In this document: positions 1 to 64,000 of the stretch, in pieces
Layout: every line of letters starts with the position of its first letter
Position numbering within the stretch: the first letter of the stretch is position 1
DNA from: Tumebacillus algifaecis
GTDB lineage: Bacteria > Bacillota > Bacilli > Tumebacillales > Tumebacillaceae
Direction: 5' to 3'
Length of the DNA stretch: 64,000 bases
NCBI RefSeq assembly: GCF_002243515.1
Contig: NZ_CP022657.1
Coordinates: forward strand, 2,223,001 to 2,287,000
The notes under the pieces: generated by a model
What the model was told of the DNA's origin: nothing
Database searches by the model: none
Seen by the model: the letters and a program-made list of their open reading frames with translations, nothing else
Made by a program: the position numbers and the translations under genes

Positions 1-90
1 CGGTGCTGATCGTTCGATAGATGTAACAGGAGCACCTGACTAAGCGTATCCCTGTCAAGCGGACAGGAAGTAAACAAAGTACCCGATGCG
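1..90. other. Tail of an upstream transcription unit
   Basis: No complete gene. Frame 2 is open from the window edge to a TAA at 41-43 and would end in ...VTGAPD, so it may be the last codons of an upstream gene, but this is too short to assign. Two small hairpins are visible: GGTGCT (2-7) with AGCACC (31-36), and CCTGTC (51-56) with GACAGG (62-67). Confidence 0.3.
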
Positions 91-133
91 ACCCTAGCTC
101 GATCTTCAAACGAGCTAGGGTCGTTTCATTTTC
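91..133. terminator. Bidirectional rho-independent terminator
   Basis: ACCCTAGCTCG (91-101) pairs perfectly with CGAGCTAGGGT (111-121) around a 9-nt loop, followed by a T-rich tail. On the minus strand it can also end fdhD, whose stop lies about 90 bases away, so it separates convergent units. Confidence 0.8.
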
Positions 134-223
134 GTTAATTTCGATCCTGTTTTGCGCTTGGGAAGTGGTTCTTGTCAGCGAAAAAGGGGCAGGAATTTTC
201 AGTCTCATCTTGAATTACCAATC

Positions 224-1015
224 TTAGGAACGAATGCGTTCTGGATGGGTATAGACATTTAAGGAGCGGTTGCGAATAAATCCGACCACGGTGATCCCAA
301 GCTCTTCGGCAAGGTCGAGTGCAAGTTCGGTAGGGGCCGATTTGGAGAGCACGATTTCGCAACCGATTTTGGCTGCTTTCAGGAGCACTTCGGAAGAGAC
401 TCGGCCTGAGAAGACGATCACTTTGTCGTCGAGCGCGATCTCGTGTTGCAGGCAGTAGCCATAGATTTTATCGAGTGCGTTGTGCCGGCCGATGTCCATG
501 CGGGCGAGGATGATGCCCGACGCATCGCAGAGCGCCGCATTGTGCACGCCGCCCGTTTCGCGGAAGATGTCAGCTCCGCCCTGCATTTTTTTCATCAGGG
601 CGAAACAGTCCTGATAGGTCAGCGTGACGCGTCTAGCGGTGATCTTTTTAGCCGTTTTGGCATCATTGTAAAAATAGAAGCTTTGGCGGCTCTTTCCGCA
701 ACAAGAGGTGAGGTAGCGCTTCGAGTGCAAGTTTTTTGAAAGCGCATTCACGCGGTTTGTTTCCACATGGACCAACCCGCGCGTTTCCTCGACGAGCAGA
801 CTTTTGATGTCACCGAAGCTGGTGATCACACCTTCAGAGGCCAAAAAGCCCACCGTGAGCTGTTCCAGATGCTCCGGTGTGCAGACCAATGTGGCAAACT
901 CTTCCTCATTTAGAAAGATCGTCAGCGGATATTCGGTCACCACTTGGTCTTCACGGTGTTCGACAACACCGTCCGCGTAGGTGAGCACGGGACGTTTGAT
1001 CACGATGTTGCGCAA
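224..1015 (-). CDS. fdhD: FdhD, formate dehydrogenase sulfurtransferase
   Basis: FdhD relays sulfur from a cysteine desulfurase to the molybdenum cofactor of formate dehydrogenase, which is inactive without it; it is cytoplasmic. The family cysteine motif is seen as TSCCGKSR (Cys105-Cys106), and the HxxGGVH-type core appears as ETGGVHNAAL. From the chosen start the protein is 263 residues, normal for the family. I chose a TTG start at 1015: AGGAGGTG lies 6-9 bases upstream, while the in-frame ATG at 1039 precedes that ribosome site and overlaps the -10 box TATAAT (1043-1038), so it is unlikely to be translated. It is divergent from fdhF, its client enzyme. Confidence 0.93.
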   Translation of the reverse strand: MRNIVIKRPVLTYADGVVEHREDQVVTEYPLTIFLNEEEFATLVCTPEHLEQLTVGFLASEGVITSFGDIKSLLVEETRGLVHVETNRVNALSKNLHSKRYLTSCCGKSRQSFYFYNDAKTAKKITARRVTLTYQDCFALMKKMQGGADIFRETGGVHNAALCDASGIILARMDIGRHNALDKIYGYCLQHEIALDDKVIVFSGRVSSEVLLKAAKIGCEIVLSKSAPTELALDLAEELGITVVGFIRNRSLNVYTHPERIRS

Positions 1016-1037
1016 GTTTACACACCTCCTGCGTACC

Positions 1038-1065
1038 ATTATATCCGCAGCATATCCTCATGCAA
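1038..1065 (-). promoter_or_regulatory. Sigma-A promoter of fdhD
   Basis: On the minus strand TTGCAT (1065-1060), a 16-bp spacer and a perfect TATAAT (1043-1038). Transcription would begin about 15 bases before the TTG start of fdhD. Confidence 0.6.
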
Positions 1066-1117
1066 ATGCTGGCAATACTGGAATTGTTAAAGAACGACCG
1101 GACAGGCGGTGCTACTG

Positions 1118-4075
1118 ATGAGCGATCAGCAATTTTCGATACGAATCAACGATCAAGAATTTATTTGCAAACAAGGCGATACGGTACTGCAAGTGGCAGA
1201 GTCGCATGACTTTTACATGCCGCATATCTGTTACCACAACAACCTCGGCCCGATCCAAAGCTGTGACACCTGTATGGTGGAGATCGACGGGGAATTGAAA
1301 CGCGCCTGCTCGACTGCGGTTGAGCCAGGCATGACGGTCAATTCCAACTCCGACCTTGCGAAAGCGGCACAGTTGGAAGCGATGCAGCGGATTTTGAAAA
1401 ACCACGAGTTGTATTGCACCGTCTGTGACAATAACAACGGCAACTGTACGGTGCATAACACGGCCGAGTATCTGCAAGTCGAGCACAACAAATATGAGTT
1501 CACACCGAAACCGTATCCACCGGACAACTCGCACCCGTTCTATCGCTATGAGCCAGATCAGTGCATCCTGTGTGCACGCTGTGTGGAGGCGTGTCAAGAT
1601 TTGCAAGTCAATGAAACGCTGACCATCGATTGGAGCATGGAGCAACCCCGCGTGCTGTGGGATGGTGGCCGTCCGATCGATGAAAGCTCCTGCGTCTCCT
1701 GCGGACATTGTGTGACCGTCTGCCCGTGCAATGCGCTGATGGAAAAATCGATGCTCGGCGAAGCGGGCTATCTGACGGGCATTCCGAATGATTTGCTCCT
1801 GCCGATGATCGATCTGACCAAAGCGGTGGAGCCAGGCTATCAGGAAATTTTTGCGATCTCCGAGATCGAATCGGCGATGCGCGACACGCGAATCAAGCGC
1901 ACAAAGACAGTTTGCACCTACTGCGGGGTCGGTTGCGCGTTTGAAGTGTGGACGAAGGACCGCAAAATCCTCAAGATCGAACCACAGGCCGAGGCGCCGG
2001 TCAATGGCATTTCGACCTGCGTGAAAGGCAAGTTTGGCTGGGACTTCATCAACAGTGAAGAGCGGTTGACCACCCCGCTGATCCGCCAAGGGGACAAGTT
2101 TGTCGAAGCGACATGGGAGGAAGCACTCGACCTGATCGCAGAAAAATTATCGGCGATCAAAAATCTACACGGTCCGGATTCGATTGGATATATCGCTTCC
2201 TCGAAATGTTCAAACGAAGAGAATTTCATCTTTCAAAAGTTTGCCCGAGCGATCATGGGCACGAACAACGTGGACAACTGCTCGCGCTACTGCCAGTCAC
2301 CTGCGACGGCAGGACTGATGCGCACCGTCGGCATCGGTGGCGATTCCGGGACGATCAGAGACCTCGCTGCCGCCGATCTCGTCGTGGTGATCGGGGCCAA
2401 TCCTGCCGAATCGCATCCGGTGTTGGCGACGCGGATCAAGCGGGCGCAAAAGCTGCGCGGGCAAAAACTGCTCGTGCTCGATCTGCGCAAACACGAACTT
2501 GGCGAGCGTGCCGATTTGTTCCTCCGCCCAAATCCGGGTACCGACCTGATCTGGCTGTCGGCGGTGACGAAATACATCCTCGACCAAGGGTTGGAAGACC
2601 GCGCGTTTTTGAACGAGCGTGTTCATGGCTTAGAAGAGTACAGAGCATCGCTCGCACCGTATACGCTTGACTATGCCAGCGAGAAAACGGGCCTGACTTC
2701 TGAGCAGTTGATCGAGATTGCTACGATGGTTCAGGAAGCGAAATCGGTCTGCATCGCGTGGGCGATGGGCGTCACTCAGCACTTAGGCGGCACCGACACG
2801 TCTACGGCGATCTCCAACCTGCTATTGATCACAGGCAACTATGGTCGAGAAGGCACAGGTGCCTATCCGCTGCGCGGACATAACAATGTGCAAGGCGCCT
2901 GCGATTTTGGCACGATGCCCGCGTGGTTCCCTGGGTATGAAGCGGTGGAAAACGATGCGGTTCGGGCCAAATATGAACAGGCATGGAAGGTCAAGCTGTC
3001 TGTGGAACCGGGGCTGAACAACCATCAGATGATCGAAACGATCCATTCTGGCAAGCTGAAAGCGATGTACCTGTTCGGGGAAGACATGGGGCTGGTCGAT
3101 TCAAACTCCAACCATGTCGATTCGGCGTTTGAGCAGATGGAGTTCTTTGTCGTGCAGGACATCTTCTTCACGCGCACAGCACAATTTGCCGATGTGGTAT
3201 TGCCGGCCGCACCAAGCTTGGAAAAAGAAGGGACGTTCACCAACACGGAGCGCCGTATCCAGCGTTTTTACAAAGCGCTCGACCCGCTCGGTGATGCCAA
3301 ACCGGACTGGGAGATCATTCAGTTGGTCGCCAACCGACTCGGCGCGAACTGGAAGTACCAAAGCCCGTCCGACATCATGGAGGAAGCAGCATCGCTGGCC
3401 CCAATTTTTGCGGGAGTGTCCTACGATCGCTTGGAGCATTGGAATTCTCAAGTTTGGCCGGTCAAAGCGGACGGCAGTGATACACCGCTATTGTTTACAG
3501 AGAAGTTCGAGTTCCCCGATGGCAAAGCGCGCTTGTTCCCGGTCGAGTGGACACCTCCATTCGATCCAGGGGAGGAATATGATCTGCATCTGAACAACGG
3601 CCGCCTGCTCGAACATTTCCATGAAGGCAACATGACCTATAAATCGGAGGGTCTGTCGCACAAAGTGCCGCGCGAATGGCTGGAAATCTCGCCGGAGTTG
3701 GCAGAGGAGCGCGGTATTCGCTCCGGCGCGCTGGTGCGGTTGACCTCACCATACGGCAGTGTCAAAGTTCAGGTTGAAGTGACCGACCGAGTGCGCGGAC
3801 GTGAGCTGTACATCACGATGAACTCGCGCGGCGAAGGCGCGGTCAACAAATTGACCTCTTCTTATCACGACAAAGTGACACATACACCGAACTACAAAGA
3901 GATGAGCGTGAAGATGGAAGTGCTGGAGCAAAGTGGTGAGCGTCCGCTTCCGAAGTGGAACCATCGCTTCGGCAACCGTCAGCCGCAACTGGGCGTTCGC
4001 ATCGAAGAAAAGTGGCAGCGCGACGATTACATACCGATCTCCGAAGAGATCACAGGAGGTGGACATCGTGGCTAA
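1118..4075 (+). CDS. fdhF: Formate dehydrogenase, molybdopterin subunit (YrhE/FdhF type)
   Basis: Oxidises formate to CO2 with a molybdopterin cofactor. Domain order: N-terminal [2Fe-2S] ferredoxin domain (Cys38, 49, 52, 64), an NADH dehydrogenase G-type linker, two [4Fe-4S] ferredoxin motifs (CILCARC and CVSCGHC), a [4Fe-4S] motif CTYCGVGC, then the molybdopterin oxidoreductase and dinucleotide-binding domains. The Mo ligand is a cysteine (Cys392 in SRYCQSPATAGL), so no selenocysteine is needed. About 985 residues, like Bacillus YrhE. ATG 1118 is preferred over GTG 1109 because AGGCGGTG sits 6 bases before it. The next gene overlaps its end by 8 bases. The electron acceptor is not shown by the sequence. 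Confidence 0.95.
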   Translation: MSDQQFSIRINDQEFICKQGDTVLQVAESHDFYMPHICYHNNLGPIQSCDTCMVEIDGELKRACSTAVEPGMTVNSNSDLAKAAQLEAMQRILKNHELYCTVCDNNNGNCTVHNTAEYLQVEHNKYEFTPKPYPPDNSHPFYRYEPDQCILCARCVEACQDLQVNETLTIDWSMEQPRVLWDGGRPIDESSCVSCGHCVTVCPCNALMEKSMLGEAGYLTGIPNDLLLPMIDLTKAVEPGYQEIFAISEIESAMRDTRIKRTKTVCTYCGVGCAFEVWTKDRKILKIEPQAEAPVNGISTCVKGKFGWDFINSEERLTTPLIRQGDKFVEATWEEALDLIAEKLSAIKNLHGPDSIGYIASSKCSNEENFIFQKFARAIMGTNNVDNCSRYCQSPATAGLMRTVGIGGDSGTIRDLAAADLVVVIGANPAESHPVLATRIKRAQKLRGQKLLVLDLRKHELGERADLFLRPNPGTDLIWLSAVTKYILDQGLEDRAFLNERVHGLEEYRASLAPYTLDYASEKTGLTSEQLIEIATMVQEAKSVCIAWAMGVTQHLGGTDTSTAISNLLLITGNYGREGTGAYPLRGHNNVQGACDFGTMPAWFPGYEAVENDAVRAKYEQAWKVKLSVEPGLNNHQMIETIHSGKLKAMYLFGEDMGLVDSNSNHVDSAFEQMEFFVVQDIFFTRTAQFADVVLPAAPSLEKEGTFTNTERRIQRFYKALDPLGDAKPDWEIIQLVANRLGANWKYQSPSDIMEEAASLAPIFAGVSYDRLEHWNSQVWPVKADGSDTPLLFTEKFEFPDGKARLFPVEWTPPFDPGEEYDLHLNNGRLLEHFHEGNMTYKSEGLSHKVPREWLEISPELAEERGIRSGALVRLTSPYGSVKVQVEVTDRVRGRELYITMNSRGEGAVNKLTSSYHDKVTHTPNYKEMSVKMEVLEQSGERPLPKWNHRFGNRQPQLGVRIEEKWQRDDYIPISEEITGGGHRG

Positions 4076-4556
4076 AGCGACGACGCAGATCGAAAAGCGG
4101 GTGCCAAGTCAAGCTGAACAGGAAGCGGATGCGTTAAAAGAAGTGCTGGGCGCGGTCGTACAGCACAAAGACGCGTTGCTCACCTTCTTGGATGTGCTCG
4201 GTGAACTGCATGATGCGGGTACCTTGGAAATGGCGCAAGGTGCGCTGAAGAGCCGCCACAAGATCGGCGTGATCGGCATGAATCAACTGAACAAGTCGGG
4301 TGCTCAAAACATGATCAAAAACGGGATGAGCACCCTGCAATTTCTCGGTCAGCTCGATCCGAACAAACTGCAAACACTGCTCGCTTCGCTGGCCGCTGGC
4401 GTCGAGCATGCCGTGCCGACCGAGCCAGAACCGAAAAACAAAAAAACAGGGGTGTTCGATCTGATCAAAGGAGTGCGCGATCCGGAAGTATCGTCGTCCC
4501 TTTCGATGTTGCTCAACTTCTTGCGCGGAATGGGCGCAAAGAAAGGGGGGGAGTAG
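4068..4556 (+). CDS. DUF1641 protein (YrhD-like)
   Basis: A 162-residue soluble, helix-rich protein of the DUF1641 family, which commonly accompanies YrhE-type formate dehydrogenases; its biochemical role is unknown. The Gly-containing helical core GVIGMNQLNKSGA and a C-terminal GVRDPEV segment resemble family members. GTG start at 4068 with AGGAGGTG 7 bases upstream; the start overlaps the fdhF stop by 8 bases, so translation is probably coupled. Partnership with the dehydrogenase is inferred from context only. Confidence 0.85.
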   Translation: MAKATTQIEKRVPSQAEQEADALKEVLGAVVQHKDALLTFLDVLGELHDAGTLEMAQGALKSRHKIGVIGMNQLNKSGAQNMIKNGMSTLQFLGQLDPNKLQTLLASLAAGVEHAVPTEPEPKNKKTGVFDLIKGVRDPEVSSSLSMLLNFLRGMGAKKGGE

Positions 4557-4557
4557 G

Positions 4558-4770
4558 ATGGCGATCCACAAACTGTTTGTCAAAGGCATGAGCCATCCTG
4601 GCGATTGTGAAAAAATTGGCCACGCACTGCGCCAAGTTTTTGGGATTCAAGAAGTGACGATCAATTATCACGATGCTGAAGTGACGGTCAGCTATGATGA
4701 ACGCGCCGCTTCCCTGCACGATTTTCAACAAGCGATCGACGATTGCGGATTTCAAGCGACTGCCGAGTGA
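4558..4770 (+). CDS. HMA-like ferredoxin-fold small protein
   Basis: A 70-residue protein with the beta-alpha-beta-beta-alpha-beta pattern of heavy-metal-associated domains (CopZ-like). The metal loop is atypical: GMSHPGDC keeps only one of the two cysteines of GMxCxxC, so copper chaperone activity is doubtful. It starts one base after the DUF1641 stop, so belongs to the formate dehydrogenase operon. The TGA stop (4768-4770) sits inside a GNRA-type hairpin and the frame stays open for 38 more codons (see findings). Confidence 0.75.
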   Translation: MAIHKLFVKGMSHPGDCEKIGHALRQVFGIQEVTINYHDAEVTVSYDERAASLHDFQQAIDDCGFQATAE

Positions 4771-4887
4771 AAACTCGGCTTTGGTTCGCTGGAGATGCTG
4801 ATCGCGATGGCGGCGTTTTTCCTCCCGGTGGTCAAGAAGTATGGCAAATCGAGCGAACCTGTAGTGCAAACGACCTCCACCCACTAG
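4763..4887 (+). other. In-frame hydrophobic extension after the HMA stop
   Basis: CCGAGT (4763-4768) and ACTCGG (4773-4778) close a GAAA loop spanning the TGA of the previous gene. After the stop the same frame continues to a TAG at 4885-4887 and would encode a hydrophobic stretch (MLIAMAAFFLPVV) and a polar tail. An ATG at 4795 could start a 30-residue peptide, but GGAG touches the ATG, so initiation looks poor. It could be a small membrane peptide, a readthrough tail or a decayed domain. Confidence 0.25.
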
Positions 4888-4901
4888 GGAGGAGGTTTTT
4901 C
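4873..4901 (+). terminator. Rho-independent terminator of the fdh operon
   Basis: ACCTCC-A-CCC (4873-4882) pairs with GGG-A-GGAGGT (4887-4896) around ACTA, followed by TTTTT. Confidence 0.85.
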
Positions 4902-4936
4902 TATTTGTTGGGTGGTAATTTTCTGAAAGTTAACAC

Positions 4937-4965
4937 TTTAGTTCCGTGAGTATCTATATTATAAT
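4937..4965 (+). promoter_or_regulatory. Promoter of the decarboxylase-kinase operon
   Basis: Perfect -10 TATAAT (4960-4965) with a weak -35 TTTAGT (4937-4942) at 17 bp spacing, just after the preceding terminator. The leader is about 30 bases. Confidence 0.5.
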
Positions 4966-4998
4966 TGTTATAACCTACTAAACGAAGGGGAAATTTAA

Positions 4999-5505
4999 AT
5001 GAATCAAGTTGCGGAGCGGATTATATCGACGTTGTTAGATAATGGATATCGTGCGTTTACTGGTGTCCCATGCTCATTGCTTAAGGGCGCCTTTCGCTTG
5101 TTGGAGGAGGAGATGCGACAAGAGAAACCGCGCTTGCGCTATGTGAGCGCAGTGCGTGAAGATTCGGCACTGGGGCTGGCAGCTGGGATGTATCTGGGTG
5201 GTGAGAAGACTGTGGTGCTGATGCAGAACTCCGGTTTGGGCTATTGTCTAAACGTTTTGACGTCGATGTCTTTGATCTACGATATTCCCAACCTGATGGT
5301 GATCTCGTGGCGTGGAGCGGAAGGTATGAATGATGCGGTGGAGCATGACATCATCGGTGAACGCCTGCTCCATGTGTTGGACGCGGTGGGCATCACCTAT
5401 GTGCTGTTGGACCCGGAGACGCCAGAAGCGAGTGTGGAGGCGTGTTTGCATCAGATCGAGGAATTGCATAAGCCAGTAGCTCTGTTAATTCGACAAGCGG
5501 TGTGA
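4999..5505 (+). CDS. TPP-dependent decarboxylase alpha subunit (phosphonopyruvate/sulfopyruvate type)
   Basis: The 168-residue pyrimidine-binding half of a thiamine-diphosphate decarboxylase, like the alpha chains of sulfopyruvate decarboxylase (ComD) and split phosphonopyruvate decarboxylases. The cofactor-activating Glu is seen in AVREDSALGLAAG, and MQNSGLG and SWRGAEG match the family. Such enzymes decarboxylate a 3-phosphono-, 3-sulfo- or related 2-oxo acid to the aldehyde. It is the first gene of a tight five-gene operon; the beta chain starts 5 bases after its stop. No PEP mutase or sulfolactate gene is present here, so the substrate is not defined. Ribosome site GAAGGGGA precedes ATG 4999. 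Confidence 0.82.
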   Translation: MNQVAERIISTLLDNGYRAFTGVPCSLLKGAFRLLEEEMRQEKPRLRYVSAVREDSALGLAAGMYLGGEKTVVLMQNSGLGYCLNVLTSMSLIYDIPNLMVISWRGAEGMNDAVEHDIIGERLLHVLDAVGITYVLLDPETPEASVEACLHQIEELHKPVALLIRQAV

Positions 5506-5510
5506 GGTGA

Positions 5511-6065
5511 ATGATGATGAAGATGAAAGATGCGATGAAAGCGGTGTTGGATCGATACCCGAATGCACTCTATGTGAGCACTTGTGGATATATATCACGG
5601 GAATTATTCAATCTGCATGATAGCGAAGATCATTTTTATATGCTGGGGTCGATGGGAATGGCAGCACCGGTTGGATTGGGGTTGGCACTGACTCATCCCG
5701 AGCGTACGATCGTCGTGCTGGACGGCGACGGCTCCTTCATGATGAACCTTGGCATCATTGCGATGATCACCTCGGAACAGCCGCAGAATTTGGTGCATGT
5801 CGTGCTGGATAATCGGCTGTATGAAAGCACAGGCGGGCAGAAACCTGTGCAGTTTGAAAACATGGTAGGCGTCGCTGTTGCGGCCGGATACCGCCATGCT
5901 GTGCATGTGCAGGAGGAAGCCGATTTTGGGAAGCTGGACGGTCTGGCTGGGTTGACGTTTGTACAAGCCTTGATCGAGCCGCGCACAGAGCCGATCGGCA
6001 AGCGCATCAAGTGGACGCCACAGGAGCTCGTGGAGCGGTTTCACACGGCGGCAGGAAGAGGGTGA
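5511..6065 (+). CDS. TPP-dependent decarboxylase beta subunit
   Basis: The 184-residue diphosphate-binding half that completes the preceding subunit. It has the TPP/Mg motif GDGSFMMNLG followed about 25 residues later by LDNRLYESTGGQ, the signature stretch of phosphonopyruvate and sulfopyruvate decarboxylases (LDNxxxxSTGGQ). Three ATGs in a row begin the frame; ATG 5517 has the best spacing from GAGGTGA (5504-5510), so the true start may be two codons downstream. Catalyses, with the alpha chain, non-oxidative decarboxylation of a 2-oxo acid; which one is unknown. Confidence 0.82.
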   Translation: MMMKMKDAMKAVLDRYPNALYVSTCGYISRELFNLHDSEDHFYMLGSMGMAAPVGLGLALTHPERTIVVLDGDGSFMMNLGIIAMITSEQPQNLVHVVLDNRLYESTGGQKPVQFENMVGVAVAAGYRHAVHVQEEADFGKLDGLAGLTFVQALIEPRTEPIGKRIKWTPQELVERFHTAAGRG

Positions 6066-6070
6066 GTTCG

Positions 6071-6883
6071 ATGAATGTAGTCAAGATTGGAGGGAGTTTG
6101 CTGACCGATAAGGACGGCTACTGTGCGCCGAATCAGGAGATGGTGCGGCAGTATGCGCGCACGATCGCCAAGGAGTGGGAGCGGCTGCGTGGCAACTTGA
6201 TCCTGATCGTCGGCGGAGGCTCGTATGGGAATGCAGTGCCGGTTCGCTATCACTTGAAGGATGCTTCCCTGCCGTGGAAAGATACGGACCTGTCGATGAT
6301 GACGGTGAAGATGTTTGAGTGGTTGTCGCTGGTGACCCAGATTTTTCGGGAAGAGGGAGTGCCTTGCTATCCGTTCCAGACCAGCGGGTATGTGGTGACG
6401 AAAAACAAACGGCCCCAGCGTTTTTTTGTGGAGCCGGTGGAGCACGTGCTGTCGATGGGGGTGCTGCCCGTTTTCTCGGGCGACCTGGTCTTTGATGAGG
6501 AGCAGCAGTTTATCATTTTTTCGAGTGATAATTTGCCCGAGTTGTTTGTCGAGCGGATGTCTCTCCGGCGGATGGTGATGCTGACCGATGTTGAGGGAGT
6601 GATGCAAATCGGAACGGATGGGCAGCAGACGGTGATTCCTGAAGTGACGCGTGCAAATTTTCAGGAGGTGCTGCGCTGTGCGGGGCCTTCGCAAAAGCCG
6701 GATATCACAGGCGGAATGAAAAATAAGCTGGAAGCTCTGTTGCGCTTGGCGGAGCAGGGAGTGGAAGGTGTGATCACCAGCGGAAGGAAGGCGGAGGCAT
6801 TGCTGCCAGCGTTGTTTGAGCCCGAGCCTGTAGGCACGATGATTCGGCCTTGGGCACAAGAGAATAGAGGGGGATTGCTGTAG
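6071..6883 (+). CDS. Amino-acid-kinase-fold kinase (isopentenyl phosphate kinase/FomA-like)
   Basis: A 270-residue kinase with the fold of isopentenyl phosphate kinase and the fosfomycin kinase FomA: VKIGGSLLTDK at the N-terminus, LIVGGGSYGN, MLTDVEGV and the C-terminal DITGGMKNKLEALL stretch typical of IPK (DVTGGM). The catalytic histidine of IPK, just before the glycine-rich loop (HGGGSFGH), is replaced by Val and the loop ends in GN, so the substrate may not be isopentenyl phosphate. It phosphorylates a phosphate, phosphonate or similar acid by inference. It starts 5 bases after the decarboxylase beta stop and abuts the next kinase gene. Confidence 0.75.
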   Translation: MNVVKIGGSLLTDKDGYCAPNQEMVRQYARTIAKEWERLRGNLILIVGGGSYGNAVPVRYHLKDASLPWKDTDLSMMTVKMFEWLSLVTQIFREEGVPCYPFQTSGYVVTKNKRPQRFFVEPVEHVLSMGVLPVFSGDLVFDEEQQFIIFSSDNLPELFVERMSLRRMVMLTDVEGVMQIGTDGQQTVIPEVTRANFQEVLRCAGPSQKPDITGGMKNKLEALLRLAEQGVEGVITSGRKAEALLPALFEPEPVGTMIRPWAQENRGGLL

Positions 6884-7528
6884 ATGTTGATTGCGTTTTC
6901 GGGATGTGACGGGGCAGGTAAGAGCACGCAGGTGAAGGCGGTTCAGCAAATCTTGCAGGAGCGCGGGCTGCAGGTGAAGGTGCTGGATAAATGGGAGATT
7001 CGGGATCATGAGAAGTTTAGAGAGTGCCGCATGATCAACATTGAGCTGGAAGATTTGAAAAATGCGGTCGGGGAGATGGAAGGGCACAGTCGAGCGATGT
7101 TTTTGTTCTGGGCGATTGGGATCACGATGACGCGGGACGATTTGGATGACCCGAACGTCGTGTATTTGCTGGACGGGTACTGGATGAAGCATGCGGCGGT
7201 GGAGATTGAGTATGGGTGCTCGCCAGAGTGGATTGAGCTGACGGCGCAACAGTTTCGCCCGGCCGATCTGACGTTTTATTTTGATGTGTTGCCGGAGGTG
7301 GCTTTGGAGCGGAAGGATGATTTTAATGTCTATGAGTGCGGGCGGGACCCGGAATGTCGGCCGGAGTCGTTTATCGAGCACCAGACCAAGTTGCGCAAGC
7401 GGATGCTGCAGTGGTCGGAGCGGTTTGGCTGGGAAGTGGTGAATTCGATGCAAGAGCAACAGGCGATCACCGAGCTTGTGATGAAGCAGGTGGATCAGCT
7501 GCTTGAGCAGAACAAGGGCCAGAGCTAG
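6884..7528 (+). CDS. Thymidylate-kinase-like P-loop kinase
   Basis: A 214-residue P-loop protein with Walker A GCDGAGKSTQ and overall dTMP-kinase organisation. The usual DRY/S substrate motif is DGYWMKHA, and the central region is diverged, so it is unlikely to be housekeeping Tmk. It begins directly after the preceding kinase stop (TAG-ATG), with GAGGGGGA as ribosome site. Two kinases of different folds in one operon suggest two successive or alternative phosphorylations of a pathway intermediate; that is inference. Confidence 0.75.
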   Translation: MLIAFSGCDGAGKSTQVKAVQQILQERGLQVKVLDKWEIRDHEKFRECRMINIELEDLKNAVGEMEGHSRAMFLFWAIGITMTRDDLDDPNVVYLLDGYWMKHAAVEIEYGCSPEWIELTAQQFRPADLTFYFDVLPEVALERKDDFNVYECGRDPECRPESFIEHQTKLRKRMLQWSERFGWEVVNSMQEQQAITELVMKQVDQLLEQNKGQS

Positions 7529-7547
7529 ACGTTGAAGGGTGGCGAAG

Positions 7548-8408
7548 ATGGTGAAGAGAATCGGCTGGATTGGAACCGGGGTGTTAGGTTCTGCTGTGGT
7601 CGCAAGGCTATTGGAACGGGGTTATGAGGTAGTTGTGTATAACCGGACCGTACAGAAAGCTGAGCAGTTGGGCGTTGCGGTCGCGAGTTCGCCTCGGGAA
7701 TTGGCTGAGACGTGTGATCTGTTGTTTTTGTGTGTGAAAGGTCAAGACGCGGCCGAATCGCTGCTGTTCGATCCCGAGCGTGGCGTAGTGGCCAGTGGTC
7801 GCAAGGGGCTGTGCGTGATCGATATGAGCACCGTGGCTCCGGAGTTCGCCGTTTCGTTGCATCAGCGATTGGAGGCGGCTGGACTTGATTATCTGGAAGT
7901 CCCGGTCTCCGGCGGGCGCGAAGGAGGGCGCAAGGGCACGCTTGGGGCGCTGGTCGCAGGTCGGGAAGAAGTGTTTGCACAGCAGCGCGATGTGTTAGGT
8001 GAACTGACGAGCAAGCTGCTGTATGTGGGAGAAGGCGGAAAAGCGCAACTGCTAAAAGTCTTGAACAACTTGGCGGAGAGCATTCATATGCTGGCGGCGG
8101 CTGAAGTGGCGGCGATCGGGAAACAGGCTGGGCTCGATCTAACGTTGATGCATGAGGCCCTCTCTTCAATGCGCGGCTATTCAACGTATATGGGCGTGCT
8201 GTTTGAACGGTTGATCAATCCAAGTGATGTGGTATCGACCTCTTTGGCGGTCAGGATCAAAGATTTGGATTTGGCCCATTCGTTGGCCGATCAATTCGAT
8301 GTTTCGATCCCGATGGGGGCGCTGGCTGAGCAGTTGTTTAAGCTGGCGGCGCAGCAACAAGGTGCCGCTCGCGACCAGACCGAATGTGTGAAACTCCTGC
8401 TGCCCTGA
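7548..8408 (+). CDS. Beta-hydroxyacid dehydrogenase family oxidoreductase
   Basis: A 286-residue NAD(P)-dependent enzyme of the 3-hydroxyisobutyrate dehydrogenase family. Rossmann motif GTGVLGSAV at residues about 8-16, the substrate stretch DMSTVAPE, EVPVSGG, and the catalytic lysine region GKAQLLKVLNN are all visible. ATG 7548 is preferred (AAGGGTGG 6 bases upstream) over GTG 7539. As last gene of the operon it may reduce the aldehyde made by the decarboxylase, by analogy with phosphonoacetaldehyde reductases in phosphonate pathways, although those are often iron alcohol dehydrogenases. Succinic semialdehyde, glyoxylate or tartronate semialdehyde reductase are alternatives. Confidence 0.8.
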   Translation: MVKRIGWIGTGVLGSAVVARLLERGYEVVVYNRTVQKAEQLGVAVASSPRELAETCDLLFLCVKGQDAAESLLFDPERGVVASGRKGLCVIDMSTVAPEFAVSLHQRLEAAGLDYLEVPVSGGREGGRKGTLGALVAGREEVFAQQRDVLGELTSKLLYVGEGGKAQLLKVLNNLAESIHMLAAAEVAAIGKQAGLDLTLMHEALSSMRGYSTYMGVLFERLINPSDVVSTSLAVRIKDLDLAHSLADQFDVSIPMGALAEQLFKLAAQQQGAARDQTECVKLLLP

Positions 8409-8513
8409 TCCTTTTTCGTTGCTGGTGCGAGAACGATTTCAGCCTCTGGAGCTACTACCAGTTGTTACGATAGATCGTTTGTGTCATGTCCTACATGCTG
8501 ACCGAAACAAAAG

Positions 8514-8550
8514 CTGCCCTCTTTGTGTAAAGCAAAGAGGGCAGTCCTTT
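8514..8550. terminator. Strong hairpin after the operon
   Basis: CTGCCCTCTTTG (8514-8525) pairs perfectly with CAAAGAGGGCAG (8533-8544) around 7 nt. The plus-strand tail is TCCTTT and the minus-strand tail TTTTGTTT, so it may work on both strands. Confidence 0.65.
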
Positions 8551-8559
8551 GTATGCGGG

Positions 8560-8586
8560 CCCTTGCTAAGCGAAAGGGTTTTTTCT
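8560..8586 (+). terminator. Second rho-independent terminator
   Basis: CCCTT (8560-8564) pairs with AAGGG (8574-8578), with an inner GC pair step, followed by TTTTTT. It backs up the hairpin 16 bases upstream. Confidence 0.65.
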
Positions 8587-8621
8587 GTTGTGTGTAGGTG
8601 CTGATCACATCACCGCTACGG

Positions 8622-8888
8622 TTACGCGATGCTAAACAGCAATCCAAAACAGGCCGCGTTCAAGAGGAAGGCGATGCCTGCCGATACCAAGATGCCTGGC
8701 ACCATGCCAGCTCGGCTCGGGTTGCGGCGAGCCCAGATGATCAGCGGGATCACATAGATCAATTGAACGACCCCGACGAGAAACACAACGGGGATGCCGA
8801 GTAACGTCACGAGAAGTTGGAAGAGATGTCCGACGATGACCAAGCCAAAGCCTAGAAAAAAATTAACAGTCGAATTGGGTTTTGCCAT
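8622..8888 (-). CDS. Small integral membrane protein
   Basis: An 88-residue protein, family not recognised. Three hydrophobic segments are visible (about residues 8-30, 33-52 and 63-87), with a positively charged WARRNPSRAG loop between the second and third. ATG 8888 is supported by AAGGAG eight bases upstream; the open frame extends further but without a ribosome site. It lies 156 bases downstream of the radical SAM gene on the same strand and may share its transcript. Confidence 0.7.
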   Translation of the reverse strand: MAKPNSTVNFFLGFGLVIVGHLFQLLVTLLGIPVVFLVGVVQLIYVIPLIIWARRNPSRAGMVPGILVSAGIAFLLNAACFGLLFSIA

Positions 8889-9044
8889 GCCTCTCGCTCC
8901 TTTATGAAATAATCTCCGAACCACGTGGAACGATGGAAAACGTGTGCGCAACATCCCCGCCACGAACACGATCGACGCGAAGTGGCGGCAGGATGAAGAT
9001 CGCACGTGCTGTAGAGGTCAGATGATGCAGTTTTGGCCGTGTTT

Positions 9045-10469
9045 TTAGGACTGCTGCTCCACTTGGATCGGTGTGCGTTCATCGCGAAGCTTCTGCAACA
9101 ACTCTTCTTTGTCGCCGCGATAAAACATGTTGTACGTGTCGAACGGAATGATCCTCCCGTCAGGATGAACGATGTGCACACACGATTTTTTGACCGAACG
9201 GACATCGAAGTTATGCGGATCGAGGAACTGCATGATCAACACGCGAAACACATTGTCATAGCTCAACTGCTCTGGCACAGCGACCAGCGGTAGGCAGCAG
9301 AGCAAATTTTTCAAAGACAGGGCTTGTGATTCGGGGGAGTGGGAGGTGGAGAAAAGTTCGAACACTCTGCTTTTCAGCGTCTCATCCTGCTCAAACACGA
9401 TCGTGTTGCGACCGCCCTGAAGGAGCACATCCGGGTTGATCAACCCGGTCAGCGGAATCACTTCATCGCCAAATTTTAATGCATAGCCCATCGCCAGCGA
9501 ATCGGGGTGGCAGGGGACCGGAATCATGTCTTTCGCCCCAAATACTTCCGATTGGTCGATGATGCTTTGGCGCACTTCGCTCAAGGTCAAGCGGTCGGTC
9601 GCCGGATCAAATTCCTCCAGACGCCCAGCCGCTTGAATCGGCTGAAACGTGACGCCGCGCACCGCGCGCTGCTTGAGGCCATATTGGATGATCGAGCCGA
9701 TCTCATGGTCGTTGAGTCCTTTTTTCAGCGTGACGACGAGCGTAGTGGAGATGTTGAACTCATTGAGATGCTCGATCGCCTTGCGCCGAATCTCCCGCAG
9801 ATCGGCCCCGCGCAGTTCGCGCAACACATCTTCCTCGAACGAGTCGAACTGTAAATAGATTTCAAAGCCCGGCGTATACGTGGCCAAACGTTTCACAAAC
9901 TCGCGGTCCTGAGCGATGCGAACGCCATTGGTGTTGAGCATGAGGTGTTTGATCGGCTTCGATTTGGCCAGGTCCAAAATTTCAAAAAACTGCGGATGGA
10001 TCGTCGGTTCACCGCCCGAAATTTGCACGATATCAGGCTCGCCCTCATTGCGCACGACCGCATCGAGCATGCGTTCGACCTCTTCGAGCGAGCGAACCTT
10101 GTCAACATGAGGAGAGGACTCCGCGTAGCAGATCGGGCATTGCAGGTTGCACTTTTCGATGATCTCGACCAGCGTCAAGCAGCTGTGCTGTTCATGATCC
10201 GGGCAGAGTCCGCAGTCGTACGGACAGCCGTATTTGATCGGCGTATTCCAGACCAGCGGCATCTCCGAGGGTTTGAGATATTCACGGCACAGCTTGTAAT
10301 ATTCGATATCGGTCGATATCAACACTTTCTCTGGACCATGGTGGAAGCAGTGCTTGTGGAGGTAGACCTTTTCGTCCTGAAAGATGACTTTTGCTTCAAC
10401 CTTACGAAAACAAGTGGCGCAGATGCTGTTGGTCAACTCATAAAACAGGTAGGGACGATTTTTCGGCAT
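9045..10469 (-). CDS. Radical SAM protein, MJ0619/tetraether-synthase (Tes)-like
   Basis: A 474-residue iron-sulfur enzyme. The radical SAM triad is CNLQCPIC (Cys107, 111, 114) and SGGEPT follows. N-terminal extra cysteines CATC (17, 20), Cys41, and CPYDCGLC (82, 86, 89) resemble the multi-cluster architecture of the archaeal MJ0619/Tes family, which couples lipid tails (Tes) and was earlier linked to pterin methylation. Which reaction the bacterial form performs is unknown. Its start overlaps the lgt-like gene by 32 bases with AAGGAG spaced 7 bases, so the two are translationally coupled; a lipid or lipoprotein substrate is a plausible inference. Confidence 0.8.
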   Translation of the reverse strand: MPKNRPYLFYELTNSICATCFRKVEAKVIFQDEKVYLHKHCFHHGPEKVLISTDIEYYKLCREYLKPSEMPLVWNTPIKYGCPYDCGLCPDHEQHSCLTLVEIIEKCNLQCPICYAESSPHVDKVRSLEEVERMLDAVVRNEGEPDIVQISGGEPTIHPQFFEILDLAKSKPIKHLMLNTNGVRIAQDREFVKRLATYTPGFEIYLQFDSFEEDVLRELRGADLREIRRKAIEHLNEFNISTTLVVTLKKGLNDHEIGSIIQYGLKQRAVRGVTFQPIQAAGRLEEFDPATDRLTLSEVRQSIIDQSEVFGAKDMIPVPCHPDSLAMGYALKFGDEVIPLTGLINPDVLLQGGRNTIVFEQDETLKSRVFELFSTSHSPESQALSLKNLLCCLPLVAVPEQLSYDNVFRVLIMQFLDPHNFDVRSVKKSCVHIVHPDGRIIPFDTYNMFYRGDKEELLQKLRDERTPIQVEQQS

Positions 10470-11208
10470 GAGTATTCTCCTTTTTCTGCCTTCTGATCAG
10501 CAAGATGTAATAGATCAACCCTGCGATGCAGGCGAGCTGGATGTTGTTGAGGATGAGGTAGGGGTGAGGCGTCGGTTTGATAAAGTCGATGACCAGCCGG
10601 AACCCCAAATATCCGATCATAAAAAACTGAAACAGCGCGCCGTTATGTAGTTGTGGACGCTTCCTTACCGCAATTAGCGCAGCACCCAGCACAGCCAAAA
10701 ACGCAATCTCATACAACTGTGTGGGATGGCGCAAGACCCCGTCTCCAAAATCGACTCCGGTAAACCATGTAGTTTCCGTTCCATAGGTGTGGTCGCTCAA
10801 ACCAGTGAGAAAACACCCGATGCGTCCGATCATCATCCCGAGGATCAGGGGCAAGGCAAAGTCATCTCCTGTCGAGCGCGTCCATCCGATCATCTTCTTG
10901 GCGATCTCCACTCCGATCAAGCCGCCGAGCAGCCCGCCGACGATCGTCTTTCCTTCCATTAAATAAACGAGATCATTCCATCGCTGCATCGTCTGCGCCG
11001 GATCTTCCAACCAATACAAGATCTTCGACCCTAACGCCGCGCCGACGATCGCCCCCGCGATCACATAGAGCGCTTTATCGACAGGAGTTCGTTCCTTGCT
11101 TCGGGTGTAGAGGTACACGCGAAAACCGATCATGTAGGCGAGCGTTTCAAAGAGGAAGTGCGGGTGAATGGTCAGTGAGCCAAGATGCAGGTAGACAGGA
11201 AAGGTCAT
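10438..11208 (-). CDS. lgt: Prolipoprotein diacylglyceryl transferase (Lgt) homologue
   Basis: A 256-residue polytopic membrane enzyme. Lgt transfers diacylglycerol from phosphatidylglycerol to the lipobox cysteine of prolipoproteins. The family signature is seen as GRIGCFLTGLSDH, with the essential-region RHPTQLYE and a central GKTIVGGLLGGLIG glycine-rich helix; seven or so membrane segments are apparent. The usual GRxGNFxNxE signature is altered (Cys-Phe-Leu-Thr), so it may be a specialised paralogue and the housekeeping lgt could be elsewhere. First gene of the minus-strand unit, with AGGCGGTGA before ATG 11208. Confidence 0.82.
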   Translation of the reverse strand: MTFPVYLHLGSLTIHPHFLFETLAYMIGFRVYLYTRSKERTPVDKALYVIAGAIVGAALGSKILYWLEDPAQTMQRWNDLVYLMEGKTIVGGLLGGLIGVEIAKKMIGWTRSTGDDFALPLILGMMIGRIGCFLTGLSDHTYGTETTWFTGVDFGDGVLRHPTQLYEIAFLAVLGAALIAVRKRPQLHNGALFQFFMIGYLGFRLVIDFIKPTPHPYLILNNIQLACIAGLIYYILLIRRQKKENTHAEKSSLPVL

Positions 11209-11238
11209 AGGTCACCGCCTGTTTCAAGTGATACTTTC

Positions 11239-11266
11239 AGTATAGTGAGGGCGAATCAAAATGCAA
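11239..11266 (-). promoter_or_regulatory. Promoter of the lgt-radical SAM unit
   Basis: Minus strand TTGCAT (11266-11261), 16-bp spacer, TATACT (11244-11239), about 30 bases before the lgt-like start. Confidence 0.6.
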
Positions 11267-11270
11267 GAAG

Positions 11271-11709
11271 AGTTCTGCCCAATTTGCAGAACTCCTTGAT
11301 TGCTAAGCAATTTATGATGCAAACCCTACTTATCGAATCGAGAAGAAGACAGTTGTTGCACCAAAGCAACTCGGGAAGGTGCCAGCTACCTGATCTCATT
11401 TTTGCACCTGAACTTCGGGTTATTTCCAAAGGGTAGAGGAGCAGTCGTTTGCAGGCTCGATTCCGGGAGCGGTTGATCGTCGGTAGTTTCGACGGCCGTA
11501 TGGTTGCGCTGGTAGATGAAACGCGCAATTGTTACGCTTGAGTACAAGGGGATTTTGAGCGGATCGGTAGCAAACGCCGCACAGGTAGGTTATGATCGAT
11601 TACGTGTAAAGATGAGTGTGTGATAGGACTGCGCAAGGAAGAACATGATCAAGGGTATAAAGGCTTTCGCTGGACCCCGATCAATTTGCATACATAAGGT
11701 GGGATTCTC
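11271..11709. other. Intergenic region between lgt and birA
   Basis: No convincing gene on either strand in about 440 bases. It holds a perfect inverted repeat AGTTCTGC (11271-11278)/GCAGAACT (11286-11293) just upstream of the lgt promoter, which could be an operator. The T-box GGTGG signature and known riboswitch cores were not seen. The only open stretches are short, without ribosome sites, and interrupted by stops. Confidence 0.4.
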
Positions 11710-12681
11710 ATGCAAGCAACGATTCTCCAAATGCTCCGTGAGCAACCGGGCGATTTTGTTTCTGGCGAAACGATGTGCAATTCGCTCGGCGTATCGCGAA
11801 CTGCGATTTGGAAACACATAAAAGAGTTGCAAGACGCAGGCTATCAGATTGAAGCGGTGCGAAATCGTGGATACCGCTTGCAAAGCTCGCCCGATCTGGT
11901 CACCGCAGTCGAACTTCGCGACGGCCTGTCCACGACCTTGCTTGGACAGAGCATCGTCTACCGCGAAACGATCGATTCGACCAACAACCTAGCACGAGAG
12001 CTCGCCAACAACGGGGCGATCGAAGGGACGCTCGTCATCGCCGACGAGCAGCAGCAAGGGAGAGGTCGTCGAGGACGGGATTGGTTTTCTCCGCCGCAGT
12101 CGGGGGTGTGGATGTCGCTGATCTTGCGGCCGGAACTGCCTTTGGCGCATGCGGCACAGATCACGCTGGTGACTGCGATTGCGCTGGCGAGGGCATTGAC
12201 CCGACTGACGGGCGTGCAAGCGGGCATCAAATGGCCGAACGATATCCTCTTCAATCAGAAAAAATGCTGTGGCATTTTGACGGAGATGCATGCGGAGTTC
12301 GATCAGATTCACCACCTCGTGCTCGGCATCGGCATCAATGTCAACATCCCGCAAGCCGACTTCCCTGCGGACATCGAGCACATCGCCACCTCGTTGCAAG
12401 CGGTCAAGGGCACGCCCATCGCGCGTGCAAAAGTTGTGCAGACCGTCTTGGAAGAACTGGAACCGCTCTACCGCCAATATGTTGCTGACGGCGGCTTCGG
12501 CACGCTTCGTGAGGAGTGGAAGGCGCACAACATCACGCTTGGCAACAACATCATTGCCCACACAGCGCAGGGTACGATCGAAGGGCGTGCACTCGACATC
12601 GACGAATTCGGTGTACTGCTGATCGAACTGCCGGACGGCGCGCATAAAAAGATCTACTCGGCTGACATCATGTTTACGTGA
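11710..12681 (+). CDS. birA: BirA, biotin protein ligase and repressor
   Basis: Bifunctional enzyme that activates biotin with ATP and attaches it to carboxylases, and that represses biotin genes. 323 residues: N-terminal winged helix (about residues 1-62, with SRTAIWKHIKELQ as recognition helix), catalytic domain with the biotinyl-AMP loop GRGRRGRDWFSP, KWPNDI and the conserved GIGINVN, and a C-terminal SH3-like domain. Ribosome site AAGGTGG lies 7 bases before ATG 11710. It stands in the conserved birA-panB order of Bacillus. Confidence 0.95.
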   Translation: MQATILQMLREQPGDFVSGETMCNSLGVSRTAIWKHIKELQDAGYQIEAVRNRGYRLQSSPDLVTAVELRDGLSTTLLGQSIVYRETIDSTNNLARELANNGAIEGTLVIADEQQQGRGRRGRDWFSPPQSGVWMSLILRPELPLAHAAQITLVTAIALARALTRLTGVQAGIKWPNDILFNQKKCCGILTEMHAEFDQIHHLVLGIGINVNIPQADFPADIEHIATSLQAVKGTPIARAKVVQTVLEELEPLYRQYVADGGFGTLREEWKAHNITLGNNIIAHTAQGTIEGRALDIDEFGVLLIELPDGAHKKIYSADIMFT

Positions 12682-12711
12682 TCGACATGTTTCAAGTGTA
12701 ATCGCGAATAC

Positions 12712-12748
12712 TATACAGACATTCCATTCCAATGTATACTGACATTGG
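12712..12748 (+). promoter_or_regulatory. Promoter with palindrome over the -10, upstream of panB
   Basis: TATACA (12712-12717), 17-bp spacer, TATACT (12735-12740). The -10 lies within an inverted repeat CCAATGT (12729-12735)/ACATTGG (12742-12748), and a further ACATT copy precedes it, so a repressor site is likely. Confidence 0.45.
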
Positions 12749-12870
12749 AGCCGGTATCATGAAAGTGAACTGTACTCCGTTTGCAACATGTAGCTCAAGA
12801 AATTTCAACTGAATCTGCTCTGAGCCGAATGCGGACCGAGACAGGACAAAGACAAACTCTTGTATCTGAC

Positions 12871-12913
12871 AGGACTCTTTGCGGCCTCTATCACGGCGTT
12901 AGGAGTCTTTTTT
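12871..12913 (+). terminator. Leader terminator or attenuator before panB
   Basis: AGGACTC (12871-12877) pairs with GAGTCTT (12903-12909), with an inner GCC/GGC step, ending in a run of T. It lies after the panB promoter candidate and before the panB ribosome site, so it could attenuate panBCD; it could also simply end birA transcripts. Confidence 0.5.
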
Positions 12914-12949
12914 GGCTTTTGGCAGACCACCGAATGGAGGAGTCTGACA

Positions 12950-13807
12950 ATGACAACCACAAAAGCAACGACGATCTCACTGCGGGCGATGAAAAAGGAA
13001 CAACGGAAGATCGTCATGCTCACCGCCTACGATTATCCGACAGCCCGCGTGGCGGAAGAGGGCGGAGCTGACATGATCCTTGTCGGCGATTCGCTCGGCA
13101 TGGTGGTACTGGGATATGACACCACATTGCCCGTCACAATGGAAGACATGATCCACCACACGAAAGCGGTTACACGCGGTTCGAAACACACGATGATCGT
13201 CACCGATCTGCCCTTCCTGTCCTATCACATCTCCACGCCAGAGACGGTGCGCAACGCAGGACGCTTGATCCAAGAGGGCTTTGCAGATGCGGTCAAACTC
13301 GAAGGCGGCCGCGAAGTGCTCGACCAAGTGCAGGCGATTGTGCGCGCCGGCATCCCGGTAGTGGGCCACATCGGACTGCAGCCGCAGATGGTCAACCAAC
13401 TCGGTGGCTTTAAAGTGCAAGGCAAAGACTACGAGAGCGCTCTGCGCATCTATGAAGACGCCTTGCTGCTACAAGAGGCCGGATGCTTCGCGATCGTCCT
13501 CGAATGTGTTCCGACCCCGCTAGCCCGCTTGATTTCCGAACACCTGACCATCCCGACAATCGGCATCGGGGCAGGAGAGGGCACCGATGGACAGGTGCTC
13601 GTCATTCATGACATGCTCGGCATCACCGACCGCTACCTGCCAAAGTTTGCGAAAAAATATGGCGAGCTGTTCACCGACATGACCACAGCTGTTGAAAGCT
13701 ATGTACAAGAAGTGCGCGATCACGTGTTTCCGGGCACTGAGCACGGCTTTAAAATGAATGACGATGTTTTGGAGAGACTACAGAACGAGATCACGCAGAG
13801 GAGCTAA
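12950..13807 (+). CDS. panB: PanB, ketopantoate hydroxymethyltransferase
   Basis: First step of pantothenate synthesis: transfers a hydroxymethyl group from methylene-tetrahydrofolate to 2-oxoisovalerate. 285 residues, normal length, with the Mg-binding VGDSLGMV and DMLG, substrate stretch VKLEGG and the GIGAG motif. ATG 12950 has GGAGGAG seven bases upstream; an upstream TTG-initiated extension (12860) would add a spurious hydrophobic N-terminus across the leader hairpin. Operon with panC and panD. Confidence 0.96.
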   Translation: MTTTKATTISLRAMKKEQRKIVMLTAYDYPTARVAEEGGADMILVGDSLGMVVLGYDTTLPVTMEDMIHHTKAVTRGSKHTMIVTDLPFLSYHISTPETVRNAGRLIQEGFADAVKLEGGREVLDQVQAIVRAGIPVVGHIGLQPQMVNQLGGFKVQGKDYESALRIYEDALLLQEAGCFAIVLECVPTPLARLISEHLTIPTIGIGAGEGTDGQVLVIHDMLGITDRYLPKFAKKYGELFTDMTTAVESYVQEVRDHVFPGTEHGFKMNDDVLERLQNEITQRS

Positions 13808-13815
13808 CAGCCGCA

Positions 13816-14673
13816 ATGATCATCGTCCATACGATTCAGGAGATCCGCAAATACGTGCGCGAACAACGCGCGAAAGGCCATACGATCGGTTTCGTGCCCA
13901 CGATGGGCTACTTGCATGACGGCCATCTGTCATTGCTTCGCGCAGCCAAAGCGCAATGTGAGACGGTCGTGATGAGTATCTTTGTCAACCCTTTGCAATT
14001 TGGGCCTAACGAAGACTTCGAACGTTACCCACGCGACTTAGAGCGTGATGCGAAGATGGCTGAACAGGCAGGTTGCCACATCATCTTCGCGCCCGATGTG
14101 AACGAAATGTATCCGCGCAGCAAGGGGAGCGTGCTCACCCGAGTTGAAGTGGATGAAGTCACCGTCCAGTTGTGCGGTGCCTCGCGCCCTGGCCATTTCC
14201 GCGGCGTGGCGACAGTCGTCTCCAAGCTGTTCAACATCGTCCAGCCGGACCAAGCGTTTTTTGGCATGAAAGATGCTCAGCAGGTCGCTGTTTTGCAAAC
14301 GATGGTCGATGACCTGAACATTCCGGTCGAGATCGTGCCCTGCCCGATTCTACGAGAAGTTGATGGCCTCGCGATGAGTTCCCGCAACGTCTTTCTTTCT
14401 GCGGATGAGCGTCAGCAGGCGCTCGTGCTCCATGCGTCTTTGCAGATGGCCGAGCGGATGGTGGCAGACGGGGTGCGCGATGTCGTGCAACTCAAACAGG
14501 CGATCCGCGAACAGATCCAAACAGCGCCGCTGGCCGATATCGACTATGTGGAAATTCTCAACTTCCGCGATCTTTCGCCGATCATGACCATCGACCAGCC
14601 CGCCTTGCTCGCCTTGGCTGTGCGCTTTGGCCAAACGCGGCTGATCGACAATATTGTCTTGAAAATTCGTTAG
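13816..14673 (+). CDS. panC: PanC, pantothenate synthetase
   Basis: Condenses pantoate with beta-alanine using ATP. 285 residues with the nucleotidyltransferase HIGH-like motif [22 protein letters not shown], the GMKDAQQ loop and the KMSKS-like MSSRN. Starts 8 bases after panB; the ribosome site is the GAGGAG overlapping the panB end, 12 bases away, a long spacing that suggests translational coupling. Confidence 0.96.
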
Positions 14674-14699
14674 TCCCCCAGAAAAAGGAGATTCGGGTT

Positions 14700-15080
14700 A
14701 TGTTTCGTACGATGATGAAATCGAAAATTCACCGCGCGACGGTGACAGAGGCCAACCTCAACTATGTCGGATCGATCACGATCGATCAGGACATTTTGGA
14801 TGCGGTAGACATTTTAGAAAATGAAAAAGTGCAGATCGTCAACAACAACAATGGCGCTCGCTTGGAGACCTACGTGATCTCTGGTGCACGCGGTTCGGGC
14901 GTCATCTGTCTGAACGGCGCGGCCGCACGTCTTGTCCAACCAGGGGATACGGTGATCATCATCTCCTATGCGACCATGTCGGACGAAGAGGCGAGAAAAC
15001 ACCAACCTACCGTCGCGCTGATGGACCGAGAGAACAAAATCATCGACATGCTTAGCGAAACGCACGGTACGATCGTCTAA
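14700..15080 (+). CDS. panD: PanD, aspartate 1-decarboxylase
   Basis: Makes beta-alanine from aspartate for PanC. 126 residues, synthesised as a proenzyme that cleaves itself at Gly24-Ser25 (NYVGSIT) to create the pyruvoyl group on Ser25; the motif and the later NGAAAR stretch are intact. AAGGAG is 9 bases before ATG 14700. Confidence 0.96.
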
Positions 15081-15102
15081 TTTAAAAATCTTGGATAAAA
15101 AT

Positions 15103-15156
15103 AGCCTCCCGCGCCTAAACTAGGAAGTAGTAAGTAGGGCATACGGGAGGCTTTTT
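15103..15156 (+). terminator. Terminator of panBCD whose 3' arm carries the next ribosome site
   Basis: AGCCTCCCG (15103-15111) pairs perfectly with CGGGAGGCT (15144-15152), then TTTTT. The GGGAGG of the 3' arm (15145-15150) is correctly spaced to serve as the ribosome site of the TPR gene, so folding would also block translation of that gene. Confidence 0.75.
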
Positions 15157-16770
15157 GTGATGTTTGAAAAACCATTTATGTTGCTGAACCGCGCTGTGGA
15201 CCGCATCGAAGTCCAATTGCACAACGCCGATCCAGAACAAAGGCAAATCCTTGGGGAAGAACTGGTCGCATTGCGCAGCGCCTGCGATACGTTTGTCGAA
15301 CGATGGCTCAGCTTTGAGGAGCGCGTCACCGAACTCGGAGAAGCGTTCAGTCTGGATCTCGATGGCACCTTGCCGACCCAGGAGTTGCAGATCATGCAGC
15401 AAAAACTGTCGACGATGCAACATCCCTACCTTCCCACCGTCGCTTCGCAAGTTGAACAGGAAGCACAGACAAGCGTTGAGCACTTCGAATCAGCTCAAAC
15501 TGACCTAGAGGACGTGACCACAAACGACCAAGCGAACAGCACCGCACCACAAAAAAAATTGATCCTGTCACTTGGGGAAGGTACATCGATTCGTCCGATC
15601 GATGAGCAGATGGTGCGCTCGTTTCGCCGTGGCATCGGGTTTTTCGACCTGTTGATGTTCAAAGAGGCGATGGATGAGTTCAGACGGGTCATCGAGATTG
15701 ACGAATCGTTTACGATCGCTCGGCTCTACCTCGCCTTTGGGTATTTGGCGGAAGAGCAGTACGAAGAGGCGAGCAAGCATCTCAACCTGCTCCAGCTCGA
15801 GGAAGGCGACGATTTGATTCGCGCCACTGTGCACGGTACGTTTGGACACATTTTTGCGGCACAAGGTCAGTATCGCCAAGCGTTGATCGAATTTGAAGCG
15901 GCCCGCCAACTGGTTCCCGACTATCGCGACATCGAGTTCAATATGGGCTGCTGTCACTTTAACCTCGGTCAGCATAAAGAGGCTTTGATGAGCTACCAGC
16001 GCGCACTGATCCTCGCTCCGGACGACTGGGAAGCGCATCGTTTTTGCGGATTGATCTACGTCCAGCTCGGCAATGGCGAACGGGCTTATCGTCATTTGGC
16101 TCGGGCTTATGATCTGAATGGGGCGCACGAAGAACTGATCCTCGAATTTGCCCGGCTCTCCGAACAGATGGGGCAAGCTGAGCAAGCCTACGCGCTGTAC
16201 CAAAAGGCGCTCCGCTATCATCCGGAGTCGGCCGCCGCATATGGGGGGCTTGGCTGGATCAAAATGCGTACCGGCGATCATGATCAGGCTTTCGCGCTGT
16301 TTCAAAAGCAGCTTTCGTTCAAACCAAACGACCGCCAAGGCATGTTCAATTTGGGGTGGGCCGCGTACCATCGCCAAGATTTTGTGGAAGCGGAACGCTG
16401 TTTTGCGGCGTTGCTCACTCAAAACGCCCGCGATGTCTACGCTTTGTCGGGGCTAGCCCGCACCTGGAGCAGGATGGGCAAGCGCGCTGAAGCAAAGGAG
16501 CAGCTCTTGCAGCTCGTCGCCCGCGATGGAACGAACGAAAAAAAAATGGGACTGTTCCACCTCGGGCGCCTCGCGCTCGAAGAGGAAGCCTATCTGCAGG
16601 CGTTGCGCTACTTCAACGCCGCTCTCGTCTACGAGCGCACCTGCATCGAGTCACTCTTTTTCAAAGGGGTTGCGCACTATGCGCTCGGCCAACAGGAGCG
16701 TGCCGACCAGTGTTTCGCGACGTGCAGGCGGCTCACGACGGTTTCCGAGATGGTGCAAACCCACGAATAG
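15157..16770 (+). CDS. Tetratricopeptide repeat protein
   Basis: A 537-residue soluble protein. Residues 1-125 form a helical N-terminal part with acidic, low-complexity linker; from about residue 155 to the end there are about ten TPR units (for example ALIEFEAARQLVPDYRDIEF, ALMSYQRALILAPDDWEAH, AYALYQKALRYHPESAAAY). TPR proteins act as binding scaffolds; the partner is unknown. Start is GTG 15157 or ATG 15160, both using the GGGAGG inside the preceding terminator hairpin. It sits between panD and dinG, which are adjacent in Bacillus, so it is an insertion relative to that order. Confidence 0.85.
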   Translation: MMFEKPFMLLNRAVDRIEVQLHNADPEQRQILGEELVALRSACDTFVERWLSFEERVTELGEAFSLDLDGTLPTQELQIMQQKLSTMQHPYLPTVASQVEQEAQTSVEHFESAQTDLEDVTTNDQANSTAPQKKLILSLGEGTSIRPIDEQMVRSFRRGIGFFDLLMFKEAMDEFRRVIEIDESFTIARLYLAFGYLAEEQYEEASKHLNLLQLEEGDDLIRATVHGTFGHIFAAQGQYRQALIEFEAARQLVPDYRDIEFNMGCCHFNLGQHKEALMSYQRALILAPDDWEAHRFCGLIYVQLGNGERAYRHLARAYDLNGAHEELILEFARLSEQMGQAEQAYALYQKALRYHPESAAAYGGLGWIKMRTGDHDQAFALFQKQLSFKPNDRQGMFNLGWAAYHRQDFVEAERCFAALLTQNARDVYALSGLARTWSRMGKRAEAKEQLLQLVARDGTNEKKMGLFHLGRLALEEEAYLQALRYFNAALVYERTCIESLFFKGVAHYALGQQERADQCFATCRRLTTVSEMVQTHE

Positions 16771-16776
16771 CACGAG

Positions 16777-16812
16777 AAAAGATCGGCCCTGTGGTCGATC
16801 TTTCTTTATTTC
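16777..16812 (+). terminator. Rho-independent terminator after the TPR gene
   Basis: AAAGATCG (16778-16785) pairs with CGATCTTT (16796-16803), followed by CTTTATTT. Confidence 0.8.
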
Positions 16813-16840
16813 AAAAAAACTTTTCGAGAAGATGAAACTA

Positions 16841-16871
16841 TTTCCACTCTGTAAGCATCTTACAGTATAGA
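16841..16871 (+). promoter_or_regulatory. Promoter/operator of the SLH protein gene
   Basis: Perfect inverted repeat CTGTAAG (16849-16855)-CAT-CTTACAG (16859-16865) lies between a TTTCCA (16841-16846) and a TATAGA (16866-16871). The hexamers are weak matches at 19 bp spacing, but the palindrome in the spacer looks like a regulator site. Confidence 0.4.
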
Positions 16872-16920
16872 GAATCCTAAAAACAACATTTAATAATTAA
16901 CATTCTAAGGAGGAATTAAT

Positions 16921-17877
16921 ATGAAATCCCCAAAAGCGATTTCGATGTTGGTTGCCGCAGGTCTGTTGATGACATCTACTTCCGCGTTTGCCGTTGTTGA
17001 TGGCCCGAAAGTTCAGGGACCGGATCAGGTGGCGATCACGATCTATCAACCGAATATCGATCCGGTTGTAACATACGACCCGGATCTTCACCGCATCATG
17101 ATTGGTGCACCTGAAGTACCTGCCGTCAGTGGTCACTGGTCGAAATTCGCGCTGGATCACTTGCTCAATGCTGGCGTCCTCACCAGAAATGAAGCGGACG
17201 TATTCGAGCCGAATAAGGAGATCACCAAGGATGATTTCCAAATCTGGACCAATCGCATCCTGGGCAAAAAAGACGGCGCACCGGAGCCGGCATCTGCGAT
17301 GACTCGTCTTGACGCTGCCGTTTGGCTCGCCGATCTGCTCCCTGCACTGAATACTGGCATTAACGGCGCTAACCTGCTCTATCCTTTCAACGATACACAG
17401 GGCATCTCCGAACAGCAAAAGAGTGCGGTTCATTACCTCTACAAGCTCGGCATCATGGTCGGTGATGGGCAGGGCAAATTCTCGCCGAAGTCCAAACTCT
17501 CCAAAGGCGAAGCGGCTGTGTTGCTCGATAAGGTACTCGAGCGCGCCAGCTCGGTTGCCAAGCCTGCCGCTTATGAAGTGGTGACCGGTTTGTATCCGGA
17601 GACGGTAAACACCGTGGTCAAAGAAAACAAAACGGAGCCGGGTGTCTACACGGTAGTTGAAGATGGTGTTCGTTATCTGGTGATCGCAGGCGGTGAGGCT
17701 CCGAACCCGGGCTACTCGGTTGAACTGACCTCCCTCGGCGAATCGGACGGCGCTTTCTTCGTCAACGCAAACGTCAAAGCTCCGGAAAAAGGCAATGCAC
17801 ATCCAGAAGTGATCTCGTATCCGGTGCTCGTGGTGAAGACGGCCGAATCGAAAAAGCCAGTTTTCATGATGAACTAA
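16921..17877 (+). CDS. Exported SLH-domain protein with PrcB-like C-terminus
   Basis: A 318-residue secreted protein. Signal peptide at residues 1-24 (KSPK, hydrophobic core, AFA cleavage). Two S-layer-homology-like units follow (about residues 60-115 and 150-205, with ITKDDF and LSKGEAAVLLDKVL), then a C-terminal region (about 215-315) resembling the PrcB C-terminal domain (VIAGGEAPNPGYSVEL). It likely binds the cell wall through the SLH part; the role of the PrcB-like domain is not known. Very strong ribosome site AAGGAGGA before ATG 16921 suggests high expression. Confidence 0.8.
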   Translation: MKSPKAISMLVAAGLLMTSTSAFAVVDGPKVQGPDQVAITIYQPNIDPVVTYDPDLHRIMIGAPEVPAVSGHWSKFALDHLLNAGVLTRNEADVFEPNKEITKDDFQIWTNRILGKKDGAPEPASAMTRLDAAVWLADLLPALNTGINGANLLYPFNDTQGISEQQKSAVHYLYKLGIMVGDGQGKFSPKSKLSKGEAAVLLDKVLERASSVAKPAAYEVVTGLYPETVNTVVKENKTEPGVYTVVEDGVRYLVIAGGEAPNPGYSVELTSLGESDGAFFVNANVKAPEKGNAHPEVISYPVLVVKTAESKKPVFMMN

Positions 17878-17903
17878 ATGTATATTCTGCCCCGAAGCGG
17901 GCA

Positions 17904-17940
17904 AAGAGGAGAAGTGGTGCCTGTCGCCACTTCTTCTTTT
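17904..17940 (+). terminator. Rho-independent terminator after the SLH gene
   Basis: AAGAGGAGAAGTGG (17904-17917) pairs with CCACTTCTTCTTTT (17927-17940, G-T pairs), with more T following. Confidence 0.8.
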
Positions 17941-18035
17941 TTTACCAAGAGCGAGTTTGTTTCGGTAGGCAGGATTTCCCCGAACAAGAGGCGAACAGGT
18001 CTAGTTCATACGATAAATAGGAGCTGACCCCAAGC

Positions 18036-20909
18036 GTGTCCGAGACATATATCGTGTTTGACCTCGAGACCACCGGATTAGAGCCGTCCCGCGACGACAT
18101 CATCGAAATTGGTGCGGTGAAGATTGAAGCGGGGCGCGTCACCGATCAGTATCAAACACTTATCAAACGGAACAAAGCGCTTCCGGCACACATTCGCGAT
18201 CTGACCGGAATCACCGATGCGGATCTGGCAGGCGCACCGGAACTGGAAGCTGTGATCGATGATTTTTTGAAATTTATAGGCGATGGCATCCTCGTCGCGC
18301 ACAATGCCGAATTTGATCTGGGCTTTTTAAATGAAGCGCTCGAAGAGTGCGGTTATTTGCGCTATGTTGGCGAGGTGATCGACACGGTCACCTTGGCCCA
18401 GATCGTGTGGCCGCGCGAGGCCAGTTTTTCACTCGGTTCGCTGACGGAACGCTTTGCACTGGCGCACGAACAGGCACACCGAGCGCTGTCTGACGCCGAG
18501 GCGACCGCAGCGATGTTTCTGCTCTTGCTGGAACGTGCGGCCGACCTGCCATATTTGATTTTGCAACAAATCCACGGCTTGACCGAATATAGCGACTGGC
18601 CACTGCGCCACTTCTTCCGTCGTCTGGCCGAATCGAATACATCGCTTCTGAAGATCGACGAACCGGAGGGCTGTGTCACCATCGACCGCCTGATGCACCG
18701 TCCGGTAGAGATCGGAGTCAAGGAAAATGAGACGGGTGGGATGTTTGCTTTTTCTGCGGATGAGGTGGAAAAAGTGTTAGCGAAAGGCGGTCCGATGTCA
18801 GATCTGATGCCGGGCTATGAGGAGCGACCGCCGCAGATGCAGATGCTGCGCGCCGTATCGGAAGCCTTTCAAGACAACAAACACCTGATCGTCGAAGCGG
18901 GGACGGGGACGGGGAAGTCGCTCGCCTACCTGATTCCTGCTGTCTATTATGCGAAGGCCGCAGGTGAACGTGTCGTCGTCGCGACCCACACGATCAATCT
19001 GCAAGAGCAGCTTCGTGAACGCGATGTGCCCTTGCTACAGGAAGTGGTGCCGTTTCCGTTTGACATCACCGTGTTCAAAGGGCGCAGCAACTACCTGTGC
19101 ATGCGAAAAGTTGCGACTGGGGTCAACCATCCAGGGCTGATCACCGATCACCAAGAGATGACGTTTCATGTCCGCATGCTGACTTGGCTGTTGGAAACAA
19201 GAGCAGGGGACCGTGAAGAATTGACTTTGTCAGGCTCGCAAGCGGACGGTTGGAACAAAGTCTCGTCTGCGTCCGATTCCTGTATCAATAAAGCGTGTCC
19301 GTGGTTTCGCAACTGCTACTACCATCGGGCGCGGGCCCAAGCGCAAAACGCCGACGTGATCATCACCAACCACTCGCTGGTGCTGACCGATGTCAAAGCG
19401 GATCACAACGTTTTGCCCGGTTATCAATACCTCGTCCTCGACGAGGCACACCATATGGAAGACGAAGCAACCAAGCACCTGGGTGATGAAGTGTCCTATT
19501 TTCAAATGTACGGGGCGTTGAATCGACTGTTCCGCGATAAAAACAAAGGGCTGTTGTATCAGCTTTTGCAAAAAATTGATTTGCTGCAAAACGGGGATGG
19601 AGGCGTCTACAGCGACCTGCGCGCCACCGTTGAAAAGATGGTGGAGCAAATCGGTGACCTGCGCGACTCCAATGAAGAGGTATTCCGCCTGTTGCAAGAT
19701 TTTGTGATCAAATATTCGACCGGAACTGATGGGGGGCGCTATACGCTACGCCTGCGGACGGAGACGTTTGAAGTGGAGGAGGCGGAAAACGCATGGAAGG
19801 CCATCGCCTCATCCAGTGAGAACCTGCAAACGGACGTACAATCATTCAGACGACTCGCTTCGAAGGTGGAAGAGTATTCGGAGGACTTGATGCGCGATGA
19901 GATGTACGCAGGGTTGCTCACCGACGTAAGCGGACAAGTCAAGGAGTTGGACGGGGGCTGGCAAGGTCTTGCTACCTTCTTGCGCTCCGTCGGAAGCGAG
20001 ACCTCCGTCTTGTGGATGGAGGCGGAGGACCGGACCATGCGTCCCGTCGTCTTCCTCAACTCCGCGCCGATCGATGTCGCGCCGCTGTTGCACACCCATC
20101 TGTTTTCCAAAAAGGAAAGCGTGGTGCTCGCCTCGGCGACGCTTACGATCAACCAAGATTTCAAGTACACGATCCGGCAGCTCGGGCTGACCGAGTCGGA
20201 GAAGATCGATCGCTTGTTGCAATTGCAGGTCGAGTCACCGTTCGATTACAAAAAACAATCGTTGCTTTGTGTGCCTGCCGATGCGCTCCCAGTCAAAGGG
20301 GTCAGCGAAGACGTGTTCACCACCTCATTTGCTGAATCGCTGACCAACCTCGCTCGCGCCTCGCAAGGGCGGATGCTCGTCTTGTTCACCTCACATCGGA
20401 TGTTGCGTGAAACGTATCACAAGACCAAACCGATGCTGGCCGAGCATGGCATAACTCTATTGGCACACAACATCGAATCCACGTCGCGTCACCGCCTGAT
20501 CAGCGAGTTCCAACGCCAGGAGCGAGCCGTATTGTTTGGTGCGAATTCCTTCTGGGAAGGCGTCGATATTCCAGGTGATGCATTGTCGCTGCTGGTGATT
20601 GCGCGCCTGCCGTTCTGGCCGCCCAATCAGCCGGTGGTGGAAGCGCGTACCGAAAAGTTGGAGCGGGAAGGTCGCAATTCGTTTATGGACTACAGCGTCC
20701 CACAGGCGATCATCCGCTTTAAACAAGGGTTTGGCCGTCTGATTCGCACCAAGCGCGACCGTGGGGCCATCGTCGTGTACGACCGCCGCATCGTCGAATC
20801 GCGATACGGGCGCCATTTTATCAAGTCATTGCCAGGTCCCTGGTTCTATCAAGGGAACGAACGGGAAGTTTTGCGCACCGTCTATAATTGGCTAAAATCG
20901 CCACTTTAA
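18036..20909 (+). CDS. dinG: DinG-family exonuclease-helicase
   Basis: 957 residues. Residues 1-165 are a DEDDh exonuclease like DNA polymerase III epsilon (FDLETTG, then HNAEFDLGFL and HRALSDAEAT). From about 245 it is an XPD/DinG-type superfamily 2 helicase: Walker A EAGTGTGKSLAYL, DEAH box VLDEAHHME, and C-terminal motifs ANSFWEGVDIPG and QGFGRLIRT. Four cysteines suited to a [4Fe-4S] cluster are present (YLCMRK and CINKACPWFRNC). This fused architecture is typical of Bacillus DinG, and the location after the pan genes is conserved. GTG start 18036 with AGGAG 13 bases upstream, a loose spacing. Confidence 0.94.
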   Translation: MSETYIVFDLETTGLEPSRDDIIEIGAVKIEAGRVTDQYQTLIKRNKALPAHIRDLTGITDADLAGAPELEAVIDDFLKFIGDGILVAHNAEFDLGFLNEALEECGYLRYVGEVIDTVTLAQIVWPREASFSLGSLTERFALAHEQAHRALSDAEATAAMFLLLLERAADLPYLILQQIHGLTEYSDWPLRHFFRRLAESNTSLLKIDEPEGCVTIDRLMHRPVEIGVKENETGGMFAFSADEVEKVLAKGGPMSDLMPGYEERPPQMQMLRAVSEAFQDNKHLIVEAGTGTGKSLAYLIPAVYYAKAAGERVVVATHTINLQEQLRERDVPLLQEVVPFPFDITVFKGRSNYLCMRKVATGVNHPGLITDHQEMTFHVRMLTWLLETRAGDREELTLSGSQADGWNKVSSASDSCINKACPWFRNCYYHRARAQAQNADVIITNHSLVLTDVKADHNVLPGYQYLVLDEAHHMEDEATKHLGDEVSYFQMYGALNRLFRDKNKGLLYQLLQKIDLLQNGDGGVYSDLRATVEKMVEQIGDLRDSNEEVFRLLQDFVIKYSTGTDGGRYTLRLRTETFEVEEAENAWKAIASSSENLQTDVQSFRRLASKVEEYSEDLMRDEMYAGLLTDVSGQVKELDGGWQGLATFLRSVGSETSVLWMEAEDRTMRPVVFLNSAPIDVAPLLHTHLFSKKESVVLASATLTINQDFKYTIRQLGLTESEKIDRLLQLQVESPFDYKKQSLLCVPADALPVKGVSEDVFTTSFAESLTNLARASQGRMLVLFTSHRMLRETYHKTKPMLAEHGITLLAHNIESTSRHRLISEFQRQERAVLFGANSFWEGVDIPGDALSLLVIARLPFWPPNQPVVEARTEKLEREGRNSFMDYSVPQAIIRFKQGFGRLIRTKRDRGAIVVYDRRIVESRYGRHFIKSLPGPWFYQGNEREVLRTVYNWLKSPL

Positions 20910-20920
20910 GGCGAAAAATG

Positions 20921-20949
20921 GGAAGGATTTCAAGGGAATCCTTCCTTTT
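20921..20949 (+). terminator. Rho-independent terminator of dinG
   Basis: GGAAGGATT (20921-20929) and AATCCTTCC (20937-20945) around TCAAGGG, then TTTTC. Confidence 0.85.
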
Positions 20950-20963
20950 CTCTATCATTCTTT

Positions 20964-21018
20964 CTTTTTCGACAGTGTTTTCGGAATTTTCTCCAACTAT
21001 GCAGGATTGTCGAAAAAG
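20964..21018. promoter_or_regulatory. Paired Spo0A-type boxes in inverted orientation
   Basis: CTTTTTCGACA (20964-20974) and TGTCGAAAAAG (21008-21018) are perfect reverse complements 33 bases apart. Each contains TGTCGAA, which fits the Spo0A consensus TGNCGAA. They lie upstream of a SigH-like sigma gene. Confidence 0.5.
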
Positions 21019-21030
21019 ATCAATGTAGTG

Positions 21031-21104
21031 GTCAAATCAGGAGTTAAATTCGAAATATCGGCGTTTTTCGTGATTTGACGATTCTTAATGAGAGAAGTTA
21101 AGAT
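21031..21104 (+). promoter_or_regulatory. Promoter of the sigH-like gene with a second inverted repeat
   Basis: TTGACG (21075-21080), 18-bp spacer, TAAGAT (21099-21104). The -35 is part of a 9-bp inverted repeat GTCAAATCA (21031-21039)/TGATTTGAC (21071-21079), which may be an operator or an RNA hairpin of an upstream transcript. Confidence 0.4.
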
Positions 21105-21170
21105 TATGATAAATTAATAGATTTTATGAGGTAAGTTGAACAGTAAGCAGATGAACTTGAGGTGATCGCG

Positions 21171-21854
21171 GTGGCAATGGTAATGGCAAGTGCAGAAGAG
21201 CGTTTCACGGCAACAACCGTTCAAGCAGCGTGTGCCGACGATACATTCGAAGAAAAAGTGCTGCGCGCACAACTTGGTGATGAATATGCTGTGGAAGATA
21301 TTTTGCATAGTTTTCATGGGATTGTGCGTATGAAAGCGCGCTCTTATTTTATCGCAGGTGCAGATAGCGAAGACCTGATTCAAGAAGGCATGATTGGTTT
21401 GTATAAAGCGATTCGCGATTTTCAGCAGGAACGCCAGATTCCGTTTCGCGCCTTTGCAGAGATCTGCATCACCCGTCAATTGATCACTGCGATTAAAACA
21501 GCGATGCGGCTGAAACACCAGCCACTCAACTATTACCTGTCGCTCAACCGACCAATGTATGAAGAGGACACCGACAGAACGTTGATGGATACCTTGCCGG
21601 GCCCGGCGATCTGTGATCCGGAGTATGTGTTCCTCGTGCGCGAACAACTGAAAGAGCTGCGCGAAGAACTGGCCGGTTCTTTATCTCCGTTTGAACTGAA
21701 GGTGTTAACCTTGTATGTGGACCACAATACCTACAAGGAAATCGCCGACGAGATGGGGACGACGACCAAAGCGGTTGACAATGCGCTGTGCCGCGTCAAA
21801 CGCAAATTGCTCACCTTTTATTCCAACAAAAAATTGACCAAGCTCACCTCGTAA
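21171..21854 (+). CDS. SigH-like RNA polymerase sigma factor
   Basis: A sigma-70 family protein of about 227 residues, very similar in layout to sporulation sigma-H: region 2 contains MKARSYFIAGADSEDLIQEG then MIGLYKAIRDFQ, followed by FRAFAEICITRQLITAIKTA, and a region 4 helix-turn-helix YKEIADEMGTTTKAVDNAL. Sigma-H directs RNA polymerase to early sporulation and stationary-phase genes. GTG 21171 is chosen because GAGGTGA is 5-6 bases upstream; GTG 21162 overlaps the ribosome site. In Bacillus sigH lies beside the ribosomal protein cluster, not next to dinG and rex, so this could be a relocated sigH or a paralogue. Two Spo0A-type boxes upstream support a sporulation link. Confidence 0.88.
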   Translation: MAMVMASAEERFTATTVQAACADDTFEEKVLRAQLGDEYAVEDILHSFHGIVRMKARSYFIAGADSEDLIQEGMIGLYKAIRDFQQERQIPFRAFAEICITRQLITAIKTAMRLKHQPLNYYLSLNRPMYEEDTDRTLMDTLPGPAICDPEYVFLVREQLKELREELAGSLSPFELKVLTLYVDHNTYKEIADEMGTTTKAVDNALCRVKRKLLTFYSNKKLTKLTS

Positions 21855-21919
21855 GCGCAGGATTTTGGGCGAAGATAGCGAATTGATTAGGGTACAAGTC
21901 GCAATCGGGAGGGGTCTAC

Positions 21920-22543
21920 CTGAAGACGCCTAAAATTTCGGAAGCGGTCATACGACGCCTGCCGGTCTATCTTCGTTGTTTACAAATGCTGCAAGAGATG
22001 AACATTCGCACGGTCTCATCCTATGAATTGGGTCAGAAACTCGATATGAATCCTGCACAGATTCGCAAAGACCTCGCGTACTTTGGTGAGTTTGGACGCA
22101 AGGGTATCGGTTATGAAGTTGTGTACTTGGTTGAAAAGATCAGACAGATTCTCAAGCTTGACCGTCACGTAAACGTCGCATTAGTTGGTGCAGGTCATCT
22201 CGGGATCGCCCTGTCCAATTACAACCGATACACGGAAGAGAAACTAATGATCGCCGCGATCTTCGACACAGACCCAGAGAAGATCGGGAAACACGTTGGC
22301 AGCCTGACCATCCAACATATCGACGAGTTGGAGACTGCGGTGCAGGAACTGGATATTCGCATCGGCATGATCACCGTCCCGGCGCCATATGCGCAAGGGG
22401 TGGCCGACCGTCTGGTTCAAGCTGGAGTCAAGGGCATTTTGAACTTTGCGCCCGTCTCACTGTTGGTGCCGCCCGATGTCCATCTGCGCAGCACCGATGT
22501 GACGACCGAATTGCACGCGTTGGCGTATTACATCCAAGAATAG
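21920..22543 (+). CDS. rex: Rex, redox-sensing transcriptional repressor
   Basis: Rex senses the NADH/NAD ratio and represses fermentation and respiration genes. 207 residues: N-terminal winged helix (ELGQKLDMNPAQIRKDLAYF, with the conserved FGEFGRKGIGY) and a Rossmann domain with GAGHLGIAL. Homology requires the protein to begin near KTPKISEAVIRRLP, but the frame has no ATG, GTG or TTG between the TGA at 21884 and ATG 21986. A CTG at 21920 follows GGGAGGGG with 5-7 base spacing, so a rare CTG start is assigned. Starting at ATG 21986 would delete the first DNA-binding helix. Confidence 0.9.
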   Translation: MKTPKISEAVIRRLPVYLRCLQMLQEMNIRTVSSYELGQKLDMNPAQIRKDLAYFGEFGRKGIGYEVVYLVEKIRQILKLDRHVNVALVGAGHLGIALSNYNRYTEEKLMIAAIFDTDPEKIGKHVGSLTIQHIDELETAVQELDIRIGMITVPAPYAQGVADRLVQAGVKGILNFAPVSLLVPPDVHLRSTDVTTELHALAYYIQE

Positions 22544-22555
22544 ATAGTAAGTCAA

Positions 22556-22585
22556 GCCTCTCATGGATTCCATGAGGGGTTTTTT
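22556..22585 (+). terminator. Rho-independent terminator of rex
   Basis: CCTCTCATGG (22557-22566), loop ATT, CCATGAGGGG (22570-22579), then TTTTTT. Confidence 0.88.
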
Positions 22586-22626
22586 ACATCCTGACACATA
22601 CTAGACCCAAACCTGAGAAGGAGTGG

Positions 22627-23520
22627 GTGCACCTGCATACGATGTGGAAAGGCTCGATCTCGTTTGGCTTGGTCAACGTCCCTGTCAAAATGTTTGCTGC
22701 GACAGAAGATAAAGACATCAAGTTTCGCTATCTCCACAGCGAATGCCACACGCCGGTGAAAAATATCCGCACTTGTCCTACCTGCGAGCGTGAAATTGAG
22801 TGGGGGGAAGTGGTCAAGGGCTATGAGTATCAGGATGGGCAGTATGTGGTGTTTTCGGACGAAGAGATGGAAAGTTTTGTGCCACAAAAGACGAAGACGA
22901 TCGACATTCAAAGCTTCGTCGATCTGCAAGAGATCGATCCGATCTATTTTAATAAATCCTACTATTTAGCGCCACAAGACACTGGTAACAAAGCGTATGC
23001 GCTCTTGCGTCAAGCGATTGCCGAAACGGGCAAGATTGCCATCGCCAAGCTGATCATCCGTTCCAATCAGCAGTTGGCCGTGTTGCGAACATATGTGGAT
23101 GTGATCGTGATGGAGACGATCTTCTATCCGGAGGAAGTGCGCTCATCCAGCCAGATTCCGTCCGTGCCGACCGACATCGAACTGGACGAGCGGGAAGTGA
23201 ACATGGCCAAGCAGTTGATCGAAAGCCTCGTCACCGAGTTTGATCCCGAGCAGTATACGAATGAATATCGGGCGACACTGCTCGATGTGATCCAGCAAAA
23301 GGTCGAAGGTGCAGAGGTCATACTGGCTGCGGAGCCGAAACGTGATGAGATTCACGATTTGATGAAAGCGCTGCAGGAGAGTCTCAATTTCACGCGCGGC
23401 GGTGGCGAGGCGGAACGAGCTGTGGCTGTGGGGGAGAGGCAGTTTGTGCTAAGCTCAGTTGCTGATGACGCGACAACAGATGCCAAGCCCAAGCGACGCC
23501 GGCGCAAAACGGCCGAATGA
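22627..23520 (+). CDS. ku: Ku, end-joining DNA-end-binding protein
   Basis: Bacterial Ku homodimer binds double-strand DNA ends and recruits LigD. About 295 residues, with the family start MWKGSISFGLVNVPVK, the core EIDPIYFNKSYYLAP and RSNQQLAVLR, and a Lys/Arg-rich C-terminal tail (AKPKRRRRKTAE) like other minimal bacterial Ku. Start uncertain: GTG 22627 is only 3 bases from AAGGAG (22618-22623), CTG 22633 has a 9-base spacing and gives the conserved MHTMWKG, and ATG 22642 is 18 bases away. The stop overlaps the ligase gene by 4 bases (ATGA). Confidence 0.94.
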   Translation: MHLHTMWKGSISFGLVNVPVKMFAATEDKDIKFRYLHSECHTPVKNIRTCPTCEREIEWGEVVKGYEYQDGQYVVFSDEEMESFVPQKTKTIDIQSFVDLQEIDPIYFNKSYYLAPQDTGNKAYALLRQAIAETGKIAIAKLIIRSNQQLAVLRTYVDVIVMETIFYPEEVRSSSQIPSVPTDIELDEREVNMAKQLIESLVTEFDPEQYTNEYRATLLDVIQQKVEGAEVILAAEPKRDEIHDLMKALQESLNFTRGGGEAERAVAVGERQFVLSSVADDATTDAKPKRRRRKTAE

Positions 23521-24473
23521 GCCTGCCGCAGCCGTTTGAGCCGATGGCGCTCTTCATGGTGGACAAGCCGTTTGATGATCCGAACTGCATCGCGCAGATC
23601 AAGTGGGACGGTGTCCGCATGTTGGCCTATCTGGATGCAACAGGACTTCGCCTTTTCAATCGCCGCAAAAACGAACGGACAGAGCAGTATCCGGAACTTC
23701 AGGACTTGAAAGGGCAGGTCAAAGCGCGCTCTCTGATCCTCGATGGGGAGATCGTGGCGCTGGGGCAGGGGAGCAAGCCGACGTTTACTAACATATTAAA
23801 GCGCGACCTCGCCACCCGCACCGATAAGATTCGCCTGCTGACCCGTCAGATTCCGATCTACTTTATGGTGTTCGACTTGCTGTACGCCGATGACCGCTGG
23901 CTGGTCGAAGAGCCGCTCACGACCCGTCAAGAGCGACTCTTCGACATGATCCAGCCGTCCGAACAGGTTCGCTTGGTCGAGAACCATGCATCCGCTGTGC
24001 ATCTGTATCAGGTCATGCAGGAGCAGGGGATGGAAGGCATTGTGATCAAAGAAAAAATGGGTCGCTACCACATCGGAGCGCGCCATCGGACATGGATCAA
24101 AGTGAAAAACTTCCGCACTTTATTTGCGGTTGTCGGTGGAGTCACCCTGCGTGGTGGCCAGGTCAATGCACTGCTGCTCGGTGTTTATCAGGAGGGCAGG
24201 CTGATCTACATCGGCAAAGCGGGTTCGGGGCTGAACCATGAGATGATCGTAGCCTTGACCTCCTTTGTTCGCCAACTGCCTAAACAAGCTCAGCCGTTCG
24301 CTCACAGGCCGAAATTGCCTTCTGCTACTGCTTATGACGAAATCGTCTTCTTCCCTCCACAACTGGTGGTTGAGGTGCAGTTTATGGAGTGGACGAACGA
24401 TATGACGTTGCGCGCCCCGACGATTCAAGGGTTCTGTGAGCGCGATCCGAAGACGTGTGAGTTACATGGATGA
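23517..24473 (+). CDS. ATP-dependent DNA ligase (LigD ligase module)
   Basis: A 318-residue stand-alone ligase that seals breaks in the Ku pathway. The adenylation lysine is in motif I AQIKWDGVR (Lys28), with LILDGEIV (motif III), EGIVIKE (motif IV) and WIKVKN (motif V), followed by an OB-fold domain (residues about 200-300). Canonical LigD joins this to polymerase and often phosphoesterase domains; here the polymerase is a separate downstream gene and no phosphoesterase domain is seen. ATG overlaps the ku stop. Confidence 0.92.
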   Translation: MSLPQPFEPMALFMVDKPFDDPNCIAQIKWDGVRMLAYLDATGLRLFNRRKNERTEQYPELQDLKGQVKARSLILDGEIVALGQGSKPTFTNILKRDLATRTDKIRLLTRQIPIYFMVFDLLYADDRWLVEEPLTTRQERLFDMIQPSEQVRLVENHASAVHLYQVMQEQGMEGIVIKEKMGRYHIGARHRTWIKVKNFRTLFAVVGGVTLRGGQVNALLLGVYQEGRLIYIGKAGSGLNHEMIVALTSFVRQLPKQAQPFAHRPKLPSATAYDEIVFFPPQLVVEVQFMEWTNDMTLRAPTIQGFCERDPKTCELHG

Positions 24474-24599
24474 CCGCCGTTTGACGGAGTGCATTGCTTC
24501 GTGGCAAGTGGCTGTGGGCAGTTGGGCAACGGAGACCTTTCCATAGGAATTGAAAGTTCGGCGATACTAGTCCGGAGTAGTAGGGGCGGAGGGTTTCCG

Positions 24600-25529
24600 A
24601 TGAAGACGAATGTGCTGATGGCCGAATACCCGGTGACGGTCAGCAATCTGGACAAGGTGCTATGGCCGGAGCAGGGGATTACGAAAGCGGAATACATCCA
24701 CTACATGATCGTGATGAGCAGGGTCATGTTGCGGCATTATGAAAATCGTTTATTGACCGTCATTCGCTACCCACACGGCATTCATGAGAAATCGTTTTAT
24801 CAAAAAAACGTCCCAAGCGGCGCACCAGATTGGATTCAAACCTATCCAGTCTGGTCGGATGACTCGCAGCGGGAAATTGCGTACATGCTCGCGAACAACA
24901 CGTCGAGCTTGATCTGGCTCGCCAATCAGGCGGCGATGGAACTGCATCTGTCCTACTCGTTGATCGACAAGTTAGAAGAGCCGACCAACATCGCGTTCGA
25001 TCTCGACCCGACCGTGAAAATAGCAGATCGCCACAGTTTTCGCAAAGCGTGCCAAGTGGCGCTCCTGTTAAAAGAAGTCCTCGACGATCTCGGGTTGCAA
25101 AGCTATCCGAAAACGTCAGGTGCGACCGGGTTGCAAGTGTTTGTGCCGATCGCGAAAGGGTACACTTTTGCTGATACGAGACAGATCACACACTTCCTCG
25201 GCAACTATTTGGTACAAAAAGCGCCCGACCTCGTCACGATCGAGCGTCTGACCAAAGACCGCGGCGACAAAGTCTATTTTGACTATCTTCAGCATCATCA
25301 GAGCAAAACGCTCTCGGGGCCCTATACGCCGCGCGCTGTGCCATCGGGGGCGGTGTCCGCTCCGCTGGCTTGGGAGGAGATCAAAGAGGGAGTGGAGCCG
25401 CACATGTTCACGCTGCGCACGATGCCGAAACGGATCGAGATGTATGGCGATCTGTTTGAACCGATGAGCCGACCTGGTGTTGACATCAAAGAGATCATTC
25501 ATTTTATTAAGAACCACCCGAAAGGATAA
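24600..25529 (+). CDS. LigD-type polymerase/primase module
   Basis: A 309-residue archaeo-eukaryotic primase-like polymerase that fills gaps during end joining. Motifs: VSNLDKVLWPEQGITK near the N-terminus, catalytic FDLDP, the SGATGLQVFVPI stretch and a C-terminal YTPRAVPSGAVSAPL. ATG 24600 follows GGAGGG by 6 bases; the frame stays open upstream to 24489 but that part has no homology to LigD. The 126 bases after the ligase gene hold no other gene. B. subtilis fuses ligase and polymerase in one protein; here they are split. Confidence 0.9.
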   Translation: MKTNVLMAEYPVTVSNLDKVLWPEQGITKAEYIHYMIVMSRVMLRHYENRLLTVIRYPHGIHEKSFYQKNVPSGAPDWIQTYPVWSDDSQREIAYMLANNTSSLIWLANQAAMELHLSYSLIDKLEEPTNIAFDLDPTVKIADRHSFRKACQVALLLKEVLDDLGLQSYPKTSGATGLQVFVPIAKGYTFADTRQITHFLGNYLVQKAPDLVTIERLTKDRGDKVYFDYLQHHQSKTLSGPYTPRAVPSGAVSAPLAWEEIKEGVEPHMFTLRTMPKRIEMYGDLFEPMSRPGVDIKEIIHFIKNHPKG

Positions 25530-25541
25530 TCGATTCCTCCC

Positions 25542-25571
25542 TTGACGAAGTGGAAAGCCCTCTGATTAAAT
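25542..25571 (+). promoter_or_regulatory. Sigma-A promoter of the mtnP operon
   Basis: TTGACG (25542-25547), 18-bp spacer, TTAAAT (25566-25571), about 45 bases before mtnP. Confidence 0.55.
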
Positions 25572-25615
25572 GGAACTGAATGACTTTTGGAAATGCTAGG
25601 AGGCACAGAAAATAA

Positions 25616-26407
25616 ATGCATGCTGAATACGCCATCATCGGCGGGACGGGCGTCTATGATCCCGCGATGCTACAAGACGCAGAACGACATACGATCGAGA
25701 CTCCCTATGGAACGGCAGAAGTGACGCTCGGCACGTACGCAGGCAAGCGCGTCGCGTTTATGCCGCGCCACGGATACAAACACAGCGTAGCACCGCATAA
25801 GATCAACTACCGTGCCAACATCCGCGCGTTAAAGCAGCTTGGTGTACATACGGTGCTGGCGACCGCGGCGGTCGGCTCTTTGAAAAAAGAACTGGCGCCG
25901 GGCGATCTTGTCCTCGTCAACGATTTTCTTGACATGACGAAGAGCCGTCCGCATACGTTCTATGAAGGCGCGCCAGAGGGCGTCGTGCACATCGACATGA
26001 CCGACGCTTACTGCAGTCGCACGCGTGGTCATCTCGCCAAGGTTGCGGCTAGCCAAAACATCAAAGTGGTGGACGGCGGCGTCTATGTGACCACCGAAGG
26101 GCCGCGTTTTGAGACTCCGGCCGAAATTCGTCTGTACGCCGCTTGGGGCGGCGACGTGGTCGGCATGACTTCGGTGCCGGAAGTCATCTTGGCCAAGGAA
26201 GCAGAGATGTGCTATGCGACCGTGGCGATGGTCACCAACTATTGCACGGGTATCTCTGCCCATCCGTTGACCCATCAGGAAGTGGTTGACACGATGAAAG
26301 AGAACGTACAGAAGATTCGCGAGCTATTTTTCCACGCGATCGAATGCGACCATGGCGAGCGCACGTGTGCCTGCCCGCACGCTCTGGCCGAACTCGGCTC
26401 GCTCTAA
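25616..26407 (+). CDS. mtnP: MtnP, methylthioadenosine (or related nucleoside) phosphorylase
   Basis: Phosphorolysis of 5'-methylthioadenosine, 5'-deoxyadenosine or their deaminated inosine forms to a 5-deoxyribose-1-phosphate and free base. 263 residues with the family marks GGTGVYD, MPRHGYKHSVAPHKINYRAN and TEGPRFETPAE, plus GMTSVPEV and a C-terminal cysteine pair (CAC). First gene of a four-gene unit (mtnP-mtnA-aldolase-deaminase). The deaminase in the operon means inosine nucleosides could be the real substrate. AGGAGG lies 11 bases before ATG. Confidence 0.9.
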   Translation: MHAEYAIIGGTGVYDPAMLQDAERHTIETPYGTAEVTLGTYAGKRVAFMPRHGYKHSVAPHKINYRANIRALKQLGVHTVLATAAVGSLKKELAPGDLVLVNDFLDMTKSRPHTFYEGAPEGVVHIDMTDAYCSRTRGHLAKVAASQNIKVVDGGVYVTTEGPRFETPAEIRLYAAWGGDVVGMTSVPEVILAKEAEMCYATVAMVTNYCTGISAHPLTHQEVVDTMKENVQKIRELFFHAIECDHGERTCACPHALAELGSL

Positions 26408-26431
26408 GAAGAAACTGGAGGAGGAGACAAG

Positions 26432-27460
26432 ATGCAACCTTTGCGCTTTACGGGCCGAACGCTTGACGTTCTGGATCAAACTTTGCTCCCAGAGCAAGAA
26501 GTATGGGAGACTTGTGATACATATGAACTGGTCGCTGAAGCGATCGAAAAAATGAAGGTGCGCGGCGCCCCGGCGATCGGCGCGACGGCCGCTTATGGCA
26601 TCGCGATCGGGGCACAGCAGGGCCTCGAACTCTCGAAAGGAGAGTTTCTCTCGTACCTCGAAGGCGTCTGCGAGCGGCTCGCCAAAACGCGCCCGACTGC
26701 TGTCAATCTGTTCTGGGCGATCAAGCGCATGCGCGGTCTGATTCAAACGAACGCAGACCTCGATGTGGCAGATCTCACGAAGCTGATCATCGCCGAGGCG
26801 AACTTGATCGCAGAAGAGGATGTGCGCCTGAATAAGCAGATGGGTCAGCATGGCCTGCCGTACATTCCGGAAAATGCGCGCATACTGACACACTGCAACA
26901 CCGGTTCTTTGGCGACTGTCGATTACGGGACGGCGCTTGGCGTGATTCGGGCTGCGCATGATGCGGGTAGAAATGTCACCGTGTATGCGGATGAGACTCG
27001 TCCCTATTTGCAAGGGGCGCGTCTGACCGCTTTTGAACTGCATCGCGACAACATTCCGGTCACCGTCGTCACCGACTCGATGGCTGGCTACCTGATGCAG
27101 CAAGGGATGGTCGATCTTGTCATCGTCGGCGCAGACCGCATCACCGCCAACGGCGACGCGGCAAACAAGATCGGCACCTATTCACTGGCAGTTCTGGCTA
27201 AGCATCACGGGATTCCATTCTATGTAGCAGCACCGATGTCCACGGTGGACTACGAGTTGGAGACGGGTGCTAGCATTGAGATCGAGCAACGTTCGGCCGA
27301 TGAGGTGGTGTTTATCGGTGGCAAGCGCATGGCTCCGGAAGGCGTTTCGGCACTGCATCCAGCTTTTGATGTGACGCCGCACGAGCTGATCACCGCGATC
27401 ATCACCGATCGAGGTGCAGTCGAGAGCCCTGACGAGGAACGTATGGCCAAGCTGAAGTAA
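26432..27460 (+). CDS. mtnA: MtnA, methylthioribose-1-phosphate isomerase
   Basis: Converts 5-methylthioribose-1-phosphate (or 5-deoxyribose-1-phosphate) to the ribulose-1-phosphate. 342 residues, with the catalytic cysteine in THCNTGSLAT and the catalytic aspartate in VGADRITANGDAANKIGT, plus KVRGAPAIG at the N-terminus. Ribosome site GGAGGAG. It lies between the phosphorylase and an aldolase, so its product probably goes to retro-aldol cleavage rather than to the MtnB dehydratase of the methionine salvage cycle, whose genes are absent from the window. Confidence 0.95.
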   Translation: MQPLRFTGRTLDVLDQTLLPEQEVWETCDTYELVAEAIEKMKVRGAPAIGATAAYGIAIGAQQGLELSKGEFLSYLEGVCERLAKTRPTAVNLFWAIKRMRGLIQTNADLDVADLTKLIIAEANLIAEEDVRLNKQMGQHGLPYIPENARILTHCNTGSLATVDYGTALGVIRAAHDAGRNVTVYADETRPYLQGARLTAFELHRDNIPVTVVTDSMAGYLMQQGMVDLVIVGADRITANGDAANKIGTYSLAVLAKHHGIPFYVAAPMSTVDYELETGASIEIEQRSADEVVFIGGKRMAPEGVSALHPAFDVTPHELITAIITDRGAVESPDEERMAKLK

Positions 27461-27477
27461 GGAAGGGGCGAGTTTGT

Positions 27478-28158
27478 ATGTCGCAGCACACATTGGAACA
27501 GTATCGCGAACTCGTAGATCGTACGAAAGGCGAAGTCCTCCGCGCTTCGCTGAACATGTACCGCTCAGGTCTGGTCGCTGCGGTTTGGGGCAACGTCTCC
27601 GCACGCGTGCCGGGCACCGATCTGGTGGTGATCACACCAAGCGGTGTGGATTACGAGATGTTGGTCGAAGAGATGCTCTGCGTGATCGATCTAAATACAG
27701 AAGAAGTGGTGGAGGGGAGCTACAAGCCCTCATCGGAGCGGCTGTTGCATCTGACCGTCTACCGCGCGCGCGAAGACGTATTTGGCGTCATGCATACGCA
27801 CAGCAACTATGCGAGTGCGTTTTCGGTCGCACACAAAGACATCCCACCGGTGGTCGAAGATCTGGCCCAAGTGGTTGGCGGGCCTGTGACCTGCTCGAAG
27901 TACGCACTGCCTGGCACCCCGGATCTGGGGAGAAATGTCGTCAAGGCGCTTGGCAAGAAAGGCGCCGTGTTGCTGGCAAATCACGGGGTCGTGGGAGTCG
28001 GGCACACGGTCGATGAAGCGTTCCGCACCTGTTTGATCGTGGAAAAAGGCGCACAGATTCATGCTGTCGCGAAGCTGATCGGCAATCCGGTCTTGTTGTC
28101 GCTCGAGGATGTCGAGCATCTGCGGCATGAGTACCGACACAGCTACGGACAAAAATAA
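27478..28158 (+). CDS. Class II aldolase (5-deoxyribulose/methylthioribulose-1-phosphate type, inferred)
   Basis: A 226-residue zinc-dependent class II aldolase/adducin-fold enzyme. Visible: WGNVSAR, TPSGVDYE, SSERLLH, the first metal pair MHTHSNYAS, and NHGVVGVG for the third histidine. Fuculose-phosphate aldolase, ribulose-phosphate epimerase (AraD) and MtnB share the fold. The operon partners point to the DHAP-shunt aldolase (Ald2), which cuts 5-deoxy- or 5-methylthioribulose-1-phosphate to dihydroxyacetone phosphate and an aldehyde. MtnB dehydratase is the main alternative. Confidence 0.82.
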   Translation: MSQHTLEQYRELVDRTKGEVLRASLNMYRSGLVAAVWGNVSARVPGTDLVVITPSGVDYEMLVEEMLCVIDLNTEEVVEGSYKPSSERLLHLTVYRAREDVFGVMHTHSNYASAFSVAHKDIPPVVEDLAQVVGGPVTCSKYALPGTPDLGRNVVKALGKKGAVLLANHGVVGVGHTVDEAFRTCLIVEKGAQIHAVAKLIGNPVLLSLEDVEHLRHEYRHSYGQK

Positions 28159-28188
28159 TCAGGGCATAAGAGAGGAGTAAGACAGCAT

Positions 28189-29487
28189 ATGGGACGCACT
28201 CTGATTCATGGCGCAGTCATCGTGACGGCGCTGGAAGACGCTTCGATTCCGAACGGTTATCTGATCATCGAAGGCAACCGTCTTGCAGAAGTTGGCAGCG
28301 GTGAATACACAGGAACGACGGAAGGTTTTGACCGCGTGATCGACGCGAAAGGGAAATTGGCGATGCCAGGTTTGATCAACACGCACGGCCATGCGGCGAT
28401 GACGCTGTTGCGCGGCTATGCGGACGACCTCCCGCTGCAGACATGGCTGGAAGATCGCTGCTGGCCGATCGAAGCGAAGATGACCGACGAAGACATCTAT
28501 TGGGGCACGCAATTGGCGATCCTTGAGATGTTGAAAGGTGGCACGACAACGTTTACCGACATGTACTTTTCGATGGATCGAGTGGCTGAGGCGGCAAAAG
28601 AGTCGGGCATCCGCGCTTGTCTGTCTCGCGGTATCATCGGATTCCCTCCGGATGGCGAGAAAAAGCTGGCTGAGGCGATCTCCTTTAGCAAAGAGTATCA
28701 TGGCCAAGCGAACAACCGCATCACCGTCACGTTCGGACCGCACGCGCCATATACTTGTCCGCCCGATTTCATGAAAAAAGTGGTCTCGGCATCTGAGGAA
28801 TTGAACCTGCCGATTCAAATTCATCTGTCCGAAACGGCGCGTGAAGTTGCGGAGTGTGTCGAACAGCACGGCGTTTCGCCGATCAAACTGATGGAAGAAC
28901 TCGGCGTCTTCAACCGCCCGACTTTGGCAGCGCACTGTGTTCACCTCTCGGACGAAGACATCGAGATCATGGCAAAATACGATGTGCGCGTCGCGCACAA
29001 CCCAGACTCCAACCTGAAACTCGGCTCGGGTATCGCTCCTGTGCTGAAGATGTTGGAGAAAGGGCTCACGGTCGGACTTGGCACCGACGGAGCTGCTTCC
29101 AACAACAACCTCGACATGTTTGAAGAGATGCGCATGGCAGCGATGCTGCACAAAGGCGTCAACCAAGACGCGATCGCAGTCAGCGCGTTCAAAGCGTTAG
29201 AAATGGCAACCACTGATGGTGCACGCGCCCTGTTCCTCGAAGAGTCGCTGGGCACGTTGCAAGCGGGAGCGCTGGCCGACGTACTGCTTCTCGACATCGA
29301 GCAACCGCACTTCTACCCGCGCCACAACATGATCGCCCATCTCGTCTACTCTGCAGGTTCTCGCGACGTCACACACGTCTTCGTTGATGGTGAACTCGTC
29401 GTGGAAGACCGCAAAGTCCTGACGATGGACGAGCAACAAATTTATGCTGAAGTCCAACGCGTCTGCGAAAGACTGTACGCCGAGTGA
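28189..29487 (+). CDS. mtaD: MtaD, methylthioadenosine/S-adenosylhomocysteine deaminase
   Basis: A 432-residue metal-dependent amidohydrolase that deaminates the adenine of MTA, SAH or 5'-deoxyadenosine to hypoxanthine forms. Metal ligands are visible in NTHGHAAMTLLRG, PHAPYTCPP with IHLSET, AAHCVHLS and GTDGAASNNNLD. It closes the mtnP operon. Together with the phosphorylase, isomerase and aldolase it could convert spent SAM nucleosides, including 5'-deoxyadenosine from radical SAM enzymes, to central metabolites. Confidence 0.92.
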   Translation: MGRTLIHGAVIVTALEDASIPNGYLIIEGNRLAEVGSGEYTGTTEGFDRVIDAKGKLAMPGLINTHGHAAMTLLRGYADDLPLQTWLEDRCWPIEAKMTDEDIYWGTQLAILEMLKGGTTTFTDMYFSMDRVAEAAKESGIRACLSRGIIGFPPDGEKKLAEAISFSKEYHGQANNRITVTFGPHAPYTCPPDFMKKVVSASEELNLPIQIHLSETAREVAECVEQHGVSPIKLMEELGVFNRPTLAAHCVHLSDEDIEIMAKYDVRVAHNPDSNLKLGSGIAPVLKMLEKGLTVGLGTDGAASNNNLDMFEEMRMAAMLHKGVNQDAIAVSAFKALEMATTDGARALFLEESLGTLQAGALADVLLLDIEQPHFYPRHNMIAHLVYSAGSRDVTHVFVDGELVVEDRKVLTMDEQQIYAEVQRVCERLYAE

Positions 29488-29491
29488 TTGA

Positions 29492-29530
29492 AAAAGGGAC
29501 AGCTTGATCGAAGCTGATCCCTTTTCATTT
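29492..29530 (+). terminator. Rho-independent terminator of the mtn operon
   Basis: AAAAGGGA-CAGCTT (29492-29505) pairs with AAGCTG-A-TCCCTTTT (29511-29525), followed by CATTTTCC. Confidence 0.82.
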
Positions 29531-29588
29531 TCCTGCATGTATAGTCACTTTTTGTATCGGGTAACGTACTGTTGTAAGAGGTGCAGTT

Positions 29589-29789
29589 TCACCGCATTTT
29601 TTCGCTCCGCAAGCGAAGTTGGCTGTTGCGCATCTGACAGAGGCTGTCAGGGATCGTCAGGTTGCACAGGTTCGGGGTGGCCCAAAGTTCCATGTGCAAG
29701 AGTTCGGTCAGACCGAGCTCTTGCGCCATCTGTTCGGCGAAACGCTTGACTTCCTCGGTGGAAACCGTACTACAGGTGGAAGATGTCAT
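29589..29789 (-). CDS. Small hypothetical protein
   Basis: A 66-residue protein, family not recognised. An amphipathic helix is predicted around EEVKRFAEQMAQELGLTELL. ATG 29789 is supported by AAGGGGGTGA ending 5 bases upstream on the minus strand. It is divergent from surE, so both would be read from the 100-base gap. No signal peptide or membrane segment. Confidence 0.5.
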   Translation of the reverse strand: MTSSTCSTVSTEEVKRFAEQMAQELGLTELLHMELWATPNLCNLTIPDSLCQMRNSQLRLRSEKMR

Positions 29790-29845
29790 CCGGTTCACCC
29801 CCTTGGTGTTGTAGCCATAGTATCTCCGCTTACAAAGGCACTATG

Positions 29846-29874
29846 TTGAATGGTTTTTACCATTCGGGTACAAT
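29846..29874 (+). promoter_or_regulatory. surE promoter with palindrome in the spacer
   Basis: TTGAAT (29846-29851), 17-bp spacer, TACAAT (29869-29874). A perfect inverted repeat GAATGGT (29848-29854)-TTTT-ACCATTC (29859-29865) occupies the end of the -35 and most of the spacer, as expected of a repressor operator. Confidence 0.6.
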
Positions 29875-29896
29875 GGGCGGAAAGGAGCGTGGTATC

Positions 29897-30655
29897 ATGC
29901 GTATTTTGATCTCCAATGATGATGGTTGGCAAGCAGAAGGCATCCGCGTGCTCGCCGAACGATTGAAGAAAGTGGGCAAAGTGGTCGTCGTTGCCCCAGA
30001 CCGCCAGCGCAGTGCAGCAGGTCACGGCATCACCTTACATAGGCCTTTGTTCGTTCAATATCATAAACTCTGTGAAGGCGTTGATGCGTACGCCGTCTCC
30101 GGCACTCCGGCCGATTGTGTGAAGATCGGCGTCAACGAAATTATGAAGGATGCTCCGCCAGATATTGTGGTATCAGGGATCAACGAAGGGAGCAACCTAG
30201 GCAGTGACGTCATCTATTCGGGCACCGTTTCTGCCGCGATCGAAGGCGCGATTCAAGGCATCCCCGCGATTGCCGTCTCGCAATGCGGTCACAGCCATTT
30301 TGACTACACGGGGGCTGCCGACTTCACCGCCAAACTGATCGGCCAGGTGCTTCAGCACGGCCTGACCAAAGATACGGTGATCAATGTCAACTATCCGGCG
30401 GTCAAACCGGACGCGGTCAAAGGTGTCAAGGTCGCCACACTTGGCGAGCGCCGCTATCATAACGATTTTCAAAAGCATTACAGCCCGCGCGGAGAAGCGT
30501 ATTATTGGCTCGGAGGAGACCTCAAAGACTTGGACGTTCATCCCGACTCGGACATTCAAGCGGTCAAAGACGACTACATCGCCGTATCGCCTGTGCATTT
30601 TGACTTCACACATTTTGGCTTGATGAACGAGTTGAAAAAATGGACGCTTGACTAG
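29897..30655 (+). CDS. surE: SurE, 5'/3'-nucleotidase
   Basis: Metal-dependent nucleotide phosphatase of stationary-phase survival. 252 residues, usual length, with the Asp pair and Gly motif MRILISNDDGW, PDRQRSAAGHGITL, the SGTPADCV loop and SGINEGSNLGSDVIYSGTVS. ATG 29897 has AAAGGAG nine bases upstream. In many Bacillales surE is elsewhere; here it precedes ypmA. Confidence 0.93.
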   Translation: MRILISNDDGWQAEGIRVLAERLKKVGKVVVVAPDRQRSAAGHGITLHRPLFVQYHKLCEGVDAYAVSGTPADCVKIGVNEIMKDAPPDIVVSGINEGSNLGSDVIYSGTVSAAIEGAIQGIPAIAVSQCGHSHFDYTGAADFTAKLIGQVLQHGLTKDTVINVNYPAVKPDAVKGVKVATLGERRYHNDFQKHYSPRGEAYYWLGGDLKDLDVHPDSDIQAVKDDYIAVSPVHFDFTHFGLMNELKKWTLD

Positions 30656-30678
30656 CCGACGAAAGAGGAGGAAACTAA

Positions 30679-30855
30679 ATGGAAGAAACCAAGCTCGTCA
30701 CACTTGGCATGGCGGAATTTGACAATCCGAGCGATCTTTACTATGTGGTCGATTTCCTCAATCACACACTGAAAGAACGTGGCTTCGTGTTTGGCTTGAG
30801 CAAGGGTGAAGAAGGTCTCCTCAATATTTCCGTGTACGAGGAATATGATCAATAG
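30679..30855 (+). CDS. ypmA: YpmA-like small protein (DUF4264)
   Basis: A 58-residue protein with the pattern of B. subtilis YpmA: DLYYVVDFLNHTLKERGFVFGLS followed by a short beta segment LLNISVYEE. Function unknown. GAGGAGG precedes ATG 30679. In B. subtilis ypmA and ypmB follow dinG and precede aspB-asnS, so position supports the call. Confidence 0.8.
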   Translation: MEETKLVTLGMAEFDNPSDLYYVVDFLNHTLKERGFVFGLSKGEEGLLNISVYEEYDQ

Positions 30856-30895
30856 AGCAGATTGATCAATTACAGAGAAAGTGAGTACCGTGTGG

Positions 30896-31456
30896 ATGAA
30901 GAAGTACATTTGGCTTTCCATTTTCATCCTGACGGCTCTGATCGGGGGAGCCGTTTTTGCTGTGCGAGAGGTTACCTACTCGCAATATGCGGGAGCAGAA
31001 ACGTCGGTACAGACCGCGCTAGATACGACCGTTCTACAAAAGGTAGTCGACGTCGAACCGTATACGGGCGGTATGAACGGCTTTTTCATCAGCGGCAAGG
31101 ATGAACTCGACCGCGCGGTGTACATCTGGACACAAGATGGCAAAGTTGTCGCCCAAGCGTACGCCAGCCAAGGGTTGACCGAGGAAAAAGCGGTCGCCGC
31201 TGCGGAAAAGCCGGTTTGGTCTGCACAACTGGTTCGCAAAGAATTGGCCGAGCAACCATTAAAATCGGTCGTTGAAGTGATTCACATCGCACCAGGACCT
31301 ATTTTGCCGAAATCAACAACGGAATATCGCCTTGCACCGAGTCGTTTTGTCTGGGAGTTGTACGGCAAATTTGACAATGGCGAAACAGGCTATACCTATT
31401 TGGATTTCAAAAGTGGAGAAGTGCTTTGGCAGATCGATTTGCCAGAGCCCAAATAG
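30896..31456 (+). CDS. ypmB: YpmB-like membrane-anchored protein (PepSY-type)
   Basis: A 186-residue protein with an N-terminal membrane anchor (KKYIWLSIFILTALIGGAVF) and an extracytoplasmic domain resembling DUF5590/PepSY proteins (GYTYLDFKSGEVLWQI at the end). Function unknown in this family. ATG 30896 is chosen 10 bases after AAGTGAG; GTG 30890 or GTG 30881 are possible. It follows ypmA by 40 bases, probably as one transcript. Confidence 0.8.
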   Translation: MKKYIWLSIFILTALIGGAVFAVREVTYSQYAGAETSVQTALDTTVLQKVVDVEPYTGGMNGFFISGKDELDRAVYIWTQDGKVVAQAYASQGLTEEKAVAAAEKPVWSAQLVRKELAEQPLKSVVEVIHIAPGPILPKSTTEYRLAPSRFVWELYGKFDNGETGYTYLDFKSGEVLWQIDLPEPK

Positions 31457-31488
31457 ACACCTCTTCCTCAAGGAAGGGGTGTTTTTTC
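31457..31488 (+). terminator. Rho-independent terminator after ypmB
   Basis: CACCTCTTCC (31458-31467), loop TCAA, GGAAGGGGTG (31472-31481), then TTTTTT. Confidence 0.87.
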
Positions 31489-31522
31489 CTGTAGAATCCT
31501 AAACCGGTCGGTCAGGAACGTG

Positions 31523-31531
31523 TGCTATAAT
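31523..31531 (+). promoter_or_regulatory. Extended -10 promoter of the FtsH-like operon
   Basis: TGC-TATAAT (31523-31531) is a perfect extended -10 element; no good -35 is seen upstream. The leader is about 75 bases. Confidence 0.5.
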
Positions 31532-31614
31532 GGCAAAGTTGAGTTCTATCGTTATGTAAACTAGTCGCAAACAAGACAAGATCAATAATAGATTGTGGAA
31601 GAGGAGGGATGACC

Positions 31615-32154
31615 ATGTCTCGAATTCGGCTCATTCCGATTCTGGCCATCACTTGTGTCACGCTGTCGCTTTTGTTCGGCGGATGGGAACTGTACCGTAA
31701 TTTTGGACTGGTACGCCCACTCGAAGATCAGCTGATGGCAGCCGGCACCGTTGAGCAGGTGGAATCGGTTGTTAACGGTCAACATCGCGAGATCAAAGTC
31801 ACCATGAAACAGGTGTCCGATTTACAAACGGCCTACGAAGTCGTCGAAAAGGTCGTGCAAGAAGCACTCGGCCCGTCTGTGACGATCGACCTCGTCGATC
31901 GCCGTCAGGATCAGTTGCAACAGACCTATCAAAACTTGCAGCCGACGTTGTATGCGGGGATCGCCAAAGGAGAATTTCCGGAGATGATCAAAAGCATGAG
32001 CGCACAAGCGAAACTAGAGGGCATCGAATCAAAGATTTCGATGAATGAGAACCATATTTTTATTGAGTTGAACCAGGACGGTAAGTACCTGTATGAAGTT
32101 GTTCCGTACCAAAAACTTACAGCGTTCACACTGAAGGGGGTGTCGTCGCAATGA
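31615..32154 (+). CDS. Membrane-anchored protein coupled to the FtsH-like protease
   Basis: A 179-residue protein, family not recognised. One membrane segment (about residues 6-24, IRLIPILAITCVTLSLLFGG) is followed by an extracytoplasmic domain of about 150 residues with a charged helical middle and a beta-rich end. ATG 31615 is 7 bases after GAGGAGGG; ATG 31609 touches it. Its stop overlaps the start of the FtsH-like gene by 4 bases (ATGA), so the two are made together. It may supply in trans the external domain the protease lacks (inference). Confidence 0.7.
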   Translation: MSRIRLIPILAITCVTLSLLFGGWELYRNFGLVRPLEDQLMAAGTVEQVESVVNGQHREIKVTMKQVSDLQTAYEVVEKVVQEALGPSVTIDLVDRRQDQLQQTYQNLQPTLYAGIAKGEFPEMIKSMSAQAKLEGIESKISMNENHIFIELNQDGKYLYEVVPYQKLTAFTLKGVSSQ

Positions 32155-33653
32155 AGCGCTACCTCAAAGAATTGATCATTGGGGTTGGGATTGCGACGAT
32201 CACCTTTGTCGCTTTCAACTTCCAACAGTTCACCGTACCATTTTTGCTGCTGTTTGGCATTTTGTTGACGTTTGCGTTTGTGATCGACAGAAACCGCAGT
32301 GCGACGGCAGCGCTGTCCCATGAGGTGGCCAAGTCGCACCGCATCGAATTTGATGAGATCGGCGGTCAGGATATGGCGAAGCGCGAATTGACCGAAGCGC
32401 TCGATTTTCTGCGTCATCGTGAAAAGATCAAGCAACTGGGTATCAATCCTCTGAAAGGTATCATCTTGACCGGGCCTCCGGGAACGGGCAAAACGCTGTT
32501 GGCGAAAGCGGCCGCCACGTACACCGATTCGGTGTTTGTGTCAGCATCTGGTTCGGAATTTGTGGAGATGTACGTCGGTGTCGGGGCCTCTCGCGTGCGT
32601 CAGATGTTCCAAAAAGCGCGTGCGCAGGCGAAAAAAGAGGGCAAAGACTCGGCGATCATCTTTATCGACGAGATCGATGTCATCGGCGGCAAGCGTGGCG
32701 GCAACCAGTCGCATCAAGAGTATGACCAGACGCTCAACCAACTGCTGACCGAGATGGACGGCATGCAGACCACCTCTTCGCCGCTCGTACTGGTGATCGC
32801 AGCGACCAACCGTCTGGACATGCTCGACCCAGCGTTGATTCGTCCAGGCCGTTTCGACCGTCAGATCAAAGTCGATCTGCCAGATAAGAACGGTCGTTTG
32901 CATATCCTGCAGATTCAGACGAAAAAACGCCCGCTGGCCGATTCGGTCGATCTGGAAAAAGTCGCGGCGGAAGCGTACGGTTTCTCCGGCGCGCAGTTGG
33001 AGAGTTTGTGCAATGAAGCGGCGATCATGGCGATGCGTGAAAACAAAGAGCAGATCGAACAGCTGCACTTCCGCGACTCGGTAGACAAAGTTCTGCTCGG
33101 GGAGCGCACCGGCAAGCGTCCGCGTCAAGAAGAACTGGAGCGCGTGGCGGTGCATGAATTGGGCCACGCGATTGTAAGCGAGTCGGTGCGCAAGCGCTCC
33201 GTTTCGCATATCACGATTGCCCCGCGCGGCAACGCGCTCGGATTTGTCCGTCAAGTGCCGGAATCGGACGGCTACCTCTACACCTACGATCAACTGGTCG
33301 ATCAGATCAAAATCGCGCTGGGCGGCACGGTGGCCGAAGAACTGATCTACGGCAACCGTTCTACCGGAGCGCAGGGCGACATTCAGCAAGCGACCAACAT
33401 GGCGCGCACCATCGTCGCCTGTGGTCTCTCTTCGCTTGGGATCGTCGATATTGATAACCTGCAGCGAAATGTGCTCGATGAAGAGATTCGCCGCATTTTT
33501 GCCGACCTTTACGATGCGACCAGCGAATTGCTATCCGTCTACAAAGATGGCATTGCAACACTGTCGGTCAACCTCGTTCGAGATGAGAACATGTCTGGCG
33601 ATCAGTTCCGCGCGTGGATGGCTGTGAACGAGAAGCAACCACTCGCAGTCTGA
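32151..33653 (+). CDS. FtsH-like AAA+ zinc metalloprotease lacking the external domain
   Basis: 500 residues. Two membrane segments (about residues 8-24 and 28-46) are separated by only a few residues, whereas canonical FtsH has an external domain of about 70 residues there. The AAA domain has Walker A GPPGTGKT (about residue 107), Walker B IIFIDEID, the pore-loop region FVEMYVGVGASRVRQMF and the second-region of homology DPALIRPGRFDRQIKVDLP. The protease site is HELGH (His335) with a later zinc-ligand Asp in STGAQGDIQQATNMA. Shorter than usual FtsH (about 610-640). The housekeeping ftsH near tilS/hpt would be elsewhere, so this is likely a specialised paralogue. Confidence 0.88.
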   Translation: MKRYLKELIIGVGIATITFVAFNFQQFTVPFLLLFGILLTFAFVIDRNRSATAALSHEVAKSHRIEFDEIGGQDMAKRELTEALDFLRHREKIKQLGINPLKGIILTGPPGTGKTLLAKAAATYTDSVFVSASGSEFVEMYVGVGASRVRQMFQKARAQAKKEGKDSAIIFIDEIDVIGGKRGGNQSHQEYDQTLNQLLTEMDGMQTTSSPLVLVIAATNRLDMLDPALIRPGRFDRQIKVDLPDKNGRLHILQIQTKKRPLADSVDLEKVAAEAYGFSGAQLESLCNEAAIMAMRENKEQIEQLHFRDSVDKVLLGERTGKRPRQEELERVAVHELGHAIVSESVRKRSVSHITIAPRGNALGFVRQVPESDGYLYTYDQLVDQIKIALGGTVAEELIYGNRSTGAQGDIQQATNMARTIVACGLSSLGIVDIDNLQRNVLDEEIRRIFADLYDATSELLSVYKDGIATLSVNLVRDENMSGDQFRAWMAVNEKQPLAV

Positions 33654-33674
33654 CAAAGGGCATTACACACAGAG

Positions 33675-33707
33675 ATCCGCCGCTCCACGTAGGAGCGGCG
33701 GATTTTG
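33675..33707 (+). terminator. Rho-independent terminator of the FtsH-like operon
   Basis: ATCCGCCGCTCC (33675-33686), loop ACGTA, GGAGCGGCGGAT (33692-33703), TTTG. Confidence 0.87.
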
Positions 33708-33732
33708 TTTTCCACTGCCTTTGTTCTATAAT
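33705..33732 (+). promoter_or_regulatory. Promoter of the START-domain gene
   Basis: Perfect TATAAT (33727-33732) with a weak TTGTTT (33705-33710) at 16 bp; it overlaps the tail of the preceding terminator. Confidence 0.5.
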
Positions 33733-33773
33733 GGGTGCAAATAGAACTGGACAGAAGGGCGGTGCAGTGCCTG

Positions 33774-34625
33774 ATGAACAATCGCTATGAATGCGGAACG
33801 CGAGTCATCGAGCGATGTCTGGTGCTGGGAGCGACGACAAATGAAGTGTATATGATGCTCTCCCAGCCGACGGAGATCACGCGCTGGTTGTCCCATCGGG
33901 CTGCACAGGACGGCGAAGTGCTGAAACTGACGTGGGAGTATCCGCATCAGCAGGTGGAGCGAAACTGTTTGCTTGTCGAAGCGACCCCAGGCTCCTCGTT
34001 TGCGTTCCGTTGGGAGAGCGAGTTCCAAGGGCACGATACGGTGGTGCACATATCGCTTTCGGCAGAGCTGGGCGGTACTCGTCTGCTGCTGACCGAGACG
34101 GGATTTGGCGATGGGCCGGAGTGGGACCGTGCGACCGCTTTACATAGCGCACGCTGGGACGAGGCGCTCGACACGTTGGCGCACGTGACGGGACGGGGGA
34201 AGACGCGGTCGATCCTCAAGGAGACGGTCGTGCCTTTCTCAGCTCAGCGTGTCTATCATGCGTTCACCGACCGCAGTCAGTTGATGACCTGGCTGGCCCG
34301 CGAAGCGTTTCTTGATCCGCGTCAAGGCGGGTCTTATTGGCTACGCGATGAGTTTCCGACCGATGGCACTGGCTATGTGCAGGAACTGGTGCCAGGCAAG
34401 TGCATTCGCCTATCGTGGCGCTGGTATCTGACCGATCTTCCCCCGACCGAAGTTACGATCGACTTGCAAGAACGCAGGGGTGAGACCTGCGTGCAGTTGG
34501 AGCACCGAGCATTTGGCAATGGGCCGGAGTGGGATCAAGAATATCACGAGCATGAAGAAGGCTGGAACAATTTGCTGGGCTTTTTGTGGAACCATTTGTA
34601 TAGCGATGAACCTTCAAAAGTGTAG
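33774..34625 (+). CDS. Tandem SRPBCC/AHSA1 (START-like) domain protein
   Basis: A 283-residue soluble protein made of two START/Bet v1-like units in tandem (about residues 8-140 and 145-280). The halves share patterns: EVYMMLSQPTEITRWL with RVYHAFTDRSQLMTWL, and GFGDGPEWDRA with AFGNGPEWDQE. Such proteins bind hydrophobic ligands or act in stress; the ligand here is unknown. ATG 33774 follows AGGGCGGTG by about 9 bases. Its 3' end abuts a truncated acetyltransferase gene on the other strand. Confidence 0.83.
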   Translation: MNNRYECGTRVIERCLVLGATTNEVYMMLSQPTEITRWLSHRAAQDGEVLKLTWEYPHQQVERNCLLVEATPGSSFAFRWESEFQGHDTVVHISLSAELGGTRLLLTETGFGDGPEWDRATALHSARWDEALDTLAHVTGRGKTRSILKETVVPFSAQRVYHAFTDRSQLMTWLAREAFLDPRQGGSYWLRDEFPTDGTGYVQELVPGKCIRLSWRWYLTDLPPTEVTIDLQERRGETCVQLEHRAFGNGPEWDQEYHEHEEGWNNLLGFLWNHLYSDEPSKV

Positions 34626-34626
34626 T

Positions 34627-34776
34627 GGAGCGAATGATGCGGAGCACATACTTGTTGCGAACCTCTTCGATTGTCATCCCCCCCATGCCGCTGAACGTCT
34701 CTCTGACGTGCGGTCGATTCAGCCAATCATGGAGCAACGGTAGGTCGATCTCCCGCAATTTATGAAAACTGATCAA
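34627..34776 (-). pseudogene. N-terminal remnant of a GNAT acetyltransferase
   Basis: Reading the minus strand from a TTG at 34776 (with GGATGAGG upstream) gives ISFHKLREIDLPLLHDWLNR and then PHVRETFSGMG...EVRNKYVLRI, the typical N-terminus of AAC(6')-like N-acetyltransferases. After about 47 residues the homology stops where the START-domain gene ends, so the acetyl-CoA-binding part is lost. Probably a relic truncated by a deletion or by insertion of the neighbouring gene. Confidence 0.6.
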
Positions 34777-34829
34777 TTCCTCATCCTTTCCTACTTAAAG
34801 TATATCTGGAAACTGGTTTTTTCGGGGAA

Positions 34830-34849
34830 AGTGAACTATAATGTTCACT
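34830..34849 (+). promoter_or_regulatory. asnS promoter: -10 box framed by a perfect palindrome
   Basis: AGTGAAC (34830-34836), TATAAT (34837-34842), GTTCACT (34843-34849). The inverted arms flank the -10 hexamer exactly, so a bound regulator would block polymerase. No strong -35 is seen. The leader to asnS is about 45 bases and no T-box is present. Confidence 0.6.
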
Positions 34850-34901
34850 AACTACAAACGTTATTGATTTCCTGTTTTCGTAACCGTTGGAGGGATAGCA
34901 A

Positions 34902-36200
34902 GTGACAGTAAAAGCAAGAATTGAACGTATTGGCGAATTTGTCGATCAAGAAGTAGTATTGGAAGGCTGGCTCTGGAACAAACGTTCCTCCGGCAAGATC
35001 GCTTTCTTGAACTTCCGCGATGGCAGTGGGTTTATCCAGTGCGTAGTGGTCAAACAAGACGTGCCCGAAGAGCTGTTCGATCTGGCGAAAGGTTTGTCGC
35101 AAGAATCTTCCATCCGCGTCACTGGCATCGTGCGCAAGGAAGAGCGCTCGCAGATCGGCTACGAGCTCACCGTAACGAACATTGAAGTCGTCTCCCGCAC
35201 GGAAGACTACCCGATCACTCCGAAAGAGCACGGCGTTGACTTCCTGCTCGACCACCGTCATCTGTGGATTCGTTCGCCGCGCCAACGCGCCATTTTGAAA
35301 ATCCGCGCCGAAGTGATCAAAGGCATGCGTGCGTTCTTTGACGAAAACGGCTTTACGCAAGTCGATCCGCCGATCTTGACCCCGTCTTCGGCAGAAGGCA
35401 CGACCAACATGTTCGAAACCGAATATGTGAACGGCGAAAATGCGTACTTGTCGCAATCGGGCCAGCTCTATATGGAAGCGGCTGCGATGGCGCTGGGCCG
35501 CGTCTATTCCTTCGGTCCGACGTTCCGCGCGGAGAAATCGAAGACTCGCAAGCACATGAACGAGTTTTGGATGATCGAGCCGGAGATGGCTTATGTCGAA
35601 CACAAAGAAAATTTGCAGATCCAAGAGGCGCTGGTCAAATATACGATCAAGCATATCCTCGATCACTGCCCGACCGAGTTAAAAGTGCTGGAACGTGATA
35701 CAGCACCGCTGGAGCGCGTGGTCGCTGAGAAATTCCCGATCATCACCTATGCGGAAGCGGTCAAGATCCTTCAGGAAAAAGGACACGATTTCCCATACGG
35801 CGAAGATTTTGGCGCACCGCATGAAACGGAGCTGACCAACCACTTCGATCTGCCTGTATTCGTCGAAAAGTGGCCGGCCAACATCAAAGCGTTTTACATG
35901 CAGCCCGACCCGGAGAACCCGGATGTCATTCTTGGTGCAGACCTGCTGGCACCGGAAGGCTACGGCGAGATCGTCGGCGGTTCGGAACGCATTCATGATT
36001 ATGAACTGATGAAAGAGCGCTTCGCACAAGAGAATTTCGATGACTCCTACAACTGGTACCTCGAACTGCGTCAGTATGGTTCTGTGCCGCACTCCGGCTT
36101 TGGGATCGGACTTGAGCGCACGATCGCGTGGATTTGCGGGATCGATCACATCCGTGAAACGATCATGATCCCACGCACCTTGTATCGTCTCTATCCGTAA
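34902..36200 (+). CDS. asnS: AsnS, asparaginyl-tRNA synthetase
   Basis: Charges tRNA-Asn. 432 residues, standard length: N-terminal OB-fold anticodon domain (residues 15-110, [23 protein letters not shown] region), then the class II core with motif 2 [20 protein letters not shown] and motif 3 [16 protein letters not shown] start at 34902 with TTGGAGGG seven bases upstream. Place before dnaD is conserved in Bacillus. Confidence 0.96.
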
Positions 36201-36211
36201 ATTGCATCGAG

Positions 36212-36246
36212 CAAAGGACAAGTAGAATATGCTTGTCCTTTTTTGC
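36212..36246 (+). terminator. Rho-independent terminator of asnS
   Basis: AAAGGACAAG (36213-36222) and CTTGTCCTTT (36232-36241) around TAGAATATG, then TTT. Confidence 0.87.
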
Positions 36247-36276
36247 ATTTACGTACCTCTGTTCGCCTACAACATG

Positions 36277-36285
36277 TGATATACT
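36277..36285 (+). promoter_or_regulatory. Extended -10 promoter of dnaD
   Basis: TGA-TATACT (36277-36285) is an extended -10; no clear -35. Confidence 0.45.
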
Positions 36286-36321
36286 AGGGGTCGCTACTAG
36301 TGAAGAGGGGGAGAGAAACGG

Positions 36322-37098
36322 ATGCAGAGACAGTCCCACGACAACGCATTCACCGTTCTCATGTCATCCGGATTTGTCGCCATTCCGGGGATTTTATTGC
36401 GTGACTATAAGCGGTTAGGACTCTCTGATGAAGAGATGATGTTGGTCCTGCACTTGATGCAATTTCATCAAGAGGGGGTCGGTTTTCCGACACCGCGCGA
36501 ACTGAGCGAGCGAATGACCGTGCATCCAGATGTGCTGTCAGGCATGTTGCAGCAACTGGTGCATCGCGGTCTGCTCGATATTGATGAGCACGGCTTGGGG
36601 CACGATACGTTCAACTTGCGGCCGCTCTATGCCAAGCTTGCCCAATTGCTCGAACCAAAACCGGTGAAGAAGAACGTTTCAAGCTACGAGATGTTGGAGA
36701 AGCGGGAACAGCGGCAGAACCTCTATGCGTTGTTCGAACAAGAGTTTGGCCGTCCGATCTCGCCGATCGAATATGAGCGGATCTCCAGTTGGATCGACGA
36801 CGATCAGTATCGTGAAGAAATGATCCGCGAGGCGCTAAAAGAGGCCGTGTTGGCCGGGAAGTTCAACTTCCGCTATATCGATCGGATACTTTTTGAGTGG
36901 GGGAAGAACAACATTCGCTCACTGCAAGACCTCACTGTACACCGCGAACAGTTCCGTAACCGCATCCCGACCCGCGGTCAGAACAACAAAACTGGGAACC
37001 ATAAAAATGGAAACGCAGCCAAGCCTGCCGCCGCGTCAGACGAAGACTCTGGCAATAAATACGATATGTTTTACAAAGTGTATGGCGGAAACGGATAA
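36322..37098 (+). CDS. dnaD: DnaD, primosomal replication-initiation protein
   Basis: Remodels DNA and helps load the replicative helicase with DnaA and DnaB. 258 residues: N-terminal winged helix (about 20-100, LSDEEMMLVLHLMQFHQEG) and the DnaB2/DUF6 domain (about 125-195, YALFEQEFGRPISPIEYERI then NFRYIDRILFEW), followed by a polar, Asn-rich tail. GGGGAGA precedes ATG 36322. In B. subtilis nth follows; here the next gene is an unrelated small one on the other strand. Confidence 0.93.
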   Translation: MQRQSHDNAFTVLMSSGFVAIPGILLRDYKRLGLSDEEMMLVLHLMQFHQEGVGFPTPRELSERMTVHPDVLSGMLQQLVHRGLLDIDEHGLGHDTFNLRPLYAKLAQLLEPKPVKKNVSSYEMLEKREQRQNLYALFEQEFGRPISPIEYERISSWIDDDQYREEMIREALKEAVLAGKFNFRYIDRILFEWGKNNIRSLQDLTVHREQFRNRIPTRGQNNKTGNHKNGNAAKPAAASDEDSGNKYDMFYKVYGGNG

Positions 37099-37142
37099 GC
37101 ACTCGCAGATACGTGAAATCAGACAAGGTAGACAGATGTACG

Positions 37143-37176
37143 AAAAGACGCAAGGCCCCGCGGCCTTGCGTCTTTT
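37143..37176. terminator. Bidirectional terminator between convergent genes
   Basis: AAAAGACGCAAGGCC (37143-37157) pairs perfectly with GGCCTTGCGTCTTTT (37162-37176) around CCGC. Confidence 0.88.
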
Positions 37177-37180
37177 GACG

Positions 37181-37396
37181 CTAATGTTGTTGCTTCACCA
37201 CTTGAACTTCCTCGTGTGACGTCTGTCCTTTGTTACTTCGAATCACCGCGATCGCTTGCCGGAGCAAGAAGCGGCTGCCGCGGTAAGCGAAGCGGGTAGC
37301 CTTGACGACAGGACGGAAGATGCGAAAAGATTGGACGAATGCGTAGCGTCTTTTTGGTAGCGGTTTGCGCAAGTCTTCCAAGAGAACGAGCGACAT
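37181..37396 (-). CDS. Small basic hypothetical protein
   Basis: A 71-residue, strongly basic protein, family not recognised. The middle (KPLPKRRYAFVQSFRIFRPV, then KATRFAYRGSRFLLRQAI) is rich in Arg/Lys and aromatic residues, suggesting nucleic acid or membrane surface binding (inference). AGGAGGT lies 9 bases before ATG 37396 on the minus strand, which is the best evidence that it is real. Confidence 0.55.
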   Translation of the reverse strand: MSLVLLEDLRKPLPKRRYAFVQSFRIFRPVVKATRFAYRGSRFLLRQAIAVIRSNKGQTSHEEVQVVKQQH

Positions 37397-37508
37397 TTCT
37401 CGAGACCTCCTGACCTCTTTGATGTTTTAACCCTACGCAGGGGGCCGCTTGACCTATGCTTTTTTCGAAAGAAACGCAACATTGGGCGAACAAGAGGCTT
37501 GCGCTGTG

Positions 37509-37536
37509 TGTAAAATGGTGGTAAATTATGTACAAT
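37509..37536 (+). promoter_or_regulatory. Promoter of the ABC-F leader
   Basis: TGTAAA (37509-37514), 16-bp spacer, TACAAT (37531-37536). Transcription would begin about 20 bases before the leader peptide. Confidence 0.5.
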
Positions 37537-37563
37537 CAATCGTAAAGGGGTGAAAGGGATCCT

Positions 37564-37602
37564 ATGTTGAAGTCCGTTGTTTTGCAACAGGTGTTGTCGT
37601 AA
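37564..37602 (+). CDS. Leader peptide upstream of the ABC-F gene
   Basis: A 12-codon frame MLKSVVLQQVLS with its own ribosome site (AAAGGGAT before ATG 37564). It sits between a promoter and a terminator hairpin ahead of the ABC-F gene. Short leaders of this type sense ribosome-stalling antibiotics: stalling on the peptide changes RNA folding and lets transcription pass the terminator. Only the arrangement is seen; the inducer is unknown. Confidence 0.5.
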   Translation: MLKSVVLQQVLS

Positions 37603-37704
37603 AGACGGGAGAAGTCTGCCCATTTTTAGACAACTGCCAAGTTGCAAGAACAGCGAGACGGAGCACGGACCCTTTGTATCGGCGAGCCCTGATTTGCCAT
37701 ACAC

Positions 37705-37737
37705 ACGGGTAGAGCGTGTTTTGCTCTACCCGTTTTT
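37705..37737 (+). terminator. Attenuator hairpin before the ABC-F gene
   Basis: ACGGGTAGAGC (37705-37715), loop GTGTTTT, GCTCTACCCGT (37723-37733), then TTTT. About 100 bases downstream of the leader peptide stop and 70 bases before the ABC-F start; a hairpin CAACT/AGTTG near 37643-37657 may compete as antiterminator. Confidence 0.8.
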
Positions 37738-37807
37738 CTATTTCTCACTCGTCGTGTCTTGCGCTTGGCGTTTGGTTACGGAATCACCAAGCGAAGGAGT
37801 GGCTTAA

Positions 37808-39352
37808 ATGAGTATTGTACAGGTGGAACGATTGACACATGGATTTGGCGAGAAGACGGTCTTGCGAGACGTTCAATTTCGGCTGTTGCAAGGTGAACAT
37901 GTCGGTTTGGTCGGGCCGAACGGTGCGGGAAAATCGACCTTGCTGAAAATTTTGATCGGGCAGACGATCCCTGACGCAGGGCAGATCGAGTGGTTGCCAC
38001 AGCTCAAGCCAGGCTTTTTGGAGCAACATGCTGAACTGCAATCGGGCACGACGATGCGTGATTTTTTACGCGAGGCGTTTGCCAACTTGTATGTTGCCGA
38101 ACGCGACATGCTCCAAGCGGCTGAGGAGATGGGGACGGCGAACGAGAAGCAATTGGATGCTCTGCTCAAGCGCTTCGGGCAGTTGCAAGAATTTTTGGAA
38201 GCACAAGAATTTTACGCAGTCGATGCAAAAATAGAGGCGGTGGCGGGCGGTCTTGGACTGACCGCGCTAGGATTGGACAGCGACGTCGGTGCACTGAGCG
38301 GCGGTCAGCGAACGAAGCTGTTGCTTGCCAAACTGCTGTTGCAAAAGCCGGAAGTGCTCTTGCTCGATGAGCCTACCAACTATCTTGATACTGCGCACAT
38401 CGAATGGCTGACCGATCATTTGCAGAGCTATCCGCATGCGTTTGTGTTGATCTCCCACGACAAGCATTTTTTGAGTCGTGTCGTCAACGTGGTCTACCAT
38501 TTGGAGCACCAGACGCTGACCCGCTTTCCAGGCAGCTATCAGCAATATGTGGCCGCTTTCGAACAGCGCAAACATCAGACCGACCAAGCGTATGTTCGCC
38601 AGCAACAAGAGATTGAAAAGCTGGAAGCGTACGTGCAGAAAAACAAAGCGCGGGTCTCGACCTCTAAGCAGGCCAAAAGTCGTGAGAAACGCCTGCAAAA
38701 GATGGAGCGCATCGAGAAACCATTGCCCGTGCCGCGCCCGCGATTTTCTTTCGCGGTCAAGGTCGAGCCGGTCAGCAAAGTGCTGATCGCGCAAGGACTG
38801 AGCGTAGGTTTTGACAAAGCGCTTTTTGCACCGATCGATCTGCTCATCAAACGCGGGGAAAAAGTTGCTCTGGTCGGTTACAACGGCATTGGGAAGACGA
38901 CAACGTTGCGCACCTTGCTGGGCAGACTTCCGGCGCTAGGTGGCTCGTTGAAGCTCGGAGACCGGGTCAAACCTGCCTATTTTGAGCAGGAAGTCGAGTC
39001 GAAAGCGGTGCACACCGCACTCGAAGATGTCTGGCATGCGCATCCCAAGCTGACACAAAAAGAAGTTCGCACAGCGCTGGCCCGCTGTGGCCTGCGTGCC
39101 GATCACATCGGCCAGTCGATGCGTTCGCTGAGCGGTGGGGAACAAAGCAAGGTGCGCCTGTGCCACCTGATGCTCGCCGACAGCAATCTGCTCGTACTCG
39201 ATGAGCCGACCAACCATCTTGATCAGGCAGCCAAGGAAGCGTTGCAAGAAGCATTGCGCAACTATGCGGGCACCGTGTTACTCGTTACACACGAACCAGA
39301 ATTTTATCAGGGCTGGGTGGATCACGTCTGGGACGTAGAACGTTGGCAGTAA
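37808..39352 (+). CDS. ABC-F ATPase (ribosome-protection/translation factor type)
   Basis: A 514-residue soluble protein with two ABC domains and no membrane segments. Walker A motifs GPNGAGKST (about 37) and GYNGIGKTT (about 357), signatures LSGGQ and LSGGE, Walker B LLLDEPTNYLD and LVLDEPTNHLD. The linker between the domains (about 240-300) is basic and helical, as in ABC-F proteins that enter the ribosomal E site. Some confer resistance to macrolides, lincosamides or pleuromutilins, others aid general translation; the leader/attenuator upstream favours an inducible resistance-type factor (inference). AAGGAG is 8 bases before ATG 37808. Confidence 0.9.
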   Translation: MSIVQVERLTHGFGEKTVLRDVQFRLLQGEHVGLVGPNGAGKSTLLKILIGQTIPDAGQIEWLPQLKPGFLEQHAELQSGTTMRDFLREAFANLYVAERDMLQAAEEMGTANEKQLDALLKRFGQLQEFLEAQEFYAVDAKIEAVAGGLGLTALGLDSDVGALSGGQRTKLLLAKLLLQKPEVLLLDEPTNYLDTAHIEWLTDHLQSYPHAFVLISHDKHFLSRVVNVVYHLEHQTLTRFPGSYQQYVAAFEQRKHQTDQAYVRQQQEIEKLEAYVQKNKARVSTSKQAKSREKRLQKMERIEKPLPVPRPRFSFAVKVEPVSKVLIAQGLSVGFDKALFAPIDLLIKRGEKVALVGYNGIGKTTTLRTLLGRLPALGGSLKLGDRVKPAYFEQEVESKAVHTALEDVWHAHPKLTQKEVRTALARCGLRADHIGQSMRSLSGGEQSKVRLCHLMLADSNLLVLDEPTNHLDQAAKEALQEALRNYAGTVLLVTHEPEFYQGWVDHVWDVERWQ

Positions 39353-39368
39353 GAGCATCCACACAACT

Positions 39369-39406
39369 GCGGCCTCGACATCAAGTGACAGATCGAGCCG
39401 CTTCTT
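39369..39406 (+). terminator. Probable terminator of the ABC-F gene
   Basis: GCGG-C-CTCGA (39369-39378) pairs with TCGAG-CCGC (39393-39401) with one bulge, then TTCTTG; a weak T tail. Confidence 0.5.
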
Positions 39407-39735
39407 GTAGATTTGCGCGAATTATCTCATTTCCTTGGGAATGAAAATGAGCAACTAGAGCATGAGTGACGGAAGGGAGCAAACGAGGGAAGAATAGCAA
39501 ACGAGTGGGGGGGCATGCGAGTGTGGATTGAAACTGGTTGGCAGATCGTATGCGGTCGCGGTAATCGCTTGCTATCGTCGTGTGCTGGGATGATTAAGAT
39601 CGCATGATCGAAGGGCGATCGATCTGTTAATCTGCAGTGAATATAGGTCGAAAGGGAACGCAGATCGAATCGATAGGCGAGTTTCTGGTTGTGTTGGCCG
39701 AATCGATGAACAGGGGAGTCACCATGTGATTATCC
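39407..39735. other. Non-coding or decayed region
   Basis: About 330 bases without a supportable gene. Reading frames are short and lack ribosome sites. Several ATCGAT/GATCG-like words recur. It is probably degenerate sequence linked to the repeat-bearing stretch that follows. Confidence 0.35.
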
Positions 39736-40020
39736 GTGCTTCAGCTTGATGGCAGGGCACGTATCAACTTGAAAGATTTCATTGCTGTGGAAATATTCTG
39801 TATCAGTGAACATTCGATTATGGAAGCGGCAACACAGGATCAAGAGGAATACATCGGCTGGGGCCGATGCCTTAACGGGATAAGATTGCCGATTTCCTTG
39901 AGCGGGACTCAACTATTGGGCCTTGGACGAGGAAGCGGCGCACACATCATGCAGCAATTGCAGCAAGTGGAGCCAATCATCGAAGTATTGTCCAAGTTAA
40001 GCGAATTGGACGAGAAATGA
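39736..40020 (+). CDS. Doubtful hypothetical ORF
   Basis: A 94-codon frame starting at a GTG directly after an in-frame stop, without a visible ribosome site. The second half (GTQLLGLGRGSGAHIMQQLQ, then QVEPIIEVLSKL) reads like a real protein end, and codon use is mixed, so it could be the 3' remnant of a lost gene. No family recognised. The stop codon lies inside the first copy of a 20-bp direct repeat. Confidence 0.25.
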   Translation: MLQLDGRARINLKDFIAVEIFCISEHSIMEAATQDQEEYIGWGRCLNGIRLPISLSGTQLLGLGRGSGAHIMQQLQQVEPIIEVLSKLSELDEK

Positions 40021-40208
40021 AGACCAACATTGTGTCACAGAGACGGAATGAGGGAGTCCCATTTTCGGCGTGTTGTCTCAGATAAGCGAAGCAATACGGA
40101 CAAGGTGAAGTCAAATCCCGTGTCGATGCGACGAAGTCAGAGCGCCCCATCATAACCGTTTTCTCCTATTCAAGCGAAGCAAAACTGCCGAGAAATGAAG
40201 ACCAACAT
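40011..40208 (+). repeat. 20-bp direct repeat pair
   Basis: CGAGAAATGAAGACCAACAT occurs at 40011-40030 and again at 40189-40208, 178 bases apart. The interval also carries a second AAGCGAAGCAA word (40084 and 40172). It may mark a past duplication or excision. Confidence 0.6.
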
Positions 40209-40280
40209 CGCTTCCATACGTCAGCAAGTTGTGATGACACGCAAGAAAATAGGTCTGACCTTTCGGATTCACGTGCGGAA

Positions 40281-40323
40281 AAGCAAAAACCACCAAGAGC
40301 GAGTGCTCCGGTGGTTTTTGCTT
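40281..40323 (-). terminator. Terminator of the minus-strand small gene
   Basis: AAGCAAAAACCACC (40281-40294) pairs with GGTGGTTTTTGCTT (40310-40323) around a 15-nt loop with its own GAGC/GCTC pairing; on the minus strand the 3' arm ends in a T run. Confidence 0.75.
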
Positions 40324-40594
40324 ATTGCAGCAGGCCAAATTTTTCGGCCAGTTTCAATCCCAGTTCTTCGGTCAGCGAGTGAAAATCGCCTTGGTTCAAT
40401 TCGAAAGGCTCTTCGGTGACCATCGTACCCCAAAAGCCAGCTTCCTCGACGCTTTCTTCAATCAGGTAAGGCAGATGAGGGTGCTCCTCATCGTGTCGCA
40501 TCTCGTAGTAGAACTTATCTGCGTCGCGGTCTTCCTCAGCAATGCGCTCGGTGGTGATGCCAACTTTTTGGCCTTTAAATTTCAAATATTTCAC
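40322..40594 (-). CDS. Conserved-looking acidic small protein
   Basis: A 90-residue acidic, soluble protein. The start KYLKFKGQKVGITTE is beta-rich, followed by an acidic stretch and a C-terminal helix (DFHSLTEELGLKLAEKFGL). It may resemble phage- or plasmid-associated LPD28-type domains, but I do not recognise it with certainty. GTG 40594 is supported by AAGGAAG seven bases upstream on the minus strand. Divergent from the NUDIX gene. Confidence 0.6.
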   Translation of the reverse strand: MKYLKFKGQKVGITTERIAEEDRDADKFYYEMRHDEEHPHLPYLIEESVEEAGFWGTMVTEEPFELNQGDFHSLTEELGLKLAEKFGLLQ

Positions 40595-40611
40595 AAGCAG
40601 TCTTCCTTTCC

Positions 40612-40641
40612 TTGGAATGCAGTTGATTTTTTCATTATACT
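40612..40641 (+). promoter_or_regulatory. Promoter of the NUDIX gene
   Basis: TTGGAA (40612-40617), 18-bp spacer, TATACT (40636-40641). Confidence 0.55.
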
Positions 40642-40675
40642 AGATGATAGTACCGGATCAAAGGAGGCGTTGGAG

Positions 40676-41191
40676 ATGGAGGCGTGTTGGCACCGTCATT
40701 TGGGGGTCTATGGCATCTGCTACGATGAAGAGAGAGAGGCGTTGCTCGTTGTGGAAAAAGCGGGCGGCCCTTACCGTGGACGCTACGATTTGCCCGGTGG
40801 TTCGGTCGATCCCGGCGAAGGGATGCTGGAAGCGTTGCAGCGTGAATTTTTAGAAGAGACAGGCATGCCAGTGACCGTTCAGCAAAATTTGGGTGCTTAT
40901 GATTTTGTTGTACCCCACCTTTTAAAGGATACGACCCATCTGTACCACATCGCCGTCTTTTATGAGGCGACGCTTGCGGAAGAGGAGGCGTCGGTCGGCT
41001 CGATCGAACAGGTGCTGCAAAAGGGCGGTGCACTCGAACTGAACGATTCGTTCGGGTTGGAGTGGGTGCATCTTGGCGAACTAGAAGAGGCGAACACCTC
41101 GCCGCTGGTCCGAAAAGCGCTGGAATGGATCGAGTCTGGACGAATGAGTTCAGAGACGGTGGTGTATGAAAGCTGGACGGTGTTACAATAA
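40676..41191 (+). CDS. NUDIX hydrolase
   Basis: A 171-residue hydrolase of nucleoside-diphosphate-linked compounds. The 23-residue Nudix box is complete: GSVDPGE, seven residues, then REFLEETGM, so metal binding and catalysis are likely. The substrate cannot be told from sequence. AAAGGAGG is 9 bases before ATG 40676. hflX follows 31 bases after its stop. Confidence 0.88.
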   Translation: MEACWHRHLGVYGICYDEEREALLVVEKAGGPYRGRYDLPGGSVDPGEGMLEALQREFLEETGMPVTVQQNLGAYDFVVPHLLKDTTHLYHIAVFYEATLAEEEASVGSIEQVLQKGGALELNDSFGLEWVHLGELEEANTSPLVRKALEWIESGRMSSETVVYESWTVLQ

Positions 41192-41222
41192 CAGCTAAGA
41201 TCAGATAAAAAGGAATGGTCAC

Positions 41223-42593
41223 ATGCATGAAATTCAGGAACAAATCGATCGCGTCGAGCGAGCGGTGCTCGTTGGACTACGTTTGAATCAACAGGATGAA
41301 ATGGTTTGGACGATGGCGTTTCAAGAATTGCACGGCTTAGTGGAAACGGCGGGTGCGGAAGTGGTGTCCGAAGTGGTGCAAAACCGCGGGTTGCCCGATT
41401 CGGCAACCTATATCGGAAGCGGAAAGCTCGCCGAACTTCGCGCCGTGGTGGAAGAATTGGAAGCGGATCTCGTCGTCTTTGACTCAGAACTGTCGCCCAA
41501 ACATGTGCGCAACCTACAAGACGCGCTGCCTTGCCGAGTGCTCGACCGCACCCAGATCATTTTAGATATCTTCGCTTTGCGCGCCAAAACGCGGGAAGGC
41601 AAACTGCAGGTCGAACTTGCGCAGCTCAACTACCTGCTGCCGCGCCTGACCGGACGAGGTGCCTCCATGTCGCGGCTTGGCGGCGGGGTCGGTACCCGCG
41701 GGCCAGGTGAGACCAAGTTGGAGACAGATCGACGCTATATCCATCGCCGTCTGGTCGAACTGAGCCGTCAGTTGGATGAAGTGCGCAAACACCGCGACCT
41801 GCACCGTCAGCGCCGCAAAAAGCAGGAAGTCCCGGTGATCGCATTTGTAGGCTATACCAACGCCGGCAAATCGACGTTGATGCGCAAGATCGTCGAGCGC
41901 TACGGGACTGGCAGCAAAGATGTCGCCGAAGGGCGCAACCGACTGTTCGATACGCTAGACACGACAACGCGGCAAGTGCAGTTGCCCGATGGCAAGACGG
42001 CGATCTTCTCAGATACGGTCGGTTTTATCCAGAAACTGCCACACTCGCTGGTCAAGGCGTTCCGCTCGACGCTCGAAGAAACTGCGGAGGCCGATCTGAT
42101 CGTTCATGTCGTCGATGCATCCCATCCAAATTATGACGTGCAGATGAACACGGTCTATCAAGTGCTTGGACAGCTTGACGTGCTAAACCGTCCGGTGCTG
42201 ACCGCGTTTAATAAAATTGACCTTGTGCCGGGCACTTGGATTGGCAATGATCCGAACTCGACGGAGACGATTCGCTTGTCTGCGCTGAAAGGTGACGGGG
42301 TGCTGGATATGATGGAGAAGATCGACGACTTGGTCGGAGTGCGCCATCTGATCGTCAAGGCGGAGGTGCCGTATCGGGAGAGCGCTTTGGTGGCGAAAAT
42401 TCACCGTGAAGGGCGACTCTTTATGGAAGAGCATCGCGAGACGGGCACTTATCTGCATGCTGAGGTCCCGCAGCATTTGGCAGAGGAACTGCGGGCCTAC
42501 TTCGTCGAGGAAGCGCAGACAGCACAGCCGGTCCGCGCGGTGAAGACGAAAGATCAAATGATTTTCGATATGACAGATTCGACGCTGCAGTAA
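41223..42593 (+). CDS. hflX: HflX, ribosome-splitting GTPase
   Basis: Splits stalled or hibernating 70S ribosomes. 456 residues: N-terminal HflX domain (about 25-195, with GSGKLAELRAVVEEL and the glycine-rich LTGRGASMSRLGGGVG followed by TRGPGETKLE), G domain with P-loop GYTNAGKST (about 208), DTVGFI, and NKID, and a C-terminal domain (about 370-456). It is the B. subtilis ynbA/hflX position before ynbB-glnRA. With the ABC-F factor nearby, the region has two ribosome-rescue functions. Confidence 0.95.
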   Translation: MHEIQEQIDRVERAVLVGLRLNQQDEMVWTMAFQELHGLVETAGAEVVSEVVQNRGLPDSATYIGSGKLAELRAVVEELEADLVVFDSELSPKHVRNLQDALPCRVLDRTQIILDIFALRAKTREGKLQVELAQLNYLLPRLTGRGASMSRLGGGVGTRGPGETKLETDRRYIHRRLVELSRQLDEVRKHRDLHRQRRKKQEVPVIAFVGYTNAGKSTLMRKIVERYGTGSKDVAEGRNRLFDTLDTTTRQVQLPDGKTAIFSDTVGFIQKLPHSLVKAFRSTLEETAEADLIVHVVDASHPNYDVQMNTVYQVLGQLDVLNRPVLTAFNKIDLVPGTWIGNDPNSTETIRLSALKGDGVLDMMEKIDDLVGVRHLIVKAEVPYRESALVAKIHREGRLFMEEHRETGTYLHAEVPQHLAEELRAYFVEEAQTAQPVRAVKTKDQMIFDMTDSTLQ

Positions 42594-42605
42594 GCGCAGG
42601 AGAGG

Positions 42606-42640
42606 AGAACCAATCGCGTGTAAAGGATTGGTTCTTTCTT
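42606..42640 (+). terminator. Rho-independent terminator of hflX
   Basis: AGAACCAATC (42606-42615) and GATTGGTTCT (42626-42635) around a 10-nt loop, then TTCTTT. Confidence 0.82.
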
Positions 42641-42687
42641 TAAATCGAAACTACATTATTCGTCTATAAATTTTATTAGGTAAGTTG

Positions 42688-42716
42688 TTGACTTTATCGA
42701 AAAGTCTGCTTATACT
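42688..42716 (+). promoter_or_regulatory. Strong sigma-A promoter
   Basis: TTGACT (42688-42693), exactly 17 bp, TATACT (42711-42716). The best-matching promoter in this part of the window; a terminator follows only about 30 bases after the predicted start of transcription. Confidence 0.75.
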
Positions 42717-42752
42717 GTAAGTACAAGAGAGAGTAAACATTGAGAGCAGCGA

Positions 42753-42790
42753 GGAAAAGGCACCCGATTGGGTGCCTTTTCCAATTTTGT
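42753..42790 (+). terminator. Terminator immediately after a promoter
   Basis: GGAAAAGGCACCC (42753-42765), loop GATT, GGGTGCCTTTTCC (42770-42782), followed by AATTTTG. It would end transcripts from the promoter at 42688 after about 65 nt, giving a small RNA or an attenuated leader for the beta-propeller gene. Confidence 0.75.
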
Positions 42791-42853
42791 GCATGTGGAT
42801 TCAGCAGTGGGAAATAGTACGGAGGATACCATGTAATGTCAGGAGGGCTTCGC

Positions 42854-44140
42854 ATGCAACGTTATTGGAAGCGCATCAGACTGGTCTTCTTCTGTATGAT
42901 CCTGTTGATCTACTCGACTCCACTACCTGCCGCCGCTTGGCAGGGCGATTGGCTCGAACTCGCTTTCATCCGCAACGGAAAGCTGTGGGTCAAACAAGGG
43001 GGACAGGAGCGTCCGATCACCGCAGATGGTATCGCGTCTTGGCCAAGTTGGTCACCAGACGGGAAGTGGATCGCCTATCTCAGGCGGGAGAGCGTGCAAG
43101 CAGACCTGGCGCAGCTGTGGCTTTATGATACGACGAAGGGTCGGACGTATCAGGTGCAAGATGCTGTGCAGGATGTGAATTGGTCGCCCACGCAAAACCT
43201 GTTGGCCTATCGGATCGATTCAATTTTGACGGTCACCGATTTGCGAGATGGCCATCCGCGACGTGCACAGGAGGTCGTCCCTGGGGTCGGCGAATATTCG
43301 TGGTTGCCTGACGGAAGTGGATTTTTGGTCTCAGCGGCAGGCAGTTTGGGGCCGATGGGATGGTCGCCGAGCGAACTGTACAAGGTGATCGCTTCCCCCG
43401 ATGAAGCGACGAAACAGGTGCACAAATTCTACACGTTGCCGACCACGTTTCGCTTTCAGGGTCAGCAGTTTTTGGCGGTCGGGACAAGCCGTTTTAAATG
43501 GTCGGCAGATGGCAAGTGGATCAGCTTTCTTGCGACGCAGACCGCGTCCTTGTCGGCCGACGAGAACGTATTATGCCTGCTGTCCAGCGATGGCAAAACG
43601 TTTGTTCCGACGGCGGAGATGCTCGCCTATGACCGGTGGTTCAAGTGGTCGCCCCAAGATGCCACGCTTGGCGTGATTGCAGGCATTGGACGGTTTTCAC
43701 TGGTAGGAAAGCGACTGCAACTGTTTGGACCGCCTTTTGGACACGGGAGGACGCTGACGCCGAACAAACAGGCGGACCGCTCGTTTGACTGGCTTGATGC
43801 GCAGACCTTGCTCGTCTCCAGAAGTGCTGAGCCCGCTTCTGATCACGAGCCGTTGGCAAACGTCATGCCCAAAATTTTTCAGGTGCACGGAAAGGACGGG
43901 ACTGCTCAAGCGATCAGTTCGCCACAAGCGGGGGCAGGTGATTTCGACCCGCAAGTGTTAAGCGGTGGACAGGCGATCACTTGGGTGCGTTGGGATCGAA
44001 GACGAGCGGATATTTGGGTGGCCGACCGTGACGGATCACATGCCAAACGTTGGGTCGAAGGCATCGGGGAAGGGCAGTTGTCTGTTGAGCATTGGCATTG
44101 GGACAGCGTGATAAGTTGGAAAAAACAGCATGACCGCTAA
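42854..44140 (+). CDS. Exported beta-propeller protein (TolB/WD40-like)
   Basis: A 428-residue secreted protein. Signal peptide at residues 1-31 (RYWKRIR, hydrophobic core, PAAA). The rest shows TolB/PD40-type repeats, each with an SPDGK- or SADGKW-like turn: SWPSWSPDGKWIAYL, VNWSPTQNLLAYR, FKWSADGKWISFL, FKWSPQDATLGVI, ending with VRWDRRRADIWVADRDGS. Function unknown. AGGAGGG is 6 bases before ATG 42854. It lies in the segment inserted between hflX and ynbB relative to Bacillus. Confidence 0.83.
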   Translation: MQRYWKRIRLVFFCMILLIYSTPLPAAAWQGDWLELAFIRNGKLWVKQGGQERPITADGIASWPSWSPDGKWIAYLRRESVQADLAQLWLYDTTKGRTYQVQDAVQDVNWSPTQNLLAYRIDSILTVTDLRDGHPRRAQEVVPGVGEYSWLPDGSGFLVSAAGSLGPMGWSPSELYKVIASPDEATKQVHKFYTLPTTFRFQGQQFLAVGTSRFKWSADGKWISFLATQTASLSADENVLCLLSSDGKTFVPTAEMLAYDRWFKWSPQDATLGVIAGIGRFSLVGKRLQLFGPPFGHGRTLTPNKQADRSFDWLDAQTLLVSRSAEPASDHEPLANVMPKIFQVHGKDGTAQAISSPQAGAGDFDPQVLSGGQAITWVRWDRRRADIWVADRDGSHAKRWVEGIGEGQLSVEHWHWDSVISWKKQHDR

Positions 44141-44155
44141 GGGTCATGCTGTTTT
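44122..44155. terminator. Bidirectional terminator overlapping both stop codons
   Basis: AAAACAGCATGACC (44122-44135) pairs with GGTCATGCTGTTTT (44142-44155) around GCTAAG. The plus-strand stop is in the loop and the minus-strand stop in the 3' arm. Confidence 0.87.
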
Positions 44156-44815
44156 GAGTTGTTGGAGTTGGGTGATCAAGTCTTGTAGTGGCAGTTCGGC
44201 CATCGAATCGAGCCGGATGTCGAAGCCTTCAAAGGCGAGGTGCTTGGTGATCGTGTTGGGGAAGATTACGCAGTGCATGCCAGCCGCTTTTGCTGCGCGC
44301 AGGCCATTGTAGGAATCTTCGAAGGCGAGTGCGTGTGCGGGATCGATCCCAAGTGCTGTCAGTGCCGAGAGATAGAGCTCAGGATCAGGCTTTACGCGTC
44401 TGACATCATTCGATGTGCGGATCACCTCAAAGTGTTGACGCAGGTCAAGGCGTTCAAGGAATGTAAGCACCCATTCGCGGCTGGAACTGGAAGCGAGTCC
44501 GATCTTGATGCCGAGTTGTTTGGCTTGGCGTAGATAGTCCTCCACGCCCGGGCGCAAGACGACCTCTTGCATCAGTTGGGAATGGAGATCGGCTGTCTTT
44601 TGCCGAAGCTGTGGTTGGTCGAGGGAGCGCCCGATGCAGGTTTCCAAATGGAGGTAGGGATCGAACTGTTCGAGGCTGGTTCCGACACATTGCAAATAGG
44701 TTTCTAGTGGCAGATGGGCGCCATGCTCCTGATAAACGGCGAGCATCGCCTCATACCACGGTGTTTCCGTATCGATGATCAATCCGTCAAAGTCAAAGAC
44801 GACCGCTTGGATCAT
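44144..44815 (-). CDS. HAD-superfamily phosphatase/phosphomutase (subfamily IA)
   Basis: A 223-residue enzyme with all four HAD motifs: VFDFDGLIIDTE (nucleophile Asp8, acid/base Asp10), LASSSS, a lysine in VKPDPELY, and FEDSYNGLRAAKAAG. A cap domain lies between motifs I and II, as in beta-phosphoglucomutase and phosphoglycolate phosphatase; the substrate is not identifiable. AAAGGGGG is 7 bases before the ATG on the minus strand. Confidence 0.88.
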   Translation of the reverse strand: MIQAVVFDFDGLIIDTETPWYEAMLAVYQEHGAHLPLETYLQCVGTSLEQFDPYLHLETCIGRSLDQPQLRQKTADLHSQLMQEVVLRPGVEDYLRQAKQLGIKIGLASSSSREWVLTFLERLDLRQHFEVIRTSNDVRRVKPDPELYLSALTALGIDPAHALAFEDSYNGLRAAKAAGMHCVIFPNTITKHLAFEGFDIRLDSMAELPLQDLITQLQQLKTA

Positions 44816-44913
44816 AGGAAGGCCCCCTTTTCAAAGTTAAATACAACAATAATCGAGGCGATCTGTCAGGTCAACCCAATTGCTACTTTTTTTGCGACCC
44901 TTTTCGTCCATTT

Positions 44914-44942
44914 TGAAACCTTTTCCGGCCGTGTCTCGTGTA
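44914..44942 (+). promoter_or_regulatory. ECF-sigma-type promoter of the ABC/ECF operon
   Basis: TGAAACC (44914-44920), 16-bp spacer, CGTGTA (44937-44942). This fits the sigma-W-like ECF pattern TGAAAC-N16-CGT. The operon it leads encodes an ECF sigma factor, so positive autoregulation is likely. Two AT-rich bases precede the -35, as usual for this class. Confidence 0.6.
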
Positions 44943-44997
44943 AGGTGTGTGATCACGTACTACAAATGGATCGAGCATGTTCGGAGAGGGGAACTTC

Positions 44998-45876
44998 ATG
45001 CATACGGTAGAAATCGCGGGCTTGCGCAAAGTGTACGGCAAGTTTCACGCGCTAAAAGGGATTGATTTGAAGCTGGAACCTGGTCTGTTCGGGCTGCTTG
45101 GCCCAAACGGGGCGGGGAAGACGACGTTGATGCAAATCGTCTGTACGCTTTTGGATTTTGATGCGGGTCAGGTGTTGGTTCACGGTTTGGATCTGCGAAA
45201 GGAAGGGCATCTGATTCGGGGTCTGCTCGGTTATCTGCCGCAGCATTTCAATCTGCCGACGCAGTTTACCGGAAAGGAATTTCTGCATTACGCAGCTTCG
45301 ATGAAAGGCTTGTCCGACCGTCGGGAGCGTCAGCAACAAGTCGAGCGGGTGCTTCAGGAAGTCAACCTACAAGACGAAGCGAACAAAAGGGTCAAAGGTT
45401 ATTCGGGCGGCATGAAGCGCCGCCTTGGCATCGCACAGGCGTTGCTCGGTGACCCCAAGTTGATCATCGTGGATGAACCAACTGCCGGACTCGACCCAGC
45501 GGAGCGGATTCGCTTTCGGAATCTGATCGCGAGGCTGAGTGCGGAGCGGACGATCTTGCTCTCCACGCACATCGTCAGCGACATCGAAGCGAGCTGCGAT
45601 CAGGCGGCTGTCCTGTTGCGAGGGGAGCTGAAATTTCAAGGCTCCCTGCAAGAATTGGCCGCCAAGGCGGAGGGTCTGGTCTATGAGGCGATCGTACCTG
45701 CAAATCGCTATGAGGAGATCGAAAAAGAGCATACGATCATCGCCTCGCGCAAGGAACACAGCGATTTAATCCTGCGCATTTTAGCTGGTGCACCTCCACT
45801 GCAAGGTGCAGAGTTGGTCAAGCCTGTGGTGGAAGATGGGTACATGTCGATCCTGAGGGGGATGGAACATGTTTAA
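44998..45876 (+). CDS. ABC transporter ATP-binding protein
   Basis: A 292-residue ABC-2-type ATPase. Walker A GPNGAGKTT, signature YSGGMKRR, Walker B LIIVDEPTAGLDP, and H-loop LLSTHIVSD are all intact; the last 80 residues form a DUF4162-like tail. GAGAGGGG is 6 bases before ATG 44998. It overlaps the permease gene by 8 bases, so the two form a transporter. Substrate unknown; similar systems act in envelope stress or bacteriocin defence. Confidence 0.9.
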   Translation: MHTVEIAGLRKVYGKFHALKGIDLKLEPGLFGLLGPNGAGKTTLMQIVCTLLDFDAGQVLVHGLDLRKEGHLIRGLLGYLPQHFNLPTQFTGKEFLHYAASMKGLSDRRERQQQVERVLQEVNLQDEANKRVKGYSGGMKRRLGIAQALLGDPKLIIVDEPTAGLDPAERIRFRNLIARLSAERTILLSTHIVSDIEASCDQAAVLLRGELKFQGSLQELAAKAEGLVYEAIVPANRYEEIEKEHTIIASRKEHSDLILRILAGAPPLQGAELVKPVVEDGYMSILRGMEHV

Positions 45877-48046
45877 ACTGCGCCAGGTGTTGCGCTATGA
45901 AGGGCTTTTGCTGCTCCGTAGCAAGACGATGATGGGGTTTTTGATTCTTTTTGCACTGTTTTGGTTGGGAGCGGTCGGATTTTATGAAGTGACCGATCTG
46001 CCGAATACGCGGGCCGGGTTTTTCTATGAGCTGTTGTTTCGGTGGTATGTGCTGTGGGTGATGTTGCTGGTAGCAGGTCTGGTCGGAACGTATCTCGCTC
46101 AAAAGGACCACTCGAGCCGATTTGAGCAGTTGTTGCTAGTCTGGAAAGTGAAAAACAGCGAATGGTTGATCGGCAAATGGTTGGTTGTTCAAGCATATGG
46201 CGCTGTGCTCACCTTGATGACGCTGATCATTTTCGGGGGATGGCTGGCGACAGGGAACTATGACCTGAAGGGCTGGCTACAGCACATGGCGTTTGTGTTT
46301 TTGAATGTGGGAGGCGCGGTGTTCTTCTTTTCGACGCTTTGTTTTTGGCTCGGAAAGACGATCAAAAACCGGCTGGTCTATCTGCTGATTCCTGTGCTTT
46401 GGGTGGCAATGTCCTGGATTCAAATCGAGGTGGCCGGGCACTCTTCTTTGAATCCGCGACTGCGGCTGTTGGCTCCTTATTTCACCGAATATTATTTTTC
46501 CCCATTTGGAGATGTGTTCGAATTATCAGGGAATCAATCGCTTGTGTGGCTGCACCAGTCGGCAGTTCTGCTGTTCGGTGTGGCGCTTATGTTGCTCATG
46601 TTGCTGTTGTACCGCAAGCATCGGCAGGAGGGGGCGGAGCGGCGGTATGGCAGATTGGGGCTGGTGATTGCGATCGTGCCCGCTCTGCTGCTTACCGCAT
46701 GGCGATTGCAGATGTATGAAGGGAAGCTGGAGCAACACGTTCAGTTTGCCCAAGCGCGGATGGTGCTGCCAGAGAACAACGAAAATTTTTATGAGCAGAC
46801 CCCAAGGCGCTTGGACACACAGTTCTCGATGGATCGCACCGATCTGCAAGTCACATTGCTGGGGGGCAATCGCATTACGGTCAACGCGGTGCTGACAGCG
46901 ACCTATCATGGGACACAGCCAACGCGGCAACTTGATCTGGCGCTGTTTGGCGATCTGAAGGTGCAAGAAGTACGAGCGAAGAACGATGCTGCGATCGTCT
47001 GGGAACAGGTGGGAGATTCGATCAATGTCACGCTTTCGGAGTCGGTCGCGTCGGAAGAATCGATCGAACTCGCCATGCGCTATGAAGGCAGCGTGTTGCA
47101 AACCGATTGGGATGCGTTTGCATCGACCTCCTTTGCAGAGGAGGGGCGTGTGTTCCTGCGTAAAGGAAGCGGCTGGTATCCGCTGATCGGGAAGCGAGAA
47201 TTTTGGAAAGCGCGTGAGCACAATAATCGCTATCTGAATTTTGAGTTACGGGAAGTGACTTTTGAGGAGCCGAGTCCGACCGAGTTTACCGTGCAGATCG
47301 AGCAGGCGGAGGAACTGGATGCGGTGCTGGCCATGTCGATTGCACAGACGGGGGCCAACACGTTTGCCGGACGAGCGACCGACTTGGCACTTGTCGGCGG
47401 ACATCTGACCGCAAAGACGGTCGAAGGAGTTCGCGTATATGCGCATCCTGACGTGATCGCCTATGCAACTGCAGAAGTTCAAGCAAAACTGCAAGGGTGG
47501 AACTATATGGAACGCCTCCTTGGTGTACAGCAGGCACCGCAAGCGGTGTTCGTCATCGGAGCCTCTGCGATTCAGCCTACCTCCGTACAAGATTCTCTGC
47601 TGCAGTATTGGAGCGTGTATACGTTAGGCAGAAAGGCAGACATGTATTACTATAAGACCGACTATCTGGTCCAGTTGCCTTTGGATCCCGCGTTTTTCAC
47701 CTCGGATGGACAGTATGCCTATCATCTCGATCTGTTAGTAAATGCGATAAAATGGGCGGTACGAAAAGAGTTCCAAGATACGCATGACCATAACCGTTTT
47801 GTCGAGTTTTATACCCAGACCTATTTTTGGGATTCACAGCACCATCTGCAACCAGAAGAAGAAGCGCTTCGGAAGCAGGCGGAACGTTGGATCGAGACGA
47901 TCGGACGGTATGACGAGCAAGGGCCGCGTGAGTATGAAGCATTGATACGCTTTTTATATAAGCAGTACAAGTTGGCGCAAACACCGGAGGATTTCGATAT
48001 GGCAAAAGCGTTGACGCTCTATGAGCAAGGAGGAGCCGCCCAGTGA
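45869..48046 (+). CDS. Large ABC-2 permease with extracytoplasmic M1-like domain
   Basis: 725 residues. Six hydrophobic segments in the first 270 residues form an ABC-2 permease; the remaining 450 residues lie outside the membrane and resemble the M1-aminopeptidase-like domain fused to some ABC-2 permeases. I find no HEXXH zinc motif in it, so it is probably a non-catalytic version that binds peptides or partners (inference). The segment MYYYKTDYLVQLPLDPAFFT and the helical end fit that class loosely. Start overlaps the ATPase gene, end overlaps the next gene by 4 bases. Confidence 0.78.
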   Translation: MFKLRQVLRYEGLLLLRSKTMMGFLILFALFWLGAVGFYEVTDLPNTRAGFFYELLFRWYVLWVMLLVAGLVGTYLAQKDHSSRFEQLLLVWKVKNSEWLIGKWLVVQAYGAVLTLMTLIIFGGWLATGNYDLKGWLQHMAFVFLNVGGAVFFFSTLCFWLGKTIKNRLVYLLIPVLWVAMSWIQIEVAGHSSLNPRLRLLAPYFTEYYFSPFGDVFELSGNQSLVWLHQSAVLLFGVALMLLMLLLYRKHRQEGAERRYGRLGLVIAIVPALLLTAWRLQMYEGKLEQHVQFAQARMVLPENNENFYEQTPRRLDTQFSMDRTDLQVTLLGGNRITVNAVLTATYHGTQPTRQLDLALFGDLKVQEVRAKNDAAIVWEQVGDSINVTLSESVASEESIELAMRYEGSVLQTDWDAFASTSFAEEGRVFLRKGSGWYPLIGKREFWKAREHNNRYLNFELREVTFEEPSPTEFTVQIEQAEELDAVLAMSIAQTGANTFAGRATDLALVGGHLTAKTVEGVRVYAHPDVIAYATAEVQAKLQGWNYMERLLGVQQAPQAVFVIGASAIQPTSVQDSLLQYWSVYTLGRKADMYYYKTDYLVQLPLDPAFFTSDGQYAYHLDLLVNAIKWAVRKEFQDTHDHNRFVEFYTQTYFWDSQHHLQPEEEALRKQAERWIETIGRYDEQGPREYEALIRFLYKQYKLAQTPEDFDMAKALTLYEQGGAAQ

Positions 48047-48720
48047 ACGGGTTGCTGACTCGATACGCATTGCTGTTGCGCTTGTGGATTCGCTCTTGGT
48101 TCGCATATGGCATCCTGGTGCTGGTCCTGCTTGCGGCAAATGTCGTTTCGCTTTATATAGGGAGCGTCTCCGATACCGTTTCGTTGCTCTATGAGACGGT
48201 TGGCGTGTTGCTTTTGATCTTCTTTTTGACGTGGCCGTTGATGATCGATTTTGATTCGTCGTACGTGGAACTGATTTTTACTTACCCGATGCGGCGCTTG
48301 GCATTTTTGATCGAGCGGTTGTTGTTCGGCTGGCTGTTCTTTTCTGGTATCATGGTCGTGCTGTCCATGTGGTTTGCGCATGCTCTGTCCGAACAGGTCT
48401 TTAAGGCGCTCCTGTTCACGATGCCGCTCTACCTGATCTGCACAGCCGTTGTCGGGCTGGGAACGGTGTTGATGCGCCACTCACTGGGCGGACTGCTGGC
48501 GGGCCTTTGCTTTTGGATGCTGTTCGCGGTGATCAAAGGACTGATGGGGGCGTACTCTGGCGTGATCTTACATTTTAATTCGGTGAGCTATTTTGCCTTC
48601 CACTGGAAATTGCACGACGCGGATGATGTCTGGATTATACACAATCGATTGGTTTTTGCGGGACTTGCTGTGCTGTTGAGCGCCGTGATGATGTGGCGAT
48701 TTGCGCGCAAGCAACGATAG
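48043..48720 (+). CDS. Membrane protein, ABC-2-type permease subunit
   Basis: A 225-residue polytopic protein with six membrane segments (about residues 18-40, 45-68, 85-108, 120-140, 145-165, 197-218), likely the second permease of the transporter. GTG 48043 overlaps the previous stop and has AAGGAGGAG seven bases upstream. No signature residues identify the cargo. Confidence 0.75.
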   Translation: MNGLLTRYALLLRLWIRSWFAYGILVLVLLAANVVSLYIGSVSDTVSLLYETVGVLLLIFFLTWPLMIDFDSSYVELIFTYPMRRLAFLIERLLFGWLFFSGIMVVLSMWFAHALSEQVFKALLFTMPLYLICTAVVGLGTVLMRHSLGGLLAGLCFWMLFAVIKGLMGAYSGVILHFNSVSYFAFHWKLHDADDVWIIHNRLVFAGLAVLLSAVMMWRFARKQR

Positions 48721-48738
48721 GAGAGGAGGGGGCATATC

Positions 48739-49290
48739 GTGCAGGATGAGGAATCGATGCGGCAGTTGGCGGTGGGCAACGATGCGGCGATGGATTCGAT
48801 CATTTTTCGCCACCACAAGCCGCTGTTTGGCTATTTGTATCGCATGACGCTCGATGAGAAAGTGGCCGAAGATCTGGTGCAGGATACGTTTGTCGCGATC
48901 TATCAGCAGGGTCAGCGGGGCTTTGTGCCCGATCGCTTCAAGCCGTGGCTGTACAAGATTGCGACGAACACCTGTCGAGATTATTGGAAGAAAGCGTCAA
49001 CGCGGCGGGAACTGCCGATCGAAACACAAGAGGCGTCGCCAGCGTCAGTTACGAATTTGATCGACAGGCAAGTGGAGCGCCAATGGATGATCGATTCGCT
49101 CAATCGCTTACCGATCGCCTATCGTACCGTGTTGTATCTGCGCTTTTATCAGGACATGAAACACAGCGAGATCGCCGCCGCGCTTGAATTGCCTGTGAAT
49201 ACTGTAAAAACGCAGGTCGTGCGCGGGTTGCAAAAGTTAGAGAGCATTTTAAAGGAAGCTGAGTCGGAGCGGGAGGTGATGAGCAGATGA
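48739..49290 (+). CDS. ECF (group 4) RNA polymerase sigma factor
   Basis: A 183-residue extracytoplasmic-function sigma factor: region 2 FGYLYRMTLDEKVAEDLVQD followed by TFVAIYQQ, and region 4 LPIAYRTVLYLRFYQDMKHS with the helix EIAAALELPVNTVKTQVVRG. GTG 48739 has AGGAGGGGG seven bases upstream. The following gene starts inside its stop (ATGA) and encodes a membrane protein, the usual position of an anti-sigma factor. Probably recognises the TGAAACC/CGTGTA promoter at 44914. Confidence 0.93.
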   Translation: MQDEESMRQLAVGNDAAMDSIIFRHHKPLFGYLYRMTLDEKVAEDLVQDTFVAIYQQGQRGFVPDRFKPWLYKIATNTCRDYWKKASTRRELPIETQEASPASVTNLIDRQVERQWMIDSLNRLPIAYRTVLYLRFYQDMKHSEIAAALELPVNTVKTQVVRGLQKLESILKEAESEREVMSR

Positions 49291-50143
49291 AGGAACGATT
49301 TCCGGTTTTTGATGCGTCTGAGGAGTTGGAAGAATGGAGCGACGAGGAAGTTGAGCGTTTGGAGCAGGAGTGGAGCGGACGCTTGGAGCGCTTTACGGCG
49401 CCGACCCCTTCGATTGAATCGACCTTGCAATTGATCGCAAACGTCAAACGGAGCGAAACGCACCAACCGACCGACCATCGTGCTGAATTGGAGTCCTATC
49501 AGCAAGCGCAACCGCTTGTTCGCAAGCTGTTCGACCTGCTCGCTGCACAGTGGAACGTGTATGGCAGCCGAGGGTGGATCGGCACCGCCGTGCTGATGAT
49601 CGGGGCAACCGTGCTGTCCGCAACCCGGGCGCGAAGTGACCTCCCAATGCATGCGCTGTTGGAATGGCTGACCTATGTCACCTTGATCACGATCGCTGTG
49701 GTCGCCTACGCATTCTGGCCGAAAAATGAGGGCATGAGCATTTTGGAGAAATTGAGCGCGTACACGTTGATGCAGCAGTTGAGCGCACGCTTTGTGCTGG
49801 TGGTCGGCTTTCAGATGATCGCCGCTGTTCCTCTGTCCTGGATGATCGGGGGGACGCCGCATCGCTTGGCGGGTTGCTGCTGTCATGGGCAGTGCCGATG
49901 TTCCTTTTTGGAGCGGTCTGCTTTGTACTCTCCAACTGGGTGTCTACGCAGGCGGCGCTCGGTTTCTGCTTGGCCTTGTGGACGGCTCAGGTGCTCTTTC
50001 ACGCCAAGCTCAAATATTTCAATCTGTTTTCCGCGCCAGGGGAGCCGTATTTTCTTCCATCCCGACTGACAGCGCTCGGTATTAGCCTGTTGTTGTTCGG
50101 ACTGTTCTATCTCTGGAAACGACGGGCGGTGCAAACCGCTTGA
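49287..50143 (+). CDS. Six-helix membrane protein, frameshifted (candidate anti-sigma)
   Basis: Two frames together make one protein of about 285 residues. Frame 1 (from ATG 49287) encodes an acidic cytoplasmic N-terminus (EELEEWSDEEVERLEQEW) and three membrane segments up to PLSWMIGG at 49853. There a run of six G (49848-49853) precedes a switch to the -1 frame, which continues DAASLGGLLLSWAVPMF and three more membrane segments to TGA at 50143. Without the switch, frame 1 gives a Cys/Arg-rich tail ending at 50069. Likely a sequencing or real indel in the G run, or programmed slippage. Position after the ECF gene suggests an anti-sigma or regulator; no known anti-sigma motif was seen. Confidence 0.65.
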
Positions 50144-50859
50144 GCATGAGGGTGACAGTGAAAGATGTCGGGTATCAGCAAGGTCCGCTGACGATCTTGA
50201 AAAACATCGAGTATACATTTTCCAGCGGACTGACCTATGTGATCGGCCGAAATGGAGCCGGGAAGAGTTCGCTGTTGAAACTGCTGACGACAGGGGTCGT
50301 GCCAAGTTCAGGTGAGCTACTGTATACGCAACTGGTCAAACACCCTCAGCAAGGGACGTATCGCAGGTTGCTGTCGATCGAAGAGGTGCGCCGCGTGACC
50401 AGTTATCTGCCCCAGGAGTTCACAGGTTACCCGGAGATGACGGTGGCGCAGTTTTTAACCAACGCTGCGATTCACAAAGGCATTCCACGCGCGCGAGTCA
50501 AAGCGCGCGTGGAAGAGATGATCGCTGGAGCGCGTTTGACCGAGCAGAGCAGGCGAAAGCTGAGCAAGCTTTCTGGCGGCGAGTTGCAAAAAGTAGGTCT
50601 GGTGCAAGCCATGATCCATTATCCAAGGCTTTGCATCTTGGACGAGCCGTTTGAAGGGCTCGATCTGCAAGAGACGTTGTACTTTCGTCAGCAGTTGCAA
50701 AAGCTGTCCTACCATGCGGTCGTGATCGTGAGCACCCATCAGATCGAGCAGATTGATCCGCTGGGAGATGAGCAGGTGGTGGTGATCAAGGAAGGACAGA
50801 TCGGTGAGAGCGGTGCGGTGCAACGGATCGGCGATTTACAGCGATTTTTTATGGTATAG
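50140..50859 (+). CDS. ABC transporter ATP-binding protein (second)
   Basis: A 239-residue ABC ATPase: Walker A GRNGAGKSS, signature LSGGELQKV, Walker B LCILDEPFEGLD, H-loop VSTHQIEQ. TTG 50140 overlaps the previous stop and is 8 bases from GGGCGGTG; ATG 50146 is the alternative. No dedicated permease follows, so the frameshifted membrane protein just upstream could be its partner, which would make it a permease rather than an anti-sigma factor. Confidence 0.85.
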   Translation: MSMRVTVKDVGYQQGPLTILKNIEYTFSSGLTYVIGRNGAGKSSLLKLLTTGVVPSSGELLYTQLVKHPQQGTYRRLLSIEEVRRVTSYLPQEFTGYPEMTVAQFLTNAAIHKGIPRARVKARVEEMIAGARLTEQSRRKLSKLSGGELQKVGLVQAMIHYPRLCILDEPFEGLDLQETLYFRQQLQKLSYHAVVIVSTHQIEQIDPLGDEQVVVIKEGQIGESGAVQRIGDLQRFFMV

Positions 50860-50860
50860 T
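50852..50860 (+). promoter_or_regulatory. Extended -10 promoter of ynbB
   Basis: TGG-TATAGT (50852-50860), overlapping the end of the ABC gene. It lets ynbB be transcribed independently of the ECF operon. Confidence 0.4.
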
Positions 50861-50894
50861 GGAAAGTATGTTTCATAGATGGGAGAGACGTATT

Positions 50895-52160
50895 TTGTCC
50901 TTGCTACAACTTTTACAGAATCCGACTTGGGTGCAACTGACCGCCAAGATTGAACAGAAATTGGCTGCGCAGTTTCGCCTGATCGACGAAACGGTCGTCT
51001 ATAACCAGGCCAAACTGTTGCAAGCGTTCCAAGAGGAACAGGTGAGTGATTTTCATTTTGCTTCTTCGACCGGGTATGGTCACAACGACGCAGGCCGTGA
51101 AACATTGGAACGCGTCTATGCCAAGGCGTTTGGCGCAGAATCTGCGCTGGTGCGACCTCATATCGTTTCGGGAACGCATGCGATCGCGCTGGCGCTATAC
51201 GGTGTCCTGCGTCCAGGTGATGAACTGCTGTACATCACAGGTAAACCGTACGATACGCTCGAAGAAGTGATCGGCGTGCGCGGTGAAGATGGGGAAGGGT
51301 CGTTGAAGGAGTTCGGTGTTTCCTTCGACTCCGTGCCGCTTTTGGACGGCAAAGTCGATTTTGACCTTGTAGCCAACAAGATCAAGTCGAACACGAAGAT
51401 GATCGGCATTCAGCGCTCGGCTGGCTATTCGTGGCGCTCCTCGTTTTCGGTGGAACAGATCGGTGAGATGGTGCGCTTTGTCAAGAAGATCAAGCCGGAT
51501 GTGATCGTCTTTGTCGATAACTGCTATGGCGAGTTCACCGAGCGTCAAGAGCCGACCGAAGTGGGCGTCGATCTGATCGTCGGTTCGTTGATCAAAAATC
51601 CGGGCGGTGGTCTCGCACATAGCGGTGGTTATGTGGCGGGGCGTGCCGATTTGGTACACCGTGCCGCGTGCCGCTTGACCGCACCGGGCATCGGGGCGGA
51701 GCAAGGGGCGATGCTCGGCACGAATCGCACGCTGTTCCAAGGCTTCTTCCTCGCCCCGAACGTTGTGGGGGAGGCGCTGAAAGGGGCGGTATTTGCTGCT
51801 GGGCTGTTTGAGGAGCTCGGGCTGATCACACATCCCGCTTCAACGGCGCCGCGCACCGACATCATCCAAGCGGTACAGCTTGGGTCGCGGGAGAGACTCA
51901 TTTCATTTTGTCAGTCGATCCAGGCGGCAGCACCTGTCGATTCCCATGTCCAGCCGGTACCTTGGGCGATGCCTGGATACGCTGACGAAGTGATCATGGC
52001 AGCGGGTGCGTTTATTCAAGGCTCATCGATCGAGCTGTCGGCTGACGGTCCAATCCGTGAACCGTTTATCGGCTACCTCCAAGGTGGCTTAACGTACGCC
52101 CACGCCAAAGTAGCCGTGTTATCGGCAGTGGCTGGTCTGAAAGAAAAAGGCTTGTTGTAA
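50895..52160 (+). CDS. ynbB: YnbB, PLP-dependent methionine gamma-lyase family protein
   Basis: A 421-residue fold-type I PLP enzyme of the so-called aluminium-resistance (YnbB) family; actual reaction unproven. The PLP lysine is in VGSLIKNPGGGLAHSGGY, with FVDNCYGEF and the C-terminal GSSIELSADGPIREP. TTG 50895 is chosen: GGGAGAG is 7 bases upstream and it matches the N-terminus of Bacillus YnbB; upstream in-frame GTG 50859 and ATG 50868 would lie in the -10 region of its promoter. Order ynbB-glnR-glnA is conserved. Confidence 0.92.
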   Translation: MSLLQLLQNPTWVQLTAKIEQKLAAQFRLIDETVVYNQAKLLQAFQEEQVSDFHFASSTGYGHNDAGRETLERVYAKAFGAESALVRPHIVSGTHAIALALYGVLRPGDELLYITGKPYDTLEEVIGVRGEDGEGSLKEFGVSFDSVPLLDGKVDFDLVANKIKSNTKMIGIQRSAGYSWRSSFSVEQIGEMVRFVKKIKPDVIVFVDNCYGEFTERQEPTEVGVDLIVGSLIKNPGGGLAHSGGYVAGRADLVHRAACRLTAPGIGAEQGAMLGTNRTLFQGFFLAPNVVGEALKGAVFAAGLFEELGLITHPASTAPRTDIIQAVQLGSRERLISFCQSIQAAAPVDSHVQPVPWAMPGYADEVIMAAGAFIQGSSIELSADGPIREPFIGYLQGGLTYAHAKVAVLSAVAGLKEKGLL

Positions 52161-52183
52161 AAAGCTGACATAGGAAGTGGATG

Positions 52184-52235
52184 AAAAGACCATGTTATGG
52201 GGGAGGGGCCTCCCTTTCCGACATGGTCTTTTGTC
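52184..52235 (+). terminator. Rho-independent terminator of ynbB
   Basis: AAAAGACCATGT (52184-52195) pairs with ACATGGTCTTTT (52221-52232); the loop itself contains a GGGAGG/CCTCCC hairpin. Confidence 0.82.
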
Positions 52236-52261
52236 TGTTGCCAGGATCTCAAAAATTTTCA

Positions 52262-52312
52262 TGTCAACTTTCCTTACATGCATTGACACCTATACCTGAC
52301 ACGACATATAAT
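52262..52312 (+). promoter_or_regulatory. glnRA promoter with GlnR/TnrA box
   Basis: TGTCA-N7-TTACA (52262-52278) matches the GlnR/TnrA consensus TGTNA-N7-TNACA exactly. It lies just upstream of TTGACA (52283-52288), 18 bp, TATAAT (52307-52312). A degenerate second TGACA repeat overlaps the spacer. Expect repression of glnRA under nitrogen excess. Confidence 0.85.
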
Positions 52313-52342
52313 AAGGCTATCAAAGGAGAGGCGTTGATGTGA

Positions 52343-52768
52343 ATGAACGACGAAATCAGACGCAATCTCGCCCTATTCCCGATTGGCATCGTCCAGAAGC
52401 TGACCGACCTGACCGCCCGACAGATCCGCTACTATGAACAGCACAGTTTGGTCCGGCCAGCACGTACAGATGGAAATCAGCGATTGTTTTCCTTCAATGA
52501 CGTGGAACGCTTGCTTGAGATCAAGCGGCTGATCGACCAAGGGCTGAACATTGCCGGGATCAAGACGGTGCTTGGACCTGCCAAGACCGCTTCCGATCTG
52601 TTGCCTGCTACGCCAAAAGAACAGGTGCAGCAGATCGCACAGGATGTGAAACGAGATCTATCAGATCGTGAACTGCGCGACATGTTGAAAAAGGAAATGC
52701 TGCGCCGTCCGGCGATGCCGGGTAACAACCCGTTCAACGCTGGCGACCTATCGCGGTTTTTCCATTAA
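52343..52768 (+). CDS. glnR: GlnR, MerR-family nitrogen repressor
   Basis: Represses glutamine synthetase and other nitrogen genes when nitrogen is plentiful, in complex with feedback-inhibited GlnA. 141 residues: MerR-type winged helix (about 13-80, LTDLTARQIRYYEQHSLVRP) and a short C-terminal tail that in this family inhibits dimerisation and senses GlnA. A GlnR box lies in its own promoter. ATG 52343 is about 11 bases after GGAGAGG. Confidence 0.95.
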   Translation: MNDEIRRNLALFPIGIVQKLTDLTARQIRYYEQHSLVRPARTDGNQRLFSFNDVERLLEIKRLIDQGLNIAGIKTVLGPAKTASDLLPATPKEQVQQIAQDVKRDLSDRELRDMLKKEMLRRPAMPGNNPFNAGDLSRFFH

Positions 52769-52824
52769 ATAAACATAGAGCATTCATCCCGCATGAGGAT
52801 GGAGCCTGAGGAGGAGAACCAGAA

Positions 52825-54159
52825 ATGAGCTACACAGTAGAAGACATCAAACGCATGGCCAAAGAAGAGAATGTGCGTTACATCCGACTGCAATTTACCG
52901 ATTTGCTCGGCGTGATCAAGAACGTCGAAATCCCGGTCTCCCAGCTTGAGAAAGCGTTGGATAACAAGATGATGTTCGATGGCTCCTCAATTGATGGCTT
53001 TGTTCGCATCGAAGAGTCCGATATGTACCTCTACCCGGATCTCAACACCTGGCTGATCTTTCCGTGGGAAACGGAAAAAGGTTACAAAGTTGCTCGCCTG
53101 ATCTGCGACATCTACATGCCGGACGGCACGCCGTTCCAAGGCGACCCGCGTTCCACGCTCAAGCGCGCGCTGGAAGATGCAAAAGCGCTGGGCTTTGATA
53201 CGATGAACGTCGGTCCGGAGCCGGAATTCTTCCTCTTCAAGCTCGACGGTCAAGGGAATATCACCACCGAGGTTAACGACCAAGGCGGTTACTTCGACCT
53301 CGCACCGGTGGATCTCGGTGAAAACTGCCGCCGTGAAATCGTGCTGACGCTCGAAGAGATGGGCTTTGAGATCGAAGCCTCTCACCATGAAGTTGCAGTC
53401 GGTCAGCATGAGATCGACTTCAAATATACGGATGCTGTCACCGCGGCTGACAACATCATGACCTTCAAACTGGTAGTCAAAACGATCGCCCGCAAACATG
53501 GCCTGCATGCGACCTTCATGCCGAAGCCGATCTTTGGTATCAACGGCTCGGGGATGCATTGCCACCTGTCGTTGTTCCAAGGGAACACCAATTCCTTCTA
53601 CGATGAAAGCGATGAACTCGGTTTGTCCGAAACTGCGAAACACTTCTTGGCCGGGGTGTTGTTGCATGCGCGCGGTTTTGCAGCGATCACCAACCCGACG
53701 GTCAACTCCTACAAGCGACTCGTTCCGGGCTATGAAGCGCCGTGCTACATCGCATGGTCTGCAAAAAACCGCTCGCCGCTCGTTCGCATCCCGGCATCCC
53801 GCGGTCTGTCCACTCGGATTGAAGTCCGCAACCCCGACCCGGCGTGCAACCCGTACCTCGTACTGGCAGCGCTGTTGCAAGCAGGTCTGGATGGCATTCG
53901 TCGCGATCTGCCGCTGGCCGATCCGGTCAACCGCAACATCTATGTCATGAACGAAGAAGAGCGTTTGGAAAATGGCATCCACTCCTTGCCGGCTTCGCTG
54001 AAAGAGGCGATCGACGAACTGCTGGCTGACGAAATCATGGTCGGCGCTCTTGGCGAACATGTCGTCACACATTTTGTCGAAGCGAAGCAAATCGAATGGG
54101 ATATGTTCCGCACAACCGTCACCGAATGGGAGCGCAACCAATACTTGACCATGTACTAA
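52825..54159 (+). CDS. glnA: GlnA, glutamine synthetase type I-alpha
   Basis: Makes glutamine from glutamate and ammonia. 444 residues, the length of the Gram-positive I-alpha class, which lacks the adenylylation loop. Metal and substrate motifs: [29 protein letters not shown], and [19 protein letters not shown]; Arg of the feedback-inhibition region (EER...G) is present near [18 protein letters not shown] precedes ATG 52825. Cotranscribed with glnR. Confidence 0.97.
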
Positions 54160-54164
54160 GAAGT

Positions 54165-54195
54165 AAAAAACCTGCCCTTGTGGGCAGGTTTTTTT
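54165..54195 (+). terminator. Rho-independent terminator of glnRA
   Basis: AACCTGCCC (54169-54177), TTGT, GGGCAGG (54182-54188), then TTTTTTT; an A run precedes the stem. Confidence 0.9.
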
Positions 54196-54218
54196 GATTG
54201 TGTTGGATGATCGACAAA

Positions 54219-54243
54219 TAAAAAAACCGCCCAAAGCGGGCGG
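54219..54243 (-). terminator. Rho-independent terminator of lexA
   Basis: Minus strand: CCGCCC (54243-54238), loop GCTTT, GGGCGG (54232-54227), then TTTTTTT. Confidence 0.85.
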
Positions 54244-54256
54244 AAGGATAGTAGGT

Positions 54257-54880
54257 TTACATAATTCCGCGAAACACGCCGACCACTTTGCCGAGGATCG
54301 TGACGTTGCGGTAGTGCATCGCTTCCATGGTCGGGTTCTCCGGCTGTAAGCGGATATGATCAGCTTCGCGGTAGAAGCGCTTGACGGTCGCTTCATCGTC
54401 CTCCGTCATGGCGACGACAATTTCACCGTTGTGTGCGGTAGCTTGCTGGCGGACGATGACGAGGTCGCCGTCGTAGATCCCTGCATCGATCATCGATTCA
54501 CCGACGACGTTCAGGAGGAATACATTGCTGTCACCAACAAAGCGAGTTGGCAACGGGAAGTAGTCTTCCACGTTTTCGATCGCGGTGATCGGCAAGCCTG
54601 CCGTTACACGGCCAACGATCGGGGCCATCACGGTCGAATATTCAAAACGGGAGTCGGTCGCTTGGTCCTCGTCAAGCACCTCGATGGCGCGTGGCTTGGT
54701 CGGGTCACGGCGGATCAGGCCCTTCTGCTCCAAGCGGGCGAGGTGACCGTGCACGGTGGAACTGGAGGCCAGTCCGACCGCTTCACCGATTTCACGAACC
54801 GATGGGGGATACCCTTTGTCTTTGACTTCTCTTTTGATAAACTCCATGATTTCCTGTTGCCGCTTGGACAGCTTGATCAT
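54257..54880 (-). CDS. lexA: LexA, SOS repressor
   Basis: Represses DNA-damage genes until RecA triggers self-cleavage. 207 residues: N-terminal winged helix ([20 protein letters not shown]), the Ala-Gly cleavage-type site at VTAGLP, catalytic Ser in [11 protein letters not shown] and Lys in [18 protein letters not shown] 54880 has GAGGAGT ten bases upstream. Two LexA-box-like sites lie upstream, consistent with autoregulation. In B. subtilis lexA lies close to glnA in the same order. Confidence 0.95.
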
Positions 54881-54928
54881 TGCAAGAAACACTCCTCAAC
54901 TACATGGTATGAGCACTATATGATGATG

Positions 54929-54942
54929 GGAAAATATGTTCG
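54929..54942 (-). promoter_or_regulatory. LexA (SOS) box, proximal
   Basis: On the minus strand CGAACATATTTTCC matches the Bacillus consensus CGAACRNRYGTTYG at all but two positions. It lies about 50 bases before the lexA start. Confidence 0.55.
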
Positions 54943-54987
54943 CCAATTCATTGTTGATGAAATTATACCACAGGTTGGTAGCGGATA

Positions 54988-55001
54988 CAAACGTAAGTTC
55001 T
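54988..55001 (-). promoter_or_regulatory. LexA (SOS) box, distal
   Basis: On the minus strand AGAACTTACGTTTG matches the same consensus at 12 of 14 positions. It is midway between lexA and the SDR gene and could affect both. Confidence 0.45.
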
Positions 55002-55057
55002 TATTTTGCTCACCCTTGGCTGAGTTTTGACCCTTGCAACTGCCCTGTAACAATGCG

Positions 55058-55098
55058 TGGTATAATTTTCATTAACAGAACGTGTCATTAGAACGTGT
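55058..55098 (+). promoter_or_regulatory. Promoter of the SDR-acyl-CoA ligase operon, with direct repeats
   Basis: Extended -10 TGG-TATAAT (55058-55066). Two copies of AGAACGTGT (55077-55085 and 55090-55098) follow with 13-bp period just after the predicted transcription start, a position suited to a repressor or to a leader element. Confidence 0.5.
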
Positions 55099-55119
55099 AC
55101 ATGATGGAGGGATCGATCA

Positions 55120-55860
55120 ATGCGGTTACAGGACAAATCAGCGATCATCACAGGCGGAGCAAACGGGATCGGCAAGGAGACAGCACTCTTGTTCGCGCAA
55201 CAGGGGGCAAAGCTGATCATCGCCGATTTTGATGAAGCAAACGGATTGGCTGTCGTTAAAGAGCTGCGCGGACTTGGCGCAGAGGCTCATTTTATAAAAG
55301 CGGACGTGTCGTCGTCCCATGATGCGGAGCAGGTCGTAGCGGCTGCTGTTGAACATTTTGGCCGTGTGGACATTCTCGTCAACAATGCTGGCATCACCCG
55401 CGACGGTTTTTTGGTCAAACTGGAGCAAGCGCAGTGGGATCAGGTGATCGCGATCAATCTGACTGGCGTTTTTCTTTGCACCCAAGCGGCTGCTAAAGTG
55501 ATGATGGCACAAGGTAGCGGGGTCATCCTCAATGCGGCCTCGGTCGTCGCTCAGTACGGCAATGTCGGTCAGACCAACTACTCTGCAACCAAGGCAGGGG
55601 TGGTCGGCATGACCAAGACGTGGGCCAAAGAACTCGGTCCGAAAGGCGTGCGCGTCAACGCGGTCGCACCGGGCTTTGTCACCACCAACATGACCGATAA
55701 GGTTCCGGATAAAGTGCTTGATGTGATGAAGCAACAGACCCCTTTGCGCCGCCTCGGTCAGCCGCGCGACATCGCGAATGCCTATCTGTTCCTGGCCTCC
55801 GATGAAGCGAGCTTTATTAACGGCGCGGTGCTTGCTGTCGATGGAGGCTTGAGCTTCTGA
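55120..55860 (+). CDS. Short-chain dehydrogenase/reductase (FabG-like)
   Basis: A 246-residue NAD(P)-dependent oxidoreductase. Rossmann motif TGGANGIGKE, NNAG, catalytic Ser-Tyr-Lys in NAASVVAQYGNVGQTNYSAT and AGVVG. The C-terminal GGLSF is typical of 3-oxoacyl-ACP or acetoacetyl-CoA reductases. The stop touches the ATG of an acyl-CoA ligase, so it probably acts on acyl chains. GGAGGGAT precedes ATG 55120. Confidence 0.88.
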   Translation: MRLQDKSAIITGGANGIGKETALLFAQQGAKLIIADFDEANGLAVVKELRGLGAEAHFIKADVSSSHDAEQVVAAAVEHFGRVDILVNNAGITRDGFLVKLEQAQWDQVIAINLTGVFLCTQAAAKVMMAQGSGVILNAASVVAQYGNVGQTNYSATKAGVVGMTKTWAKELGPKGVRVNAVAPGFVTTNMTDKVPDKVLDVMKQQTPLRRLGQPRDIANAYLFLASDEASFINGAVLAVDGGLSF

Positions 55861-57359
55861 TGGGGACGGCGCGGTTTCCATGGCTGGAAGGCCGCGCCCG
55901 TCTCACTCCCGCCAAGACGGCGGTGGTCGAGGCGGGTACGGGCCTGCGCCTCACCTATGCGGAGTTGCACCTTCGTGTGAACCGACTGGCCAGTTGGATG
56001 CAACAACAGGGTATCGGGCCTGGTGACCGGATTGCGCTGTTGGCTCCCAACTCAGCCTCCTATCTCGAACTGCTGTTTGCGGCAGGCAAGACGGGCGCTG
56101 TCTTCGTCCCGCTCAACTACCGCTTTTCACATGCGGAACTGACCTATGTGCTGGCAGATTGTACGCCGAAGTTGCTGGTCTGCTATGATCGCTTTGCAGC
56201 AGCGGGGGAGAGGCTGAGCGGCTTGGTGCCGCTGATTCTGGCACAGGATGAATACCAGACGGTGGTCGAACAGGGGGCACAGACGTATCGACCGACAGAA
56301 GTGGATGCGGAAGCGGCGTGGGCGATCATCTATACAGGTGGCACGACAGGTCAAGCAAAAGGAGTCGTGCTGTCACATCGAGCGGTGCTTTGGAACTCGA
56401 TCAATACGGTGGCGTCTTGGGGCTTGACCGAGCAAGAAGTGACTCCGGTCTACCTGCCGATGTTTCACACAGGCGGGCTGAATGCGCTGCTGATGCCAGT
56501 GTTATACATGGGCGGCACGGCGGTGATCGGTGACCAGTTTGATCCACCTACGGTGCTTCAAGTGTTGGAAAGCGAAAGGTGCACGATCGCGCTGTTCGTC
56601 CCGACCATGCACCACATGTTGATAGAATCTACCGAATTTTCGGATTATAAGTCCGCGACGATGCATACGTTTCTCTCAGGCGGTGCGCCTTGTCCGCTCC
56701 ACATCTATGAGGCGTACCGGGCGAAAGGTTTGCAATTCAAAGAAGGCTACGGGTTGACCGAAGCGGGCCCGAACAATTTTTACATCCATCCTGATCTCGC
56801 CCAAGTAAAAATCGGCAGTGTCGGCTTGCCGATGTTGCACAACGAGGTGCGGCTGGTCGATGGTTTGGGACAAGATGTAGCTCCAGGGGAAACGGGTGAG
56901 CTATTGATTCGAGGGCAGCACGTGTTCTCCGGTTATTGGAACAACCAACAAGCTACGGACGAAGCGTTGCAAGACGGCTGGTTGCACACGGGCGATCTCG
57001 GACGGCGCGATGCGGACGGGTATCATTATATCGTCGGCCGCAAGAAGGAAATGATCATCACAGGCGGGGAAAATGTGTACCCTTTGGAAATCGAACACAT
57101 TCTTGCTGCGCATCCGGCTGTCAAGGAAGTGGTGGTCATCGGTGTCCCGCATCCCAAATGGGGAGAGGTCGTGACGGCGGTGATCGTCTTGCAGGGCGGT
57201 ACCACCTTAACTGCAGACGAACTCAAATTGTACGGTACGGAACACTTGGCTCGGTATAAAGTGCCGAAGTCGTATGTCTTCCTCGATCAACTGCCGATGA
57301 CGCCAGTTGGAAAAATCGATAAAAAGCAACTGACTGCGCTTTGCTTTGCAACTGCATAA
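55860..57359 (+). CDS. Acyl-CoA synthetase (AMP-forming, long/medium-chain type)
   Basis: A 499-residue ANL-superfamily ligase that activates a carboxylic acid to the acyl-CoA through an acyl-AMP. Core motifs: YTGGTTGQAKGVVLSH (A3), GYGLTEAGP (A5), TGDLGRRDADGYHYIVGR (A7/A8), and the catalytic lysine near the end in PVGKIDKKQL. The acyl chain length cannot be read off. Starts on the last base after the SDR stop (TGATG). Confidence 0.9.
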   Translation: MGTARFPWLEGRARLTPAKTAVVEAGTGLRLTYAELHLRVNRLASWMQQQGIGPGDRIALLAPNSASYLELLFAAGKTGAVFVPLNYRFSHAELTYVLADCTPKLLVCYDRFAAAGERLSGLVPLILAQDEYQTVVEQGAQTYRPTEVDAEAAWAIIYTGGTTGQAKGVVLSHRAVLWNSINTVASWGLTEQEVTPVYLPMFHTGGLNALLMPVLYMGGTAVIGDQFDPPTVLQVLESERCTIALFVPTMHHMLIESTEFSDYKSATMHTFLSGGAPCPLHIYEAYRAKGLQFKEGYGLTEAGPNNFYIHPDLAQVKIGSVGLPMLHNEVRLVDGLGQDVAPGETGELLIRGQHVFSGYWNNQQATDEALQDGWLHTGDLGRRDADGYHYIVGRKKEMIITGGENVYPLEIEHILAAHPAVKEVVVIGVPHPKWGEVVTAVIVLQGGTTLTADELKLYGTEHLARYKVPKSYVFLDQLPMTPVGKIDKKQLTALCFATA

Positions 57360-57371
57360 CGAAGGAAGAGG

Positions 57372-57398
57372 ATGCACCTGTGCGCAGGTGCATTTTTT
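57372..57398 (+). terminator. Rho-independent terminator after the ligase gene
   Basis: ATGCACCTG (57372-57380), TGCG, CAGGTGCAT (57385-57393), then TTTTT. Confidence 0.88.
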
Positions 57399-57489
57399 CT
57401 GCGGCAGGGATTGTCAGTTCGGGACACGAAATAGGTCTGGGGATTTAGTTAAGAAAATTCAGGAAGTATTTGCACGAAGGAGGACGCTT

Positions 57490-60400
57490 ATGAATTCACA
57501 GCCGCTAATGCTTACTACCAAATTGGTGCCGCCTCGTGTCAAAATTCAATGTTTGCGCAGGAAACGGTTGGACGAGCTGTTGATTCAAGTGGCCGATTAT
57601 CCGGTGACGCTGGTGCAAGCTGATGCCGGATACGGCAAGAGCACGGCGCTGGTGGCTCATCTGTGTTCACAGTTTGACCACATCGCTTGGTACTCGGTGG
57701 AAGCAGGGGAGCGCGATGCCTTTCTGTTTCTGAATTATCTGATTCATGCCCTCAAAGCGATTCAGCCGCAGATTGGCGAACGCTCGCTGCGATTATTAGA
57801 AGATGCTGAACTCTCGCATGCGGTGCTGCAACCTTGTCTGACGTTGCTGATCAACGATCTTGCCGAATTTGCTCCGGACCCGACGGTGCTCGTGCTTGAC
57901 GATCTGCATACGGTGGCGGGAGTTCCCGAGATCGCGACGGTGCTCGATCTTTTGATTCGTTATCTGCCTGCCCATCTCCATCTGGTGATCGGTAGCCGCA
58001 GAATGCTGGAGATCGATGCGATCAAGCGCTTGCAGGCTACCTATGACCTGCTCTTGATCGGAAAAAAAGAGCTGACCTTTTCGACAAGCGAGATCGCGGC
58101 GCTGTTTGAAGAAGAATATGGCATCGTGTTGGACCCTGAGCAGGTCTGCGAAATTCAGGAGCAGACAGAAGGCTGGATCATCGCGTTGCAAATGATCTGG
58201 AAAGGGTTGGAGCGAGGCATGGGACTGCCCGAACTTTGGCAGACTCAGCCAGAAGCGGGACGAGCCTTGCTCACCTATCTGGCCGAAGAAGTATTTGACC
58301 GTCAGCCGCCAGAAGTGCAGGTGTTTTTGGAGCGCACTTGCATTCTGCAGACGATGGAACCGGACGTTTGCAATCTGCTGCTTGGGCGGGTCAACTCGGC
58401 GGAGATGCTCCGGCAATTGGAGCGCTCCGGTCTGTTCGTGACCGAAGCCGGGTCTGGTCATTATCGCTATCATCGGCTGTTTCAAAAATTTTTAGAAACG
58501 CACGCCGTGAAAAAGCTCGAGCGATCGGAGTGGACAGACCTTCAGGAGATGGCCGCTGCCCTCTATGAAGGGCGCGGTGATCTGCAAATGGCGATGGCAC
58601 ATTATTCGGCTGCCGACAAAATGCAAGCGGTCGTGCGGCTTCTGCTGATGCACGGGGAAGAGTTGCTGGCAAATGGCCGATTGGAGCTGATGAAAGGTTG
58701 GATCGACAAACTGCCCGGTGCTGTGCTCGAACAATATCCGAAACTGCTGTTTTGGCGAGGCGAAGTCGATCGCGCCCTGTCCCGTTTTCACGAGGCGGAA
58801 CATTGGTACACGCTGGCGGAGGGTGGCTATATCCAAAAAGGAGATGCGCTAGGTCGCAGCTATGTCTATCGCGGGCAGGCACAAGTGTTTCTCGATACGA
58901 TCCAGCCAGTCAAAGCGAACTATTGGTTGCAAAAAGCGGTCCAGATCCTCGGCGACGACTACCCGGCTGAAACGTTTCAAACCCTGCGGCTACTGGCTGA
59001 GAACCACACCAACTCCGGGCAGTTACGGGAGGCGCAAGAGATGATTCAGCGCGCCGACGCGTTGATGCCAGAACAGGTGCGCGATGAGTTGGACGTGCGT
59101 CTGCACCTGCGGACCGGTCGCCTGAAGTCTGCGCGGCAGATGACGCTTGCGATCATCGAAAAAGAGTGGCGAGACGCATCGAACGGACAGCACCGCGTCG
59201 CCAAATCGCACCGGGAGATGCATTTGTTGCTGTCGCTGATCGATGCGTTCCTCGGCGAAGCGGACTCCTCGCGCTGGCACGCCGAACAGGGAATCGCGAT
59301 CGGGCAAAAATTGCAGTCGCCATTTGTGGAAGCGGTAGGCTTTATGCGGCTCGGTCATGCGATGGTGCTAGCCGGACGGTTGGAAGAGGCGCAGACTTGC
59401 TACCACCGCTCTGTGCGGATGAGCGAAGAACTCTGTGTGGAGCGCGGTAAAGTTGAAGGACTGATGGGACTTTGCATCACCACAGGACTGCTCGGTGAAC
59501 TTGAATTGGCGGAAACATATGCGCGAACAGGGCTGGAGCTGGCGTTGCACGTCCATGATCTGTGGTGTGCCAACCTGTTGCGTCTGGCGCAGGGGTCGGT
59601 GCTTACCGCATGGGGGTACTGCGAGGAAGCGCTGCCCTGGCTATTGGAGGCGGAAGCGGGGTTTGCAGCGTGCGGTGATCAGTATTGCCTTGCTGGCGTC
59701 CGGCTATGGCTGTCGATGCTGTATTTGCGATTGGAAAACAAAGCGGAATTCAGACAACAGGTGACCGAGCTGTTACATAGCGTGGAAACGCACGGATTTT
59801 ACGATCTCTTTATCAGACGAACGCTGTTTGGCCCGAGCGACCTGCAGATGACCGTGCCGTTTTTGATTGAAGCACGGGATGCATTGGGCTTGGAAGGCGC
59901 GGAAAAAGTATTGCGAATGATGGGTTGCAAAGGCGCAGAAAAACACCCGGGGTATACGCTGCGCATCTCGACCCTAGGCAAATTTGTCGTCGTGCGGGGC
60001 TTGGAGGAAGTGGCCCGCAAAGAGTGGAAGCGCGAAAAGTCACGCCAGTTGTTTCAACTGCTGGTCACCCGACATGGGCAGTTGGTACAGCGCGACGAAC
60101 TCTATGAACTGCTGTGGCCGGAGATGGATGAGAAGACGGCGAACCGTGATTTTAAAGTAGCGATGAATGCGCTTACGCATGCGATTGAACCAAAACGGGA
60201 GGCCCGCTCGAACTGCTTCTTCATTGAAAGGCTGGACACGGCCTATCGTTTAGACCCGGAAGCGGCGGTGTGGATCGATGCCATTGAGTTTGAAAAGCTG
60301 GCCGAGAGCGGGTTGCAGTCTGCATCGGTAGACCCAATGCGGGCGGTTGGACAATTGGAAGCGGCGCTGTTGTTATATAAAGGGGATTTTCTTCAGGATC

Positions 60401-60747
60401 AGCCCTATTTGGAATGGTGTTCGGCGGAGCGGGAGCGGCTGCGCACGATGTATCTGCGAGCGTTGGAGGCATTGGCGCGCCTCTATCAGGAGCGCGGGGC
60501 TTATCAGGATGCGACCGTCTGCTGTGAGCGAATCTTACAAAGTGATGCGAGTTGGGAGGCGGCTTATCAAATTTTGATGATCTGCTACCATCAGTTGGGC
60601 AATCGGAGCATGGTCATCTCGTCTTACAAAAGCTGTGTGACGCAGTTGTCCGACCATCTCGGACTGACGCCGATGGCGGAGACGACCAAACTCTATCAGC
60701 GGCTGGTGCGCGGGGCGGGTAACTCTGCTGTAACTTCTATGCTCTAA
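57490..60747 (+). CDS. Large ATP-dependent regulator: LAL/MalT-type NTPase with SARP-like C-terminus
   Basis: 1085 residues. N-terminal STAND NTPase (Walker A ADAGYGKSTA at about residue 45, Walker B VLVLDDLH at about 140), a winged-helix/arm region, then about 500 residues of TPR-like helices (SYVYRGQAQVFLDTIQPVKA and similar), and at about 835-1080 an OmpR-type winged helix (LGKFVVVRG, then SRQLFQLLVTRHGQLVQRDE and LYELLWP) followed by a BTAD domain. It therefore binds DNA through a SARP-like C-terminus instead of the LuxR helix of MalT. AAGGAGG precedes ATG 57490. Lying between acyl metabolism genes it probably controls them in response to a small inducer (inference). Confidence 0.88.
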   Translation: MNSQPLMLTTKLVPPRVKIQCLRRKRLDELLIQVADYPVTLVQADAGYGKSTALVAHLCSQFDHIAWYSVEAGERDAFLFLNYLIHALKAIQPQIGERSLRLLEDAELSHAVLQPCLTLLINDLAEFAPDPTVLVLDDLHTVAGVPEIATVLDLLIRYLPAHLHLVIGSRRMLEIDAIKRLQATYDLLLIGKKELTFSTSEIAALFEEEYGIVLDPEQVCEIQEQTEGWIIALQMIWKGLERGMGLPELWQTQPEAGRALLTYLAEEVFDRQPPEVQVFLERTCILQTMEPDVCNLLLGRVNSAEMLRQLERSGLFVTEAGSGHYRYHRLFQKFLETHAVKKLERSEWTDLQEMAAALYEGRGDLQMAMAHYSAADKMQAVVRLLLMHGEELLANGRLELMKGWIDKLPGAVLEQYPKLLFWRGEVDRALSRFHEAEHWYTLAEGGYIQKGDALGRSYVYRGQAQVFLDTIQPVKANYWLQKAVQILGDDYPAETFQTLRLLAENHTNSGQLREAQEMIQRADALMPEQVRDELDVRLHLRTGRLKSARQMTLAIIEKEWRDASNGQHRVAKSHREMHLLLSLIDAFLGEADSSRWHAEQGIAIGQKLQSPFVEAVGFMRLGHAMVLAGRLEEAQTCYHRSVRMSEELCVERGKVEGLMGLCITTGLLGELELAETYARTGLELALHVHDLWCANLLRLAQGSVLTAWGYCEEALPWLLEAEAGFAACGDQYCLAGVRLWLSMLYLRLENKAEFRQQVTELLHSVETHGFYDLFIRRTLFGPSDLQMTVPFLIEARDALGLEGAEKVLRMMGCKGAEKHPGYTLRISTLGKFVVVRGLEEVARKEWKREKSRQLFQLLVTRHGQLVQRDELYELLWPEMDEKTANRDFKVAMNALTHAIEPKREARSNCFFIERLDTAYRLDPEAAVWIDAIEFEKLAESGLQSASVDPMRAVGQLEAALLLYKGDFLQDQPYLEWCSAERERLRTMYLRALEALARLYQERGAYQDATVCCERILQSDASWEAAYQILMICYHQLGNRSMVISSYKSCVTQLSDHLGLTPMAETTKLYQRLVRGAGNSAVTSML

Positions 60748-60776
60748 AGTAGAGGATAGAGGAGGCAGAGCGAACG

Positions 60777-61790
60777 ATGAATACCCCTTCGATCGGCATT
60801 GTCAGCATCGGCACCTATCTGCCGAAGACGTATGAAACTAGCGAAGAGATTGCAAAAAAGAGCGGGATACCGCAGGAAATTATCGAAAGCAAGCTCGGAT
60901 TTTCACAGAAGCCAATTCCGGGCCCTGATGACCACACCTGCCAGATGGGCATCTGGGCGGCTGAGCAGGCTTTAGAAAAGGGCGGCGTGGATCGGTTGAC
61001 GATCGACCTCGTGATCTATATCGGAGAAGAGCATAAAGAGTATCCGCTGTGGACGGCAGGGATCAAACTGCAGGAGGCGATCGGCGCTGTCAATGCGTTC
61101 GCGTTCGACATGCAGCAGCGGTGTGGGACGATGGTGATGGCGCTCAAAGTGGCCAAGGATATGATGATCGCAGACCCGGAGATCAACACGGTATTGCTGG
61201 CGGGCGGTTACCGCAATTCCGATTTTATCGACTACAGCAACCCGCGCACCCGCTTTATGTACAACCTCGGTGCCGGAGGAGCGGCAGTGATCTTGAAAAA
61301 AGGGCATCCACACAATCTGGTGCTCGGCAGTCACATCATCACCGACGGCTCGTTTTCGGAAGATGTGGCGGTGGTCGCGGGCGGTACCAAACATCCGATC
61401 ACAGCCGAAGCGATTGAGCAGCGCTTGAACTATCTCGATGTGATGGACCCCGTGGGGATGAAAGCCCGGCTGGAACAAAAGTCGATGGACAATTTTTTGA
61501 AGGTCATTCATCGCTCGCTTGCGAAAAGTGGGTATACGGCGCAAGACCTCGACTATTTGGCGATTTTGCATATGAAACGTTCGGCCCATCGCTATGTGCT
61601 AGCAGAGCTGGGACTTGCAGAAGAGCAATCGTACTACCTCTCCGAATATGGTCATATCGGCCAGTGTGACCAGATTTTGTCACTTGAACTTGGGCTTGCA
61701 TCCGGAAGGTTGAAGCCAGGTGATGTGACCGTGCTGGTCAGCGCCGGAATCGGCTACGCGTGGGATGCCTGCACGGTGCGTTGGGGCTAA
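60777..61790 (+). CDS. 3-oxoacyl-ACP synthase III-like (thiolase-fold) enzyme
   Basis: A 337-residue thiolase-fold protein of the FabH/KAS III group. Catalytic Cys116 is in MQQRCGTMVMAL, the His candidate in AILHMKRSAHRY, and GIGYAWDACTVRW closes the protein as in KAS III. The usual Asn of the Cys-His-Asn triad is not evident: the equivalent loop reads YGHIGQCDQ, as in some FabH-like acyltransferases. It could condense acyl-CoA with an acyl-ACP or act as an acyltransferase. GGAGGCAG is before ATG 60777. Confidence 0.83.
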   Translation: MNTPSIGIVSIGTYLPKTYETSEEIAKKSGIPQEIIESKLGFSQKPIPGPDDHTCQMGIWAAEQALEKGGVDRLTIDLVIYIGEEHKEYPLWTAGIKLQEAIGAVNAFAFDMQQRCGTMVMALKVAKDMMIADPEINTVLLAGGYRNSDFIDYSNPRTRFMYNLGAGGAAVILKKGHPHNLVLGSHIITDGSFSEDVAVVAGGTKHPITAEAIEQRLNYLDVMDPVGMKARLEQKSMDNFLKVIHRSLAKSGYTAQDLDYLAILHMKRSAHRYVLAELGLAEEQSYYLSEYGHIGQCDQILSLELGLASGRLKPGDVTVLVSAGIGYAWDACTVRWG

Positions 61791-61804
61791 CGAAACAGGT
61801 CAAT

Positions 61805-61837
61805 AAAGGGTGTGCTGATGCCAGCATACCCTTTTTG
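61805..61837 (+). terminator. Rho-independent terminator after the KAS III-like gene
   Basis: AAAGGGTGTGCTG (61805-61817), loop ATGC, CAGCATACCCTTT (61822-61834), then TT. Confidence 0.83.
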
Positions 61838-61843
61838 AGTTGT

Positions 61844-61878
61844 ATCATTTTGACAAATGATGCATAACGTACTAATAT
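61844..61878 (+). promoter_or_regulatory. Promoter with palindromic operator over the -35
   Basis: TTGACA (61850-61855), 17 bp, TAATAT (61873-61878). ATCATTT (61844-61850)-TGAC-AAATGAT (61855-61861) is a perfect inverted repeat centred on the -35, a likely binding site for the regulator encoded downstream. Confidence 0.65.
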
Positions 61879-61920
61879 ATTTTTACGAAGCACAAAGTTT
61901 TTGAGGAGGTGAGGAATGCG

Positions 61921-62520
61921 GTGGAGCATGAAATCCAGGAGACCTGTTATGTGGAATCGCCGGAGCAAGCGACCGCGTTGCTCAACCCGATCCGTGCAGA
62001 AATCTTGTCAAAGCTCACCGAGCCGGCCTCGGCCACCGAAGTGGCGCGCATGATCAATGAAACGCCACAGCGGGTAAACTACCATCTCAAGGCGTTGGAA
62101 AAAGTCGGGTTGGCCCGACGGATCGGCACCCGACAAGTGCGCAATCTCGTTGAGGTGCTGTACCAATCGATCGCCCGCACGTTTGTCATCTCCGAACTGC
62201 TCGGTTGGCATCCGGAGACGGTGCAGCGCATCAAGGATCAAAGCTCGCTGTCGCACCTGATCTCGACCTCCGATCGGATCAAGCGCGATGCGCTGATGCT
62301 GATGGATCATAGCGAGCAGTCGGAACAGATTCCGAGTGCAACGCTCACGATGAAGGTGCAGTTGGAGTCGGAAGAGCGGCGCAAACAATTCGTTCAGGAC
62401 TATGTGCAGGCCGTTCAAGCGTTGGTGGCCAACTACCAGTCGTCGAACGCCGACGATGATACGTACAACGTGATTTTGGCGATCTATCCTGAATGTGGGC
62501 AAGGAGGCGATTCCAAATGA
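61921..62520 (+). CDS. ArsR-type winged-helix transcriptional regulator
   Basis: A 199-residue regulator: winged helix at about residues 20-85 (NPIRAEILSKLTEPASATEV, then INETPQRVNYHLKALEKVGL), followed by a longer C-terminal region with features of the YdfF/HTH_20 group. No metal-binding cysteine pair of ArsR metal sensors is seen. GTG 61921 has AGGAGG eleven bases upstream; GTG 61909 overlaps that site. An inverted repeat over its own -35 suggests autorepression. Its stop overlaps the next start by 4 bases. Confidence 0.83.
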   Translation: MEHEIQETCYVESPEQATALLNPIRAEILSKLTEPASATEVARMINETPQRVNYHLKALEKVGLARRIGTRQVRNLVEVLYQSIARTFVISELLGWHPETVQRIKDQSSLSHLISTSDRIKRDALMLMDHSEQSEQIPSATLTMKVQLESEERRKQFVQDYVQAVQALVANYQSSNADDDTYNVILAIYPECGQGGDSK

Positions 62521-62750
62521 GCGAGAGACAAGTGCAAGTCAAGTCGGTCGTGGTCTGGGAAGCGGCGCCACAACAGAAGGAGCCTGCTGAACGAGTGCTA
62601 CCGTTCCCTACGTCCGTTCCTGAAACGCAGGAGACGACGATGGTGGAATGGTCGGTCGGCGGCACCCCGCAACTGCCGGTACGGCTGATCGGTGTAACTT
62701 CTGGCTTTGGCGATGTTTCCAAGGCATCTCCACGCTGCTTGGCAGCATAA
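62517..62750 (+). CDS. Small hypothetical protein coupled to the ArsR-type regulator
   Basis: A 77-residue soluble protein, family not recognised, rich in Val, Pro and Glu in the first half. ATG 62517 overlaps the regulator stop (ATGA) and has GGAGGCG 7 bases upstream, so it is translationally coupled. It may be a ligand-binding or effector partner of the regulator, but nothing in the sequence shows this. Confidence 0.55.
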   Translation: MSERQVQVKSVVVWEAAPQQKEPAERVLPFPTSVPETQETTMVEWSVGGTPQLPVRLIGVTSGFGDVSKASPRCLAA

Positions 62751-62823
62751 ACATGGTGATTCTCGTGGCAACCCGCTTGCCGTTTCACACCCATCATAGG
62801 CTTATAAAGGGAGGTACTTTTTC

Positions 62824-63405
62824 ATGAATTTGATTCCTTACGTCGTTGAACAAACCAGCATGGGCGAACGCTCGTACGATATTTACTCACGGATGCTGAA
62901 AGACCGCATCATCTTCCTTGGCACCGCGATTGATGACAATGTGGCCAACTCGATCATCGCCCAACTGCTGTTCTTGGCTGCTGACGATCCGGACAAAGAC
63001 ATTCATCTCTACATCAATTCGCCCGGCGGCTCGACTACGGCCGGGATGGCGATCTATGATACGATGCAATACATCAAGCCGGACGTCTCGACCATCTGCC
63101 TGGGCATGGCAGCGTCCATGGGCGCGGTGTTGCTGTCCGCAGGGGCAGACGGTAAACGCATCGCACTGCCGAACGCTGAGATCATGATCCATCAGCCGTC
63201 CGGTGGAGCACAAGGGCAGGCGAGCGATATGGAGATTCAGCTTGAGCGGTTGTTGCACACCAAACGAACGCTGACCAGAGTGCTGGCCGAACGATCCGGT
63301 AAAGCGTATGAGGAAGTGCTGGCCGACATGGAGCGCGATCACTGGTTGTCCGCTGAGGAAGCGAAAGACTACGGTTTGATCGACAAAGTCATCGAGAAAC
63401 TGTAA
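62824..63405 (+). CDS. clpP: ClpP, ATP-dependent protease proteolytic subunit
   Basis: Serine peptidase chamber of ClpXP/ClpCP. 193 residues, standard length, with catalytic Ser in [11 protein letters not shown] (about 98), His in IMIHQPSGG (about 123) and the Asp about 50 residues later in [25 protein letters not shown] lies before ATG 62824. No CtsR tandem repeat (GGTCAAA) is seen upstream, so regulation differs from B. subtilis or this is one of two clpP genes. Confidence 0.95.
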
Positions 63406-63423
63406 GGATACGATAGACAGATC

Positions 63424-63459
63424 AAAACACCGCGAGCAGATGCGCGCGGTGTTTTTTTT
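63424..63459 (+). terminator. Rho-independent terminator of clpP
   Basis: AAACACCGCG (63425-63434) and CGCGGTGTTT (63445-63454) followed by a T run. Confidence 0.87.
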
Positions 63460-63513
63460 GTGCCATTCATCTCGAACCGCACATCGCTGTTCACGACTGT
63501 TCCAATTTTGATC

Positions 63514-63563
63514 GTGTAACGTGATCGTTTACCCCGATAACGATTTGTAACTGTTGTGTAACG
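63514..63563 (+). promoter_or_regulatory. Repeated TGTAAC words upstream of the binding-protein gene
   Basis: GTGTAACG at 63514-63521 and 63556-63563 (42 bp apart, four helical turns) with a third TGTAAC at 63546-63551. Possible binding sites of a regulator of the downstream transporter; no clear promoter hexamers were assigned. Confidence 0.3.
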
Positions 63564-63615
63564 CCTTCGCGATAGAATATTGACAACTTTTCGAATAATA
63601 CGAGGGGGTTCCACC

Positions 63616-64000
63616 ATGCAAAGAAAGAGATGGCAAAAGCTCGGGCTGGTCTCGGTGCTTTCTGTGTCCATGTTGTTGACCGCTTGCAGTACAAAGGAAA
63701 CTGGGGGCGAAAACAAAGAGCCGATCAAGATCGGGGTTGTCACTTCGAAATCGGGTGCTTTGGAAGCGTATGGCACACAGGAGATCAATGGTCTGAAGCT
63801 GGGCATTCAATATGCGACCGATGGCAAAAACGAAGTCAATGGCCGTACGATTGAAATTTTGGTCGAGGACGATGCAGGAAAGCCGGATGAAGGTATTAAA
63901 AAGGCGCGCAAACTGCTGGAGGAAGAGAATGTCGATTTCCTGCAAGGTTCGGCCAACTCAGCGGTCGCGCTGGCGATTGCGCCGCTTGCTGAGGAGTATA
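63616..64000 (+). CDS. Branched-chain amino acid ABC transporter binding lipoprotein (partial)
   Basis: First 128 residues of a LivJ/LivK-type periplasmic-binding lipoprotein; the rest is beyond the window. Signal peptide with lipobox LLTACS (lipid-bearing Cys about residue 24), then IKIGVVTSKSGALEAYG, the typical start of leucine/isoleucine/valine-binding proteins, and VNGRTIEILVEDDAGKPDEG. Delivers amino acids or amides to a Liv-type permease, probably encoded downstream. AGGGGG precedes ATG 63616. Confidence 0.88.
   Translation, partial: MQRKRWQKLGLVSVLSVSMLLTACSTKETGGENKEPIKIGVVTSKSGALEAYGTQEINGLKLGIQYATDGKNEVNGRTIEILVEDDAGKPDEGIKKARKLLEEENVDFLQGSANSAVALAIAPLAEEY

Follow-up and report, generated by a model that had tools for sequence, protein, structure and literature searches.

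A five-gene Tumebacillus operon as a candidate part of a split phosphonate biosynthesis pathway

Gene organization of the operon

The window, a stretch of 64,000 nucleotides from Tumebacillus algifaecis, contains five consecutive open reading frames (ORFs) followed by two hairpins:

4999–5505, + strand: predicted alpha (PYR-domain) subunit of a split RhiE-type phosphonopyruvate decarboxylase (PDB match, homologues near PEP mutase)
5511–6065, + strand: predicted beta (PP-domain) subunit, RhiF-type, with GDG and LDN...STGGQ (PDB match, split relatives)
6071–6883, + strand: small-molecule kinase of the amino-acid-kinase fold, FomA/IPK group, with Asn at the catalytic-His position (PDB match, alignment)
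6884–7528, + strand: P-loop kinase of the dTMP-kinase fold, signature DGYWMKH...YECG (alignment, AlphaFold fold match)
7548–8408, + strand: Psf3-type reductase of the beta-hydroxyacid-dehydrogenase family (PDB match, Lys/Asn block)
8513–8545, + strand (both strands in the scan): intrinsic terminator with a 14-bp stem (terminator scan)
about 8560–8584: second hairpin with a T tract, after the first terminator (by eye)

The five ORFs are real, lie on the same strand and have 0 to about 19 bp between neighbours, in agreement with the close packing described in an earlier note on this DNA. The families named there were likewise recovered, namely the N and C halves of a TPP enzyme, an AA_kinase (IPK/FomA), a thymidylate-kinase-like protein and an NAD_binding_2/11 (HIBADH-like) protein. 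The ORF of the first kinase starts with ATG, and an in-frame GTG at 6011 would run into the preceding gene; the reductase ORF has an alternative GTG start at 7539. The paired terminators were also found, the first being a strong hit of the scan, but the single promoter proposed in the same note was not: the scan upstream of the first gene gave no recognisable sigma-70 promoter and no paired hexamers, with a lone TATAAT at about 4960. The codon bias noticed by eye was borne out by comparison with the 30 other ORFs of the window (GAT, 0.71 versus 0.51; TTT, 0.79 versus 0.61; GAG, 0.67 versus 0.44). Furthermore, four of the five operon genes exceed the top background gene in their excess of G at the third position.

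Enzymes encoded by the operon

The best PDB matches of the alpha and beta subunits are 9iz3_A (208.7 bits; next match, 37 bits) and 9iz3_B (196.7 bits; next match, 46 bits). RhiEF (PDB 9IZ3/9IZ4) is a characterised heteromeric phosphonopyruvate decarboxylase of rhizocticin biosynthesis (PMC12141560). Judged by sequence, the Tumebacillus pair is a close relative of RhiEF, with which it has in common the two separate subunits, an alignment over the full length (209 and 197 bits), the TPP and STGGQ motifs, and a PEP mutase in the genome. Glu54 and QNSG of alpha, and, within the TPP-binding GDG...N motif and the STGGQ loop, D71–G74, N101 and S106–Q110, are invariant across the family, and the previously noted LDN...STGGQ signature is indeed present. 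The alpha subunit is 59–60% identical to alpha genes lying close to a PEP mutase gene in two further Bacilli genomes. Split relatives were found within the PEP mutase clusters L045–L048, L059 and L060. The gene context differs, with a reductase and kinases downstream in Tumebacillus, whereas aldolase-like and threonine-synthase-like genes stand beside the related pairs of L059 and L060.

For a sulfonate product, the split enzyme would have to be a ComDE-type sulfopyruvate decarboxylase, with a reductase that acts on sulfolactaldehyde or similar. Sulfopyruvate decarboxylase models do match both subunits (E-values 5e-33 and 7e-44), and a sulfolactaldehyde reductase model matches the reductase at 1e-28. 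However, the subunits score under the TIGR03845 and TIGR03846 cut-offs (114.2 versus 147.95 and 150 versus 221.5 bits), RhiEF is far closer to them, and the relatives of the pair reside in PEP mutase clusters. We consider this alternative very improbable, and the sulfonate or coenzyme M reading was rejected on the missed cut-offs and the RhiEF match.

The first kinase has FomA (3d40, 111 bits) as its closest solved relative, followed by IPK (86 bits), which upholds the likeness to fosfomycin-type kinases pointed out earlier. It is 48% identical to kinases of the PEP mutase operons of Priestia and Salinibacillus, and a plasmid search with it as query returned distant relatives only. Its catalytic His is missing, as had been observed: the alignment has Asn at this position (GGGSYGN) in all five Bacillota sequences, whereas FomA and all actinobacterial relatives have His. 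We know of no characterised enzyme with such an Asn-for-His active site. By score, the first kinase lies above the NCBIfam cut-off for isopentenyl phosphate kinase (NF040647; 145 versus 120 bits) and below those for the FomA and FosC fosfomycin kinases (112.8 versus 550 and 84.9 versus 350 bits). The first of these scores would fit a true isopentenyl phosphate kinase in an operon of unrelated genes. Yet the catalytic His of IPK is gone, FomA is closer among the solved structures, and the kinase–kinase–reductase order is kept in three genera, in two of them adjoining PEP mutase, so that we regard such a mixture as extremely improbable.

The second kinase belongs to a family whose alignment of 22 sequences contains 32 invariant positions, including the signature DGYWMKH...YECG. 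Its P-loop is intact, and its AlphaFold model (pLDDT 92) has dTMP kinase as best fold match (TM about 0.78), with a score under the TIGR00041 dTMP kinase cut-off (36.1 versus 83.25 bits). Alignment and model define it as a predicted dTMP-kinase-fold enzyme in a family of its own. To our knowledge, no member of this family has been assayed; we infer a role as a phosphonate-monophosphate kinase.

Finally, the reductase matches best the PDB entry 5u5g (177 bits). The entry is labelled only '6-phosphogluconate dehydrogenase', and we take it to be Psf3 from the neighbouring Psf4 entries and PMC8719888. The catalytic Lys/Asn block of the reductase, GKAQ..KVLNNL, is common to the Priestia and Salinibacillus genes. 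The description 'no known pathway' in the earlier note can be set aside, as characterised relatives from phosphonate biosynthesis exist for the decarboxylase (RhiEF), the reductase (Psf3) and the first kinase (FomA).

PEP mutases and related clusters

PEP mutase had been reported absent, which could hold for the window at best and is wrong for the genome: the genome-wide check suggested at the time revealed two PEP mutases on the 4.5-Mb Tumebacillus chromosome. Both carry the EDKxxxxxNS motif and lie above the TIGR02320 equivalog cut-off (324.0 and 324.4 versus 319.55 bits). PEP mutase 1 (locus B, at C1:2703338) is located about 475 kb from the five-gene operon (locus A), and its neighbours are a second kinase-like gene, an NTP_transf_5 gene, an MFS exporter and an XRE-TPR regulator. 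Loci A and B are both conserved in all three Tumebacillus genomes examined, including T. avium, with a similarly large distance between mutase and operon in both relatives, and the dTMP-kinase-like gene is missing from the remaining 11 genomes of this order. Since PEP mutase lies outside the operon, the proposed connection of A and B is one of conservation and homology rather than of linkage.

PEP mutase 2 (locus C) could instead supply the operon, as it is encoded in the same genome and exceeds the same cut-off. Locus C was, however, not found in the other two operon-carrying Tumebacillus genomes, and it has likely pulling enzymes of its own (2-hydroxyacid dehydrogenase, PGK and GAPDH). Moreover, in the locus comparison, PEP mutase 1 is the best match to the PEP mutases encoded in the Priestia and Salinibacillus operons. 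A supply from locus C is therefore improbable in our view.

In Priestia flexa and Salinibacillus kushneri, PEP mutase is physically clustered with the related genes, unlike in Tumebacillus, in the order kinase, dTMPK-like gene, reductase, PEP mutase. A lack of co-occurrence in other genomes, which the earlier note named as a refutation, is not what was seen: three of the five genes recur in the same order adjoining PEP mutase in these two further genera, and genomes of other Bacilli and of Streptomyces encode the alpha/beta pair along with PEP mutase. The Priestia and Salinibacillus clusters are psf-type and fosfomycin-like, and additionally carry a homocitrate-synthase-like gene and one for a cupin that has the Psf4 epoxidase as its nearest relative. 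Between these two genes lies a 248-aa protein that gave no Pfam and no PDB match and may correspond to the oxidative decarboxylase in the psf pathway.

The Tumebacillus operon resembles these clusters in its dTMPK-like gene and gene order, and the psf pathway of Pseudomonas syringae (Psf3, Psf4, FosC) in its Psf3-type reductase and FomA/FosC-group kinase. It differs from psf in having a RhiEF-type decarboxylase in place of the homocitrate-synthase-like early step. Furthermore, no HppE-like epoxidase was found in the three Tumebacillus genomes, a weak negative from a search without positive control. Fosfomycin was on this ground judged unlikely as the end product, and the substrate of the reductase is likely to be other than 2-oxopropylphosphonate.

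Proposed pathway and distribution of the kinases

Phosphonates, small molecules with a carbon–phosphorus bond such as the antibiotic fosfomycin, have proved a rich source of both antibiotics and herbicides. The operon is a new combination of known parts that very probably belongs to a phosphonate pathway, and its best explanation, which we consider probable, is that it forms locus A of a phosphonate biosynthesis pathway split over two chromosomal places. We infer the substrates, the order of the steps, the site of phosphorylation and the end product as follows. The PEP mutase of locus B would convert PEP into phosphonopyruvate, from which the RhiEF-type enzyme very likely forms phosphonoacetaldehyde, pulling the unfavourable mutase equilibrium forward. 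Such pathways are usually driven by a decarboxylase (PMC12871164). The Psf3-type reductase would then yield 2-hydroxyethylphosphonate, a step we hold with moderate confidence. Psf3 itself acts on a ketone, so the reduction of an aldehyde by the Tumebacillus enzyme is an extrapolation.

Subsequently, the FomA-group kinase may add a phosphate to the phosphonate group and the dTMP-kinase-fold enzyme a second one onto that phosphoryl group, giving one or two phosphorylations in all; serial phosphorylation has, in our estimate, a slightly better than even chance. FomA and then FomB act comparably on fosfomycin, yielding its mono- and then its diphosphate (PMC4790336). As with FomA/FomB of Streptomyces, two kinases are encoded with a phosphonate pathway and the first has the amino-acid-kinase fold, the difference being the Asn of the Tumebacillus kinase in place of the catalytic His. 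The phosphorylated forms could be a masked, self-protected product or activated intermediates. We know of no need for self-protection against 2-hydroxyethylphosphonate, which points to some further tailoring step in the route. Of the decarboxylation–reduction–phosphorylation route sketched in the earlier note, the phosphonate version is supported by the PEP mutases and the RhiEF, Psf3 and FomA relatives, while the sulfonate version is disfavoured.

Alternatively, the kinases may be biosynthetic and not protective, the phosphorylated phosphonate being activated for coupling to a second building block to give a phosphonate conjugate; the NTP_transf_5 protein encoded at locus B might catalyse this coupling. 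Clusters of very different core chemistry have the combination of both kinases with an NTP_transf_5-like protein in common, as would be expected of a shared tailoring module, and nucleotidyl activation is common among phosphonate pathways (PMC6697681). On the other hand, FomA, the best studied relative, is a self-resistance kinase (PMC4790336), NTP_transf_5 is unlike the known phosphonate cytidylyltransferase families, and a resistance module would also fit conservation over clusters of different products. We regard this alternative as possible but rather unlikely.

If the operon is indeed locus A of a split pathway, its layout bears on genome mining by PEP mutase, which presumes that the pathway adjoins the mutase. 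In each of the three species, the decarboxylase, the reductase and two kinases are encoded roughly half a megabase from it, so that such mining would miss most of the pathway. A search of an open-access library yielded no paper on phosphonate biosynthesis in Tumebacillus, and for phosphonopyruvate together with thymidylate kinase a single unrelated one. The signature DGYWMKH...YECG provides a sequence handle for finding phosphonate clusters, with which one can ask if double phosphorylation of phosphonates, known in fosfomycin producers, is general.

Among the 22 genomes with the second-kinase family, 18 have a PEP mutase match of at least 280 bits and four are without a clear PEP mutase. NTP_transf_5-like proteins are present in 22 of the compared loci, several of them directly adjoining the dTMPK-like gene. 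Both kinases belong to a rarely found set recurring in phosphonate clusters of distant bacteria, and the conserved module of two kinases and an NTP_transf_5 protein appears to be undescribed so far. A search of Streptomyces genomes for FomA-positives, as a route to a FomB sequence, gave none above the FomA cut-off. More tentatively, and with the odds somewhat against it, the two kinases, of the FomA group and the DGYWMKH family, might constitute with the NTP_transf_5 protein a general module that converts varied phosphonates to their phosphonyl mono- and diphosphates, which may afterwards become nucleotide-linked. Such a module would have been exchanged between Bacillota and Actinomycetota whose phosphonate pathways otherwise differ, and would in Tumebacillus be joined to a RhiEF–Psf3 route leading to a new phosphonate. 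The phosphonate-nonribosomal peptide cluster of Streptomyces sp. I6 (L025; PMC6346202) combines PEP mutase and an NTP_transf_5-like protein with two kinases, one dTMPK-like and one FomA-like, but in place of a decarboxylase it has a PGK-like enzyme together with a 2-hydroxyacid dehydrogenase, the pattern of the valinophos type of route.

Genes and codon usage of the operon

The five open reading frames of the operon (locus A) lie where the earlier note had placed them, all on the + strand and almost abutting, and the families it assigned to the five proteins hold. A strong terminator, detected on both strands, is located 3′ of the operon.

In the PDB, the split decarboxylase was matched best by 9iz3, whose two chains scored 208.7 bits (alpha subunit) and 196.7 bits (beta subunit), all other PDB matches being at or below 46 bits. 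The structure is that of RhiEF, which acts in rhizocticin biosynthesis as the heteromeric phosphonopyruvate decarboxylase (PMC12141560). Two other Bacilli genomes encode the split pair (59-60% and 50-52% identical) near a PEP mutase, from which a single aldolase-like gene separates it; this arrangement resembles a rhizocticin-type cluster. Four Streptomyces genomes likewise have the pair inside PEP mutase clusters. The closest PDB structure to the reductase is 5u5g (177 bits), which we take to be Psf3, the dehydrogenase from fosfomycin biosynthesis in Pseudomonas; the catalytic Lys/Asn block is retained in the operon enzyme.

The first kinase is a member of the FomA/IPK group. Its closest solved structure is FomA (111 bits, compared with 86 bits for IPK), and it was filed under neither family, since it scores above the IPK cut-off and below that of FomA, and carries an Asn at a position occupied by His in FomA and in every actinobacterial relative. 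For the second kinase a dTMP-kinase fold is predicted (pLDDT 92, TM about 0.78); as a dTMP kinase proper it was rejected, scoring below the family cut-off. Compared with 21 relatives, 32 of its positions are invariant, among them DGYWMKHA and EC.

The codon bias noticed by eye in the earlier note was borne out against 30 other ORFs of the window (GAT 0.71 vs 0.51, TTT 0.79 vs 0.61, GAG 0.67 vs 0.44). The bias is most marked at third positions, where G outnumbers C: the excess reaches 0.36-0.57 in four of the five operon genes and 0.33 in the fifth, the top background gene being at 0.354. In T. avium the excess is smaller than in T. algifaecis; it exceeds that of the rhodanese/MBL and NRPS genes 3′ of the operon, but not that of the MFS gene 5′ of it. 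Of the suggestion of horizontal transfer, the atypical codons thus stand, while transfer itself is compatible with them but unproven.

Two PEP mutases and a proposed pathway divided between loci

PEP mutase had been thought absent; the 4.52 Mb single-contig chromosome (G000) contains two strong PF13714 matches. With 324.0 and 324.4 bits, PEP mutases 1 and 2 both exceed the TIGR02320 equivalog cut-off (319.55 bits), and both contain the EDKxxxxxNS signature. Their locations are:

C1:2703338, PEP mutase 1 (locus B), ~475 kb from the operon
C1:149415-158984 (L004:5416-14984), operon around PEP mutase 2 (locus C), a separate operon outside the window

PEP mutase 1 is accompanied by a different, second thymidylate-kinase-like gene, a divergent NTP_transf_5 gene, an MFS exporter and an XRE-TPR regulator. 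T. avium and a third Tumebacillus genome keep both loci A and B, likewise far apart. The dTMPK-like gene of the operon is absent from the order's 11 remaining genomes, and a sample of 400 genomes from the class contained no further carrier.

In the proposed pathway, PEP mutase, the equilibrium of which requires a pulling step (PMC12871164), would form phosphonopyruvate, RhiEF-type decarboxylation would yield phosphonoacetaldehyde, and a Psf3-type enzyme would convert this to 2-hydroxyethylphosphonate. The two kinases would most likely put one, then two phosphates on the phosphonate, as FomA and FomB do in turning fosfomycin into its mono- and diphosphate (PMC4790336). The mutase and decarboxylation steps are well supported by sequence comparison, while we infer those of reduction and phosphorylation. 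Fosfomycin is not the expected product, as the three Tumebacillus genomes yielded no HppE-like match. Candidate consumers of the phosphorylated compound are the nucleotidyltransferase and second kinase of locus B.

Each catalytic step has a known relative. What is new is the combination of a RhiEF-type decarboxylase, a Psf3-type reductase and a two-kinase module, divided between two distant loci; a limited search of the open-access literature found no description of the two-kinase module.

Also at locus B, a repetitive ORF 5′ of PEP mutase 1 (L003:9374-10003), in which a unit (like MSMYSCVYITRPLRMSLKYGSSITSLRSMLCTSFQLNLG) recurs about three times, is more likely to be repeated non-coding DNA than a gene. 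XRE-TPR regulators adjoin PEP mutase genes in both Tumebacillus (L003:11948-13222) and Priestia (L010:11220-12530), and are possibly of the peptide-sensing type.

The kinase module in other genomes

A scan of the collection with the second kinase retrieved 23 loci. Priestia flexa (L010) and Salinibacillus kushneri (L009) share an unbroken order of kinase, dTMPK-like gene, reductase and PEP mutase, preceded 5′ by a homocitrate-synthase-like gene, an unassigned 248-aa gene and a cupin whose top PDB match is the Psf4 epoxidase. Both clusters are psf-type and fosfomycin-like; fosfomycin-related biosynthesis apparently occurs in Bacillota. In actinobacteria, both kinases occur together at many PEP mutase loci, where a 2-hydroxyacid dehydrogenase and a PGK-like gene often take the place of the decarboxylase. 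With a profile derived from the NTP_transf_5 proteins, 22 of the loci yielded a relative, some with weak scores, and in several this gene lies directly upstream of the dTMPK-like gene.

A PEP mutase match of at least 280 bits was present in 18 of the 22 genomes with the dTMPK-like family. The family is thus strongly, but, given the other four, not strictly tied to phosphonates. The DGYWMKH members in genomes lacking a clear PEP mutase (loci L011, L021, L024 and L027) could be resistance genes or act on a different substrate.

The operon around PEP mutase 2

Locus C may be more surprising than the operon pathway. It encodes a PRTase (pyrE-like), a 270-aa protein, a type II (archaeal-type) GAPDH, a transaldolase/FSA, RpiA, PEP mutase, a D-2-hydroxyacid dehydrogenase, PGK, PRPP synthetase, Rpe and an EamA transporter, the PGK and PRPP synthetase being additional copies in the genome. 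The set mirrors the route from 3-phosphoglycerate through pentose phosphate and PRPP to orotidylate, with phosphonate replacing phosphate, and a nucleotide-like phosphonate is therefore predicted as its product. The 270-aa protein (L004:6076-6888) has no Pfam match, and in the 400-genome sample of the class only the T. algifaecis genome gave a convincing match to it. Locus C was not found in the two sister Tumebacillus genomes, and its GC3 is 0.46-0.57, compared with 0.65 for the window.
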